A DNA stretch of 47,121 nucleotides from a virus. The notes under the pieces are model-generated. The model ran no database searches and was not told where the DNA came from. It was given only the letters and a program-made list of their open reading frames with translations. The position numbers and the translations under genes were made by a program. Position 1 is the first letter of the stretch; the number at the start of each line of letters is the position of its first letter. Positions 1 through 47,121 of the stretch are shown piece by piece. The stretch covers positions 1 to 47,121 of IMG/VR virus record IMGVR_UViG_3300049927_000067. One strand, given 5' to 3'.

Positions 1-127
1 GGCCGTCCACTCGGTTGTACTCAGCCAATGCGGGGCCGGTCACGCGCTCGTACTCAGCCCGTCCTTCAGGTGAAAGGAGCTTAGATGCAAAGTCCCAATC
101 GAACTTGTCGAAGTGCTTTTTGCAAAG
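1..127. repeat. Terminal direct overlap, left copy
   Basis: These 127 bases are identical to the last 127 bases of the window. An exact overlap of 127 is the signature of a circular contig from a k=127 assembler, so this is most likely an assembly overlap and not a biological terminal repeat. It lies inside a repeat-rich gene, and the same 127 bases occur a third time at 46423-46549, so closure of the circle rests on repetitive sequence. Confidence 0.9.
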
Positions 128-238
128 GGCTTCAGTGACGTTGACGGAATCGCCAAACAGTTGACGGAACCGGTCGACTTGCTCGGTACAGGCGTGGATC
201 GCGATGAGCTGGTCGAGGTGCAATTTGCGCGTTTTCAC
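1..238 (-). CDS. Hendecad-repeat protein, N-terminal part (continues at 46994)
   Basis: This is the 5' part of a gene that runs off the left edge and, on the circle, continues from 46994 down to 46657. The joined product would be about 191 residues: 60 of conserved N-terminal domain, 11 tandem 11-residue units and a 10-residue tail. The start is GTG at 238, overlapping the TGA of the upstream paralogue (GTGA, 235-238). The N-terminal domain is encoded by 59-238, and bases 1-58 encode the first units. It is nearly identical to the start of the copy at 46382-46660, so the two are a recent duplication. Function unknown. Confidence 0.75.
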   Translation of the reverse strand, partial: MKTRKLHLDQLIAIHACTEQVDRFRQLFGDSVNVTEALCKKHFDKFDWDFASKLLSPEGRAEYERVTGPALAEYNRVDG

Positions 239-1110
239 TTCCCACCCTCCGCAATGTACAAACGCCCCCATGCGGGGCCGCGCACGCGATTGTACTCAGC
301 CGATGCGGGGTCGTTCACGCGATTGTACTCAGCCCGTGCGAGGTCGGTCACGCGGGTGTACTCAGCCCGTGCGAGGTCGCGCACGCGATCGTACTCAGCC
401 CATGCCGGGCCGTTCACGCGCGCGTACTCAGCCCATGCGGGGTCGTTCACGCGATTGTACTCAGCCCGTGCGAGGTCGGTCACGCGGGTGTACTCAGCCC
501 GTGCGAGGTCGCGCACGCGATTGTACTCAGCCGATGCGAGGTCGTTCACGCGATTGTACTCAGCCCATGCGGGGCCGCGCACGCGATTGTACTCAGCCCG
601 TGCGGGGCCGCGCACGCGGTCGTACTCAGCCCATGCGGGGCCGCGCACGCGGTCGTACTCAGCCCATGCGGGGCCGCGCACGCGGTTGTACTCAGCCCGT
701 GCGAGGTCGCGCACGCGATTGTACTCAGCCAATGCGAGGTCGTTCACGCGATTGTACTCAGCCCATGCGGGGCCGCGCACGCGATTGTACTCAGCCGATG
801 CGGGGCCGCACACGCGATTGTACTCAGCCCGTGCGAGGTCGCGCACGCGATTGTACTCAGCCAATGCGAGGTCGTTCACGCGATTGTACTCAGCCCATGC
901 GAGGTCGGTCACGCGATCGTACCCAGCCCGCCCTTCAGGTGAAAGGAGCTTAGATGCAAAACCCCAATCGAACTTGTCGAAGTGCTTTTTGCAAAGGGCT
1001 TCAGTGACGTTGACGGAATCGCCAAACAGTTTACGGAAACGTTCGACTTGCTCGGTACAAGCGTTGATCGCTATGAGCTGGTTGATGTGCAAAATTCGTG
1101 ATGGGTTCAT
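235..1110 (-). CDS. Hendecad-repeat protein, 20 units (longest copy)
   Basis: This 291-residue protein has three parts. Residues 1-61 are a conserved domain with the cores ACTEQVERF, SVNVTEALCKKHFDKFDW and LLSPEGR. Residues 62-281 are 20 perfect 11-residue units of pattern AEYxRVxx[P/L]Ax. Residues 282-291 are the tail GRLYIAEGGK. A GGAG ribosome site lies 8 bases before ATG 1110. Blocks of three units (RDLAR, then T-containing TDLAR, then NDPA) recur inside the array, a sign of internal duplication. Half of the units have Pro at position 9 and half Leu. I recognise no function. The opposite strand is open in the array only because 33 is a multiple of three. Confidence 0.9.
   Translation of the reverse strand: MNPSRILHINQLIAINACTEQVERFRKLFGDSVNVTEALCKKHFDKFDWGFASKLLSPEGRAGYDRVTDLAWAEYNRVNDLALAEYNRVRDLARAEYNRVCGPASAEYNRVRGPAWAEYNRVNDLALAEYNRVRDLARAEYNRVRGPAWAEYDRVRGPAWAEYDRVRGPARAEYNRVRGPAWAEYNRVNDLASAEYNRVRDLARAEYTRVTDLARAEYNRVNDPAWAEYARVNGPAWAEYDRVRDLARAEYTRVTDLARAEYNRVNDPASAEYNRVRGPAWGRLYIAEGGK
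268..927 (-). repeat. 33-bp tandem array, 20 units
   Basis: Twenty in-frame units of 33 bp in the longest paralogue. Codons 1, 2, 3, 5, 6 and 10 of each unit are nearly fixed (Ala, Glu, Tyr, Arg, Val, Ala). Codons 4, 7, 8, 9 and 11 vary, mostly by first- or second-base changes that alter the amino acid. Units have no spacers between them. Confidence 0.95.
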
Positions 1111-1114
1111 GTAA

Positions 1115-1294
1115 CTACTCCGGTTTCAGGTGGTCCCGTGTTTCGTCGGGAAGTGTATAACGGCCGATAAGATCCGCGCGAGCTTTTTCTTTCGTGGCCC
1201 TTAGGTGGCGCTCATTGAAGTCTGCCGCGCAGGGTTCGCACATTGCCAGCCAACGCTGGCCGTTGTGTTTGCAGCCGCAAGGTTCCCGCGTCAT
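1115..1294 (-). CDS. Small Cys-rich protein
   Basis: A 59-residue protein with CGC near the N-terminus and MCEPC about 15 residues later, a likely zinc-binding knuckle, then a charged helix (RATKEKARADL). I chose ATG 1294 because it overlaps the upstream TGA as ATGA; a longer frame to 1354 would overlap the neighbour by 64 bases. It resembles the protein at 46119-46385 (CGC, then a Met-x-x-Cys element), so the two may be distant paralogues, both next to repeat genes. Its 3' end recurs in the remnant at 3412-3531. Function unknown. Confidence 0.7.
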   Translation of the reverse strand: MTREPCGCKHNGQRWLAMCEPCAADFNERHLRATKEKARADLIGRYTLPDETRDHLKPE

Positions 1295-1530
1295 GCCAGT
1301 ACGGTTGCTATAAGAGTGCCCAGGTAGATTGTGGACGCGATCAGGCCGGCCCAAGGTGCGCCATTGAACAACCCCGTACGAGTGCGCGCAGGTGTCTGCA
1401 TCTGCATTTCGTAGGCCGCCAAAGCCTGTTCAGGCGTCGGGAGTTTGTATCCCCTGTCGAATGATCGAGGTAGACCTAGGCTGGTGGCTAATTCGTCGGA
1501 CGTAAAGGGCTTTCGTTTAGGTGCGTTCAC
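1291..1530 (-). CDS. Small membrane protein
   Basis: 79 residues. The N-terminal 55 residues are soluble and polar. The last 20 (from WAGLIAS to the C-terminus) form one hydrophobic segment, so this is probably a C-tail-anchored inner-membrane protein. Both ends overlap their neighbours by 4 nt, which implies translational coupling in the leftward operon. Function not recognised. Confidence 0.7.
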   Translation of the reverse strand: MNAPKRKPFTSDELATSLGLPRSFDRGYKLPTPEQALAAYEMQMQTPARTRTGLFNGAPWAGLIASTIYLGTLIATVLA

Positions 1531-1727
1531 TTTGAATGCTCCAAGCCGGCGAGTTTTCTATGTGCCCGGCATGCGAGCGCATCGGCAAGAAATACTGCCG
1601 CGTCGTCGGCCGTAGTACCTGGTACTTTACGGCGCAGGTACAGTTCGGCCGCGCGGCGGGATGTTAGCTCGCAGTGGTCTACGCGCATGGCATCGTAATG
1701 GGTGACGGCGGAAGTTAGGGGGCTCAT
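1527..1727 (-). CDS. Hypothetical protein
   Basis: 66 residues, probably helical, rich in Ala and Arg, no motif I recognise. It is coupled on both sides by 4-nt overlaps (1527-1530 and 1724-1727), which is the main evidence that it is a real gene of the leftward unit. Confidence 0.65.
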   Translation of the reverse strand: MSPLTSAVTHYDAMRVDHCELTSRRAAELYLRRKVPGTTADDAAVFLADALACRAHRKLAGLEHSK

Positions 1728-2089
1728 ACGTACAACCTCCCGTCATCCCCGATATAGATATTCTGCGTGCCGAAGCCGTGCGCGATGTCGGAAAGTGCAT
1801 CCCCGTTCGGCCACTCACGAGCCCAAAAGCCCGCGCCGTGGCCGTTACGCGTAAGCCAAAAATCATGGCCTACCTGTTCGTCTTCCCAATCCACCAGCAA
1901 GTCGCCGGCTTCGTCTATGAACGCGGCGCAATCGACGCGCATGCTAGCCAACGCCTCAGGTGCGATATCTTCCGGGCCGTAATTGCGGTCTAGCGGCTCG
2001 CCGCCTGAGTCATCGGCGTAGTCGGTTTCAGACCATAACGCGCACTCGACATATGCGGTTAAGACTGTTTCAAGGTCTGGGGCGCTCAC
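1724..2089 (-). CDS. Conserved phage protein (HDFWLTRNGHGAGFW family)
   Basis: 121 residues from GTG 2089, which overlaps the upstream TGA as GTGA; an ATG at 2149 would give a 60-nt overlap and a non-conserved extension. The C-terminal half contains HDFWLTRNGHGAGFW and ends IGDDGRLYV, a pattern I associate with a family of uncharacterised proteins common in tailed phages. The N-terminal half is acidic and has an ECALW motif. Function unknown. The family assignment is from memory of the motif. Confidence 0.75.
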   Translation of the reverse strand: MSAPDLETVLTAYVECALWSETDYADDSGGEPLDRNYGPEDIAPEALASMRVDCAAFIDEAGDLLVDWEDEQVGHDFWLTRNGHGAGFWAREWPNGDALSDIAHGFGTQNIYIGDDGRLYV

Positions 2090-2601
2090 GAGAACCACCT
2101 TGACGCGATACCGCGCCCGAATTGCTGGCGGAAATGCGCGCGGAGCCACTCACCCGCGCTCTTAGCATCGGGAGACTTCTGACCCGCCGGGTGCCACAGA
2201 TACGTAGTGTGTTCTCCCGTGGTCAGAGGACTAGGCATGCATTCCTTGCGCGCGTACTCCCACAACGCGGACGCGAGCACGGCGCACACCGCGCGGCGGT
2301 ATTCGGTGGGGAAGTACTGCCCGGTCACGTAATCAATCGTGATTGCGCCACCGTTGGTCTCCGTGATGCACAGGCGCCCGCTGAATGCGCCTTCGCTGGC
2401 GCGTATCAAGTTGTCAGCCGTGATCGAGTCCGACAACTCGACCGCGCGCATCAACTCGCGCGCCTGGTGCAAGTCTTTCGTGATCGATCGCTGTTCGGCG
2501 CGGAACGCTTTCACGTCGCCATAGCTGCCGAATTCGATCCCGCTACGCTGATTCATGAATGCGCGCAGTGCGCCAACGATAGCGCGTTTTCTGGTTTCCA
2601 T
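2086..2601 (-). CDS. Conserved hypothetical phage protein
   Basis: 171 residues from ATG 2601, one base after the upstream stop. It has the elements GIEFGSYGD, QYFPTEYRRA, VLASALWEY and a C-terminus FGRGIASRWF. These resemble a family of uncharacterised phage proteins I have seen in high-GC proteobacterial phages. It is followed by a GTGA-coupled gene of another widely distributed family, so the two probably travel together. No catalytic motif is evident. Confidence 0.75.
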   Translation of the reverse strand: METRKRAIVGALRAFMNQRSGIEFGSYGDVKAFRAEQRSITKDLHQARELMRAVELSDSITADNLIRASEGAFSGRLCITETNGGAITIDYVTGQYFPTEYRRAVCAVLASALWEYARKECMPSPLTTGEHTTYLWHPAGQKSPDAKSAGEWLRAHFRQQFGRGIASRWFS

Positions 2602-2602
2602 G

Positions 2603-2803
2603 TTAGCGGACTCCCGTGTAGTTAAGTCGGCGCGCATCGCCGCACGCGCGCCGTATGTCGTGTTTGCTCATGCAAAGAGTGACGGCGCCTAGGTCCATTT
2701 CGCGAAATGCTTTGTACATGCCTATCCGCGAGCGCATCCAAGACTCAACCATAAGCCGCTGCGCGCGACCTTTGGAGTCGGTGAATTCGGTATAGCCGTT
2801 CAC
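2603..2803 (-). CDS. Small protein, coupled to a repeat gene
   Basis: 66 residues from GTG 2803, which overlaps the TGA of the repeat gene as GTGA. The N-terminus (GYTEFTDSKGRAQRL) matches the start of the remnant at 3454-3531, so this gene or a relative once also stood behind another repeat gene. It is basic and has MSKHDIRRACG near its end. The apparent N-terminal extension to 2902 lies inside the repeat array and is an artefact. Function unknown. Confidence 0.65.
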   Translation of the reverse strand: MNGYTEFTDSKGRAQRLMVESWMRSRIGMYKAFREMDLGAVTLCMSKHDIRRACGDARRLNYTGVR

Positions 2804-3411
2804 TTCCCGCCCTCCGCAATGTACAAACGCCCCCATGCGAGGCCGCGCACGCGGTTGTACTCGGCCAATGCGGGGCCGGTCACGCGGTCGTACTCGACCC
2901 ATGCGAGGCCGGTCACGCGGTCGTACTCGGCCAATGCGAGGTCGTTCACGCGATTGTACTCAGCCCGTGCGAGGTCGGTCACGCGATCGTACTCGACCCA
3001 TGCGAGGCCGTCCACGCGGTTGTACTCGGCCAATGCGGGGCCGTTCACGCGCGCGTACTCAGCCCGTGCGAGGCCGCGCACGCGATTGTACTCAGCCAAT
3101 GCGGGGTCGTTCACGCGATTGTACTCAGCCCGTGCGGGGCCGCGCACGCGGTCGTACTCAGCCCATGCGGGGCCGCGCACGCGATTGTACTCAGCCGATG
3201 CGGGGCCGGTCACGCGCTCGTACTCAGCCCGTCCTTCAGGTGAAAGGAGCTTAGATGCAAAGTCCCAATCGAACTTGTCGAAGTGCTTTTTGCAAAGGGC
3301 TTCAGTGACATTGACGGAATCGCCAAATAATGAACGGAAACGTTCGACTTGCCCGGTACAGGCGTGGATCGCAATGAGCTGATCAACACGCAGAATTCGA
3401 GATTGGTTCAT
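2800..3411 (-). CDS. Hendecad-repeat protein, 12 units
   Basis: 203 residues: a conserved domain (1-61), twelve 11-residue units (62-193) and the tail GRLYIAEGGK. It starts at ATG 3411 behind the same GGAG-containing leader (CCGGAGTAGTTAC) used by the copy at 235-1110, so the leader was copied with the gene. Two units begin Val-Glu-Tyr instead of Ala-Glu-Tyr. Position 7 takes Arg, Asn, Asp and Thr. The stop overlaps the next start as GTGA. Confidence 0.9.
   Translation of the reverse strand: MNQSRILRVDQLIAIHACTGQVERFRSLFGDSVNVTEALCKKHFDKFDWDFASKLLSPEGRAEYERVTGPASAEYNRVRGPAWAEYDRVRGPARAEYNRVNDPALAEYNRVRGLARAEYARVNGPALAEYNRVDGLAWVEYDRVTDLARAEYNRVNDLALAEYDRVTGLAWVEYDRVTGPALAEYNRVRGLAWGRLYIAEGGK
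2833..3228 (-). repeat. 33-bp tandem array, 12 units
   Basis: Twelve in-frame units of the same 33-bp repeat as at 268-927, in a different order of variants. GP, GL, DP and DL all occur at unit positions 8-9. Confidence 0.95.
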
Positions 3412-3531
3412 GTAACTACTCCGGTTTCAAATAATACCATATTTGAATCGATGCTATACCAACCTACCAGATCCGCGCGAGCTTTTTCTTTCGCGGCCTT
3501 TGGCGTCGGTGAATTCTGTATGGCCGCTCAC
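3412..3531 (-). pseudogene. Chimeric remnant of two neighbouring small genes
   Basis: GTG 3531 overlaps the stop of the next repeat gene and begins VSGHTEFTDAKGR, matching the start of the gene at 2603-2803 (VNGYTEFTDSKGR). The frame stops at 3454. In another frame the DNA then reads AKEKARADLVGWY, matching the C-terminal part of the protein at 1115-1294 (TKEKARADLIGRY). The last 16 bases before the next ATG are identical to those before ATG 1110. It looks like the 5' end of one gene fused out of frame to the 3' end of another. Confidence 0.7.
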
Positions 3532-3944
3532 TTCCCGCCCTCCGCGATATACAAACGCGCCCATGCGAGGCCGCACACGCGGTCGTACTCGGCCCGTGCG
3601 AGGTCGCGCACGCGGTCGTACTCAGCCCATGCGGGGCCGGTCACGCGGTCGTACTCGGCCAATGCGAGGCCGTGCACGCGATTGTACTCAGCCCGTGCGA
3701 GGCCGCGCACGCGATTGTACTCGGCCCGCCCTTCAGGTGAAAGGAGCTTAGATGCAAAACCCCAATCGAACTTGTCGAAGTGCTTTTTGCAAAGGGCTTC
3801 AGTGACATTGACGGAATCGCCAAACAGTTTACGGAAACGTTCGACCTGTTCGGTACAGGCATTGATCGCAGTTAGCTGGTTGATATGCAACTTGCGTGAG
3901 CGGGCCTTACGGGGGGCTTTCTTGGCGGGTTTGCGGGTTTTCAT
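3528..3944 (-). CDS. Hendecad-repeat protein, 5 units
   Basis: 138 residues. It has an extra basic N-terminus (MKTRKPAKKAPRKARSRK) shared only with the copy at 41414-42034, then the conserved domain to residue 73, five 11-residue units (74-128) and the tail ARLYIAEGGK. ATG 3944 overlaps the upstream TGA as ATGA. The basic stretch could bind nucleic acid or membranes; this is inference. It is one of the two shortest arrays in the family and contains the only His at unit position 7. Confidence 0.88.
   Translation of the reverse strand: MKTRKPAKKAPRKARSRKLHINQLTAINACTEQVERFRKLFGDSVNVTEALCKKHFDKFDWGFASKLLSPEGRAEYNRVRGLARAEYNRVHGLALAEYDRVTGPAWAEYDRVRDLARAEYDRVCGLAWARLYIAEGGK
3561..3725 (-). repeat. 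33-bp tandem array, 5 units
   Basis: Five in-frame 33-bp units of the same family, with Arg, His, Thr, Arg and Cys at unit position 7. Confidence 0.93.
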
Positions 3945-4129
3945 TTGCCCGCCTTGGCGCGGCGCGCCTGAGTGATGCTCGCGGCAATGAATTGCGCCAG
4001 TTCCTGTTCGGTCAGCTTGGCGTGCGGGGACTTGAGCGCACGGGCCGCATCGAATTCGTTTTTGGGCTTGCGCGCATCGGCTTCATGGCGACGCTGCGCG
4101 GCGGGTGTGAAGTGGTCGAAATAGTTCAT
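3941..4129 (-). CDS. Small basic protein
   Basis: 62 residues, helical, with Arg/Lys-rich ends (AAQRRHEADARK; TQARRAKAGK). An AGGA ribosome site lies upstream of ATG 4129, and the stop is coupled (ATGA) to the repeat gene behind it. No family recognised. The 145 bases between it and the next gene upstream (4130-4274) show no clear feature beyond its leader. Confidence 0.6.
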   Translation of the reverse strand: MNYFDHFTPAAQRRHEADARKPKNEFDAARALKSPHAKLTEQELAQFIAASITQARRAKAGK

Positions 4130-4274
4130 GGTCGGTATCCTTGGGGTTTGCGGGTTAGAGGTTACGAGGAAGATACTGCGAAAATCGTGCCAGCTATTTA
4201 GGCGTCTGGTTCGGGTTAAGGGTGACGAGAACTGTCAGTGCTGGACGTAGCGCGTCACTTTGTGCCGTTGCGCG

Positions 4275-4550
4275 TCACCTTTGGCCCTCGTTTCCGGTGG
4301 GAGCTATCGGCCGGGCGCAACGTGCGTATGCACCTGAAGTGCCGGTCACGCGAACCCATACCCCGCGCTCATGAATGCCGAACCGCACGGCTATGCCTTC
4401 CGCGCGCAAAGCCTTGCGCACACGTCGCAGGTGCCTGTGATCGTATACGTAGTCGAGTACATGCCGTGCATGATCGCCACTGTCCGCCAGGTTGCGCAGG
4501 AGCGCCAAGGCGCGGCTTTCGCTTGTGGTGGGTGAGTCGATGTCGCTCAT
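4275..4550 (-). CDS. Hypothetical protein
   Basis: 91 residues. The middle (HVLDYVYDHRHLRRVRKALR followed by IAVRFGIHERGVWVRV) suggests a helix then a beta hairpin, possibly a small winged-helix-like fold; this is weak. ATG 4550 overlaps the upstream TGA as ATGA. Function unknown. Confidence 0.6.
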   Translation of the reverse strand: MSDIDSPTTSESRALALLRNLADSGDHARHVLDYVYDHRHLRRVRKALRAEGIAVRFGIHERGVWVRVTGTSGAYARCARPIAPTGNEGQR

Positions 4551-4888
4551 CGCGTGAACCCCGCCAGCGTGACGCGTACGCCTATTACGGAGTCATCGAC
4601 CAAAGAACGCTCAAGGCTGCAACGGAATTGAGCGCCCTCATCCAGTCCGACGGCTGCGATTAATGCGCCTAGTTGGCTCGATCGCCGATATTCGGTGAAC
4701 AGGATCGAATCGCCGACAGTGCCTTGCGCTAGTTCGCGCAACCGGCCTGTAGGGCCGTGCGCGCGGCGCAGCCCCCACGCACGGGCGCGACCGCGCGCAA
4801 CACGGGCCTTTTCGTTGGGGAGATTGTCGTATTCCTGTTCGGTCAAAAGGTCGACAGCGATATGGTCGGGGGGTATTTGGTATCTCAT
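4547..4888 (-). CDS. Hypothetical protein, first gene of leftward unit
   Basis: 113 residues. It starts at ATG 4888 with only a weak ribosome site and is the promoter-proximal gene of the leftward unit. The middle is Arg-rich (RVARGRARAWGLRRAHG). The second half has LGALIAAVGLDEGAQFRC, predicted alternating strand and helix. I recognise no family. Position next to the divergent control region fits an early-expressed gene; that is inference. Confidence 0.6.
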   Translation of the reverse strand: MRYQIPPDHIAVDLLTEQEYDNLPNEKARVARGRARAWGLRRAHGPTGRLRELAQGTVGDSILFTEYRRSSQLGALIAAVGLDEGAQFRCSLERSLVDDSVIGVRVTLAGFTR

Positions 4889-5137
4889 GGGCGCAAGGTC
4901 TCATGAACGCGCTACATTAGTCAAGCATAGTTAACTAATGGTGCTCCTGGGGGGTCGGCACTCCTGGCTTTGCGGCCCGCGGTTACACGGCGACGGCGGC
5001 CCTTTGCCCTATTCTCTGGACTTCTATAACCCTACCCCCTATTTATTAGACTATTAGTAGAGAAGATATAGAGAGTAAGAAGAGAAGTAAAAACAAGGGT
5101 TTGGAGGTCTAAGTGTGTTACGACAGTGGCGCGACAG

Positions 5138-5166
5138 TTGATACTGTATGGATATACAGGTATTGT
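5138..5166 (+). promoter_or_regulatory. Sigma-70-type promoter with operator in its spacer
   Basis: A TTGATA -35 (5138-5143), a 17-base spacer and a TATTGT -10 (5161-5166) match the bacterial housekeeping promoter at 5 of 6 and 4 of 6 bases. The spacer contains the palindrome described at 5144-5159. The predicted transcript would begin near 5173 and run right towards 5611 and the tRNA and terminase genes. A 21-codon frame (5175-5240, MRKRILDSQK...) begins almost at the predicted start; I cannot say whether it is translated. Confidence 0.55.
5144..5159. promoter_or_regulatory. LexA-type SOS box
   Basis: The sequence CTGTATGGATATACAG is CTGT-N8-ACAG with perfect 6-bp arms, the consensus of the LexA operator in gamma- and many betaproteobacteria. 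It fills the spacer between the -35 and -10 at 5138-5166, so bound LexA would block RNA polymerase. A phage-encoded repressor with similar specificity is the alternative, but no such gene is visible here. Confidence 0.6.
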
Positions 5167-5248
5167 GGCTCGCTATGAGAAAACGCATTCTTGATAGCCA
5201 AAAGCTATCGCCTGAACCGAACACGCCCTGCCTTGCATAAGTCTGGCT

Positions 5249-5389
5249 CGCGTATAAGTGTCGTAAACCCGATTCGCCCGACACCTCGCGCGGCATCTAA
5301 GTAAACGCTTATACGCGGTCACGCGGATCAGCTATCAGGCACGCTAGCGCGTGCTCGAGGTAGCGCTACCATTCGGGAAAGCGTATACG
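5249..5389. repeat. Inverted repeats and GCGTATA motifs
   Basis: CGCGTATAAG (5249-5258) is repeated in inverse as CTTATACGCG (5308-5317), and GCGTATACG follows at 5381-5389. Between them are the hairpin GCACGC-TAGC-GCGTGC (5339-5354) and the palindrome GGTAGCGCTACC (5359-5370). Such clustering suggests protein-binding sites, for example of an origin or an early repressor. No binding protein can be named. Confidence 0.4.
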
Positions 5390-5610
5390 AATCAACGCGT
5401 TAGGCGGAGGCTGCTGCGATGCAACACTCGAGTGCGCGTTGACGCGTGGGCTCGACCAGGCGGGCGGGCACCCCCACCAGTCAGCTTTTAGGTACCATCG
5501 GGACTCCACGCGCGGGGGTGGGCATCTGAAACGCACGGCGTAACTTCTTGATTTCGTTTTAAAAAAATTCTGCGTTGATTTTTGAAAAATGCGCGCTTAC
5601 TATCCAGTGC

Positions 5611-5994
5611 ATGATCTACGCAACGCTTCTCCCCACAGGGGTTCTGAAAATCGGTCGCGCGTCAACCCTTGGTCGCGCAACATTCGCCAGGCAGTATTTC
5701 GTTGAACCAATTCGCGTACTTGCGATCTGGGATACGGCGAACAACCTCGCCGCTGAACGGGCGGCGTTGGCCGCGTGCAAGCCGTTCCACGTACGCGGGG
5801 AACTGCATCAAGGAGACCCGGCGGTAATGCTGGCCGCGGTGTCGGCAGTTCTCGGGTCGCCGAGGAGTACGGACCTACCGCACTACGGGAAGGGCCGTCC
5901 GCGCAAAGGCGAAGTGCGAGAGTCCTACCTGCAAGCAGGGCAAAGGCTGGCGTCAATGAAGTTTCATCTGCGCCAGAAGTGCGACCTGATATAG
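5611..5994 (+). CDS. GIY-YIG/T5orf172-like small protein
   Basis: 127 residues from ATG 5611. The N-terminus MIYATLLPTGVLKIGRAST has the I-Y ... K-I-G-R pattern of the T5orf172/MUG113 branch of the GIY-YIG superfamily, followed by a glutamate in AAERAAL. The C-terminal 50 residues are basic. Family members are putative nucleases, but the short length and degenerate motif leave activity unproven. It is the first gene of the rightward unit, just before two tRNA loci. A truncated relative lies at 17621-17707. Confidence 0.6.
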   Translation: MIYATLLPTGVLKIGRASTLGRATFARQYFVEPIRVLAIWDTANNLAAERAALAACKPFHVRGELHQGDPAVMLAAVSAVLGSPRSTDLPHYGKGRPRKGEVRESYLQAGQRLASMKFHLRQKCDLI

Positions 5995-6012
5995 TTCCCG
6001 TCAGGAGCTGAA

Positions 6013-6087
6013 GGGCGGCTCGTCTACCCGGTAAGACAGCGGTCTCCAAAACCGCAAAACGCAGTTCGAGTCTGTGGCCGCCTGCCA
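6013..6087 (+). tRNA. tRNA-Trp (CCA)
   Basis: A full cloverleaf of 75 nt. The acceptor arm pairs GGGCGGC with GCCGCCT (one G-U). The D stem is GTCT/AGAC, the anticodon stem GCGGT/ACCGC with loop CTCCAAA (anticodon CCA, U33 present), and the T arm CGCAG/CTGTG with loop TTCGAGT. Discriminator G73 and the 3' CCA are encoded. It may supply Trp-tRNA for UGG codons, which are frequent in the phage's own 11-residue repeat proteins; that link is speculative. Confidence 0.92.
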
Positions 6088-6114
6088 TCGCTTTTAGCGA
6101 TACTTGAAACTTAT

Positions 6115-6181
6115 CGGCCACGGCGATACTCTCGGCCTCCAAAGTCGCAAAACCGAGGTTCGATTCCTTGGCGGCCCGCCA
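6115..6181 (+). tRNA. Degenerate tRNA-Trp-like copy without a D arm
   Basis: 28 bases after the intact tRNA-Trp. It keeps an anticodon loop CTCCAAA (CCA) with a weaker stem (TCGGC/GTCGC), a T arm CGAGG-TTCGATT-CCTTG, a 3' strand GCGGCCC, discriminator G and encoded CCA. The 5' acceptor strand pairs imperfectly, and only about 10 bases separate it from the anticodon stem, so no normal D arm can form. It is probably a decayed or recombined tRNA-Trp. Confidence 0.6.
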
Positions 6182-6227
6182 ACTTCTAGGTTTGCGTGTC
6201 GCGCGCTTTGTAGGTTAATGTGCTGCA

Positions 6228-6629
6228 ATGACGACGAAACTGAGCGATCTCACGGGCATCACCGACTTGAACGAGTTCGGCCAGCTTCCACGCGAGGAGC
6301 ACATCGAAGCCTCACTCAAGCAGCCTGACGCGCCAGGCGCTTTGACCTTGGGCCGCATCAACAACGTCAGCAAGGCGCGCATGCGCCATCAATTCGCGCA
6401 GTTACTCGCCCTCGAGCTACCGCAGATTCAGTCTGCGCTCGCCGCGTTGCACGCGGAGAACCCGAAGGTTTATCTCGACCAGGTCATGGCGTTGGCGGAA
6501 TTCAGCCTACCGAAGCTCAAGAGCGTGGAGATCGATGTGTCGGCCAACAGCGAATCGGCGAAGTCGCTTTCGCTCGCGGATCTGCAGAATGCTCTTGCTT
6601 CAGATGAATCTGTGGTGAGCGTGCAGTGA
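6228..6629 (+). CDS. Putative terminase small subunit
   Basis: 133 residues, helical. A central segment (KVYLDQVMALAEFSLPKLK) resembles a motif in small terminase-like proteins that sit directly before large terminases in podoviruses. It would bind packaging sites and regulate the large subunit. The assignment rests mainly on its place 31 bases before the terminase large-subunit gene and on length. Start ATG 6228 has a weak ribosome site. Confidence 0.6.
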   Translation: MTTKLSDLTGITDLNEFGQLPREEHIEASLKQPDAPGALTLGRINNVSKARMRHQFAQLLALELPQIQSALAALHAENPKVYLDQVMALAEFSLPKLKSVEIDVSANSESAKSLSLADLQNALASDESVVSVQ

Positions 6630-6660
6630 TGCCGCCGCCCATTCGCCCGCCGCGACCCTG

Positions 6661-8292
6661 ATGTCACAAGCCACCCACGGCTTGCGCAAATCGGACATTG
6701 CGCGGGAATTGCTGCGTCGGCGCCGCTGCCAAGAGTCACTACACTCCTTTGCGTTGAACATTCAAATGCCGACGGTGCCGAACGCGCCGATGTACCCGGA
6801 TGAAGACCTGCTTGGACCGGCAGCGAACTTCATGGCCAAGCACCACGCGGTGATTTTGTCGTGTCTGCAGCGCACGATGATGAAGCCGATGGGCCGGGCG
6901 CTGCTAATGCTGCCGCCGGGTTCGGCCAAGTCCCTATACGCAGATTGCGTCGCGACGACTTGGTACATGGGCAAGTTCCCGGGAACCAGGATAATGCTCA
7001 CTTCTTACCAGGGTGACTTGGCCGAGCGGCAGTCGGGGCGCGCGCAGTTCATCGTTGAGCAAGACGACTATCGGCTGATCTTCGGCGAGGACTGCAAGAT
7101 CGCCAAGAACGCCAAGAAAGACTGGCTGCTCGAGAACGGCAGCAATATGCTGGCGATGGGTCTGACCGGCGGCTTGACCGGCAACCGCGCCAATGGCTGG
7201 ATCATTGACGATCCGATCTCGGGGCGCAAAGAGGCGGACTCCGAGACGCAGCAACAGGATTGCTACAACGCGTACAAGGATGACTTGCTGACCCGCTCAC
7301 TGCCCAACGCGTGGGGCGTCATCATTCTCACGCGGTGGTGCGAGATGGACATCGCGGGGCGCATCCTGCCAGATGACTACGACGGGCGCAGCGGCATAGT
7401 GCGGTGTAAGGACGGGCTCGACTGGGAAGTGCTAAACATCCCGGCGAAGTGCGAACGCTCGGACGACCCGCTCGGCCGGAAGATCGGTGAGTACATCTGG
7501 CCCGAGTATTATCCGCCGGAGCACTGGGCGATGTTTGAAAACGCACAGGGGCATGAGTCGGCGCGTACCTGGTCGAGCCTGTATCAGCAGCGGCCGACGC
7601 CTCAAGGGTCGGATCGGTTCCACGAAACAATGTTCGACTTCTACAAGCCGGGCACCGAGCCCCCGTACCTGGCGTACGTCGGCGCGGGCGACTACGCGGT
7701 CACGGAAGGGCGTAACGATTTCACCGAGCTCGGCGTCTTCGGCGTAGATCCGCAGGGGGATCTGTGGGAAGTCGACTGGTGGAGCAAGCAGAGCAACACC
7801 GGGGTATCGTGCGAGCAGACGATCGATATGATGAAGAAGTGGAAAACTTCGATGTGGTTTCACGAGCAGGGCGTCATAGACCGCGCAATGGGACCCCTAA
7901 TTAATCTGCGCATGCGTCAGCGGAACCAGAACGGAGAAAACGTGTACTGCGACCGCCGCGGCGTGCCGTCAATGGCCGATAAGCTGGCGAAGTGCGCATC
8001 ATTCCAGGGCAGGGCAACATCGGGCGGGGAGAAGGGTGATGGGACGTTTAACCCCGGCTCTGTGCATTTCAGGGACAATGCCAACAGTCGTCGCATTGTC
8101 CAGCAGTTGGTTTCCTTGCCCGCAGGAAGATACGATGATTGTGCCGATGTATGCGGCTTAATCGGTCGCGCTATGGATCAATTTGCCGTTGGCCGTGTGC
8201 CGGTCAACGTGCCGCGCAAGCAGTTGATCCCGTTCACGCCGGAGTGGTTTGAGACGCAGGAGCACGACAAACCGAAGGTTCGTTGGCGATGA
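6661..8292 (+). CDS. terL: Terminase large subunit
   Basis: 543 residues. The ATPase domain has a Walker A-like LPPGSAKS (about 84-91), Walker B WIIDD (180-184) and the coupling motif ILTRW (222-226). The C-terminal RNase H-like nuclease shows AGDYAVTEG near residue 345. It pumps DNA into the prohead through the portal and cuts concatemers. It is full length for the family. The packaging mode (headful or cohesive end) cannot be told from sequence alone here. Confidence 0.95.
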   Translation: MSQATHGLRKSDIARELLRRRRCQESLHSFALNIQMPTVPNAPMYPDEDLLGPAANFMAKHHAVILSCLQRTMMKPMGRALLMLPPGSAKSLYADCVATTWYMGKFPGTRIMLTSYQGDLAERQSGRAQFIVEQDDYRLIFGEDCKIAKNAKKDWLLENGSNMLAMGLTGGLTGNRANGWIIDDPISGRKEADSETQQQDCYNAYKDDLLTRSLPNAWGVIILTRWCEMDIAGRILPDDYDGRSGIVRCKDGLDWEVLNIPAKCERSDDPLGRKIGEYIWPEYYPPEHWAMFENAQGHESARTWSSLYQQRPTPQGSDRFHETMFDFYKPGTEPPYLAYVGAGDYAVTEGRNDFTELGVFGVDPQGDLWEVDWWSKQSNTGVSCEQTIDMMKKWKTSMWFHEQGVIDRAMGPLINLRMRQRNQNGENVYCDRRGVPSMADKLAKCASFQGRATSGGEKGDGTFNPGSVHFRDNANSRRIVQQLVSLPAGRYDDCADVCGLIGRAMDQFAVGRVPVNVPRKQLIPFTPEWFETQEHDKPKVRWR

Positions 8293-8328
8293 TTGACGTA
8301 GTTCACACTTTGCGGTAGCTTGCCAGAC

Positions 8329-9321
8329 ATGACCCACCCATCAAGTCACTTTGCCGGCAAAGTTGTGCTCGTCACGGGCGCCGGTGGCTCTATCGGCTCG
8401 GAAATTTGCCGATGGCTCGATCAAATGCCGCTCCAGGAACTGCGAATTCTCGGCCACAGCGAAGCGCCGCTGTACGAAGTCGACAAGACTTTGACAAGCA
8501 AGCGTATCGTGAAGATTCTCGCCTCCTGCACCGACGGACGGGCGATGGCCGCCGCCTGCGAAGGCGCCGACATCGTGATCCACGCCGCCGCGCACAAACA
8601 CGTCCCGCTGTGCGAGCAGAACCCCATCGAAGCAGTCTTCAACAACGTTGGCGGAACCGTGACGCTTGCCGAAGCTGCGAGCCGCGCGGGCTGCCGACAG
8701 TTCGTACTCATCTCGAGCGACAAGGCCGTGAAGCCTTCCTCGATCATGGGCGCCACGAAGCGCGCGTGCGAGCTGTTCATAAAGTTCCTATCTACTCGCT
8801 CGTCTACGAAGTTCACGACCGTGCGCTTCGGCAATGTCATGGACTCAAGCGGGTCCGTACTGCCACTCTGGGAAGAACAATTGGAAAGCGGCAAGAAGAT
8901 CACGTTGACCGACCGACGCTGCTATCGTTTTTTCATGTCGATCCCCGAGGCAGTTGAACTCACGCTCGGCGCGGCGTCACTGCCGCGCGACGGGCTCTAC
9001 GTACTCGGCATGGGGCCGGCGAAGAATCTCGGCGACATGGCAGTGGACACAGTCAACGAGTTCTGCTGGGAAAAGGGGTATAACCCCGCGAACCCGTGGA
9101 ACATGATCGTAGAGACCGGCCTGCGCCCCGGCGAGAAGCTCGTCGAAGAACTTACATATGGCGGCGAATCAACACTAACGTTGATTCCGCGTGTTCTTTC
9201 GTTGTGCGAGAACGGGCCGACGCGCCTGTTGCGCTGGGATGATTTCAGCGATTTGCTGATGTCGGCGAGTTGCCGGCACAAACAGATGACGCTTGAAAAA
9301 CTTTGGAGCATCGTATCGTGA
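8329..9321 (+). CDS. NAD-dependent sugar epimerase/dehydratase (CapD-like)
   Basis: 330 residues from ATG 8329; a TTG at 8320 is an alternative start. The Rossmann motif VTGAGGSIGSE lies near the N-terminus. The sequence SSDKAVKPSSIMGATKR is the catalytic region of the CapD/FlaA1 group of short-chain dehydrogenases, in which Met replaces the usual Tyr of YxxxK. These enzymes dehydrate or epimerise UDP-GlcNAc-type nucleotides. It is the first gene of a sugar cassette between terminase and portal and is coupled (GTGA) to the next gene. Confidence 0.85.
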   Translation: MTHPSSHFAGKVVLVTGAGGSIGSEICRWLDQMPLQELRILGHSEAPLYEVDKTLTSKRIVKILASCTDGRAMAAACEGADIVIHAAAHKHVPLCEQNPIEAVFNNVGGTVTLAEAASRAGCRQFVLISSDKAVKPSSIMGATKRACELFIKFLSTRSSTKFTTVRFGNVMDSSGSVLPLWEEQLESGKKITLTDRRCYRFFMSIPEAVELTLGAASLPRDGLYVLGMGPAKNLGDMAVDTVNEFCWEKGYNPANPWNMIVETGLRPGEKLVEELTYGGESTLTLIPRVLSLCENGPTRLLRWDDFSDLLMSASCRHKQMTLEKLWSIVS

Positions 9322-10091
9322 CTACGACAAAGGTAGTGATCGTGGGGGCCGGCTACGTCGGCCAGGGTATGCTCAGGATTTTCCCGGACGCCGACATCGT
9401 CGACCCCGCGCTCGGCCGCCCGTACACCGATACGCACTACGATCTCGCCGTGATCTGCGTTCCCTCGCCGATGAACCCCGACGGCTCGTGCGACACGGGC
9501 ATCGTCGAGTACGCCGTCAAGACCGTCAAGGCCGACCTCATCTTGGTGAAGTCGACTGTGACGCCAAGAACGTGCATTAACTTGGTGCTCGACACTGGCA
9601 AGAACGTCGTCTTCTCGCCCGAGTATATGGGCGAGTCGAGATATTGGACCCCTGCGTGGGCGCCAAACCCGACAGATCCGATAGGCCACGGCTTCGTCAT
9701 TCTCGGGGGCTTCAACCCGCACTGCTCGGCAGTCGCCGACATCCTGATGCCGATCCTCGGCCCCGCGACGCGCTTTCGCTTCATGGGCCACACCGAGGCG
9801 GAACTGGTGAAATACGCCGAGAACAGCTTCTTTTCGATGAAGGTGACATTCGCCAACGAGCTGCGCCGCATTTGCGAGCGCGCGGGGGCTAACTACCACT
9901 TGGTGCGCGAAGGTTGGCTTGACGATCCGCGCGTGGGGCCGATGCACACTGCGGCGTTCAAGCGGGCGCCGGGCTTCAGCGGCAAGTGCCTGCCGAAAGA
10001 CACCGCCGCACTCGCTGCGTACTGCCGCACGCTTGGGATGAACCCGAAGCTGCTCGATGCGGTGCTCGAAGTGAATCAAGATTCGCAGTGA
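9318..10091 (+). CDS. Short UDP-glucose/GDP-mannose 6-dehydrogenase-like protein
   Basis: 257 residues from GTG 9318 (GTGA overlap with the gene before). It has the NAD-binding motif VVIVGAGYVG (6-15), the central-helix residues of the family (Asn168, Lys175, Asn-Glu 180-181) and the catalytic Cys224 in GFSGKCLPKD. Cellular enzymes are about 390-450 residues. This one ends soon after the catalytic Cys and lacks the C-terminal nucleotide-binding domain. It may oxidise a hexose nucleotide to the uronate, but the missing domain makes substrate and activity uncertain. Confidence 0.85.
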   Translation: MTTTKVVIVGAGYVGQGMLRIFPDADIVDPALGRPYTDTHYDLAVICVPSPMNPDGSCDTGIVEYAVKTVKADLILVKSTVTPRTCINLVLDTGKNVVFSPEYMGESRYWTPAWAPNPTDPIGHGFVILGGFNPHCSAVADILMPILGPATRFRFMGHTEAELVKYAENSFFSMKVTFANELRRICERAGANYHLVREGWLDDPRVGPMHTAAFKRAPGFSGKCLPKDTAALAAYCRTLGMNPKLLDAVLEVNQDSQ

Positions 10092-10867
10092 AACCGCTAA
10101 TAACGATGATCGTGCCTTACTACCGCCAGCCGAAGATGCTAGCAAAGCAACTGTACAATTGGTGCTACCCAGGGTTCCCGCGAAACAGCTTCGAGCTACT
10201 CGTCGTGGACGACTGCTCGCCGGAGCCGGCGAACGCAGTGGTGCAGGAGCAAATGCCGGGCAGTACCCGGCCGCACTTTTCGCTCTACCGCATCGATAAA
10301 GACGTTGCGTGGAATCGCGGAATGGCCCGCAATTTAGGCACGAAGGCGGCGACCACGCCTTACATACTGCACGTCGACACCGACCACATTTTGACCGCGC
10401 AGAATGCCGCCAACCTTCTAACGACAGTGCGCTCTTTTGTAGGCGCGGTGCCGAAATGGTTCCGCTTTTCGCGTCGGCGCATTGGCGCGGCCGACGAGAC
10501 GCGAAAGAAAGACAAGGCCGACCCGAACGCAACGGACGTACGCATCCATCCGCACATCGATAGCTATCTCACGACGCCAGACGCGTTTTGGAAAGCCGGG
10601 GGCTATAACACGCGCTTTTCTGGCATTCTAGGCGGGGGCACGCCTTTCCTGAAGGAGATGGAGCGCGTCAACGGCGAACCCGGTCTTCTCGAAGGCACCG
10701 AGTTGCAAGTTCACACTCGCCATTCCGTCCCTGATTCGAGCGAGCACACGCTGCCGCGCAGCCCCGAAGCCTTCAAGAAGCGAAAGCAGGAGATCATGGC
10801 GAAATACGGAACGCTGCGAGCTGACCCGAAAGAAGCGCTGCCGTTACCGTGGCATCGCGTCCTATGA
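10088..10867 (+). CDS. Family 2 glycosyltransferase
   Basis: 259 residues from GTG 10088, which overlaps the previous TGA as GTGA. The GT-A fold signature is clear: ITMIVPYYRQ at the start, VVDDCSP (39-45), WNRGMARNLG (75-84) and the metal-binding DTD in HVDTDH (97-99). It would transfer a sugar from a nucleotide donor, perhaps one made by the two enzymes upstream. The acceptor (virion protein, phage DNA or host surface glycan) is unknown. Confidence 0.88.
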   Translation: MKPLITMIVPYYRQPKMLAKQLYNWCYPGFPRNSFELLVVDDCSPEPANAVVQEQMPGSTRPHFSLYRIDKDVAWNRGMARNLGTKAATTPYILHVDTDHILTAQNAANLLTTVRSFVGAVPKWFRFSRRRIGAADETRKKDKADPNATDVRIHPHIDSYLTTPDAFWKAGGYNTRFSGILGGGTPFLKEMERVNGEPGLLEGTELQVHTRHSVPDSSEHTLPRSPEAFKKRKQEIMAKYGTLRADPKEALPLPWHRVL

Positions 10868-11526
10868 GCTGGCCGAAAGTCCACGACGAGTTTGAAACCC
10901 TCACGAAACTTAAGGCGGGCTTTAGTATTGCGCGCTTCGGTGACGGTGAGTTCAAGATGATGGACGGCGCGGGCTACGTGCGCGAACCACCGAATCCGAA
11001 GCTCGCCGCGGAGTTGCAGAACGTTCTGCGTGCACCGCACGCGAACTGTCTGCGCGGCATTCCGACGTTCGACGCGCGCAGCCCCAAGTTTCCGACCTGG
11101 GTGAAGCACACGAAGCGCTTCACGCGGCTGCTGCACGGCGCGGCCGGGCCTTTCTACTCAGCGTTTATCTCCCGCCCTGATTCGGCTCCGTGGATTCGTA
11201 ACCGCGAGTTTGCACTTGAGTTCGTGAAGCTGTGGGAAGGCAAGCGCGTATCGGTTCTGTGCGAGCCCGACAGCGGCGCGCTGCGCATGCTCTGCCTGAG
11301 CGCCCCGGCGCGCATCGATCACATCGAGTGCCCTCACAAGCGCGCCTACAAGCACATCGACCGCTTCGAAGAGAAGCTGCTTCGCGGCGACCCGCAGATC
11401 ATCATCTTGTCCTGCGGAATGACCGCGACCTGCCTGGCGAACCGCCTCGCGGGCAAGGGCGTGCAGACGATCGACTTCGGTAGCGGCGGCAGCTTCATCG
11501 CTAAATTACTTATGGGTGACGAATGA
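10864..11526 (+). CDS. GT-D fold glycosyltransferase-like protein
   Basis: 220 residues from ATG 10864 (ATGA overlap). The motif ARFGDGEF (23-30) is the hallmark of the GT-D/DUF1792 family, whose studied members add glucose to serine-rich repeat glycoproteins. The rest follows the family pattern, with VSVLCEPDSG in the middle and a C-terminal IIILSCGMTA...GKGVQTIDFGSG. It probably acts with the neighbouring GT2 in building one glycan. Confidence 0.8.
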   Translation: MSWPKVHDEFETLTKLKAGFSIARFGDGEFKMMDGAGYVREPPNPKLAAELQNVLRAPHANCLRGIPTFDARSPKFPTWVKHTKRFTRLLHGAAGPFYSAFISRPDSAPWIRNREFALEFVKLWEGKRVSVLCEPDSGALRMLCLSAPARIDHIECPHKRAYKHIDRFEEKLLRGDPQIIILSCGMTATCLANRLAGKGVQTIDFGSGGSFIAKLLMGDE

Positions 11527-11828
11527 GTGCAGAAGATAGAAAGGCGCGCAACAAGCTAGCGGTTCGCCCACTGTCGCAAGAGTGTTTGGAAGTGCGCAAG
11601 GCGACGAGGACCGCCGCGCAAGCTCTAGCAAAGCAGTGCGCACGGCCCGGCATCGACGCCGCCTTAGAATACTGCACCCCGTGGCGCAAAGTGTTGCGCA
11701 CAGCGGAATCGTGGTTAGTCGAGAAAATGCCGGTCTGGATTACGCGGGTCGTCAGGGCAGACGAGTTCATTCTGCGCATCGGCTACGGCTCGCGGAAGCG
11801 TTTTTACCGCTATTGGCGAGTGGGCTAG
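11523..11828 (+). CDS. Hypothetical protein in the sugar cassette
   Basis: 101 residues, basic and helical, no recognised motif and no signal or membrane segment. It is coupled by ATGA to the GT-D gene before it and lies 1 base before the next glycosyltransferase-like gene, so it belongs to the same transcript. A role in glycan assembly is inferred from location only. Confidence 0.65.
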   Translation: MSAEDRKARNKLAVRPLSQECLEVRKATRTAAQALAKQCARPGIDAALEYCTPWRKVLRTAESWLVEKMPVWITRVVRADEFILRIGYGSRKRFYRYWRVG

Positions 11829-11829
11829 C

Positions 11830-12714
11830 GTGCTTGATATCCTCGTTTGGCTCTGGCACGACCCGCACCTGCAGGGCTCGCGCGGCGTGCGCAACCGCGG
11901 CGTAGTGTGCGTGCCGGAGATCCGGCAGGACATGCTGATTACAGGCCGCCGCGCGCGCAAGATGCTCGCCGCCGGCAAGAAAATCCCCGATTTGCCGCTC
12001 GCACCGCTACCGCGCGGTGCACCCTCGCCGCCGCGCGCATTCAAACCCGAGCACGTCAACCGCTTGGCCGAGCTTTTCAAGCTGCACTTGCCGATTCCGC
12101 ACCGTTTCGTCTGTATCGCCGACGACACCACAGGCTTCAGTGACAAAGTCACCGTCATCGAGACGCCCGCAGCAGCCCGCGCCGTCGGTTCTATCCGCTC
12201 CCCTGAGGGAAATCGCTTCCCGTCCTGTTACCGCAGGCTCTGGGCGCAGTCGGAGGAAGCCAAAGGGCTCCTGAGTGAGCGCGTTTTGCTCGGTGACATC
12301 GACATGCTACCGGTGAATGACCTGTCGCCGATAGTTGACCGCGCAGAACCATTCGTGGGATGGCGTCCATTCCGCGACTGGGGGCGGAAAATGCGCATAG
12401 GTGGGGGCCTTTACCTATTCACGCCCGGTGCGCACCAGAAAGTTTGGACCGATTTCGTCAAGAACCCGCACACGGCTATCGCTGAAGCGCGAGTTGCGGG
12501 CCTGCGCGGTTCCGACCAGGCGTGGCTGTCGTACAAACTGGCCGATAAAGTGCCGGTGTGGGGCCGCGATTCAGGCCTGTACTCTATTCGGGATTTCGGG
12601 AGCGACCACAAGCTCCCGGCAGATGCTAAACTGGTGCAGTTCAACGGCCCAGACAAAATGTGGGCCTATCGCGGCCCCGCATCTTGGGTTGCACACCACT
12701 GGCGCGGGCGATAG
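11830..12714 (+). CDS. GT-A fold glycosyltransferase-like protein
   Basis: 294 residues from GTG 11830. The region VLLGDIDMLPV contains a DxD metal site. GGLYLFTPGAH, GSDQAWLSY and KLVQFNGPDKMW follow the order seen in capsular and GT8-like transferases (product-side Gly, D-Q pair, late aromatic). The N-terminus has a CIADDT motif of nucleotide binding. It is the fourth enzyme-like member of the cassette and the last gene before the portal. Exact CAZy family not certain. Confidence 0.7.
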   Translation: MLDILVWLWHDPHLQGSRGVRNRGVVCVPEIRQDMLITGRRARKMLAAGKKIPDLPLAPLPRGAPSPPRAFKPEHVNRLAELFKLHLPIPHRFVCIADDTTGFSDKVTVIETPAAARAVGSIRSPEGNRFPSCYRRLWAQSEEAKGLLSERVLLGDIDMLPVNDLSPIVDRAEPFVGWRPFRDWGRKMRIGGGLYLFTPGAHQKVWTDFVKNPHTAIAEARVAGLRGSDQAWLSYKLADKVPVWGRDSGLYSIRDFGSDHKLPADAKLVQFNGPDKMWAYRGPASWVAHHWRGR

Positions 12715-12723
12715 GATGTCGAA

Positions 12724-15006
12724 ATGAGTGTCCCCGCTGCTTCTGTAAGTGCCGGCATTGCCGGAGCTGTCGACCAAGGCGTACGTCTAGGCGACGGCGA
12801 GGACGCGATCCCAGAAGGCGAGCTGGAACTCGTCAAAAAGACGATCAAAGAATACGACACCGCTCGCGCGTTCGACAAGAACCAGCGCCACCGCTACGCG
12901 CGCGACCGGCGCTACGCCGCCGGCACCTCGAATCCGACTTGGGCCTCCGATGCGAACATCATTGGCGCCTACATCGACATTATCGCAAGTTTCCTCTACG
13001 CGAAAGACCCGGATGTCAGCGCGCGCCCTGCGGCGCATGTCAAAGCGCCGCCTCCGCCTCCGATGCCGCCCATGCTAGGTATCCCGGGGGCTACCGGATC
13101 ACCGATTCCGGGCGCTCCTGTCGCCCCGGGGCCACCGCCGGACCCGATGGCAGCCTTTAGCGGCGCTCCGGCGCCCGTAGATCCGCTCGCGGGGCCCGCA
13201 GGACCGCCTGGGTTGGCCGATCCGCTGGCCGCAATGGGTGCACCTGTCGCCCCGCCGATGCCGGCCGCGCAAGTTGAGCCGATTGAAGTCAAGGATGCGG
13301 CTCGGTTTGCCGAAACGGCGCAAATCGTCATCAGCAAGTCCTGGAAACGGGCGAACTTGAAGCGCACTATGAAACGCGTGCTCCGCTCGGCGCTCTCCAT
13401 CGGCCCGGGCTGGTTCAAATCCTACATTTACTCCGAAAAGGGTCGAAATCCGCTGGTTGAGAAGGAGTTGAAGGACGCGCGCGATAATCTCGAGCGCATC
13501 GAGAAGCTCCAGAACGACTTGACAGGCTTGACGGACGATCAAGACCCGCCGGAACTCACTGCGGAGGAGCTGAAGCTCCAGATCGCGGGCATGGAAGCTC
13601 GAATCGAGCTTATGACGAAGCGCGGGCAGTGCATCGACTTCATACGTGCCGAAGATATCCAAACGAGCCTTGACGTGCCGACTTTGGCTGACTATCGCGA
13701 CGCGGACTGGATTTCACACGATCTTTACATCGAAAAAGACACCGCCAAAGGCCGTTTTCCGCGCCTGACGGACGAACAGATCAAGCGCGCGACCGAATAC
13801 GTGCAGCGTGCAAACGCACAACAAGTTCAGCCGATCGACGGGTTCGTTACGGCGGATCTGGCGGTCCCCGAAGGCCTGTACATGAAGGCTACGGACAACG
13901 CGGGCCAAGGCTCGGGTACCGGCGGCAAGGACTCGGGCGTCAAGTTTGTCAAGATCGTGGAGATGTGGGACCACCGGGACCTGAACGTCAAGACCTTCAT
14001 GGATGGCGTTGAACGCTGGGCGGTCGAACCGTACCCGCCCGAACACGCCGCTTCTCGCTTTTTTCCGTTCTTCCAGCTTTCCTTGTTTGAAGTCGACGGT
14101 GCGCGCCACCCTCAGTCGATGGTGGACCGCACGTGGAAGCTGCAGGACGAGTACAGCTCGCGCCGCTCGAGCGGTCGTAAGACTCGCGAGCGATCGATCC
14201 CGGGTACCATTTTCAACTCCGGCGAACTCACGCCCGATGAAATCCAGAAGATAGAGAAAAGCACCGAGCAGGAGTTCGTTGGGGTTCGCACCACGACCCC
14301 CGGTGCTGACATCAACAAGATAATGGGGGCGAAGCCGATTCCGAACATCGACCCCGCCATTTTCGCGACGACTGATATTCTGTATGACTTCAACGTTGTT
14401 ACCGGCGTTCAGGAAGCGCTGTCTTCGGGCGACTCCAACACCAACACGGCGACCGAAGCCGACATCCAGCAGTCTGGCTTTGCTTCGCGCACGGGCGCGG
14501 ATCGCGATGTCGAAGAGGAGCTTCTCACCGAGTTCGCGCAGTACACGCTCGAAATAGCCGTACAGGGCCTGACCGCGCGCGATGTCGCGAAGATGGCCGG
14601 CCCGTACGCGTTCTGGCCCGAGGGCATGGATGTCGAAGACATTCTGACGCTCGTTGAAGTCGAAGTCGAAGCCGGCACCACGGGCAAGCCGCGCGCGCAG
14701 GCCGACAAGGAAACTTGGGCTACGCTGCTTCCGATTCTTATGCAACTCGTGCCGCAGATCCGTCTGTCCGAACAGACCGGTGATCTTGGAATGGCCGAAA
14801 CGCTCAAAAATATTCTGTCCGAAACGCTCAAGCGACTTGACGACCGCCTCTCCTTGGAGAGCATACTCGCGCCAAGCACCGCGCCGCCGGTAGCGCCTGG
14901 TATGCCCGGCCTGGCCGCTCCTTCCGCCCTACCCGGCGCGGGCGCCCCTCCGATCGGCAACGGAACAGTTAACAATCCGGCTGCGCAAGGCGCGCCGGTC
15001 GCATAA
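12724..15006 (+). CDS. Portal protein with a proline-rich insertion
   Basis: 760 residues. Size, position after terminase and before scaffold, and long acidic/helical segments fit a podovirus portal, the 12-fold ring through which DNA enters and which holds the tail. Residues about 108-185 are an insertion of almost pure Pro, Ala, Gly and Met (runs such as PPPPPMPPM), and the last 45 residues are again Pro/Ala-rich. Such segments are probably flexible and exposed. An AGGA site precedes ATG 12724. Confidence 0.85.
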   Translation: MSVPAASVSAGIAGAVDQGVRLGDGEDAIPEGELELVKKTIKEYDTARAFDKNQRHRYARDRRYAAGTSNPTWASDANIIGAYIDIIASFLYAKDPDVSARPAAHVKAPPPPPMPPMLGIPGATGSPIPGAPVAPGPPPDPMAAFSGAPAPVDPLAGPAGPPGLADPLAAMGAPVAPPMPAAQVEPIEVKDAARFAETAQIVISKSWKRANLKRTMKRVLRSALSIGPGWFKSYIYSEKGRNPLVEKELKDARDNLERIEKLQNDLTGLTDDQDPPELTAEELKLQIAGMEARIELMTKRGQCIDFIRAEDIQTSLDVPTLADYRDADWISHDLYIEKDTAKGRFPRLTDEQIKRATEYVQRANAQQVQPIDGFVTADLAVPEGLYMKATDNAGQGSGTGGKDSGVKFVKIVEMWDHRDLNVKTFMDGVERWAVEPYPPEHAASRFFPFFQLSLFEVDGARHPQSMVDRTWKLQDEYSSRRSSGRKTRERSIPGTIFNSGELTPDEIQKIEKSTEQEFVGVRTTTPGADINKIMGAKPIPNIDPAIFATTDILYDFNVVTGVQEALSSGDSNTNTATEADIQQSGFASRTGADRDVEEELLTEFAQYTLEIAVQGLTARDVAKMAGPYAFWPEGMDVEDILTLVEVEVEAGTTGKPRAQADKETWATLLPILMQLVPQIRLSEQTGDLGMAETLKNILSETLKRLDDRLSLESILAPSTAPPVAPGMPGLAAPSALPGAGAPPIGNGTVNNPAAQGAPVA

Positions 15007-15030
15007 TTTCACCCACGATGAGAACCACCC

Positions 15031-16074
15031 ATGCCTGCTGAAAATCAGAGTCTTCTCGACGCCATCAATGCGGCGATCCCTTCTGGCGATGTGCAAGAAG
15101 GCGAGACCGAAACGGTCGAAACCCCCGAAGTCGAGGAAGAAGTCGAAACGCCGGAAGGCGAGGAGACTCCTGAAGGCGAAGAAACTCCCGAAGGCGAAGC
15201 GGCCGAAGGCGAGGAAAACGACGAAGAAGCTGAGTTAGGTGAAGAAACCGCCGAAGAGAAGGCTGCTGCGCTTGCGAAAGCGACAAAGCCAGCCGACCCG
15301 ATCAACGACCCGCTGCCAAAAGGTACACTACAATCGACGAGCGAGCGTTTCAAGACCGTGGTGGGCATGCTAAAAGAGCAGACATCGCGCGCCGAGACGA
15401 TCGAAACACAGCACAACGAGCTGATCGAACACATCACGGGCGCCGGTATGGACGGCACCACGTTCAATCACATGCTCGAGTACGCCCGTGGCGTGAACAG
15501 CAAATCCTACGAAGGGCTGTCGAAGTCGTACGGAATTCTCCAGGCAGAGCTGACTGCGGTATCCAAAGCACTTGGCATGCCGTTGCCCGGTGAAGATCCA
15601 CTCACCGGCCACGAAGACTTGGTAAAGGAAGTCAACGACAAAGCGATCACGCCACAGCGCGCGATCGAGATTGCGGTACAGCGCAATCGCGCTGCGGCGC
15701 AAACGAAGCTCGGCCAGGTGCAACAGCAAGGCCAGCAGACCGCGCAGCAGGCGCAAGCTGCCCAAGCCACGGGCCGCGCCGCGCTCACGACGCTCGGCAA
15801 GGAACTCGCAGCGAAGGACGGCCCTGCCGAGTACCGGCGCAAAGCGGGCCTCGTTGTCGGCATGCTCAAAGAGACAATTCCGAATTTGCCGCCGAAGCTG
15901 TGGGCGAAAGCCTTCAAATCGGCGTATGACCAGGTTCCCGCAGCGTCGAAAGTCGTGACGAAGGTCCCGGGTCCACAGCCGCTGCGCGGTAACAAGGCGC
16001 CGGCCGGCGCGGGCGCGGGCACCAGGCAGCCCAAGAACTTGCGCGAGGCGATCAACGCGGCATTCGACGGCTGA
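15031..16074 (+). CDS. Scaffold protein
   Basis: 347 residues. Residues 20-80 are extremely acidic, with the short repeat PEGEET. The middle is a Gln/Ala-rich coiled coil (VQQQGQQTAQQAQAAQ), and the C-terminus is basic. This charge layout and its place between portal and capsid are typical of internal scaffolds that guide capsid assembly and are then removed. No protease domain is fused to it. Confidence 0.8.
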   Translation: MPAENQSLLDAINAAIPSGDVQEGETETVETPEVEEEVETPEGEETPEGEETPEGEAAEGEENDEEAELGEETAEEKAAALAKATKPADPINDPLPKGTLQSTSERFKTVVGMLKEQTSRAETIETQHNELIEHITGAGMDGTTFNHMLEYARGVNSKSYEGLSKSYGILQAELTAVSKALGMPLPGEDPLTGHEDLVKEVNDKAITPQRAIEIAVQRNRAAAQTKLGQVQQQGQQTAQQAQAAQATGRAALTTLGKELAAKDGPAEYRRKAGLVVGMLKETIPNLPPKLWAKAFKSAYDQVPAASKVVTKVPGPQPLRGNKAPAGAGAGTRQPKNLREAINAAFDG

Positions 16075-16087
16075 TGGCGTGTAGCGC

Positions 16088-16543
16088 GTGTCAGCGAAGA
16101 CGCGAAAAGTTGCGGGAACTGATCCGCTCGATCCGCAAAAAAAAGCCGTCTACGCCTTTGAAAGCGCCTGGTACTCCTGGAACGCCAACGACTTGACGCT
16201 ACCGGAGTGCCGCGATGCAGTACGCTGGGCGTGCTTGCTGTTCGACGTGCCGCCGCCGAGCGTGAAGCAGCACAATACCGAGGCTATGTCTGAATGCGAT
16301 GTGGCCCTTGGCGTTATCAGCTTTCAGGCAAAGTCCCGCCGCCCCGGCCGCGGTGGAAAAAACGCGGCAACAGCGCTACACGAAGCAGCACACTGGATCG
16401 TCCACCAAATGAGCGGCGATAAACCGCAGGACCACGGGCCTACCTTCTTCGGACTCTACCTACGCTTGCTGACCGGCTATGGGGTTGCGCCAGCCTCGGC
16501 GCTTCTCCCGATGGCGCGCCGCTATGGGCTGAAATGGCGATGA
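16088..16543 (+). CDS. Putative zinc metallopeptidase (HEAAH)
   Basis: 151 residues from GTG 16088. It contains ALHEAAHWIVH (His98, Glu99, His102) and, 14 residues on, DHGPTF (His116), an HExxH...HGxxF arrangement like SprT-type or minigluzincin zinc proteases. Location between scaffold and capsid raises the possibility of a head-maturation protease, although known phage prohead proteases are usually of other classes. It is coupled (ATGA) to the next gene. Confidence 0.7.
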   Translation: MSAKTRKVAGTDPLDPQKKAVYAFESAWYSWNANDLTLPECRDAVRWACLLFDVPPPSVKQHNTEAMSECDVALGVISFQAKSRRPGRGGKNAATALHEAAHWIVHQMSGDKPQDHGPTFFGLYLRLLTGYGVAPASALLPMARRYGLKWR

Positions 16544-17298
16544 CACAGAGGCTTGTAACTGAACTCTTCCACCGCTGGGAAGGCCGTCCTATTCTAGTCA
16601 TCGGCGGAGGCCCTTCGGTGCTGCGCGACCTGCCGCTGCTCAAGGAAGCGCCGGCCTGCGTGATTTCGGCCAACGAACACGGCTTCAAGCAGAATTTCTT
16701 CCCGGTCGACCTAATCACCAACGTCGATAAGCGGCACTGCCTGCTGAAAGAACCGATGGAGAAGATTCTCAGGCCCTATGGCGTGCCGATTGTCAATCGC
16801 CATTCGTGGGCCGACTACCGCCTACCCGATTGGACGATGGCGGGCAACACCGGGATGCAGGCGATTGCGCTCGCGGCGACGCTCGGCGCAAGCCAAGTGA
16901 TCGTGACCGGCATTGATATGTGGTGCACCGGCCGAGTGTACTTTCACGATAGGGACGCGAAGGCGCCGAAGCTCAAACATAAAGCCCCAGTGTCCGCTAT
17001 GCGCCGACGCGTCAAGGAGCGGGTGAATCCGTTACGGGCGTTCTGCACGGGTGCCAACATCCGCCCGATGTCGGGCGCGCTGACCCAGTGGTTCAAGCAG
17101 TACGACCCGGCGGAAGTGCTGAAACCGGCGCGCCCGGTCGGCTATCGCCTGCGGCTCGAGGACGAGTGCACGGAGGTGTTGTGCGAAGTCACGAACCCGT
17201 TTCGGCTGAGTAATGACGATTACACGCGGCAGAACCAGCGGCTGGCGTTGTCGAATTTCGAGTATGAGAAGCTAGGTTGCGGACTGCGAAAAGTGTGA
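16540..17298 (+). CDS. DUF115/MAF-like putative glycosyltransferase
   Basis: 252 residues from ATG 16540 (ATGA overlap). ILVIGGGPSVLRDLPLL, VISANEHG and NTGMQAIALAATLGA...VIVTGIDMW match the nucleotide-binding core of DUF115 proteins, which include the motility-associated (MAF) factors linked to flagellin glycosylation. In phages such proteins are uncharacterised. Together with the cassette at 8329-12714 it makes a total of six sugar-linked genes within the morphogenesis region. Confidence 0.65.
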   Translation: MTQRLVTELFHRWEGRPILVIGGGPSVLRDLPLLKEAPACVISANEHGFKQNFFPVDLITNVDKRHCLLKEPMEKILRPYGVPIVNRHSWADYRLPDWTMAGNTGMQAIALAATLGASQVIVTGIDMWCTGRVYFHDRDAKAPKLKHKAPVSAMRRRVKERVNPLRAFCTGANIRPMSGALTQWFKQYDPAEVLKPARPVGYRLRLEDECTEVLCEVTNPFRLSNDDYTRQNQRLALSNFEYEKLGCGLRKV

Positions 17299-17343
17299 TA
17301 CTATTCGCCTCAGTAGTTTGTAGTTAACCCTGAGGATCAAATC

Positions 17344-17619
17344 ATGTTTTCGATCAAAGCAGTCCGCGCGAGCGGCGAATACTCCATGTTTTCCGCCTTG
17401 CAAGTTGACGTTGTTGTGCCAGGCGTCGCGCCGAATACGGGCCCCGGCGTTGATATTCTCCTTTTCGATAAAGCCGACGAAATGTTCCGGGAGATGATTT
17501 GCGTCAGCAACGATCCGGAAGAGTTCGTGGCGGCGTATATCATGAACGAGCACGGCAAGACGGTGGACGCTGTTCGCGCGCCAGATGCCGGCCACGTTCA
17601 GGCCAGCAAGCTCTCGTGA
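17344..17619 (+). CDS. Hypothetical protein
   Basis: 91 residues starting at ATG 17344 with AGGAT at a good distance. Mixed alpha/beta composition, with no signal peptide, membrane segment or motif I know. Its stop lies one base before the start of the truncated T5orf172-like fragment. A weak promoter-like pair (TTGCGG at 17277, TACTAT at 17299) precedes it. Confidence 0.7.
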   Translation: MFSIKAVRASGEYSMFSALQVDVVVPGVAPNTGPGVDILLFDKADEMFREMICVSNDPEEFVAAYIMNEHGKTVDAVRAPDAGHVQASKLS

Positions 17620-17620
17620 C

Positions 17621-17707
17621 GTGGGTAACGTCTATTTCGCGAAGTGCGGGCGGCTCGTAAAGATAGGCTATACGGCCGAGTCTCCGCGGTCGAATCGTAC
17701 GAGCTAA
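17621..17707 (+). pseudogene. Truncated T5orf172/GIY-YIG-like fragment
   Basis: 28 codons from GTG 17621. The sequence GNVYFAKCGRLVKIGYTAE has the V-Y ... K-I-G-Y-T signature of the T5orf172/MUG113 family but stops at 17705-17707 after the first motif. In a shifted frame the next bases read SYELKRYGRVRVDIL before another stop, so a frameshift may have broken a longer gene. It resembles the intact gene at 5611-5994. Confidence 0.55.
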
Positions 17708-17728
17708 AACGCTACGGGCGTGTTCGTG

Positions 17729-17757
17729 TTGACATCCTCTAAAAGTCAAGTTAATTT
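17729..17757 (+). promoter_or_regulatory. Likely promoter for the capsid gene
   Basis: A perfect TTGACA -35 (17729-17734), a 17-base spacer and TAATTT as -10 (17752-17757, 3 of 6). It lies in the 218-base gap before the major capsid gene, which itself has a strong TTTGGAG ribosome site. An extra promoter here would help explain high capsid expression. Confidence 0.45.
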
Positions 17758-17925
17758 TGCACCATCCTACCGGATATTGTAACTCGGGGTCATTGTCGGG
17801 CGGTTAGGTGCGTAGGAGTCTCCAGCCAAGGAGAACCACGCGGCACGCGGTTTCGCGGCGAAGCATGATCCGAAGCATCTGCAGCTTCAAAAGGCGCTTT
17901 TCTAGCAACTTTTGGAGATAATATA

Positions 17926-19011
17926 ATGCCTTTCACGACCGAACAGCTTTCCTACGCAGGCAAGTTGGCCCTTGATTTCTACCTCAAAAACGACCCAGTC
18001 GACCAAATTTCCATCGCCCATCCGCTCCTCAAGAAACTGAGCGAGGGTAAGAAGGAGTGGACCGGCGGCCTCCAGTACGTGGTTGAGCAGCTGCGGTTCA
18101 GTTTGGATTCCAATTTCCAAGCCTATTTCGGCTCCTCGCAGGTCACGTACAATCGCAAGCGCACCATCAACCAGGCGAAGTTCCTGTGGGGTGCGTGGCA
18201 TGACGGCTTCGGCCTCGACGAAGACGAGATGGCGCAGAACGGCGTCGTTCTGAACGACGACCGCGGCACCACGCCGACGGACAACGAGAAGATCCAGTTG
18301 ACGAATCTCCTCGAAGAGAACCTCGAGACGCTGAAGCTCGGCTTCGACGAGAACTTCGATCTGATGCTGCATCGCGACGGCTCGCAGTCGAACCTGGACA
18401 TCCCCGGCCTCGATGCGCTCGTTTCCTTGCACCCGTCGGCTGGCACGGTCGGCACCATCGCGGCCAGCAATTCCTGGTGGCAGAACTACGCCAACCTCGG
18501 AGTCGAAGACTCCTCGGAAGGCGTGCTCGAAGCGATGGAAGTTGCATGGCGCGCGTGCATCCGTTACGGCGGCTTCCCGCCCGACTACATCCTGGTGGGC
18601 GCCGACTTCCTCGACGCGTACCGCGATGCTTGCGTCGGTGGAAGCTCCGCTTCGATCCGCCGGACCCTGCCGGTGGCGACCGAAGGGGGCAACAAGAAAG
18701 GCGTGACCGCTGACGGCTCTGTCGGCAACGGCATCTCGACCGGCTTGTACTTCAAGGGCGTCGAGCTGATCTGGGACCCGGTGTTCGACATGCTCGATAC
18801 GCTGGACACCCCGACCATTTCGTGGGCCTCGCGCTGCTACTTCCTGAACACGAAGTTCATCAAGCTGCGTCCGATCGCGGGCCACTGGATGATCTCGCGT
18901 CGGCCGCCGCGCGTGTACGACCGCTATGTGCATTACTGGGCGTTGACCGCGAAAGCGGCCTTGACGACCGGCAAGCGCAACGCGCACGCCGTACTGGCTC
19001 TGGCCGGCTAA
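17926..19011 (+). CDS. Major capsid protein
   Basis: 361 residues, ATG 17926 with GGAG upstream. Position after the scaffold, size of about 40 kDa, and segments such as SSQVTYNRKRTINQA (an E-loop-like hydrophilic part) and PIAGHWMISRRPPRVYDR fit an HK97-fold capsid protein of podovirus type. No protease or delta domain is visible. I call it from context and composition, not from a named motif. Confidence 0.85.
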   Translation: MPFTTEQLSYAGKLALDFYLKNDPVDQISIAHPLLKKLSEGKKEWTGGLQYVVEQLRFSLDSNFQAYFGSSQVTYNRKRTINQAKFLWGAWHDGFGLDEDEMAQNGVVLNDDRGTTPTDNEKIQLTNLLEENLETLKLGFDENFDLMLHRDGSQSNLDIPGLDALVSLHPSAGTVGTIAASNSWWQNYANLGVEDSSEGVLEAMEVAWRACIRYGGFPPDYILVGADFLDAYRDACVGGSSASIRRTLPVATEGGNKKGVTADGSVGNGISTGLYFKGVELIWDPVFDMLDTLDTPTISWASRCYFLNTKFIKLRPIAGHWMISRRPPRVYDRYVHYWALTAKAALTTGKRNAHAVLALAG

Positions 19012-19073
19012 CGCATCCGGGGTGCGCCGATCGCGGCAGCCCCGGACCACTGACTTTTTCGAGGATTTCAAAC

Positions 19074-19352
19074 ATGCGAGTTACCTACGTCACTGGTGCG
19101 ACCGTCAAGGATCTCGGCACGACTCTTCCGTTCGTGTCGAACTCTTCGGTCAACCTGCTCAATCCGACGGCTTCTTCCGTCACCCTGCAGTTCGGCGACG
19201 CCGCGACTGGTCCGTTTAGCACCGGGCGCGTTGCCGGTACTGGCGCCCCGGCCGTGGTTCCGGCGGGCGGCGCTCTGGAAAACGTCCTTGTCGGGGGTCG
19301 CTATGCGGCCATCGAGAACGGCGTCGGCCAGATTCAGATCGTCCAGGTCTGA
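19074..19352 (+). CDS. Probable capsid decoration protein
   Basis: 92 residues from ATG 19074 with GAGGA 9 bases upstream. Composition is Thr, Ser, Gly, Val and Ala rich with almost no charged residues, as in small beta-rich head-decoration or cement proteins. It sits directly behind the capsid gene and is followed by a hairpin (19366-19393). Function inferred from position and composition. Confidence 0.6.
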   Translation: MRVTYVTGATVKDLGTTLPFVSNSSVNLLNPTASSVTLQFGDAATGPFSTGRVAGTGAPAVVPAGGALENVLVGGRYAAIENGVGQIQIVQV

Positions 19353-19365
19353 GCCAAAGCAAAAA

Positions 19366-19393
19366 CCTCACCACTTGACGGCAAGTGGTGAGG
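19366..19393. terminator. Hairpin terminator candidate
   Basis: CCTCACCACTTG and CAAGTGGTGAGG form a perfect 12-bp stem with the loop ACGG. No long T-run follows on the plus strand (CTTCTAC); five A bases precede it. It may partly terminate, or stabilise, the capsid transcript. Confidence 0.6.
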
Positions 19394-19420
19394 CTTCTAC
19401 CCACCCAATGGAGTAAAGAT

Positions 19421-19771
19421 ATGATTCGTCACGTTTTTGTAGACATCCGCCGCAATGAGGGCGCCACCGTTCGCAACAGCTTCCCCCAATGGGAGCTGCC
19501 GATTCTGAAGGTTGTCCACGGCGAGGATTCCGTGACCGTGATTGGCGAGAAGCTCGTCAACCGCGATCCGCCGGAGGCGCACGATGAGTTCACGCGCCTG
19601 AACAACCGTTACAAGCGATCGAGCGCAGACGACGGCTCGCAGAGCACGCCTTACGTACACATGGTGTACGGCGAGCTGGGCGTCGCCAAGCTGCAACAGG
19701 CGATCGACGATTCTATCACCGCGGCGCCGGATGGCGACTTGGTGGGAGCGATTTCATCCGTGGGTGGGTGA
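19421..19771 (+). CDS. Hypothetical virion-region protein
   Basis: 116 residues from ATG 19421, preceded by GGAGTAAAG. The N-terminus MIRHVFVDIRRNEG is followed by EDSVTVIGEKLVNRDPPEAHDEFTRLN in two adjoining segments, mixed alpha/beta. A hairpin lies on each side, so it may be transcribed on its own. I do not recognise it; a minor head protein is possible. Confidence 0.7.
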   Translation: MIRHVFVDIRRNEGATVRNSFPQWELPILKVVHGEDSVTVIGEKLVNRDPPEAHDEFTRLNNRYKRSSADDGSQSTPYVHMVYGELGVAKLQQAIDDSITAAPDGDLVGAISSVGG

Positions 19772-19777
19772 ACACTT

Positions 19778-19814
19778 CGCCCGCGTCCAGCTCTCGGGCT
19801 GGCGCGGGCGTTTT
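19778..19814 (+). terminator. Rho-independent terminator
   Basis: CGCCCGCG-T-CCAG pairs with CTGG-CGCGGGCG (12 bp with one bulged T) and is followed by TTTTCT. It lies directly after the stop at 19769-19771 and marks the end of the head-gene transcript. Confidence 0.8.
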
Positions 19815-19830
19815 CTAATCGAGGTGTCCG

Positions 19831-19992
19831 ATGCCCGCCAAGTACGAAGCGATTCGCAATAAATTCCAGGCCAAGGGCGTCTCGTCCAAGGAAGCGAAAA
19901 CCCGCGCCGCGAAGATTTTCAATGCAACGCGCAAGCGCGGCGAAAAACCTGTTACGGGCCACTACGATATCGGCAAGGCGTTCGGCAAATGA
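19831..19992 (+). CDS. Small basic protein
   Basis: 53 residues from ATG 19831 with GAGG upstream. It begins MPAKYEAIRNKF, contains SSKEAKTRAAKIFNATRKRG and ends HYDIGKAFGK. It is Lys/Arg rich and helical, and its stop overlaps the next start as ATGA, which supports expression. Small basic proteins of this kind are often found near phage head-tail genes. Role unknown. Confidence 0.7.
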   Translation: MPAKYEAIRNKFQAKGVSSKEAKTRAAKIFNATRKRGEKPVTGHYDIGKAFGK

Positions 19993-20744
19993 GCCAAGCT
20001 GATTTCAACTGCGATTGCGTAGATAGCAACTCTAACGAGACGCTGCAGCAACTGCGCACGCGCCTGATGCGCCGGCTCGGCTATTCTGCGCAGGCCGCAA
20101 ACCCGCCGCCCGGCATGGCCGAGTTGCTCGACGATTTCCTGCGTGATTCGCAGGTACAGCTTTATACGAAGAATTCGGCGTTGCGCACCGAGCGGCTCTA
20201 CCGCTGGACGATGGTGCCTGGCATCAGCTATTACGGCATTCGCGATAACGACGGCGATACCGAGTTCAGCGACATCGATTGCGGCAAGCACCTGAACGAC
20301 AAGGCGTACCGCATTTCGTGGGTCGGGCTCGAGGATTTGAATTTCATGTGGCGGCCGATGCGCTGCGGCATCAACCCGGCGTTCTACACGACGGCGATGC
20401 AGCAGGGCATTCCGCAGCTTTACGAGATCCGCTCCTGCATCGAGGTGTTTCCGGTTCCGAACGCCGCCTACAAGCTGTGGATCAAGGGTCAGATGGGGAT
20501 CGAGCCGTTCGTCGCCAACAGCGACAAGACGACGATCGATTCGGACCTGGTGTTTCTGTGGGCGCTCGGGCAGGCGAAAGCGCACTACAAGCAGGCCGAC
20601 GCGAACGACGTGAAAGGTTCTGCGCGCGAACTGCTGAGCGATATCATCGCGGGTACGCACCTGACGCGCCGCTACGTGCCGAACACGTTCCGCATTCCGC
20701 CGGCTGTCGAACCCGTGATGGTCGACTTCAACCCGCCGGTGTAA
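19989..20744 (+). CDS. Putative head-tail adaptor protein
   Basis: 251 residues. The order (after capsid, before the tail-hub genes) and the architecture, with helical N-terminal part (LLDDFLRDSQVQLYTKN) and a C-terminal beta-rich part, fit podovirus adaptor proteins that bind below the portal. Near the N-terminus it has a Cys pair (NCDCVD). The call depends on synteny and general composition. Confidence 0.6.
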   Translation: MSQADFNCDCVDSNSNETLQQLRTRLMRRLGYSAQAANPPPGMAELLDDFLRDSQVQLYTKNSALRTERLYRWTMVPGISYYGIRDNDGDTEFSDIDCGKHLNDKAYRISWVGLEDLNFMWRPMRCGINPAFYTTAMQQGIPQLYEIRSCIEVFPVPNAAYKLWIKGQMGIEPFVANSDKTTIDSDLVFLWALGQAKAHYKQADANDVKGSARELLSDIIAGTHLTRRYVPNTFRIPPAVEPVMVDFNPPV

Positions 20745-20745
20745 C

Positions 20746-21531
20746 GTGGCGGATCGTAGTGTTGCACTAACCACCCAAAAAGGGGGCATCAATCGCCAGC
20801 GCACCAAAGGCGGCGCGCTTCAGGACTCGCTGTACGATCTTGTCAATGGCTACATCACCAAAAGCAAGACGGTCGTAGTTCGTCCGGGCACTGTACGTAC
20901 ACACGAACTGCCCGAGAATACGGCGGGCGAGGGCACGACGAAAGGCCTTATGGCGTTTCGCGGCGAACTGCACGTCTTCTCCGATCATTTTGTGGACGTG
21001 CCTACCGGCATCGTTTTGCACGTCATCACACACCCCAATGCGACCGTAGATGAGCCGATTGCGCTCTCCGAGATAAACTTCGCCTCGCCTTTCATGGGCT
21101 TCCCATACGTGGTCGCCACGTTCGAGAACGGCGATACGTACCACTTCTGGCTGCAAGATGGCGATGTCTGGCAGGCCGATCACATTTACAAGTTCGGCGA
21201 CATTGTGGTGCCAAGCGTGGCAAACGGCTTTGCGTACCAGGCGTCGCGGCTGCTGCCGGCGAATACACAGTGGGCGGCGAACGTTCTGCGCTCCCTTGGC
21301 GATGTCGTCGAGCCGACTGTCTATAATGACTTCTTCTACACGGTCGTCGACACGCAGGGCGACAATCCGCGCTCGGGCACCGTCGAGCCGATATGGCCCA
21401 CTACTGACGGCGCCCGCATCAACGAAGACGCAGATGGCACTTCTAGCGAGCCGCCATCCGTTACGCAGCCGCCCGACATTGCGGCCTTGCCGGCCCCCGA
21501 TGTTCGCAACCGCTACGGGAACAGGCTGTAA
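20746..21531 (+). CDS. Tail hub protein, N-terminal portion (P22 gp10-like)
   Basis: 261 residues from GTG 20746. The start (GGINRQRTKGGALQDSLYDL followed by NGY and VVRPGTVRTHE) fits the N-terminal region of phage stabilisation or tail-hub proteins of the P22 gp10 type. The second half carries repeated carbohydrate-binding-like modules of form W-(x)-Y-x-x-G-D-x-V ... EP. The stop overlaps the next ATG (TAATG at 21529-21533). In relatives this and the next gene may be one polypeptide. Confidence 0.6.
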   Translation: MADRSVALTTQKGGINRQRTKGGALQDSLYDLVNGYITKSKTVVVRPGTVRTHELPENTAGEGTTKGLMAFRGELHVFSDHFVDVPTGIVLHVITHPNATVDEPIALSEINFASPFMGFPYVVATFENGDTYHFWLQDGDVWQADHIYKFGDIVVPSVANGFAYQASRLLPANTQWAANVLRSLGDVVEPTVYNDFFYTVVDTQGDNPRSGTVEPIWPTTDGARINEDADGTSSEPPSVTQPPDIAALPAPDVRNRYGNRL

Positions 21532-23036
21532 TGGCTACTCCTATTTGGCAACCGGGTACGATCTACGCGCCGGGCTCGCTGGTGCAACCGGCGTCGACGC
21601 CACCACCTCAGCCCGACCAAGTTACGAACGGTGGTTTTGAGTCTGGCAATACGGGCTGGACGCTTGGCACGGGCTTCTCCATCGGGCAGTTCGGCAACGG
21701 CACTCACTTTCAAGGTACGTGGTCGCTGCAGTGGGATCTCACGGGCGAAGCCCGAGCGGTCAACAACAATGCAACCGAGGTGACGCCCGGCCAGGTAATC
21801 AACGCCAACTGCCAAGTACAACAGGGCCAGTCCGATGCAGGCGATGCGGGCGCGCGCGTCGAAGTGCTCTGGTACGACGCCTCGGACGATTTCATCTCCA
21901 CATCGCAGGGCAACCTCATCGACCGCGGGTCGAATCAAACGTGGAAGCAGTCGAGCGTTGCTGCGACGGCGCCGGCCGGCGCGACCTTCGCGCGCTTCTC
22001 GGTTGCGGCCTTCCGAACCTCTGGTGGCGATGAGCTCTGGATTGACAACTGCACGTGGGATGCCGCGATCAACTCGCTGCCCGACGGGCTAGTGTTTCGT
22101 GCCGTCCAAGCGGTAGCCGGTTATTCAGGCTCGAGTGAGCCGGTGTGGCCGTTCACCGTTGGCTCGCAAGTCGTCGACAACGAAGTAACGTGGGAGGCCG
22201 TCATTGCCTCGCGCGTGACGTGGGAAGCCTCGCCAATTCTCGTTTCTGGCGACTACGAACCAGACTTCCCGGAAGCCCCGGACGCAACGGTAGCGGACGG
22301 CACGATTCTGTGGACCGCCATGAACTGGCGCGTTACACAGGCGCCGCACTCCAAAGTAGTTGCGATTGGCGCCAGCAAGATTTTCGCGGCCGACGAAGAT
22401 ATCATCGCGTTCTCGGCGACCGTCAATCCGCTCGATTGGACGACGCCGGAAGATGCCGGCTATATCCCCTTCGGTCTGAATACGTTCGGCTCGACGCCAG
22501 TCACGGCGCTCGGCCTTTACCGAAGCAATCTTGTCGCCTTCAACTCCGAGGCGTACCAGATGTGGCAAATAGACGAAGACCCAGCCAACATGGCGATCCT
22601 CGACGCGTCCCCGGTTGCATGCCTCTTCCCCAAGTCCGTACAGCCGGTGTCAAACGACCTTGTCATGTGTACGCCCGAAGGCGTTCGCAACATCGGCATC
22701 GCTGGCGCCAGCACGAACCTGCAGGCTGGGTATTTCGGCGCGCAAGTGGACCCCTTGGTGCTCGCGCACATACGCGCGGGTGATATTCCGTTTGCGCTTT
22801 TCTGGCCCGCAATGGGCCAATACTGGCTTATTTTCGACAGTGGAACTGCCGGCTCCGAAGCGTTCGTTCTGACCATGAACGGCGGCGCGAAAGACCAAAG
22901 CTGGTCGCGCTACCTGTTCCCGGAAACGCTTACCGACTGGGCTATCCTCGAGGGTGATCTGTATTTGCGTACGGACACGTTGGTGTGGTTGGTAACTTCG
23001 GACGCGGTCGGCGTTGACGATCAGGTGTGTGCGTAA
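21531..23036 (+). CDS. Tail hub/propeller protein with inserted jelly-roll
   Basis: 501 residues. It opens with a module (WQPGTIYAPGSLV) whose second half (FRAVQAV...SSEPVWP) appears only at about residue 187. Between them is a jelly-roll-like insertion that starts NGGFESGNTGW and ends ELWIDNCTWD, similar in type to carbohydrate-binding modules. The rest (KIFAADEDIIAFS, NLVAFNSEAYQMWQI, WLIFDSGTAG) has the repeated strands of a beta-propeller. Likely seals the portal and contacts the fibres. Confidence 0.65.
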   Translation: MATPIWQPGTIYAPGSLVQPASTPPPQPDQVTNGGFESGNTGWTLGTGFSIGQFGNGTHFQGTWSLQWDLTGEARAVNNNATEVTPGQVINANCQVQQGQSDAGDAGARVEVLWYDASDDFISTSQGNLIDRGSNQTWKQSSVAATAPAGATFARFSVAAFRTSGGDELWIDNCTWDAAINSLPDGLVFRAVQAVAGYSGSSEPVWPFTVGSQVVDNEVTWEAVIASRVTWEASPILVSGDYEPDFPEAPDATVADGTILWTAMNWRVTQAPHSKVVAIGASKIFAADEDIIAFSATVNPLDWTTPEDAGYIPFGLNTFGSTPVTALGLYRSNLVAFNSEAYQMWQIDEDPANMAILDASPVACLFPKSVQPVSNDLVMCTPEGVRNIGIAGASTNLQAGYFGAQVDPLVLAHIRAGDIPFALFWPAMGQYWLIFDSGTAGSEAFVLTMNGGAKDQSWSRYLFPETLTDWAILEGDLYLRTDTLVWLVTSDAVGVDDQVCA

Positions 23037-24250
23037 TGGCCTGCGATCCTAATTTCGGCAATGTTGCGATTCTCATTTCGTGCGACGGTACGAACGGTTC
23101 CACGTCGTTTCCGGATTCGGGGCCTAACAATCTGACGGTGACCCCGGTTAACGGCGCGGACGTTTCCACTACGAACCCCAAGTTCGGAACCGGCTGTTTG
23201 AATGCCGACACCGACAATCGGCTGGACGTAGCCATTACGCCCAGTGGGCCGATGGATTTCGCCCCCGGTGGTGACTGGACGATTGAGTTCTGGGTGCGCT
23301 TCGACAGCACGGGTTTCGGCACGCAGGTTATGGTCGATTACGGAGGCCGAACCCTCTTTACCGGCATAGCCATTCAGGAAACGGGCGGTGATGCGACTGC
23401 ACAGCCCGACTTTGGCGGCGGGTTCGGGTGGAGCGCCGTGGCGTATCCGGGTGCATTCATTGCAGGATCTACGTATTACCATGTTGCCGTTGTAAAGAGC
23501 GGCGATAACGGACAGATATACATAAACGGTGTGGGCGGCCCGAGTCCGGCAACGAACTGGACGGGCGCGCCCGCGGGTTGGGGCACTACCGCCAGCTTCG
23601 GCGCCAGCTATACCGTTTTCGGCATCGGTGTTTTCGGCGCGATGGACGAAATACGCGTCAGCAATTTCGCACGTTATACAGCCGACTTCACAGCCCCTAC
23701 CGAAGCGTTCGGCACCGAACAGTGCGTAGAGCCCACAACGGTTCCTGACGTGGTTGGCGAAACGCTCGAAGATGCAACTACGGAGATCGAAGCCGCGCTA
23801 TTGGTAGTCGGCGTCACGACTACCGCGCACAGTGACACTATCCCGGCCGGCTCGGTTATCTCGCAAGATCCGATCGGCGGTACCAGCGCTTTCTCGGGGG
23901 ATGCCGTCAATCTAGTGCTGTCCACGGGGCCGTTGATCTGCTCCAGCATCCCTTTCGAGGGCTACATAGCGTGGCCGTATCTCGATTTCGGCCTTCTCGG
24001 CATCGACAAGATGCTCGAAGGGTTCGACGCGGTTATTGACGGCACTTTCCGCGTGTCGTTCGGCTACTCGCAGCGCGATTTTTCGCTCGCAACTCCAGAC
24101 TACGCCCTCGATGGCGATACGCTCGACGGCGGCATGGTGCCAATGCCGCTGACGGCCCCTAGTTTTCAACTGCGAATCACATTCGACGCTTCCCAAGCGT
24201 GGGAGTGGTTCGCAAGCAATCTCTATATCAACAATGAAGGTACCGGATGA
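23036..24250 (+). CDS. Tail protein with LamG-like and PASTA-like domains
   Basis: 404 residues from ATG 23036 (TAATG overlap). Residues 1-225 form a concanavalin/LamG-like fold (WTIEFWVRFDSTGFG, YYHVAVVKSGDNGQIYING, MDEIRVSNFARYTADF). Residues about 235-300 match a PASTA domain (VPDVVGETLEDATTEIEAA, then GSVISQDP and VNLVLSTG). The C-terminal 100 residues are beta-rich. PASTA domains normally bind peptidoglycan in bacterial kinases and PBPs; here the protein may help tail-tip contact with the envelope. Confidence 0.75.
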   Translation: MACDPNFGNVAILISCDGTNGSTSFPDSGPNNLTVTPVNGADVSTTNPKFGTGCLNADTDNRLDVAITPSGPMDFAPGGDWTIEFWVRFDSTGFGTQVMVDYGGRTLFTGIAIQETGGDATAQPDFGGGFGWSAVAYPGAFIAGSTYYHVAVVKSGDNGQIYINGVGGPSPATNWTGAPAGWGTTASFGASYTVFGIGVFGAMDEIRVSNFARYTADFTAPTEAFGTEQCVEPTTVPDVVGETLEDATTEIEAALLVVGVTTTAHSDTIPAGSVISQDPIGGTSAFSGDAVNLVLSTGPLICSSIPFEGYIAWPYLDFGLLGIDKMLEGFDAVIDGTFRVSFGYSQRDFSLATPDYALDGDTLDGGMVPMPLTAPSFQLRITFDASQAWEWFASNLYINNEGTG

Positions 24251-24726
24251 TCCACCTCACAGATATCAATGAATTCGAGCACGTTCTGACCGTCCTCAAG
24301 GCGATGCCGGAAGACGAGAAAGTGCTGTTCAAGGCGATGACGGGCGACGAGTTCGACGCTGAGAACGTCTTGGTAGCGCTCGCCGATCTGCCGGGCACGC
24401 ATCACCTATTTTGGGTAGGCGAGAACCCAATTGCGGTAGGCGGCTTCATCCCGCAGCGCAAAGGTGTTTTTCGCACCTGGTTCATCGCTCCGAACGCGAC
24501 GTGGGCCGAACACGGTCACGAGCTCACCGAGAAGTGTAAAGACATCGTTTCCGGCATGCTGGATGACGAGTTGGCGCACCGCATCGAAACGGTTACACTG
24601 GCCGACAGAGCAAAAGCCCAAGCGTGGTACGAGCGCATCGGGCTGACTTTTGAATCCACCCAGCGGAAATACGGTTCCGGCGGCGAAGACGCCGTCATGT
24701 ACGTCGCCTTGCGCGGCGCGGAGTAG
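24247..24726 (+). CDS. GNAT-like acetyltransferase-fold protein
   Basis: 159 residues, ATGA overlap with the gene before. The pattern HHLFWVGENPIAVGGF, RTWFIAPNATW and KAQAWYERIGLTFES follows the fold of GNAT acetyltransferases and the T7 gp13-like group of phage proteins that precede ejection proteins. In such phages the protein aids virion assembly, not acetylation of a known substrate. No clear acetyl-CoA R/Q-x-x-G-x-G/A loop is visible. Confidence 0.65.
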   Translation: MIHLTDINEFEHVLTVLKAMPEDEKVLFKAMTGDEFDAENVLVALADLPGTHHLFWVGENPIAVGGFIPQRKGVFRTWFIAPNATWAEHGHELTEKCKDIVSGMLDDELAHRIETVTLADRAKAQAWYERIGLTFESTQRKYGSGGEDAVMYVALRGAE

Positions 24727-24732
24727 CGGTGG

Positions 24733-25428
24733 ATGTGCGGGACTAATCTCACGAAACGCTTAGGTGACCCTACGGGACAGGTGACGAAACGCACCGGCCT
24801 GAACCTAGGCGATCCGCTCGATTTGTTTCACGGACAGGCCCGCGAAGACGCCGCTAAGGCCGCAGCAGACGCCAAAGCGACTGAGCAGGCTCGGCAAGAT
24901 CGCATTTCCGGCAACGTCCGCGACATCAACTCGGCCTTTGCCGGACGCCAGCCGGAGTACAACGCAATCGGCGCGGCACTGCGCGAGCGGTTGAATGGCC
25001 AGCTTGCACTACAGCGCGGCCAGGCCACGCGCCAGAGCAAGTTCGCACTCGCCAAGAGCGGCTTGACCGGCGGCAGCGCTGCGGTCGATACCGGCCGGAC
25101 GCTCGCTCGTGAGGGGCAGGAAGCCGTCCTCTCTGCCGAGCGCACCGCACGCGGCGGAGTCGCCGATCTAATGGCGAAGGACGAAGCGGCTCGCACGAAC
25201 CTTATTTCGCTCGCGCAGTCGGGCAACGACATCGGCAACGCTGGTGCGCAGACTGCGGCGCTCCTCAAGGCGAACGTCGAAGGCGCAAAGAGCGCCGATC
25301 TCACCAACGGGCTTGGCGAGGTGTTTGGCGCGACCGCGAAAACCTACCGTGCGCAGCAAGACGCTGCCGCTCGCCGCAAAGGCTTGAGCGAAGCCAGCAC
25401 CTACGCCAAAGCATTCTCCCGAGGTTAA
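24733..25428 (+). CDS. Putative internal virion (ejection) protein
   Basis: 231 residues, begins MCGTNLTKRLGDP, then long Ala/Arg/Gln-rich helices (DAAKAAADAKATEQARQD) and a Gly-Ala segment (KSGLTGGSAAVDTGRTLARE). Composition and order before two larger helical proteins fit ejection proteins that leave the capsid with the DNA and span the host envelope. No enzymatic motif. Confidence 0.65.
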   Translation: MCGTNLTKRLGDPTGQVTKRTGLNLGDPLDLFHGQAREDAAKAAADAKATEQARQDRISGNVRDINSAFAGRQPEYNAIGAALRERLNGQLALQRGQATRQSKFALAKSGLTGGSAAVDTGRTLAREGQEAVLSAERTARGGVADLMAKDEAARTNLISLAQSGNDIGNAGAQTAALLKANVEGAKSADLTNGLGEVFGATAKTYRAQQDAAARRKGLSEASTYAKAFSRG

Positions 25429-25431
25429 GCC

Positions 25432-26058
25432 ATGTGCGTTCAAGCCATACCAGCCCTTCTCTCTGCCGGCGGCGCTGTCGTCCAGCAAGTCGGCCAGAAT
25501 CAGGACCGGCGCGATCAAGCGCGGCTGGCCGACGAAGCGCTTCGGCGCAATACCGCGCTAAATAACAAGGCAGGTGAGCGTGTCTCGCAAGAGATCCAAA
25601 ACGTCACCGCGGCGAATCCTGAGGAGGAGCGCCAGACTGCGCAGAACGACTTCATGGCGGCTCTGCGCAAAGCCAAGGTTGACGATGGCGGCGCGGACTT
25701 TGGCGGCGTGCCGGGCGCGAGCGACCGATTCACGGCCGACGTCGGCCAAGCGCGCGGTGCGGCTAGCGCCGAAGGGCGCGCGCTCTCCGGCAATCTGGCT
25801 GCAATCGACGCTCCGCAGTATTCGCGCATCAACGAAGGGCGGCAGTTCGCTGACACAGCGACCGATCTGTCGCTGCTACAGGGTCAGGGCCGCGGACAAG
25901 ATTTCCTCGCGCAGCTTCGCGCCGCGCGCACGCCAGGTTCAGGATTGCAGGACATCGGCGGGGGGCTCACGGCGTTCGGCGAGGCGTACGGACAGCGTGC
26001 GCGACCGCCCGTACCGGTTAAGAAGCCGGTCATGTCCGGCGTAGTGGGGCCGCGATAA
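25432..26058 (+). CDS. Putative internal virion protein
   Basis: 208 residues, starting MCVQAIPALLSAGGAVVQQ, a short hydrophobic stretch followed by a helical Arg/Gln/Ala body. It has the same MC start as the gene before and overlaps the next ATG by one base (26058). Probably the second of a group of four ejection proteins. It carries a Pro-rich basic C-terminus. Confidence 0.65.
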   Translation: MCVQAIPALLSAGGAVVQQVGQNQDRRDQARLADEALRRNTALNNKAGERVSQEIQNVTAANPEEERQTAQNDFMAALRKAKVDDGGADFGGVPGASDRFTADVGQARGAASAEGRALSGNLAAIDAPQYSRINEGRQFADTATDLSLLQGQGRGQDFLAQLRAARTPGSGLQDIGGGLTAFGEAYGQRARPPVPVKKPVMSGVVGPR

Positions 26059-27233
26059 TGGCCGGCCCATTCGATGCACTCGGCACCGCGCTCGGCGGAG
26101 ATTCCGAAGAATCCTACCAGCAAGGTCGCGCGCTCGGCGCCAAGACTGAAGAAGCCTTGGCGAATGCACGTCGGCGCGTCACGGAGAATGACGCCGTAGC
26201 GCGTGCACAGAGCGATCTGGAAGCGAATGGCGTAGAACCGAATCAGGCTAAGCTCATGGCGGGTTCGCTCGCAGCCGGCAAGAACTACGAAGACCCGATT
26301 AAGGGGATGTTGGCGGGGCAAGAATTCGGTAACCGGGCGGATATCGCCAATCCCGATATTCCGCTCGAGGTTGCGCAGCGTCGTGCGATGGCTATTCAGG
26401 GGACGCCAACGGACCGCTACCAAAAGATCGGCGGCGGGGCGGATGACCGCTTTGACGCGGCCGGTATTCAGCCGCTGGGGGATGCTGCAGGCTCCGAAGG
26501 CGGCGGCTCGTCGGCCGGCATTCAAGCGCTGCGTGCGTTTGGCTTTCTCACTCCTGATGGGCGCGTGGCGCCCGGTCGCGAAGCGGACGCGTTCGATCTA
26601 TATCGCGACACCGTTAAAAACGTCGAGGCGGGTGGCGTAACCAAGCAGACGACGAACAACCCATTTCGCCGCGGCGAAGTGCGCACTCCGGTTGCGCTGC
26701 CCGAAGTTGCTGCGAACGCGGGGCAAATCGCCACGAGCAAGGAACTTGGTGGGGCTACCGGCAAAAACGCTGCATCGCTCCCGACCACGCTCAACACGAT
26801 CGACACGTTCAACAAGGACATCGATCAGTTGGTGGCGAGTCCCGGTTTCGATACCATATACGGCGCGCGTGTTGGCACAGCTCCGGGTCAGGCTGCGGCG
26901 ACGTTCGTTTCGCAGGATGCGGCTGACGCTGCAGGCTTGCGCAACAAGATCAACGCGGAATCGTTCCGCGCGTCTATTTCCAGCATGCGGGGCCTGGGCC
27001 AACTCTCCAACGCCGAAGGCGAAAAGGTGCAGGCCGCGCTCACGACTCTGTCGAACCCGAAACTATCGCCCGAGGCGGCGCGAGCGGCTGCGCAGCAGTT
27101 GAAACAGCACTTGGCGGAGTTGCGGCGGGTCGCGCAGATAGAAGCTGGCCAAGGCGGGGCGCAAGCTCCAATCGCGCCGACAGCGGGCGGCGCCATGTCG
27201 CTCGAGGACTATCTCAAGAGCAAGGGGTTCTGA
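26058..27233 (+). CDS. Putative internal virion protein
   Basis: 391 residues, largely helical and Ala/Gly/Gln-rich (GRALGAKTEEALANARRRV; EAARAAAQQLKQHLAELRRV), no membrane segment. It starts on the last base of the previous stop and ends on the first base of the next start, as in a tightly packed structural operon. An internal ejection protein fits best. No lytic transglycosylase motif is visible. Confidence 0.65.
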   Translation: MAGPFDALGTALGGDSEESYQQGRALGAKTEEALANARRRVTENDAVARAQSDLEANGVEPNQAKLMAGSLAAGKNYEDPIKGMLAGQEFGNRADIANPDIPLEVAQRRAMAIQGTPTDRYQKIGGGADDRFDAAGIQPLGDAAGSEGGGSSAGIQALRAFGFLTPDGRVAPGREADAFDLYRDTVKNVEAGGVTKQTTNNPFRRGEVRTPVALPEVAANAGQIATSKELGGATGKNAASLPTTLNTIDTFNKDIDQLVASPGFDTIYGARVGTAPGQAAATFVSQDAADAAGLRNKINAESFRASISSMRGLGQLSNAEGEKVQAALTTLSNPKLSPEAARAAAQQLKQHLAELRRVAQIEAGQGGAQAPIAPTAGGAMSLEDYLKSKGF

Positions 27234-29104
27234 TGCCGCAGGTAACGATGCCCGATGGCGCGGTGGTCGAGATGCCGGATCAGATTGACCCGGCGCTCGG
27301 CGCGCGGCTGCGCGCGCTTCAGCAGTCCCAAGCGCAGGCGGCACCGGGTATGACCGAAATGAACAGCGTCGTGCCGTCTGCGGACGCACCGACCGCGCCT
27401 GTTGCGCAGACGCCAGAACCGTCGATCTGGGAGAAGTTCAAAAGCATGTCCGGCGACGTGCTCTCGGGAAAGCCGCTCATTGAGTTCGCGCAGGGAGTAG
27501 CGGACGACCCGGTTCTAAGCATGTGGGGCCACGGCTTAAAGACTATCGCACAGGGCGCCCCCGAAGTTGCGCTGGACCTGGTAAACAACGCTGGCGTGCA
27601 AAGCGTGGCGGGCCTTACGGGCAGCTTCGTCCCCGACGCGAACGATTCCGCCGGCTTCATGCGCGATTTCACCGAAAACAACTCCCTCTCGGCGGGCGGC
27701 GAAAGCGCAAAGCAGCTTGAGGCCGGGCTGGGTGAGGCTTTTGAGCCGTTCACCAACATTAAGAACGCACTTGGCGAAGGTGCGGAGGCCGCGGGTGCGG
27801 GGCCGCTGGCCGCGACTGGCGCGAGCATGCTGCCCGATCTCGGCGCGGCGCTCCTAGGCGGCGGTCCCGCTGCTTCGACAGTTGAACGCGGCGCTGCCGC
27901 GCTCGCACCTAAAGTCGAGCCTACGATCAACCCCGCGGTGGAAGGTCTTCGCGCGGCGGATATTCGCATGCGCCCGTCCGACGTGCGCGCCGTAACCCCG
28001 AACAAGAAGATTAAGGTACCTGGCGAGACGCGCGAACGGTTTGCGGACGGTCCGGATCTCAAGAAAGACATGACGCTGCACAACCAAACACAGCTCACTG
28101 ACTTGAACGCCAAAGACATCGGCGTGAAATCGTTGGACGATGCGGCGTTCGATACCGCTCGCGAGGCGCCGGCCAAGAAGTACGAAACCGTCGAAAACGT
28201 GCTTGCATCGAAGCCCGAGCTGATAACGGACGATTTCCGTAAAACGTTTCAGGAAGCAGCGGCTAGCGCGCGCTTACCGAAAGGTGAGAACTACGGCGTC
28301 ACCCGCGTCATTGGCGCACTGCGTCGTCGTGCTGCAAAGCGTATTCAGAACGACCAGGTTGCCACAGAAGAAGCCGGATTCGCAGATCGCGAACTTGCAG
28401 AGCGCCTCGAGGAGCAAATGGGCAAAGCGCTTGAGGCGGCTGGCGAGCCGCAGCTCTTGGGAGAGTATCAGGAAGCTCGGCAACAGTTCGCCAAGATCCA
28501 CGATGTAGAGACCGCAACGCGCGCAGGGCAAATCGATGCCCACGTGGCGTACAAGCTCAAGAAGCGAGGCGTTCCCTTAACGGGGGCACTCAAGCTAACG
28601 GCTGACGCTGCGGAGTACGCCCCCAACGTCACCAAGCACTCGACCACGACCGCGGCGCGCGAAGGCGCGGAAGTGCCGACCACGCTCACCGGAGCTGCGA
28701 CGGACTTCACGAAACGGCTGATTCGCAAGATCCCAGGTATGGATGTTGGCGCCCCGCGCGTACAGAACAAGTTTGGCGTGCCCGACGAAGCGCGCGCGTC
28801 GTATTACGGCCAAGACAACAGTGTAGCGCCTCCGCGCGGCCCTGAGCAGGGCGGTCTTGATTTGCGCGAGGCCTTGGACTTGGAGCCGCCACCGGGTGCC
28901 GTAGGCGCTCCTGCGCGAACAGCGCGCGAGCTGGGGCCACAAGTCGATGCGCTCGGCTCGCAGTTTGAATTCGACATGCCGCCGGGCGAAGTTGGCATCC
29001 CGCCGGAGGCGCCAATGAGCCTGCAGGATCTGCTTGGACTTGGTGAACCGCTCGATCTCAAGAAGTCGCCGGGGCGCGTCGGGAAGCCGAAGCGTAAAAC
29101 GTGA
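27233..29104 (+). CDS. Large putative ejection protein
   Basis: 623 residues. The N-terminus VTMPDGAVVEMPDQIDP is a pattern I associate with large phage internal proteins. A Gly/Ala-rich hydrophobic centre (about 165-225) could enter a membrane. The C-terminus repeats LDLREALDLEPPPGAVG / FDMPPGEVGIP / PLDLKKSPGRVG three times (a P-G-x-V-G motif). Probably the largest ejected protein. A peptidoglycan-cleaving domain is not evident. Confidence 0.65.
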   Translation: MPQVTMPDGAVVEMPDQIDPALGARLRALQQSQAQAAPGMTEMNSVVPSADAPTAPVAQTPEPSIWEKFKSMSGDVLSGKPLIEFAQGVADDPVLSMWGHGLKTIAQGAPEVALDLVNNAGVQSVAGLTGSFVPDANDSAGFMRDFTENNSLSAGGESAKQLEAGLGEAFEPFTNIKNALGEGAEAAGAGPLAATGASMLPDLGAALLGGGPAASTVERGAAALAPKVEPTINPAVEGLRAADIRMRPSDVRAVTPNKKIKVPGETRERFADGPDLKKDMTLHNQTQLTDLNAKDIGVKSLDDAAFDTAREAPAKKYETVENVLASKPELITDDFRKTFQEAAASARLPKGENYGVTRVIGALRRRAAKRIQNDQVATEEAGFADRELAERLEEQMGKALEAAGEPQLLGEYQEARQQFAKIHDVETATRAGQIDAHVAYKLKKRGVPLTGALKLTADAAEYAPNVTKHSTTTAAREGAEVPTTLTGAATDFTKRLIRKIPGMDVGAPRVQNKFGVPDEARASYYGQDNSVAPPRGPEQGGLDLREALDLEPPPGAVGAPARTARELGPQVDALGSQFEFDMPPGEVGIPPEAPMSLQDLLGLGEPLDLKKSPGRVGKPKRKT

Positions 29105-30276
29105 AGATACGAGTCCCAATTTTAGGGACTGTCGGCAAGGCGGTGATGTTCGATCCCGAGGCCGGCGCACGCGCCGAAGCCGCTGTAGCCGCGCTCGCTG
29201 CACAGATTAGTGCCGGCATAGGCAGCACAATATTTCACCGCAACTTGCTCGGGCTACAAGTCGGCAACGACCATCCGCAGTACACCGGCTGGCAGTTCCC
29301 ACAGACGATCGTCGGACAATGGAATTTTCAGACGATCCCATTCATCCAGGGCAACACGCTCGCCGAGTACATCGAAGATGTCGTCGGCGGCAGTTTCTTC
29401 GACTTCCTGCAGGACACCACCAGCGTCGTGTGGACGTTCTTCGATACGGCGAACGAACTCGAAGCGAATGTGCCACCGGAGTTCGTGCAGGACACCGTTG
29501 GGGCCATGCTCGTGGACTCGACCAGCATCGACTTCACGTACACCGACGGGGGTCCGGGCTTAGGTACCTTCACTGCCGCTACGATCAATGCAAACCCATC
29601 CGGATTGATCGGCATGACGGCTGTCAACGGCACGGCAGCAACACCGCTGCGCAGTGACGGGCGCCATGCTATAGATCCGGTGATCGCGCCCACTTGGACC
29701 GGGGAACACCGTTTTCAAGCGGACACCTTTTTCGGAAATGGCACAGACCCTCGCGTTGATTTCGATGCCGCGACTGTCGCGCGTATGAACTTCATCACCG
29801 CAAGCGCTAGCGCCGACAGCCGCCGATGGCGCTTTTTGGCGGTGGCGGGCGAGTTTTTCTTTCAAGCCATGAACGATGCCGAGAGTGTCGCGAATTCGTT
29901 CTTGCATTTTACGCGATCTAGCGCCACGCCGCTCACCGTACAGATACCGCTGGACAATCTTGAGCTGCAGATAGGCGCCGGCCAAGACTTGCGACTATTC
30001 CATGACGGCACCGACTCTTGGGTGCGCAACGATACCGGCATTCTTAAGCTGTCTTCAGGCGCTACTTCCGTATTCGAGGTGACAGCCGCGCGCGGAACGT
30101 TCAACGTGCCGTTTCGCTCTAAGGCGTACACCGTGGCGACACTGCCGACTGGAGCGCAGGGCGACCGCGCGCACGTCACGGACGCTCTGGCGCCGGTGTT
30201 TTTAGGCATCATCGCGGGCGGCGGCGCGGTAGTCACACCTGTCTTCCACAACGGCACCAATTGGGTAGCGGATTAG
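29101..30276 (+). CDS. Tail fibre or spike protein
   Basis: 391 residues from GTG 29101 (GTGA overlap). The N-terminus likely attaches to the tail, and the middle is beta-rich with Thr/Asn/Gly. The C-terminus (PTGAQGDRAHVTDA, VVTPVFHNGTNWVAD) is an ending found in many phage fibres. No chaperone or depolymerase motif is seen, so receptor binding without enzymatic activity is most likely. Confidence 0.7.
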   Translation: MKIRVPILGTVGKAVMFDPEAGARAEAAVAALAAQISAGIGSTIFHRNLLGLQVGNDHPQYTGWQFPQTIVGQWNFQTIPFIQGNTLAEYIEDVVGGSFFDFLQDTTSVVWTFFDTANELEANVPPEFVQDTVGAMLVDSTSIDFTYTDGGPGLGTFTAATINANPSGLIGMTAVNGTAATPLRSDGRHAIDPVIAPTWTGEHRFQADTFFGNGTDPRVDFDAATVARMNFITASASADSRRWRFLAVAGEFFFQAMNDAESVANSFLHFTRSSATPLTVQIPLDNLELQIGAGQDLRLFHDGTDSWVRNDTGILKLSSGATSVFEVTAARGTFNVPFRSKAYTVATLPTGAQGDRAHVTDALAPVFLGIIAGGGAVVTPVFHNGTNWVAD

Positions 30277-30281
30277 CAAAT

Positions 30282-30524
30282 ATGGATACACCTGACCAAA
30301 AGGCCGCCGAAGTTATCGGTCGCGGTATAGACGGGCGGATATTCCGCCTCACTGATGAGCGCCAAGCGCTGTTAGTCGCAGCGGCGCGCATATTAGAGAT
30401 AGATGCCGAGCTGCCTGTACTTCAAGCCGAGAAGGCGCGCATCGATCCACGCCGGCCGCCTGTCCCTGTCATTCCATCGGTTGTGACTGCCGTTGCGGGC
30501 GTAAAGCCTGCCAAGGTACGATAG
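30282..30524 (+). CDS. Hypothetical small protein
   Basis: 80 residues from ATG 30282. A helical N-terminal two thirds is followed by a Pro/Val-rich C-terminus (RRPPVPVIPSVV). It follows the fibre gene by 5 bases. Placement at the end of the structural operon suggests an accessory or lysis role; not recognised. Confidence 0.6.
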   Translation: MDTPDQKAAEVIGRGIDGRIFRLTDERQALLVAAARILEIDAELPVLQAEKARIDPRRPPVPVIPSVVTAVAGVKPAKVR

Positions 30525-30528
30525 GACC

Positions 30529-30711
30529 ATGAACGACAAACTCGCAACCATCGCGCTAGATATGCTCACAAAAGTAAACGTGCCCGCCGACGACAACTCA
30601 CTCGCCGCCGCTCAAGCGGTGCGAAATATGCTCCGCGGCATCGCTACCGGGCAGCTTCTCGTCACGGCGAAGCCGCCAATGCCGGAACCTGGCGAGATCG
30701 TGCCGAAGTGA
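30529..30711 (+). CDS. Hypothetical small protein
   Basis: 60 residues with AGGA upstream of ATG 30529. One predicted helix bundle, ending PPMPEPGEIVPK. The stop overlaps the next gene as GTGA. Function unknown. Confidence 0.6.
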   Translation: MNDKLATIALDMLTKVNVPADDNSLAAAQAVRNMLRGIATGQLLVTAKPPMPEPGEIVPK

Positions 30712-30893
30712 CCCTTCCCGAGCAAACGGTTCAAACGGTAGGTTCTGCGGCAACAGGCACCGGCACGCTCGCGGTATTCATAGCATCAGCCATGCCTATC
30801 CTACAATTCACCATTGCGATAGTTACACTCATCGTAGGCGTCCTGACCGCTGTGTACACGTGGAAACGTATACGGGCGAAAAAGCTCGATTAG
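30708..30893 (+). CDS. Putative holin
   Basis: 61 residues from GTG 30708. Residues 20-50 form a long hydrophobic run (FIASAMPILQFTIAIVTLIV and following), ending in the basic tail WKRIRAKKLD, with a short polar N-terminus. Size and layout fit a small one- or two-span holin that would release the lysozyme encoded on the other strand. It is the last rightward gene, and its stop overlaps the stop of the convergent lipoprotein gene. Confidence 0.6.
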   Translation: MTLPEQTVQTVGSAATGTGTLAVFIASAMPILQFTIAIVTLIVGVLTAVYTWKRIRAKKLD

Positions 30894-31090
30894 TAAAGCA
30901 CGCCTTTCATGGCGCGATCGAACTCCTCTCGAGTCACGCACGAAGCGGTGTGATCTGGCTCAAGCACGATCCATACCTGGCACGGCTTGACCGGCGGCAC
31001 CGGGGGATCTGCGTCAGGTATTCCCGTAACGCAGCCCGCGCACGATAACACCGGCAATGTTAACGCGCAAAACTTGAGTTTGAATGCCAT
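30890..31090 (-). CDS. Putative lipoprotein (outer spanin-like)
   Basis: 66 residues. A basic start (MAFKLK) and hydrophobic segment lead to a lipobox region VLSCAGC, then a Pro-rich stretch (DADPPVPPVKP) as in Rz1-type outer spanins. It is the last gene of the leftward unit and overlaps the gene before by 31 bases. It could work in the final lysis step with a membrane protein partner; the partner is not certain. Confidence 0.5.
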   Translation of the reverse strand: MAFKLKFCALTLPVLSCAGCVTGIPDADPPVPPVKPCQVWIVLEPDHTASCVTREEFDRAMKGVLY

Positions 31091-31524
31091 ACAAAGTCCC
31101 CGCCGCGGTGGTCACCGCGGTGCCCCGGTGTTAGTTCGCAGCGATTCTTAAACATCGGTGAGACGCTGTGGCACTGCGGCAGGTCCGGTGAGGCGACCGG
31201 CTCGTATTTTGTCGCGCGCTCGGCCTCTTGATGAAGCGTTAGCGAAGACAGAACCCCGAACAGCGCGTGCGCCATGTGTAAATGCCCGCTATCTGCATCG
31301 AGGGTCCACGGCCCTTTCAGTATGTGTCGGCCAGCGGCGTTGGCCAGCCGGATCTTGGCGTTCGGCAACTTACGCCATTGGTTGAACGGGTCCTCCACGC
31401 CTTCGAGTTCGTGTTTCTTCGCCGAGTCGACCATCATGCGCGCGAGCGCTTCCAGCGCCGGATAGAACGGCAGGAGTGCATCCAACACGGGGGCTTTGTC
31501 AGCATCTTTTTTGTAGTCTTTCAC
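31060..31524 (-). CDS. DUF5664-like protein with a Cys/His tail
   Basis: 154 residues. The pattern APVLDALLPFYPALEALARM, FNQWRKL, RHILKGPW and DADSGHLHMAHALF follows the DUF5664 (dATP/dGTP diphosphohydrolase N-terminal-like) family, which would hydrolyse a nucleotide with metal bound by Glu/Asp/His. The C-terminal 40 residues add a CH...FKNRCELTPGHRGDH element, a probable zinc site common as a tail in phage proteins. Coupled to the gene before (ATGA). Confidence 0.65.
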   Translation of the reverse strand: MKDYKKDADKAPVLDALLPFYPALEALARMMVDSAKKHELEGVEDPFNQWRKLPNAKIRLANAAGRHILKGPWTLDADSGHLHMAHALFGVLSSLTLHQEAERATKYEPVASPDLPQCHSVSPMFKNRCELTPGHRGDHRGGDFVWHSNSSFAR

Positions 31525-32699
31525 AGTACCATCTCCGGTGTGACAATCGTACGGGCGACATGCCCGTGTTCGATGTGGTAGGTATCGCAGCGCGCCCCGC
31601 GCTCGGCGTACCAGCCGCCTCGAGCCGCGTACGCATCGCGCGAAGCGAGGGTCGGGTGCTGCACAACCGTTATGCCTGAATGTTCTTTCTCAGCTACGTG
31701 GTGAACGTGACCGCAATGTACGTAGCGGTATTTTGTCTCGCCCCACATCTTCGAGAATTGCGCCGGTATAAGCGCCGGCAGGCTCATCGTTTTCGTCAGG
31801 TGTCCGTGATGCGCAGCGATCATGGTTTTGCCGTGCTGGTAGGCATAGTACGGAAGCGGGGAATCGCAGATCGTGATGCGCGGCTCGTTCTCGTAGAGCG
31901 CAGAGAACATCTGCTGCAGCCAAATAGAGCTCGTCGGGTCATGGTTTCCTTCCGCCATGACGACATGCACGACTTCATGTTTCTCAAGCATTCGGTTCAC
32001 GATGTGGCGCAGCGTACGGATCGCGGTCGCCACAATCTTTTGGAACCGGCTGTCTGCATCCAGGACGTTCCCGTGGGCCGGCGTCACGGGTATCAAGCCA
32101 TCGGTGTGCAGAAAGTCGCCGAGCTGCAACAGGAAACCGACGCTAGCCGGAGGAGCCTGCGCCAGCATGTGCTCGAAGCAACCAATGAGCACCTTCTCGG
32201 CGATCTGTAAATCCCAGTCGGCGCCGCCCTCTTTCCACCACGCGAGCATGCCCATGTGGTAGTCGCTGAAAACGTAAGTGTTGCAGAGCTTCGGGGCGAA
32301 GTGGTTAGGCTGAGCTATCGGCGGCTGCGCGATGACAGCAGCGCACATCTCCTCGATGACAGCCTTCATGATCGCACGCTGACGGTCTTTATCAGCGTCG
32401 GTCTTCACCCACTGCTGCTTGACTTCGCCCTCAGCGCCGTAAAGCGTCGAGACCCCTTTGACTTGGTAGCCATCGGGCGCCGCGACGTGTGCGGCCTCTA
32501 CCTGGCGCAGCATCTCCCCTGCACGATCCGTGTTGTAGGGGCTCGGCGGAATTTCCTCACCGCGGCCCGCGCAAATCTTAAGGTTATTCATCAGCGCACG
32601 AACGCTGACGCCGAGTTCTTCGGCTGCTCGAACGCGGCTGCCGCCATGCTTGCGAACGCATTCGAGATACTGATTGGGTGTGTATTGGCGAACGGCCAT
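31521..32699 (-). CDS. HTH-metallophosphoesterase fusion
   Basis: 392 residues. Residues 1-45 look like a DNA-binding helix-turn-helix (CVRKHGGSRVRAAEELGVSV). From residue 140 the five calcineurin-type motifs appear in order: SDYHMG, LGDFLHTD, EGNHDP, AHHGH and CGHVHH. It probably cleaves phosphoesters, for example nucleic acid ends, and the N-terminal domain could direct it to DNA. Similar proteins occur in phages without known role. Its ATG overlaps the upstream stop by one base. Confidence 0.85.
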   Translation of the reverse strand: MAVRQYTPNQYLECVRKHGGSRVRAAEELGVSVRALMNNLKICAGRGEEIPPSPYNTDRAGEMLRQVEAAHVAAPDGYQVKGVSTLYGAEGEVKQQWVKTDADKDRQRAIMKAVIEEMCAAVIAQPPIAQPNHFAPKLCNTYVFSDYHMGMLAWWKEGGADWDLQIAEKVLIGCFEHMLAQAPPASVGFLLQLGDFLHTDGLIPVTPAHGNVLDADSRFQKIVATAIRTLRHIVNRMLEKHEVVHVVMAEGNHDPTSSIWLQQMFSALYENEPRITICDSPLPYYAYQHGKTMIAAHHGHLTKTMSLPALIPAQFSKMWGETKYRYVHCGHVHHVAEKEHSGITVVQHPTLASRDAYAARGGWYAERGARCDTYHIEHGHVARTIVTPEMVL

Positions 32700-32974
32700 T
32701 AGTTAGCCTTCTTGTTGGGGTCGACTATGAAGTGCTGATCGGTCTGTACGCGGGCTTTCTCACCATCTTCGAGTGTGCGATCCATGCCGAACTGAAAAAT
32801 CTTCTGCAGCGTATCGGGTGTTTCAAGCCCCAGCATGCGCAGCTGCTGGTATAGGTAGGCAGTCTTCGACATGCACGCCGCAGCGAGGATTCGCGCATCG
32901 TGCTTGGCCGCAAGGTCGTTCAGATCGTACATTGCAGCGCGTAGTGCTTCATCTGCGTTATTAGAGATAGCCAA
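32699..32974 (-). CDS. Hypothetical protein
   Basis: 91 residues, helical (DEALRAAMYDLNDLAAKHDAR), with an ACMSKTAYLYQQLRMLG segment that could be a helix-turn-helix. It lies between the lysozyme and the metallophosphoesterase, whose own N-terminus is HTH-like. Overlaps its neighbours by 14 and 1 bases. Function unknown. Confidence 0.65.
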   Translation of the reverse strand: MAISNNADEALRAAMYDLNDLAAKHDARILAAACMSKTAYLYQQLRMLGLETPDTLQKIFQFGMDRTLEDGEKARVQTDQHFIVDPNKKAN

Positions 32975-33410
32975 TTTCCGCCTCGCGTCGTAGAACTAAG
33001 CCCCGAAGCACTCTACCACCTCCACGAGTCCATCGTTGAAATTGTTTTGGTACCGCTTCCCAGTCGCCTGCATTTACCTTCTTGCGCAGCGTACTGGACT
33101 TAAGATTGCCAGCGCCTACGTTCAAGCAGAAGTCAGCGAGCGCGCCCAAGCGCCCTTCAGTGTCAGCGCCCGGGCACAAGCGTCGTGCAGCAGGTAGGTA
33201 GACCCGAGTGAGATGAAAGGCGAGGAGCGCGATGGCCCGCTCGCGCGTGATCGGCGGGTCGTTCAGTGTCACGAGTCGGCCGTCTTCGTAGTAAGTGGCG
33301 CCAAGCCCCACAGAAGGAACGCCTGCTGGGCAGAGGTACGGCTTGGAGTAGAAGCCCTCGAAGTGCTTGGATAGGGTCGTCGCGACTTCGAGGGCAGTCA
33401 GCGGCGCCAT
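32961..33410 (-). CDS. Endolysin, GH24 lysozyme-like
   Basis: 149 residues, normal length for phage lysozymes. FEGFYSKPYLCPAGVPSVGLG aligns in two parts with the GH24 active site: Glu18 is the acid, Cys27 stands at the usual Asp and Ser33 at the usual Thr. Further conserved parts are ALADFCLNVGAGNL, SSTLRKKVNAGDW and GRVLRGLVLRREAE. It would cut peptidoglycan glycan chains at lysis. No signal-arrest segment is seen, so it needs a holin. Confidence 0.88.
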   Translation of the reverse strand: MAPLTALEVATTLSKHFEGFYSKPYLCPAGVPSVGLGATYYEDGRLVTLNDPPITRERAIALLAFHLTRVYLPAARRLCPGADTEGRLGALADFCLNVGAGNLKSSTLRKKVNAGDWEAVPKQFQRWTRGGGRVLRGLVLRREAEIGYL

Positions 33411-33673
33411 TCTAGCGTGTAGCGCGGTGCTCCTAAGCGCAAACCTTTTTCAGCGATCACTCCATAATCTCCAGAGTGCTCGTACACGGGTCTTCCGAAC
33501 AGCGTAAATTCACGCAATTCGTGGCCAACCTCCGTTTCGATACGGCGCAGCGTTCGTTCCGGAACAAAGAATGCCGCCACGTCACGACCCGCATTACGCA
33601 TGGCGGCGCGCAGCCGCGCACACCGACAAGTGAGGTCTATCATGCTCGGGATATACACGGAATTGCCATTCAT
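33398..33673 (-). CDS. Conserved hypothetical protein
   Basis: 91 residues from ATG 33673, which overlaps the upstream TGA as ATGA; an upstream extension would lie inside the neighbouring gene. It has DLTCRCARLRAAM, VPERTLRRIETEVG and a C-terminus HSGDYGVIAEKGLRLG. It sits between a membrane protein and the lysozyme. Not recognised. Confidence 0.7.
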   Translation of the reverse strand: MNGNSVYIPSMIDLTCRCARLRAAMRNAGRDVAAFFVPERTLRRIETEVGHELREFTLFGRPVYEHSGDYGVIAEKGLRLGAPRYTLEWRR

Positions 33674-34146
33674 TTGGTGCGATTCCCTATTTCTCGCGAT
33701 GCGTACCAGAAACCGATTATGGAGCTCATCATGTCTAAGCTCCAAACTGAAATAACCCACCCGTTCGCCGCCATGTGACTGAACTCGTACCAACCCCAAA
33801 GGCTGATGACGAGCGTTGCCAGAGCCGGGCGAATGCTGGAATTCCACGCATCAACCCACTTGATACCGATAGGCTTTGTGGCGCTCGCGACGGCCTGCCG
33901 CCACGCGTCGGCCTCGATCTCGCCGACCGCGGCTTCCGCCTGCACCTGAATCGTCTTGACGCCCATTTCGGCCTGCATGCGCTGCGCGGCCATGTTACGG
34001 GCGTGGGCTTCGGCGTCGAGCCGGCCCTGAAGCACGGTACGCTGGATCTCGTACTTGTGTTCTTGGCGCTTGTCGAAGTAGTTGCTGACTCCGCTCCAAA
34101 CGGCTCGGAACGCGGCCCCGCCAAGGAAATTGACGAGAGCGCCCAC
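33670..34146 (-). CDS. Putative 3TM-holin-like membrane protein
   Basis: 158 residues. Residues 1-20 are hydrophobic, a charged helical middle (KRQEHKYEIQRTVLQGRLDA and on) follows, and the end has two membrane segments (RPALATLVISLWGWYEFSH; WSLDMMSSIIGFWYAS). This resembles a phage family annotated as holin of 3TMs and lies two genes upstream of the lysozyme. An inner spanin or superinfection function is an alternative. Confidence 0.6.
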   Translation of the reverse strand: MGALVNFLGGAAFRAVWSGVSNYFDKRQEHKYEIQRTVLQGRLDAEAHARNMAAQRMQAEMGVKTIQVQAEAAVGEIEADAWRQAVASATKPIGIKWVDAWNSSIRPALATLVISLWGWYEFSHMAANGWVISVWSLDMMSSIIGFWYASREIGNRTK

Positions 34147-34147
34147 T

Positions 34148-34426
34148 TTAGAGCTCCAACTCGTCCTCGGTTTTGCCTTCCATGCCGAAACGCTTCTTCA
34201 GGTCTTTTTTCGCTGCGACGGTCGCTTTGGCGCGGCGTTTCTTGCCGTTCGGAAGAGTGTCGCTTTCGGTACCCTCTTCCACGCCTGCGCTGACCGCGTC
34301 CAGCATGGTCGGCTGTTTGGCTGCTACGCCAGTGCCCTTGGTAGGCTCTGCGAGCACCTCAGCGAGCTTCTTGCGACGGGTTTCCGGGTCGGCCGGGCCT
34401 ACTTTATTGCGAGTTGGTGATGGCAT
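34148..34426 (-). CDS. Small basic hypothetical protein
   Basis: 92 residues, Lys/Ala/Thr rich (GKKRRAKATVAAKKDLKKRF), probably disordered at the N-terminus, with an acidic end (EGKTEDELEL). It lies between the primase-helicase and membrane-protein genes. Nucleic-acid binding is plausible from charge only. Confidence 0.6.
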   Translation of the reverse strand: MPSPTRNKVGPADPETRRKKLAEVLAEPTKGTGVAAKQPTMLDAVSAGVEEGTESDTLPNGKKRRAKATVAAKKDLKKRFGMEGKTEDELEL

Positions 34427-34435
34427 AGAAGTCCT

Positions 34436-36763
34436 TTATACCAAGTCGCAGATCGGCTTGTCCAGCGGTCCATCGGCGCTCATCGCAGCTATTGAATCGG
34501 GGATGTCCTCCGACCAAGTCGTGTGGATCGGCCGGTGGCCGGTTTCGAGATACCGCACGCGAGCCGACTCAGGCACCTTGCGCCACTTCGCAAGGTTGCG
34601 CCACGCGTACAGACGCACCTTGGAGCCGTTGGGGAGCTGCTCGCAGTGGAAGGGGGCTTTGGTCAAGACCTGGCGCAGCGAGTGCTGGGAGCCCGGACCT
34701 TTGCCGATAAGGGCCTCGTAGGCGTCCTGCAGGCGAAACAGGTCTTTGTCGAAGGGCGCCCGCCCCTGCACCATCTGCTCGATCAGCATCGATTCCCACG
34801 AACCGATGCCCGCGCGGATCATCGTGACCTTGGCGACGGTGCTCGGCGCGCGGGCGGTGGGGTTGAACCCGGTGATGTCGGTATTGCGGAATATGTACTG
34901 CAGCACACCTGGCGCGCGGTCGCTGCCCAAGAACTTGTAAACGTCCGCCCACGCACCGCCATCGCGCTCGTACTCATGCATCTCGCACACCGCCCACCGA
35001 CGGTCGTTGTTGTCGATCTGGATGGCGTCGTCGAAGTTGCTGGTGGCCGTGACCTGGATACGATTTCGGGTGTTGAAAGGTTTCAGGCCCTTGGGGTGGA
35101 TCTCGATGACATTGTCGGTGATCCACGCCTTGAGTTTGTTCGTGGTCGCCACGCGCTCGAGCTTGGAGTTGCCAGAGCGCAGCTCTTCCAGATACAGCCA
35201 CCACGTCTCGCCCACGGTGTCGTTGAACTGACCGGACAGTACGCCACCGGAGATTGTGCGGACCCACTGCTGGCCGAACAGGAGCTGCGGAATGACATTG
35301 CAGATGGTGTTCTTGCCGGTGCCTTGCTCGGCGCTGAATAGCAGCGGTGCGGACTGAATCTTGACGCCGGGCTTCTGCACCGCGTGGGCGAAGAATTTCA
35401 TCAGCCACTTCTGGAAAGTCTCGTCTTTCATGCGCGACCACAGGTACAGAAAGGCTTCTTCCTCATACGGCAGTGGCGGCAGCGGAGTGATCTTCTGCGG
35501 GAAGTACCGATTGGCGTAGGTCTTGCCGTCCTCTTTGTAGATGCGACCAGCGCCGGGGTGAATGCCCACGGCATCGGCGGTCTGCTTGGATCGGCTGTTC
35601 TGCAGGAACTGCACCGGATCGGGCTTGGCCGACTTGGGCGGCTTGCCATCTTTCGACTCGGCCGTGATGACCGGCATATGCGGGCAGAACATGTGGCGCA
35701 CCGATCGGTCGGAAAGCCACGGCTCGCCGCGGGTGTTGAGATCGAAATAGCAGTCTTGGCCGGGGACAAAGACGAGGCGCGGCTCGAGCAGTTGCTTGAC
35801 TTGCTCCCAGCCTTCTTTCTCTATTTCGGCCGGGGTCTTCTCTACGGTTGGGGCAGGCTCGGATACAGGGAATTCAGCGACCGCTGCCACTGCTCTTTGA
35901 CGAAGCGAGCCAAGAGTGACCGCATTTTTTGCATCCTTGCGAAATGACTGCCAGTGTGCTGCAAGGTCTCCAGCGCCCTTGTACTTAGTCGCTGTCGCGC
36001 TCCACTCATTCCATAGCTCAAACCCCGCAGTCGAGCCGCCCGTCTCATGATGAAGGGCGGCACCGACACATATCCACGAGTCGTAGTCCCCGTCAGCATC
36101 GAAGCTCGCAAGGAGCGAACGGATTTCAGGGTAGCTAGCTCCCGAGGAAGCCGTGGGCGCCACCACATCGCGGCCACCAGAGAGTTCTGCAAGCCATAGT
36201 TTATGGAGTTCCGCAGGAATCTCGGGCAGGCAGCGCCAATCGCCTGTGAGTTCATCGCCGTAGACCCATTCGTACGGACGGCCCGTGCCGGGGTGAATAC
36301 TTGGGGGGAGGACGCACTGAACGCTTTCCCCGTCCGCGTTGGCCGACCTGAGTTCAAGCGCATGGTACGTTTGTTCCTTGTTGGTGTTCGGGCTCATCGC
36401 CTTGTACGGCGCTAGCTTCTTTGAGGCGAGTGGCTGCGGCAGTAGATAGAGGAGCTTATAACGCCCTTCGCGGCCTGACGATATCTGCACGCAATTGCGC
36501 GCGGTGAGCAGGGCTTTCAGATCGACGCCCCGCTCGGCAAGCCACGGTTCGGCGACATCGAACTTGTCGATGTCGAGGGCGCAGGTTCCGCTCCACGCGT
36601 GCAACAGCCCGGCTCCAGCCATCGCTGGTCCCATGCTCGGGTCTGAGATGGCGCGGGCTCTCTTCTGCCACCCGATAGCGGCCTGCCCAGTTGGACCCTT
36701 GTTCCCTGGACTTATGGCAGTGAGCTTCCAGCCGAAGAGTAAATAGTCGCGAAACGAATTCAA
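34436..36763 (-). CDS. Primase-helicase
   Basis: 775 residues. The N-terminal PrimPol-type domain has the acidic pair in ALDIDK (64-66) and VLPPSIHPGTG. A PriCT-2-like segment follows (about 214-290: DYDSWICVGAALHHETGG). The C-terminal superfamily 3 type (D5/DUF5906) ATPase has Walker A FSAEQGTGKN (476-485) and Walker B WWLYLEEL (521-528). It would synthesise primers and unwind the fork for the phage polymerase. Coupled by ATGA to the helicase gene before it. Confidence 0.9.
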   Translation of the reverse strand: MNSFRDYLLFGWKLTAISPGNKGPTGQAAIGWQKRARAISDPSMGPAMAGAGLLHAWSGTCALDIDKFDVAEPWLAERGVDLKALLTARNCVQISSGREGRYKLLYLLPQPLASKKLAPYKAMSPNTNKEQTYHALELRSANADGESVQCVLPPSIHPGTGRPYEWVYGDELTGDWRCLPEIPAELHKLWLAELSGGRDVVAPTASSGASYPEIRSLLASFDADGDYDSWICVGAALHHETGGSTAGFELWNEWSATATKYKGAGDLAAHWQSFRKDAKNAVTLGSLRQRAVAAVAEFPVSEPAPTVEKTPAEIEKEGWEQVKQLLEPRLVFVPGQDCYFDLNTRGEPWLSDRSVRHMFCPHMPVITAESKDGKPPKSAKPDPVQFLQNSRSKQTADAVGIHPGAGRIYKEDGKTYANRYFPQKITPLPPLPYEEEAFLYLWSRMKDETFQKWLMKFFAHAVQKPGVKIQSAPLLFSAEQGTGKNTICNVIPQLLFGQQWVRTISGGVLSGQFNDTVGETWWLYLEELRSGNSKLERVATTNKLKAWITDNVIEIHPKGLKPFNTRNRIQVTATSNFDDAIQIDNNDRRWAVCEMHEYERDGGAWADVYKFLGSDRAPGVLQYIFRNTDITGFNPTARAPSTVAKVTMIRAGIGSWESMLIEQMVQGRAPFDKDLFRLQDAYEALIGKGPGSQHSLRQVLTKAPFHCEQLPNGSKVRLYAWRNLAKWRKVPESARVRYLETGHRPIHTTWSEDIPDSIAAMSADGPLDKPICDLV

Positions 36764-38184
36764 GCGATTCCTCGGTGGGCGCGGGCGGCCATTAGCGCAT
36801 CCTGGATCGACATCTTGGTAGCTTGGCGCGCGAGCACGACTTCATCCATCGTGTCTTTCGCGCAAATCTCGTACTGAAGGACATTGCGATCGAAGCCCGC
36901 TTGAATCTGGCGCGTCGGGCCGTTGCGCTCGTTGACCTGCATTTTCAATTCGAGATCCCAGGTGTGGGTGAAGTGGGCTATCGCTCGGCCGCCGTACTGT
37001 AGATTAGTTCCGTGGCCGGCGCTAGCAGGATGTACGCCAAGAAGCTGTATTTTACCTTTGTTCCACGCGCCCTCCTCCGCCTGCCCCGTGAAAACGCGAA
37101 ATTCGGGGAAGGCTTTTTTGAGCATCGGAATCTCGAATTTGAACCAGTACGCCACTAGCAGGGGCTCTCCTAACTCGTTGACGATGCTGCGCAACTCCTC
37201 GATCTTGGCGTCGTGTATGTGGCTCACAGTCTTCTCAGAACCGTACACCGCCCCACTTGCAATTTGCAGGAGCTTGCTGGATAGCACTGCGGCGTTCACC
37301 GCATTGATTTCCTTTTCGCCGATTTGGACGTAAAAGTCCCGTTCCATCGTGTCGTAAAGCGTGCGCGCCGCCGGGGGCAATTCCACCTCGCGACGCATCA
37401 CTAGGGGCTGTTTGATGTCGAACCAGTCTTCCGCGCGCAATGCGAGGGACACGTCGGCGAGCTTGTCGTAGATTTCCTGCTCGCAGGATGGATGACGTAG
37501 CGTCGTGACGCGGCTGTAGGGGTCCTCGTGAAACCACCGCTTCATGTAGTCGCCGTACGAGTTTCCTAGGCGCTCGCCGAAGTCGCAGAACCAGTTCTGG
37601 CCCCACAGGTCTTTCAACCCGTTGGTGGCGGGCGTGCCGGTCAGGTTGATCCAGCGGCCGACGTGCTCGGCGATGTGCGCCAGCGCCTTCGCGCGCACGC
37701 CGCCGGGGCCAGCCGTTTGCAGCCACCTAGTGCCGTGTTCGTTCACACGCCACGAGCCGCGAAAGCCCGCGAGGCGACGGGCCTCGTCGGCGATCACGAT
37801 CTTGAAGGGCCACTTCTTGCGCTTCAGACGCTCGGCGAGCCACGGCACATTATCGTAGTTGACCACGTAGACATCGCCGCGTTGGCAGAGGGCGTCATCC
37901 CGCACGTCGGCGTCGCCGAGAATGGTCACCACTTTGATCCCGGCGAAATCTAGCCACTTCTTCTGTTCGGCAGGCCAAGTCAGCTCGCAGACTTTCTTCG
38001 GCGCTATGATGAGCGCCGGGAAGAAGTTAGAGCCCATCAGCATCAGCACGTCGAGCGCGGAGTAGCTAACAGAACTTTTCCCCATACCAGGTACGGCCCA
38101 AAGATTGCACCGCGGCGTATCAAGCAGGAAGCGCCGCGCGATCTTCTGGTATTCGCGCGGGGTGTAGGGGATAGGCTGCGTCAC
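36760..38184 (-). CDS. Superfamily 2 DEAD/SNF2-like helicase
   Basis: 474 residues. The motifs are in order: Q-type start TPREYQKIARRF, Walker A AVPGMGKSS, VVNYDN, IADEAR (motif II), LTGTPATN (motif III), and C-terminal FTGQAEEG, PASAGHGTNLQ and NERNGPTRQ, with Asn-Glu-Arg in place of the usual GRxxR finger. The protein is compact, like the phage SNF2-type translocases found beside VRR-NUC and family A polymerase. It probably remodels forks or recombination intermediates. Confidence 0.88.
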   Translation of the reverse strand: MTQPIPYTPREYQKIARRFLLDTPRCNLWAVPGMGKSSVSYSALDVLMLMGSNFFPALIIAPKKVCELTWPAEQKKWLDFAGIKVVTILGDADVRDDALCQRGDVYVVNYDNVPWLAERLKRKKWPFKIVIADEARRLAGFRGSWRVNEHGTRWLQTAGPGGVRAKALAHIAEHVGRWINLTGTPATNGLKDLWGQNWFCDFGERLGNSYGDYMKRWFHEDPYSRVTTLRHPSCEQEIYDKLADVSLALRAEDWFDIKQPLVMRREVELPPAARTLYDTMERDFYVQIGEKEINAVNAAVLSSKLLQIASGAVYGSEKTVSHIHDAKIEELRSIVNELGEPLLVAYWFKFEIPMLKKAFPEFRVFTGQAEEGAWNKGKIQLLGVHPASAGHGTNLQYGGRAIAHFTHTWDLELKMQVNERNGPTRQIQAGFDRNVLQYEICAKDTMDEVVLARQATKMSIQDALMAARAHRGIA

Positions 38185-38468
38185 TCCAAGTATCCGTAAC
38201 GCGAGCGGATATAGTCGTCTACGCCTTTGCGATCGTCGATAACTAGCACCCGAACACCGCGGGCGGCGCGGTCTCTGTGATCCCTTAACTGCCCGGCTCT
38301 CGGCTTCTTACCCGGCGCCTTAAGCTCTATGAAATCCATGCAGCCGTGCAACCAGGTAACTAGCCTGTCAGGTACATCTCGGCGGCCGGGACTGACAAAC
38401 TTCTCGCATAGACCGCCGTACGCAGTTACTTGCTCGACGAGGTACTTTTCGACGGTTGACTCTTTCAT
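38181..38468 (-). CDS. VRR-NUC domain nuclease
   Basis: 95 residues, a single VRR-NUC domain. An N-terminal EKYLVEQVTAYGG holds the first Glu. GRRDVPDRLV carries the catalytic Asp, and DFIELKAPGKKPRAGQ is the E-x-K core with the following Gln. Stand-alone phage VRR-NUCs cut Holliday junctions. It is coupled to the helicase behind it (ATGA at 38181-38184), suggesting that they work together. Confidence 0.9.
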   Translation of the reverse strand: MKESTVEKYLVEQVTAYGGLCEKFVSPGRRDVPDRLVTWLHGCMDFIELKAPGKKPRAGQLRDHRDRAARGVRVLVIDDRKGVDDYIRSRYGYLE

Positions 38469-38725
38469 CTTCCCTCACGCAACGCTCGTTTGTCGTTCAC
38501 GATCTCTTCCCGCTGACGCTCCCACCAACCCTCGTCGTAGTTCTCTTTGTACTGGCGGAGCTTCGCCTGCATCTTCTTGGCCATTGCGTACGCCTCTTCC
38601 AGCTTGTCGGTAAATATCTGCAGCGTGTAGGGGTCGCGCAGATGTGCGTGCGCCAGATCGTACAGCTCGCGATGCACCTCGCAGATGCTGCGCTTGTTGC
38701 CGGCGCCGGAAGTTAGGCCGCTCAT
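38465..38725 (-). CDS. Hypothetical helical protein
   Basis: 86 residues from ATG 38725, which overlaps the polymerase TGA as ATGA. Predicted coiled-coil helices (EEAYAMAKKMQAKLRQYKEN; WWERQREEIVNDKRAL). It lies between polymerase and VRR-NUC nuclease, so it may be a replication accessory factor. No family recognised. Confidence 0.7.
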   Translation of the reverse strand: MSGLTSGAGNKRSICEVHRELYDLAHAHLRDPYTLQIFTDKLEEAYAMAKKMQAKLRQYKENYDEGWWERQREEIVNDKRALREGR

Positions 38726-40857
38726 TTGCGATAAACCTTGCCGGACCAGCCGGCTGCAGATAGGGGTAGTCCACGACTCCATGGCGTGACCGCCAGTAAG
38801 CCCCTTGTCATGGTTGTAATGAGGCACGTTACAGGATAGCTCCCGACAGGAACATCCAGCACTATTTCGTCGTGAACATGGAGGGAAATTGCCGTCCCCA
38901 CACCCTCCACGAATTCGAGGTATCCGCGTATTTGCGGCACTGACAAAGTGTCTGTGTGAACAAGTCTAATTGCCCCTCGCAGCACGTCAGCGGCGATTGC
39001 TTGTACGATGTTTTCGATGAAGAGTCCGGCCCACGCTCGTTCTCTGATCCAGCCTTTTCCTCGGGCAGTGAGGTAGGTGATGTATTCATACTGCTTGATC
39101 TCCTGAGTCTCGGGATCGATCTGCTGCTCTTGCTCGATACGCGGTTTCGCATATAGCAGCCGACGGCCTGAGGGTAGCTGAATGATGAGGAAGCTGCCGG
39201 TGCTCCATATCTGGCACTTGGCGATGTTGTACGAGGAGCCGGGCTCCTTCAGTGCGTCGATGCAGGCTTTGCCGACTGCGCGGCCCGTTTCGTAAATAGC
39301 CTTGTTCGCGGCGCGGTACACCTGCTTGAGCACGTCGCACGCCATGTAGGTCGCGCACTCAAGTTCGTGGTCCTCGCCGGTCAGGAAGGCGCGCTTCCAC
39401 GCTTTCTTGGCTTTCTTAATCTGCTCTGGCGTCGCGGTCGGGAAGACGAGCGCAGGCAACGTATCAAGGTCGAGCTTGTAGTTAGCCGACATCGTAACGA
39501 ACGCGCCGACGCCGCCCATGTACCCCATCGACAGGTCCACCACTTTGCCGATCTGGCGCATGGTATCGTCGACTTGATCCACAGCGATGCCGAAGAAGCG
39601 CGAGTACAGCATTTTGTAGCCGTCAGCCGCTTCGCCGCGATCGGCTGCGAAGTAAGCGTCGGACTTCCACGTTTCCTGCGCAAGCCACGCCAGTACGCGC
39701 CCTTCGATGTTCGAGTAGTCGGCCACTACGAGCTCGTTGCCCGGCGCCGCGACGATCGAACTGCGCAGCAAGTCTGCTGCGATGGTGTTGGCGCCGCGGG
39801 TGATGTCGAGCGTGCCGGCCTTGAGTGCCGCAATCTCCGCCTCGATCTGCGGGAACTTGACCGTCGCCCGCTTCATGTTTCCAGGTTGAAAGCCCCGGTG
39901 AGAGAAACGGCCAGTTCGGCCTGCGCCCGCAAAACGGATTCCGTAGCGGATGCGGCTTCCGTCTCCGACCATCTCAAGCCCTCGCCGGTACTTCGCTCCC
40001 GAGCTTTTGCTTGCTTCAAGGCGAGCTTCGAGCAGAAAACGTAACTCGGGACTAAGGTCATCATGTTCTAACCACTCCGATATAGTTGACGCGCGCATGT
40101 TGGGGAGCGCGAGACCCTGTGATTCAAGATACCGCTTGAGCTTCTCGCGCTGCGTAGCGGCCCATACTTCGTCCTGCGTGGCAGCGCGCATCTCGATTTC
40201 GTGCTTGCCTTTGGCCTTCTCGAGCAGCGCGCGGGCGGCGGTCGCAAGCTCCGCATCGAAGCCGAAGCCGCGCTCGTTGATGAGCTGGTCAATGAACCAC
40301 GTTTCCAGGTTCTCGCCGCGGAAATTATGAACCGGAAGCCGCCGGTATATCTCGCGGAGCGTAGCCGTGTCCTGCATGCCATACTCGCAGAACTTTTGCC
40401 AGTCTGCCGGGTGGGTAGCGTAGTCGAAGAAGGTGCCGGCATCGTCGTGAGGGATGCAAAACATGTTTATCAGTCGGCGCCCGTCCACCAACTTCTGCTG
40501 ATTTTCTGGTAGTTCCAGTACCGAGCCCAGCGCGCCGAGCGAGCCGGGATACCCGTGGCTCATTGCCTGCGCGACTGTGCAGCGAGTGCGCCTCACCGGA
40601 ATAGGACGCCGCAGACACCGCTCGAAAACCGCAGCGTCGAACGGCCGATTGTGGAATACGAAAGTTTCGTCCTGGTCTCGCAGCGCGTCGTCCAGATCGC
40701 GCGGTATGGGCTGCCCGCGAACCGGCTCCCATATCTGTACTGGCTGCGCATCGCGCGCCCATGTAACGATTAGGCACTCAGCCCACGTTAGATAGGCGTC
40801 GGTGCCGCGGGAAATCGGCACGGGACTTCGCGTCTCGGTGTCAGCGCACGTCGCCAC
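38722..40857 (-). CDS. DNA polymerase, family A
   Basis: 711 residues from GTG 40857. The 3'-5' exonuclease domain starts with CADTETR (Exo I, D-x-E); FHNRPFDAAVFE is Exo II and FCEYGMQDTATL Exo III. The polymerase domain has motif A VVADYSNIEGRVLAWLA, motif B region RQIGKVVDLSMGYMGGVGAF and motif C LHVHDEIVLDV. No 5'-3' exonuclease is present. It is the main replicase of the phage and starts exactly after the previous stop (TGA-GTG). Confidence 0.95.
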   Translation of the reverse strand: MATCADTETRSPVPISRGTDAYLTWAECLIVTWARDAQPVQIWEPVRGQPIPRDLDDALRDQDETFVFHNRPFDAAVFERCLRRPIPVRRTRCTVAQAMSHGYPGSLGALGSVLELPENQQKLVDGRRLINMFCIPHDDAGTFFDYATHPADWQKFCEYGMQDTATLREIYRRLPVHNFRGENLETWFIDQLINERGFGFDAELATAARALLEKAKGKHEIEMRAATQDEVWAATQREKLKRYLESQGLALPNMRASTISEWLEHDDLSPELRFLLEARLEASKSSGAKYRRGLEMVGDGSRIRYGIRFAGAGRTGRFSHRGFQPGNMKRATVKFPQIEAEIAALKAGTLDITRGANTIAADLLRSSIVAAPGNELVVADYSNIEGRVLAWLAQETWKSDAYFAADRGEAADGYKMLYSRFFGIAVDQVDDTMRQIGKVVDLSMGYMGGVGAFVTMSANYKLDLDTLPALVFPTATPEQIKKAKKAWKRAFLTGEDHELECATYMACDVLKQVYRAANKAIYETGRAVGKACIDALKEPGSSYNIAKCQIWSTGSFLIIQLPSGRRLLYAKPRIEQEQQIDPETQEIKQYEYITYLTARGKGWIRERAWAGLFIENIVQAIAADVLRGAIRLVHTDTLSVPQIRGYLEFVEGVGTAISLHVHDEIVLDVPVGSYPVTCLITTMTRGLLAVTPWSRGLPLSAAGWSGKVYRK

Positions 40858-41085
40858 TCACTTAGCGCGATTCAACAGACTGCGAAATTTCGCATCCTTC
40901 TCGGCGCCCGTGAAGCGTGGGTCCTTGCGCACGCCGTCAAGCGCCGATGCCAGCGACATCACACGAAAGTGACCCGCGGAGCCCGGCGCAAAGGCGCGCA
41001 CCATGCGCTGCATTTCACCTACCGCCGTGTGGCGACGAACTCGCGCAGTGCGAATGTTCTTATTGAGAATACAAATGGTGCTCAT
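40858..41085 (-). CDS. Small basic protein
   Basis: 75 residues from ATG 41085 (ATGA overlap with the gene before). The N-terminal half is Arg-rich (NIRTARVRRHTAVGEMQRMV) and the rest helical. It is encoded immediately upstream of the polymerase. Function unknown; a nucleic-acid-binding helper is possible. Confidence 0.65.
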   Translation of the reverse strand: MSTICILNKNIRTARVRRHTAVGEMQRMVRAFAPGSAGHFRVMSLASALDGVRKDPRFTGAEKDAKFRSLLNRAK

Positions 41086-41417
41086 GGCGTAGCCTGTGCG
41101 TAGAGTTTTTCGGGCGCAGTCTCGAAGTACAGAAACAGCGCCGGGCATAGCCAGCCCACACGCCCCGTATCCGCTTGGTACCAGGTACCGCCGTGCTCGG
41201 CGTGTAACCGAGTAAGTGACACACGCGCGCCGGGGAATGGCGCAGCAGAAAACAGCAGCGTGAAGCCGCGATCGGCGTGCTGGATATCTGCAACGAGCGC
41301 GTCAATGATCTCGCCCATGCCGGCCACAAACGGCTCGCGCTTCAAGCGCACGGTCGGATCATCGAACACCCATGTACCGCCTATGCTGTATGGGCGAACC
41401 GCTAGTATGGAGTTCAC
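41082..41417 (-). CDS. DUF6717-like conserved phage protein
   Basis: 111 residues from GTG 41417, overlapping the TGA of the repeat gene as GTGA. The segments RPYSIGGTWVFDDP, LKREPFVAGMGEIIDALVAD, LLFSAAPFPG, GTWYQADTGRVGWLCPALF match my memory of the DUF6717 family, which is frequent in phages and some bacterial genomes and has no known function. The apparent upstream extension belongs to the repeat gene in another frame. Confidence 0.75.
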   Translation of the reverse strand: MNSILAVRPYSIGGTWVFDDPTVRLKREPFVAGMGEIIDALVADIQHADRGFTLLFSAAPFPGARVSLTRLHAEHGGTWYQADTGRVGWLCPALFLYFETAPEKLYAQATP

Positions 41418-42034
41418 TTCCCACCCTCCGCGATATACAAACGCCCCCATGCGAGGCCGCACACGCGCTTGTACTCGGCCAATGCGGGGTCGCGCACGCG
41501 GTTGTACTCGGCCAATGCGGGGTCGCGCACGCGGTTGTACTCGGCCAATGCGAGGCCGCGCACGCGATTGTACTCAGCCGATGCGAGGTCGGTCACGCGG
41601 TCGTACTCAGCCAATGCGAGGTCGCGCACGCGGTTGTACTCGGCCAGTGCGGGGCCGTCCACGCGCGCGTACTCAGCCCGTGCGAGGTCGGTCACGCGGT
41701 CGTACTCAGCCAATGCGAGGCCGCGCACGCGCTCGTACTCGGCCAATGCAGGGTCGCGCACGCGGTTGTACTCGGCCCATGCGGGGCCGCACACGCGGTC
41801 ATACTCGGCCCGTCCTTCAGGTGAAAGGAGCCTAGATGCAAAACCCCAATCGAACTTGTCGAAGTGCTTTTTGCAAAGGGCTTCAGTGACATTGACGGAA
41901 TCGCCAAATAATGAACGGAAACGTTCGACCTGTTCGGTACAGGCATTGATCGCAGTTAGCTGGTTGATATGCAACTTGCGTGAGCGGGCCTTACGGGGGG
42001 CTTTCTTGGCGGGTTTGCGGGTTTTCATTTTCAC
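41414..42034 (-). CDS. Hendecad-repeat protein, 11 units
   Basis: 206 residues. An AGGAG site lies 6 bases before GTG 42034; an in-frame ATG at 42028 is the alternative. It shares the basic N-terminus KTRKPAKKAPRKARSRK with the copy at 3528-3944. The conserved domain runs to residue 75, followed by eleven 11-residue units and the tail GRLYIAEGGK. This copy is rich in Leu at unit position 11 and includes two adjacent identical units (NRVRDPAL). It stands alone among replication genes, about 8 kb from the main cluster on the circle. Confidence 0.9.
   Translation of the reverse strand: MKMKTRKPAKKAPRKARSRKLHINQLTAINACTEQVERFRSLFGDSVNVTEALCKKHFDKFDWGFASRLLSPEGRAEYDRVCGPAWAEYNRVRDPALAEYERVRGLALAEYDRVTDLARAEYARVDGPALAEYNRVRDLALAEYDRVTDLASAEYNRVRGLALAEYNRVRDPALAEYNRVRDPALAEYKRVCGLAWGRLYIAEGGK
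41447..41809 (-). repeat. 33-bp tandem array, 11 units
   Basis: Eleven in-frame units. The variants at position 7 are Cys, Arg, Thr and Asp. Two consecutive units are identical at the protein level, a sign of recent unit duplication. Confidence 0.93.
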
Positions 42035-42056
42035 GTAGTTCTCCTAGTAGGTAAAG

Positions 42057-42129
42057 GGCGCGTAGCGGGAGTCGAACCCGCATTTCAGGCTGTGACGGCC
42101 TGGTCCGGCCACTTTTAGATGATACGCGC
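42057..42129 (-). tRNA. tRNA-like gene with unclear anticodon
   Basis: Read leftward: acceptor GCGCGTA/TACGCGC is perfect, and the T arm GCGGG-TTCGACT-CCCGC is perfect. The D arm is weak (TCT/GGA, loop AAAAGTGGCC). The anticodon stem CAGGC/GCCTG closes a 7-base loop CGTCACA whose centre is TCA, but position 33 is then G, not U. Reading the T as U33 gives CAC; a one-base shift the other way gives GTC. The discriminator is C and no CCA is encoded. It may be an unusual or decayed tRNA. Confidence 0.6.
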
Positions 42130-42193
42130 TTTGTGGAGCGCCCACCTCGGATGTTCCTGCCGAGATTGCTAGCATAGACGCTCCACAAAGCGC
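42126..42193 (-). ncRNA. Structured element: 15-bp inverted repeat before the tRNA
   Basis: GCGCTTTGTGGAGCG (42126-42140) and its exact complement (42179-42193) enclose 38 bases that hold a second stem (42144-42150 with 42160-42166). The inner stem contains a pair that is G-U only in leftward RNA, so the RNA is probably leftward. The arm overlaps the first four bases of the tRNA acceptor strand, so the two folds compete or the hairpin guides 5' processing. Confidence 0.5.
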
Positions 42194-42246
42194 CCTCCTC
42201 TTAAATTAGCCCCCGTTCACCTTAGTGGGGCTAGAAGTGAGGAGGG
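42193..42246 (-). terminator. Nested hairpin after the SSB gene
   Basis: CCCTCCTC (42193-42200) pairs with GAGGAGGG (42239-42246), and inside them TAGCCCC (42207-42213) pairs with GGGGCTA (42227-42233). It follows the stop of the leftward gene at 42254 by 7 bases. The leftward T-run is short, so termination may be partial and allow read-through to the tRNA-like gene. Confidence 0.5.
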
Positions 42247-42253
42247 CTATCAA

Positions 42254-42982
42254 CTAGATCAGCGACGGCGCCCCGGGGGCTTCTCCCGAGGGCGCAGGCG
42301 CATCGGCATCCGCCGGGCAGATACCGAATTCTTCCATCGAAGCCACCCGCGCGCCGCCACCGAAGCGGTTGCCGTGAGCTAGGAACTGCACGCCCTTGAA
42401 CGCACAATTGATACGACGACCGTATGGCGAAGGCTTGCCGTTGGCGCCCTGCGCCCATATTTCAACCACCAGGTTGCCGCGGGCGCCCGAGTACGGGTAC
42501 TGCGGATCATCGGGCTTGATCTCGACGTTGACGCCACCGCGTGTGACGACCACACGAGGTGCAACACCGGGCTTGGCGCCCAAACGGGCAGCTAAGTAGA
42601 AGTTGCCCGTGTAGGGCTCCTCCGGCTTGTTGCGACGATTGCCGTCACGCAGCGGGATCTTGTTCTCCTGCTGCAGACCGCGCAGCACGCCTTCCCAGTT
42701 TGGGAGCGTGACCATAGCAGCCTGCCCGGTGTTCGGGTCGGGCGTGCCGTAGGGGAACTGCGTCGGCACTTCACCCCAGGCCGCTTTGGCAACTTCACGC
42801 TGCGCATCGCGAACAAGTGCGAAGGCCGGGTGGGTCGAGGGAAACACGCCATCTACTTCGTAGGTTTCGTTGACTTTGCCAGTTTTAGGGTCAGTGTTTT
42901 TCTTCGGTTGCGCGCTATAGAGGTAGCTGAAAAGCACGTCGGGGACGGTGATAACTTTGCTGGTAGAGAGCTGGGGTTGCAT
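42254..42982 (-). CDS. Single-stranded DNA-binding protein (DUF2815-like)
   Basis: 242 residues. VPDVLFSYLYSAQ at the start, NPFYL-type beta strands (YTGNFYLAARLG), QYPYSGARGNLVVEIWAQ and INCAFKGVQFLAHGNRFGG are the typical DUF2815 pattern, the gp2.5-like phage SSB. The C-terminal part is acidic and Pro/Ala-rich, as in SSBs that recruit partners by their tail. AGGA lies upstream of ATG 42982. It would coat ssDNA during replication. Confidence 0.85.
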   Translation of the reverse strand: MQPQLSTSKVITVPDVLFSYLYSAQPKKNTDPKTGKVNETYEVDGVFPSTHPAFALVRDAQREVAKAAWGEVPTQFPYGTPDPNTGQAAMVTLPNWEGVLRGLQQENKIPLRDGNRRNKPEEPYTGNFYLAARLGAKPGVAPRVVVTRGGVNVEIKPDDPQYPYSGARGNLVVEIWAQGANGKPSPYGRRINCAFKGVQFLAHGNRFGGGARVASMEEFGICPADADAPAPSGEAPGAPSLI

Positions 42983-43022
42983 AAATTTCCTGAGTAAGAA
43001 GTTAGAAGGTCGAGTTGTCAGA

Positions 43023-43199
43023 CTATCGCGGTTTTCTGTCGTCAGTCAAGTTTCTCGTGTTGCCAATATGGAATTTGTGACAGTGTCTGCACATGTAAGG
43101 ATTCATGGGTTCAGAATTGTTGCGTGTTGCATTCTTGGCCGCGCCTTTCGCCATCGTGAAGGTGAGGAATTGACGCTTGCCGGTACATCCTACGTTCAC
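43023..43199 (-). CDS. Small zinc-finger-like protein
   Basis: 58 residues from GTG 43199, which overlaps the TGA of the DUF2800-like gene as GTGA. The sequence begins VNVGCTGKRQFLTF and contains NPYMCRHCHKFHIGNT; Cys5, Cys37 and Cys40 with His residues make a likely zinc site. Similar tiny proteins of form C-x-x-K ... Y-x-C-x-x-C-x-x-W/F-H-I-G are frequent next to phage replication genes. It fills what would otherwise be a gap. Confidence 0.75.
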   Translation of the reverse strand: MNVGCTGKRQFLTFTMAKGAAKNATRNNSEPMNPYMCRHCHKFHIGNTRNLTDDRKPR

Positions 43200-44386
43200 G
43201 CCGGGGCCTGCAGCGGAAATTCGGTTTGATTGACCGCGATTGCCTGCTTCGGCGAATCATCGCGCACTAGTGACTTCGAGCCTTCGGCCTGGGTGATCGC
43301 GGGCACCACGAGCGCCCACGTCTCGGGTATCTTCTTGAGCTTCTTCTCGGCATCTGCTGGCGAGATGACTTCGCGCGGCTTGTACGCGCCATCCATGAGC
43401 ACCGTTTTCAAGGTGCCTTCGACGAAGTTCTTCTGGTCGTCACTCCACTTGCGGTTGCCTGCACGTCCGTTGACGACCTTCCAGCCCGGCAGCGTGCGGC
43501 CCATCAGCACGGCGCGATTGTGCGCTTCGGCTTTGATGTCCGAGCACCACTGCTCGATGTCGTCCACTCGATTGCGTGCGTGCGCAAGCGCGCGATCATC
43601 GAGGTGCGTTGGGGCCAGCTCTTGCGATACCGGGGAGAGCGGAAATTGCTTGAGGAACTCGTCAGCGCGCGCCTTGCAACTGCCGCGAATGGGGCACCAA
43701 CGGCACTGCTTCTCACCAGGTGAGTAGTCAGCCGCAGTGATCTTCTCTGGCGCGTTGTACAGCGCATGCGCACGTTGGAAGCGCGGTTTGTTCTCGGCCA
43801 CCCACGCCCCTATCTCGCCCACTGTGTATGTATGTTCGCTGTAGTGGTTGATGCGAGGTTGGTGGATGCCGAGCTTGACAAACTTCCATTCGTGAGAGAG
43901 CGAGAACTTGCGTAGCGCCGCAGCCCCGTACTGAATCAGCTGCTCGTTCTTTTCCGCGAAGACGACTTCGCCGCGGCCGAACTTGAGATCCTCGACGTGG
44001 ATGGTGTCGTGTTCGTAATCGAGGATGACGGCGTCCCCAGTGCCGCCTTGACCCGGAACCCCAACCACCTCGGATGTATCCAGACGCACTTCATAGTACT
44101 GAGTACCAGGAAGTCGGCGGATTGCATCGACATAGGTTTGCGCATAAGAGGCGTTCTCCTCGTCTATCGTGAATTTGAATCCGTCGGCTTCGACGACTGT
44201 ACCAACCGCGTCTGCGCATTGCAGACGGTTCTCCAGGGTCGTAGAAGCGATGAAGTGGTACGCCGTCCCTTCGGCCGCGTACTCACTCGACGGGTTCGGA
44301 GCACCCTTGCCCGCGGCGAGCGCCGCGGCGCAGCGCAGGATCATGGCACCCTTGCTAGGCGAGAGGATGGAGTGGGTGCCGCTCAT
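43196..44386 (-). CDS. DUF2800-like PD-(D/E)XK nuclease
   Basis: 396 residues from ATG 44386 (ATGA overlap). SPSKGAMILRCAAAL at the start, GGTGDAVILDYEHDTIHVED (catalytic Asp), LKFGRGEVVFAEKNEQLIQYG and a Cys cluster QCRWCPIRGSCKAR match DUF2800, a lambda-exonuclease/RecB-like family in phages. The four-Cys arrangement can hold an iron-sulfur cluster as in AddB-type nucleases. It probably works with the SSB-like protein encoded just after it in recombination. Confidence 0.85.
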   Translation of the reverse strand: MSGTHSILSPSKGAMILRCAAALAAGKGAPNPSSEYAAEGTAYHFIASTTLENRLQCADAVGTVVEADGFKFTIDEENASYAQTYVDAIRRLPGTQYYEVRLDTSEVVGVPGQGGTGDAVILDYEHDTIHVEDLKFGRGEVVFAEKNEQLIQYGAAALRKFSLSHEWKFVKLGIHQPRINHYSEHTYTVGEIGAWVAENKPRFQRAHALYNAPEKITAADYSPGEKQCRWCPIRGSCKARADEFLKQFPLSPVSQELAPTHLDDRALAHARNRVDDIEQWCSDIKAEAHNRAVLMGRTLPGWKVVNGRAGNRKWSDDQKNFVEGTLKTVLMDGAYKPREVISPADAEKKLKKIPETWALVVPAITQAEGSKSLVRDDSPKQAIAVNQTEFPLQAPA

Positions 44387-44619
44387 TTGCCTAGTTCCTG
44401 GCAATTGGTTTGAAGACTGTCCATACGCCGCAAGTCGCTCGGTGAATAAATGCAGCTCTTGGCGGACTCGCACGCCTGCAGGATCTTAAGCTCCCGCGTG
44501 AATCGTTGGCAGTCGTGCGCGGTGTTTATGCGGTCAACCAAGTAGGGAACGCCCATTGCGTACGTCATAGCAGCTATGACTAAGAAACCGCTGAACAGGA
44601 AGGCTTTCCAGTTAAACAT
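44383..44619 (-). CDS. Small membrane-anchored Cys-rich protein
   Basis: 78 residues. Residues 5-27 are one hydrophobic segment (WKAFLFSGFLVIAAMTYAMG), followed by a soluble part with four Cys (DCQRF, QACESAKSC, TNCQ) that could form disulfides in the periplasm. ATGA-coupled to the DUF2800-like gene. Perhaps a superinfection-exclusion or host-takeover factor, but no family is recognised. Confidence 0.65.
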   Translation of the reverse strand: MFNWKAFLFSGFLVIAAMTYAMGVPYLVDRINTAHDCQRFTRELKILQACESAKSCIYSPSDLRRMDSLQTNCQELGK

Positions 44620-44824
44620 TTAGCAACTCCGCTTCAATGAAAGTAGCGCGCGCCTCAGCTCGACTGCGCCCCAAGGCGCACATGCCGGGGCCGGAGAGTT
44701 CCTGCCGCACGAGGCAGCAGAAAGGTGAAGGATCGAACTGCCAGGCTACGGGATTACGCAGCGGCAGGTGGGTCGGGTAGTACCGAACTACATGCCCCGT
44801 CACTCGTCTTGCCAGAATCATCAT
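44612..44824 (-). CDS. Hypothetical small protein
   Basis: 70 residues with Cys and Pro scattered through a beta-rich sequence. It overlaps the gene upstream by about 70 bases and the gene downstream by 8, so its start is uncertain (ATG 44824 or 44821). It is needed to fill the gap between two better supported genes, which is why I keep it. Confidence 0.5.
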   Translation of the reverse strand: MMILARRVTGHVVRYYPTHLPLRNPVAWQFDPSPFCCLVRQELSGPGMCALGRSRAEARATFIEAELLNV

Positions 44825-45080
44825 TGTTTTCGACCTTCATGGGTGGGCTGTGGACTTTGATCGTGTGTTTGAAGTACGCCCGCGTCATCTTCTCGAGCAC
44901 TCCGCGCACTTGCGCGAAGTCGTGACGGTTGAGCCCAAGCATCCACAGCTTGAACTCTTCGGCGTACTTCTCGTGACGCGGTGAGAGACCCCCCGGCGGG
45001 CGTTTATCGCCGGATGTATCTGCGGCTGGCGCCGCAGAGCTACCGTCCTTGAGCGCAACCGACGGGGGGATCTCGTTCAT
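44754..45080 (-). CDS. Hypothetical protein
   Basis: 108 residues. A low-complexity N-terminus (PPSVALKDGSSAAPAADTSG) leads to a helical core (LSPRHEKYAEEFKLWMLGLN; FAQVRGVLEKMTRAYFK) and a Ser/Pro end. ATG 45080 overlaps the upstream stop by one base (TGATG). Function unknown. Confidence 0.65.
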   Translation of the reverse strand: MNEIPPSVALKDGSSAAPAADTSGDKRPPGGLSPRHEKYAEEFKLWMLGLNRHDFAQVRGVLEKMTRAYFKHTIKVHSPPMKVENNDDSGKTSDGACSSVLPDPPAAA

Positions 45081-45487
45081 CAGACCAGGCTCGGCGTCGC
45101 GCCCTTGTTGAGCGCCGCTTTGATCTTGTTGTGAAACTCGGGGATGTTGGCGGGAGGCATGTCGGTCATCCGCTTTACGCCGAACTCAGCGAGAATGGCT
45201 ACAGCCTGCGCGCGATCGGCTTCCGCGAGCGCGGAAAGGTCATCCCCCGCGGCCTTGGTCTGCGCCGTGGTGACGGCGGCGGCGGTGTCCTGCGTCGGCA
45301 CACGGGCCGTTGCGGGCGCGGCAGACTGGGTAGCGGCCGGGGCAACTACCGGCGCGGCAACGGATGCCGGCGCGTCAGCGGCTGGCTTGGCGCGCGCAGG
45401 CTTGATAGGCGTCACTACGCCTGAGTGGGCGGCAGTGTTGCGGTCCAAGGCCGCGATCAGATCGGCGAGAGCTTTGTCGAGAGACAT
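45080..45487 (-). CDS. Ala/Pro-rich hypothetical protein
   Basis: 135 residues, GGAG upstream of ATG 45487. An N-terminal helix (KALADLIAALDRN), a long Ala/Pro/Thr linker (residues 30-80) and a C-terminal helical domain (EADRAQAVAILAEFGVKRMT). First gene after a promoter-like site (45528-45556), so it probably leads the recombination and replication sub-operon. Confidence 0.65.
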   Translation of the reverse strand: MSLDKALADLIAALDRNTAAHSGVVTPIKPARAKPAADAPASVAAPVVAPAATQSAAPATARVPTQDTAAAVTTAQTKAAGDDLSALAEADRAQAVAILAEFGVKRMTDMPPANIPEFHNKIKAALNKGATPSLV

Positions 45488-45527
45488 TGTGAAACTCCGA
45501 GGGTGGTTAGGTAACTACTTTGCGAGA

Positions 45528-45556
45528 GGTTAGTCCCAGCTAATAGCAGGTGTCAA
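45528..45556 (-). promoter_or_regulatory. Leftward promoter candidate
   Basis: Leftward TTGACA (45556-45551), 17-base spacer and TAACCT (45533-45528, 3 of 6). It lies in the gap before the Ala/Pro-rich gene at 45080-45487 and would drive the SSB, nuclease and polymerase genes. Confidence 0.4.
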
Positions 45557-45565
45557 CAACTTTCT

Positions 45566-45679
45566 TTACCGGGGTGTTCTCCAGGTGTGTTGACGCCAGT
45601 TGTGAACGATACACCGCGGATCGGGGGCTGGCAAAACCCCTCGCGTACGATCAAGAAACCGGCGCAGCCGGGCGGTCAT
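45566..45679 (-). CDS. Very short basic ORF coupled to a repeat gene
   Basis: 37 residues (MTARLRRFLDRTRG at the start), ATG 45679 overlapping the TGA of the repeat gene as ATGA. Every other repeat gene in the window is coupled in the same way to a following frame, which supports translation. Strongly basic. It may equally be a remnant. Confidence 0.35.
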   Translation of the reverse strand: MTARLRRFLDRTRGVLPAPDPRCIVHNWRQHTWRTPR

Positions 45680-46119
45680 TTCCCACCCTCCGCAATGTAC
45701 AAACGCCCCCATGCGGGGCCGCGCACGCGGTCGTACTCAGCCCATGCGGGGCCGCACACGCGGTCGTACTCGACCAATGCGAGGTCGTTCACGCGATTGT
45801 ACTCAGCCCGTGCGAGGTCGGTCACGCGGGTGTACTCGACCCATGCGAGGCCGTCCACGCGGTTGTACTCAGCCAATGCGGGGCCGGTCACGCGATTGTA
45901 CTCAGCCAATGCGGGGCCGGTCACGCGCTTGTACTCGGCCCGCCCTTCAGGTGAAAGGAGCTTAGATGCAAAGTCCCAATCGAACTTGTCGAAGTGCTTT
46001 TTGCAACGGGCTTCAGTGACGTTGACTGATTCGCCAAACAGTTGACGGAACCGGTCGACTTGCTCGGTACAGGCGTGGATCGCAATGAGCTGGTCGAGGT
46101 GCAGTTTGCGCGTTTTCAT
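45676..46119 (-). CDS. Hendecad-repeat protein, 7 units
   Basis: 147 residues: conserved domain (1-60, here with GESVNVTEARC in place of GDSVNVTEALC), seven 11-residue units and the tail GRLYIAEGGK. ATG 46119 shares a base with the upstream TAA (TAATG). Two units begin Val-Glu-Tyr. The first unit has Lys at position 4, otherwise seen only in the final unit of the copy at 41414-42034. Confidence 0.9.
   Translation of the reverse strand: MKTRKLHLDQLIAIHACTEQVDRFRQLFGESVNVTEARCKKHFDKFDWDFASKLLSPEGRAEYKRVTGPALAEYNRVTGPALAEYNRVDGLAWVEYTRVTDLARAEYNRVNDLALVEYDRVCGPAWAEYDRVRGPAWGRLYIAEGGK
45709..45939 (-). repeat. 33-bp tandem array, 7 units
   Basis: Seven in-frame units of the shared 33-bp repeat; position 7 is Thr, Thr, Asp, Thr, Asn, Cys, Arg in order. 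Confidence 0.93.
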
Positions 46120-46385
46120 TAATCCATCCTCCGCATGATCTCATGCACTTTATCGTGCACGGCTTCAGCTATACCGGCGTTGCCGCCTCGATGTATTTCG
46201 TTATCCCATTTGCTAACTACTATGGGCGCAATTGCTACCACGAGCTGGCGCTGTAGATCCCTATCGATGCCATTCTGCGGCGCTCGAGCTGCCTCGACGT
46301 GCTGCCTAGTGTAGTTGGCGTGCATGGCACAGACCGACATGAGCTTACCTTCGCGTACTTCGCAGCCGCATTTCAGCCGATTCAT
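46119..46385 (-). CDS. Small Cys-containing protein between two repeat genes
   Basis: 88 residues from ATG 46385 (ATGA overlap with a repeat gene). The N-terminus KCGCEVREGKLMSVCAMH resembles the CGC...MCEPC part of the protein at 1115-1294, a possible zinc knuckle. The rest is helical (NEIHRGGNAGIAEAVHDKVH). Both neighbours are repeat genes. Function unknown. Confidence 0.65.
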   Translation of the reverse strand: MNRLKCGCEVREGKLMSVCAMHANYTRQHVEAARAPQNGIDRDLQRQLVVAIAPIVVSKWDNEIHRGGNAGIAEAVHDKVHEIMRRMD

Positions 46386-46660
46386 TTCCCACCCTCCGCA
46401 ATGTACAAACGCCCCCATGCGGGGCCGTCCACTCGGTTGTACTCAGCCAATGCGGGGCCGGTCACGCGCTCGTACTCAGCCCGTCCTTCAGGTGAAAGGA
46501 GCTTAGATGCAAAGTCCCAATCGAACTTGTCGAAGTGCTTTTTGCAAAGGGCTTCAGTGACGTTGACGGAATCGCCAAACAGTTGACGGAACCGGTCGAC
46601 TTGCTCGGTACAGGCGTGGATCGCGATGAGCTGGTCGAGGTGCAATTTGCGCGTTTTCAC
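46382..46660 (-). CDS. Hendecad-repeat protein, 2 units (shortest copy)
   Basis: 92 residues from GTG 46660 (GTGA overlap): the full 60-residue conserved domain, only two 11-residue units (ERVTGPAL, NRVDGPAW) and the tail GRLYIAEGGK. Its conserved domain is identical in DNA to that of the copy spanning the contig joint. The array may have shrunk by recombination between units, so this copy shows what the fixed parts need at minimum. Confidence 0.85.
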   Translation of the reverse strand: MKTRKLHLDQLIAIHACTEQVDRFRQLFGDSVNVTEALCKKHFDKFDWDFASKLLSPEGRAEYERVTGPALAEYNRVDGPAWGRLYIAEGGK

Positions 46661-46769
46661 TTCCCACCCTCCGCAATGTACAAACGCCCCCATGCGGGGC
46701 CGCGCACGCGATTGTACTCAGCCGATGCGGGGTCGTTCACGCGATTGTACTCAGCCCGTGCGAGGTCGG
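46423..46769. repeat. 347-bp exact duplicate of 1-347
   Basis: Bases 46423-46769 are identical to 1-347; the first difference is T348 versus C46770. The segment covers the N-terminal part of one repeat gene, the GTGA junction and the 3' end of the repeat gene before it, so a whole gene-junction unit was duplicated in tandem. It is longer than the 127-base overlap at the contig ends. Confidence 0.9.
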
Positions 46770-47121
46770 CCACGCGGGTGTACTCAGCCCGTGCGAGGTC
46801 GCGCACGCGATTGTACTCAGCCCGTGCGAGGTCGCGCACGCGGTCGTACTCAGCCCATGCGGGGCCGCGCACGCGATTGTACTCAGCCCGTGCGAGGTCG
46901 CGCACGCGATTGTACTCAGCCAATGCGAGGTCGTTCACGCGATTGTACTCGGCCCATGCGGGGCCGCACACGCGGTCGTACTCGACCCATGCGAGGCCGT
47001 CCACTCGGTTGTACTCAGCCAATGCGGGGCCGGTCACGCGCTCGTACTCAGCCCGTCCTTCAGGTGAAAGGAGCTTAGATGCAAAGTCCCAATCGAACTT
47101 GTCGAAGTGCTTTTTGCAAAG
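46657..47121 (-). CDS. Hendecad-repeat protein, C-terminal part (start lies at 238 on the circle)
   Basis: The 3' part of the gene that begins at GTG 238. It reads through eleven 11-residue units (46690-47052) to the tail GRLYIAEGGK. Bases 46995-47121 duplicate 1-127, so on the circle the gene is counted once, with about 191 residues. It contains the only Ala at unit position 7 in the window (TRVADLAR). The stop overlaps the next start as GTGA. Confidence 0.85.
   Translation of the reverse strand, partial: LCKKHFDKFDWDFASKLLSPEGRAEYERVTGPALAEYNRVDGLAWVEYDRVCGPAWAEYNRVNDLALAEYNRVRDLARAEYNRVRGPAWAEYDRVRDLARAEYNRVRDLARAEYTRVADLARAEYNRVNDPASAEYNRVRGPAWGRLYIAEGGK
46690..47052 (-). repeat. 33-bp tandem array, 11 units
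   Basis: Eleven in-frame units. The last five before the tail are nearly the same in order as the end of the 20-unit array at 268-927 (T-containing unit, NDPAS, RGPAW), in line with the 347-bp duplication. Confidence 0.93.
46995..47121. repeat. Terminal direct overlap, right copy
   Basis: Identical to bases 1-127. Removing one copy leaves a circle of 46,994 bp in which the leftward operon reads continuously across the joint. Confidence 0.9.

Follow-up and report, generated by a model that had tools for sequence, protein, structure and literature searches.

The virus record IMGVR_UViG_3300049927_000067 from IMG/VR contains a family of 11-residue repeats, 68 units in seven genes, in which a few set positions vary and the codons of the other positions are frozen, silent bases included. 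The repeat protein is uncatalogued, and its unit recurs across many unrelated phages. The likeliest mechanism, to which we give about an even chance, is that the repeats form an arm whose surface is diversified for binding. The whole stretch analysed, positions 1 to 47,121 of the record, is called the window.

The units are distributed over genes g1 through g7 as 20, 12, 5, 11, 7, 2, and 11, respectively (sum 68). The genes are as follows:

235..1110, minus strand: g1, 291 amino acids; head, 20 units, and tail GRLYIAEGGK
2800..3411, minus strand: g2, 203 amino acids, 12 units
3528..3944, minus strand: g3, 138 amino acids, 5 units
41414..42034, minus strand: g4, 206 amino acids from the GTG at 42034 or 204 from the ATG at 42028; 11 units
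45676..46119, minus strand: g5, 147 amino acids, 7 units
46382..46660, minus strand: g6, 2 units; its GTG start overlaps the g7 stop (GTGA)
46657..47121, minus strand: g7, 3' part, 11 units; open at the contig end
1..238, minus strand: g7, 5' part, head and first units; its GTG start overlaps the g1 stop; meets 47121 via a 127-bp end overlap

A recount matched exactly the preliminary description of this DNA, which had put the number of 11-residue units in the seven leftward genes at 68 and listed the residues at each position; all seven genes lie on the minus strand. In g1, a head of about 60 residues (ILHINQL..ACTEQVERFRKLFGDSVNVTEALCKKHFDKFDWGFASKLLSPEGR) is followed by units of the form AEYNRVRGPAW and the tail GRLYIAEGGK, and this plan of head, units, and tail is common to g1 and the other six genes. 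Tandem Repeats Finder scores for the window repeats reached 969, and the reversed protein pattern gave no matches in the 19 records tested, compared with 51 forward matches in the window; the repeats are therefore far beyond chance.

All seven copies end in GCGGAGGG(T/C)GGGAARTGA, which encodes AEGGK and a stop and also contains a ribosome-binding site, together with a start codon (ATG or GTG) that overlaps this stop. The copy in g1 is:

235..254, minus strand: conserved gene end GCGGAGGGTGGGAARTGA; AEGGK and stop, also ribosome-binding site and RTG start of the next frame

The RTGA overlap was found in 7/7 window copies. The overlapping start opens the next repeat gene after g1 and g7, and a different gene after g2, g4, and g6. 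Because the start codon overlaps the preceding stop, the copies are probably translationally coupled cassettes.

The contig ends overlap by 127 identical bases (1–127 = 46995–47121) inside a repeat gene, and g7, which is split over them (271..1 and 47121..46657), is whole only when the ends are joined. Joining is plausible because the overlap is exact, yet not proven, because the same 127-mer has a third copy within g6, the gene at 46382 (the copies start at 1, 46423, and 46995). The overlap looks like an assembler k-mer overlap within a repeat gene. The longer starts called for the 2-unit g6 and the split g7 are probably wrong; the more likely start is the GTG overlapping the stop before it (GTGA). 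The ends of a 44-kb relative (L022/L024) likewise share 118 bp inside a repeat gene; with these shared ends, the L009 and L024 arrays are possibly different genes, and their comparison as orthologues was dropped.

The minus-strand unit holding the repeat genes also encodes DNA polymerase A, a primase, a helicase, a DUF2800 exonuclease, and an Enc34-like ssDNA-binding protein. A phage lysozyme gene shares this unit, and an early time of transcription is therefore likely but not certain. Location beside the replication genes is consistent with the host- or defence-directed role that had been suggested for the proteins. A tRNA-Trp (cca) gene lies at 6013–6087, just upstream of the rightward terminase unit, and a 760-residue protein of the rightward unit (12724–15006) had no PHROG match at E ≤ 0.001.

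Within the 68 window units, the fixed positions were A1 (63/68), E2 (67/68), Y3, R5, V6, and A10 (68 each). Position 4 was N in 37, D in 18, T in 4, E in 4, A in 3, and K in 2; position 7 was R in 28, T in 15, N in 12, C in 6, D in 5, and H and A in 1 each; position 8 was G in 38 and D in 30; position 9 was L in 35 and P in 33; and position 11 was W in 24, L in 20, R in 18, and S in 6. These counts agree with the earlier division into fixed positions (1, 2, 3, 5, 6, and 10) and variable ones.

For a wider sample, a back-translated DNA pattern of one and a half units was searched in IMG/VR. It matched at least 118 stretches, and 158 distinct arrays were extracted from these; each array has 3 to 21 units, and together they hold 1257. 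Over these units the entropies at positions 4, 7, 8, 9, and 11 were 2.8, 3.3, 2.4, 2.6, and 2.8 bits, respectively. The other positions had 0.5–1.4 bits, a conservation that is partly by construction because the array finder scores the fixed positions; the variable positions are unconstrained by it. Confinement of the variation to a few set positions thus extends to many phages, with positions 4, 7, 8, and 11, plus 9, varying in all 158 arrays.

On a wheel of 11 residues per three turns, the mean within-array entropy was 1.27 at position 7 (229°), 1.49 at position 11 (262°), 1.13 at position 4 (295°), and 0.54 at position 8 (327°), compared with 0.06–0.30 bits at the fixed positions. These four positions form one arc, 229–327°, as had been claimed. 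Position 9 is just as variable, with a within-array entropy of 1.10 bits, and lies at 65°, on the fixed side, opposite the arc. The proposal of a fixed core with a diversified face is therefore largely supported by the single arc and by the amino-acid-changing nature of the variation described below, but the variation of position 9 on the fixed side does not fit it. The fixed face is also not a pure hydrophobic core, because it includes E2 and R/K5.

Amino-acid-changing and silent differences between units were compared in the arrays. In 82 of 85 contigs, second-base differences at the variable codons exceeded four-fold silent differences (medians 0.30 and 0.026; sign test, 5e-21). For 121 arrays the corresponding values were 0.30 and 0.06, and pN exceeded pS at the variable positions in 107 of them. 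There is thus an excess of amino-acid change at the variable positions. Fixed codons of the window are frozen down to their silent bases (GTG and GCA, 68/68; TAC, 67/68; CGC, 66/68), and differences among the variable codons are nearly all at the first or second base, position 7 always being NNC; position 4 is an exception, with some silent T/C variation. Elsewhere, only CCA/CAA and TGG/TTG vary in the full units of L010, and only ACG/AGG, GCG/CCG, and TTG/TGG/TCG in the listed units of G004.

Silent third bases at fixed codons differed by 0.037 within the arrays of the window and its relative and by 0.341 between the window and a related phage, a ninefold rise, whereas variable-codon differences hardly changed (0.363 within arrays, 0.376 between paralogues, and 0.376 between the window and the related phage). 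As judged from these differences, the alternatives at the variable residues are held at equilibrium while the arrays are homogenised around them. Codon bias was rejected as the cause of this uniformity at silent bases: the window units have GCA for A10 (68/68) but GCT or GCC for A1, and in the related phage both alanines are GCG. Identical 33-bp units are common to the window paralogues.

Arrays also change between close relatives. Among phages 99.7–99.8% alike, one pair differs by an inserted unit (L065/L086, 11 versus 12) and another by two deleted units (L084/L128, 9 versus 11), and in a third (L042/L100) units 1–2 were converted to forms present elsewhere in the array. Further near-identical pairs, several of them from different samples, had identical arrays. 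Unit order is shuffled, near neighbours being hardly more alike than distant units (lag-1 z for identical units, −0.34). All of these sequences are from metagenome assemblies, probably short-read, in which unit order and number may be wrong, and short-read assemblies are known to be unreliable for comparable repeat arrays (PMC12222747).

A related phage (L009, L022/L024) has a head and units of the window type, and in another phage (AEYNKIKDPAW)n follows a head of a very different kind, MCEFISW... The heads that precede the arrays are of at least six dissimilar types:

Head 1 (window type): ACxxQV..FDWxWAAxxLL
Head 2: MCEFISW..GHGAIR..NFPxEIV
Head 3: MCxGFG..SHSxIL..LPGW
Head 4: HCHHE..EPAENRIxYIL
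Head 5: FAKWLN..ACxxxLxW..GDWLEWLL; tail RTLxPYPFK
Head 6: short head ending in DDxxWLL; tail ENILS

The window-type head was also found without any unit in two large viral contigs (L030, 4992–5297; L032, 4974–5237). L132 contains seven arrays within about 3.4 kb (7131–10526), several of the genes being coupled head to tail, and a 77-kb phage (L057/L081) has 57 pattern matches across several paralogues. Neither the window head nor the array had a relative above cut-off in named phages, plasmids, Pfam, PHROGs, NCBIfam, or PDB sequences; the sole match of a single head-profile scan of a genome collection, a Saliphagus enzyme gene, was spurious. The literature covered, which excluded preprints and most subscription journals, contained nothing pertinent on the motif or on phage repeats of 11 residues or 33 bp.

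AlphaFold2 was run on g4 with a 24-sequence family alignment. The model has a compact head at residues 18–68 and helices at 71–134 and 138–203 (mean pLDDT, 92.3; pTM, 0.75), confidence being lowest (about 70) at the tip of the hairpin. For a relative whose head is unrelated, the helices were placed at 96–149 and 152–202 (mean pLDDT, 89.6; pTM, 0.73). Because the helix break falls mid-array in both models, the simplest reading is a predicted antiparallel helical hairpin whose length follows the number of units, bearing in mind that AlphaFold2 tends toward confident long helices on repetitive Ala/Glu-rich sequence. Proline, which occupies position 9 in half the units, is unusual inside a helix, and kinked helices had been expected from it; the models instead show two long helices with one mid-array break and no break per Pro. 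As the modelled helices are continuous, positions 4, 7, 8, and 11 would form one outward stripe, and V6, A10, and Y3 a hydrophobic stripe. Covariation of mirror pairs between the two arms reached z 4.3 at position 11 and was gone once the last unit was dropped, an end effect. Fold searches with both models gave no match at E ≤ 0.001; the top PDB fold matches, none of them significant, were the generic helical hairpins of SH3BP5, PACSIN F-BAR, and PI3K iSH2.

The mechanism that we favour would work as follows. Each gene would encode a small α/β head and, after it, a long helical arm in which every unit has 11 residues and makes three turns. This arm would fold back as an antiparallel hairpin, its length set by the number of units, and the conserved C-terminal tail would return toward the head. 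A1, E2, Y3, R/K5, V/I6, and A10 would hold the two helices together, residues 4, 7, 8, and 11 would present a patterned outer surface, and residue 9 would modulate the backbone. Duplication, loss, and conversion of units, between neighbours as well as between paralogues, would keep silent sites uniform, while selection would keep the surface residues unlike from unit to unit. From this pattern we infer that the most likely use would be to bind one or several variable partners during infection, probably proteins of the host or of rival elements.

The main rival, which we consider unlikely but still the most serious, is that the variation serves the protein itself: unlike units would keep the arms in register and prevent aggregation and mispairing of units or paralogues, with no outside partner. 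A hairpin of near-identical helices, as predicted, would suit such a rule, as would a small set of alternatives that is steady in every phage and the lack of detectable near-neighbour similarity (lag-1 z, −0.34), which is unlike fresh tandem duplication. However, selection against like neighbours would make adjacent units less alike than random, which they are not, and the positions that vary most would, as far as the prediction goes, be remote from the likely interface. The repeat might also be a neutral, slippage-prone helical spacer whose exposed positions are free to vary. Growth and shrinkage of the arrays, the head-only relatives (L030 and L032), and the tolerance of exposed helix positions to change all agree with this, but drift cannot yield units in which second-base differences amount to 0.30 and four-fold silent ones to 0.026, and codon bias does not account for the silent uniformity (A10 GCA versus A1 GCT/GCC; GCG in the relative). 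We therefore regard a neutral spacer as improbable.

Somewhat less probable again is an explanation at the level of DNA, in which a portable in-frame cassette inserts into small genes of phages and reshuffles them through recombination, supplying the gene that follows with a ribosome-binding site and start codon. Such a cassette would explain the same unit on at least six unlike heads, the coupled SD and RTGA start ending 7/7 window copies, and the identical 33-bp units that paralogues have in common; it leaves unexplained why the variation is confined to amino acids, since silent sites, the cheapest DNA change, do not vary. Targeted mutagenesis by a diversity-generating retroelement or a similar system would concentrate mutations in few codons, as observed, and the window codons at position 7 are all reachable from AAC by changing A. 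No reverse transcriptase (RVT_1) was found in the window or 10 related records, however; the bases that change in positions 9 and 11 are C/T and G/T rather than A, and the second base of position 7 is never T, making this source very improbable. We give the least credence of all to an assembly artefact, with short-read repeats collapsed or chimeric. The contig ends do lie inside repeat genes and have a 127-mer in common, and such arrays are assembled unreliably from short reads (PMC12222747), but the units recur independently, with different codons, in dozens of contigs, several sample pairs give identical arrays, and misassembly could alter order and number without producing uniform silent sites with varied amino acids.

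Among known systems, the HNWD arrays (het-d/het-e/het-r) of Podospora anserina consist of uniform WD40 repeats in which a few diversifying sites set recognition specificity (PMC2873952, PMC12222747). The phage repeats resemble them in near-identical units, concerted evolution, few hypervariable sites per unit, gain, loss, and conversion of units, and paralogues sharing units. The HNWD units, each about 40 residues long, are WD40 β-propeller blades of a fungal STAND receptor whose partner is known, whereas the phage units have 11 residues, a helical AlphaFold2 model, no NTPase, no sequence relation to HNWD, and no Pfam match above cut-off. The evolutionary mode of the phage repeats matches that of the HNWD arrays: silent homogenisation, few hypervariable positions, and, with the short-read caveat, gain, loss, and conversion of units were all found.

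TALE repeats are DNA-uniform helical units of 34 residues (33–35), each with two helices and two variable residues, that form a superhelix on DNA. The phage repeats are likewise DNA-uniform helical tandem units with few varying codons per unit and variable array length, but have 11 residues, five variable positions, a predicted hairpin, no family match, and no sign of DNA binding. With hendecad (11-residue, three-turn) coiled coils they have in common the 11-residue period and long helices that are predicted to pair with one another; they differ in an unusually uniform sequence, Pro in about half of the units, and diversified, putatively outward positions. The lipid-binding repeats of perilipin, α-synuclein, and apolipoproteins are also 11-residue helical units, but the variation and phage location are unlike them, and membership was rejected by score (Perilipin_2, 16.4 bits versus a cut-off of 30.1; Apolipoprotein, 16.6 versus 90). 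Like the phage units, the tandem DNA repeats of archaeal Borgs lie in frame in a mobile genome, evolve fast, and have a uniform nucleotide sequence (PMC9879509). Borg amino-acid tandem repeats are perfect and commonly disordered (PMC9879509), whereas the phage units are uniform at the fixed positions only, predicted to be helical, and one family in unrelated phages. A phrog_18326-type protein of Methanomicrobiales virus BK063670 was 38% identical over 45 amino acids to one alternative head (E, 0.01). It resembles the phage proteins in its small GAC...DW(M/L)LW head, Ala-rich repetitive stretch, and conserved end, and differs in that the stretch lacks the AEYx(R/K)V unit. In BK063670.1 (L151, 1483–2010) a GAC..DWMLWAL head precedes this different Ala-rich stretch, and other repeats may fill the same slot.

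Diversity-generating retroelements are the textbook route by which phage proteins diversify, and to our knowledge few phage proteins diversify through reshuffling of tandem units. We suggest, tentatively, that the proteins may represent a widespread and unrecognised class of modular recognition proteins of phages, in which a portable 11-residue helical repeat on many different small heads forms hairpin arms of varying length. Recombination would continually re-sort the surface of these arms and selection would keep it diverse, which would make them phage equivalents of the variable repeat arrays found in immune receptors. The short, well-defined unit is suited to expression, structure solution, and the finding of partners. 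If the suggestion is correct, an abundant repeat family with frozen silent sites and varied surface residues, present in many unrelated phages and on many heads, would indicate that its diversification is driven by a sufficiently strong molecular interaction.
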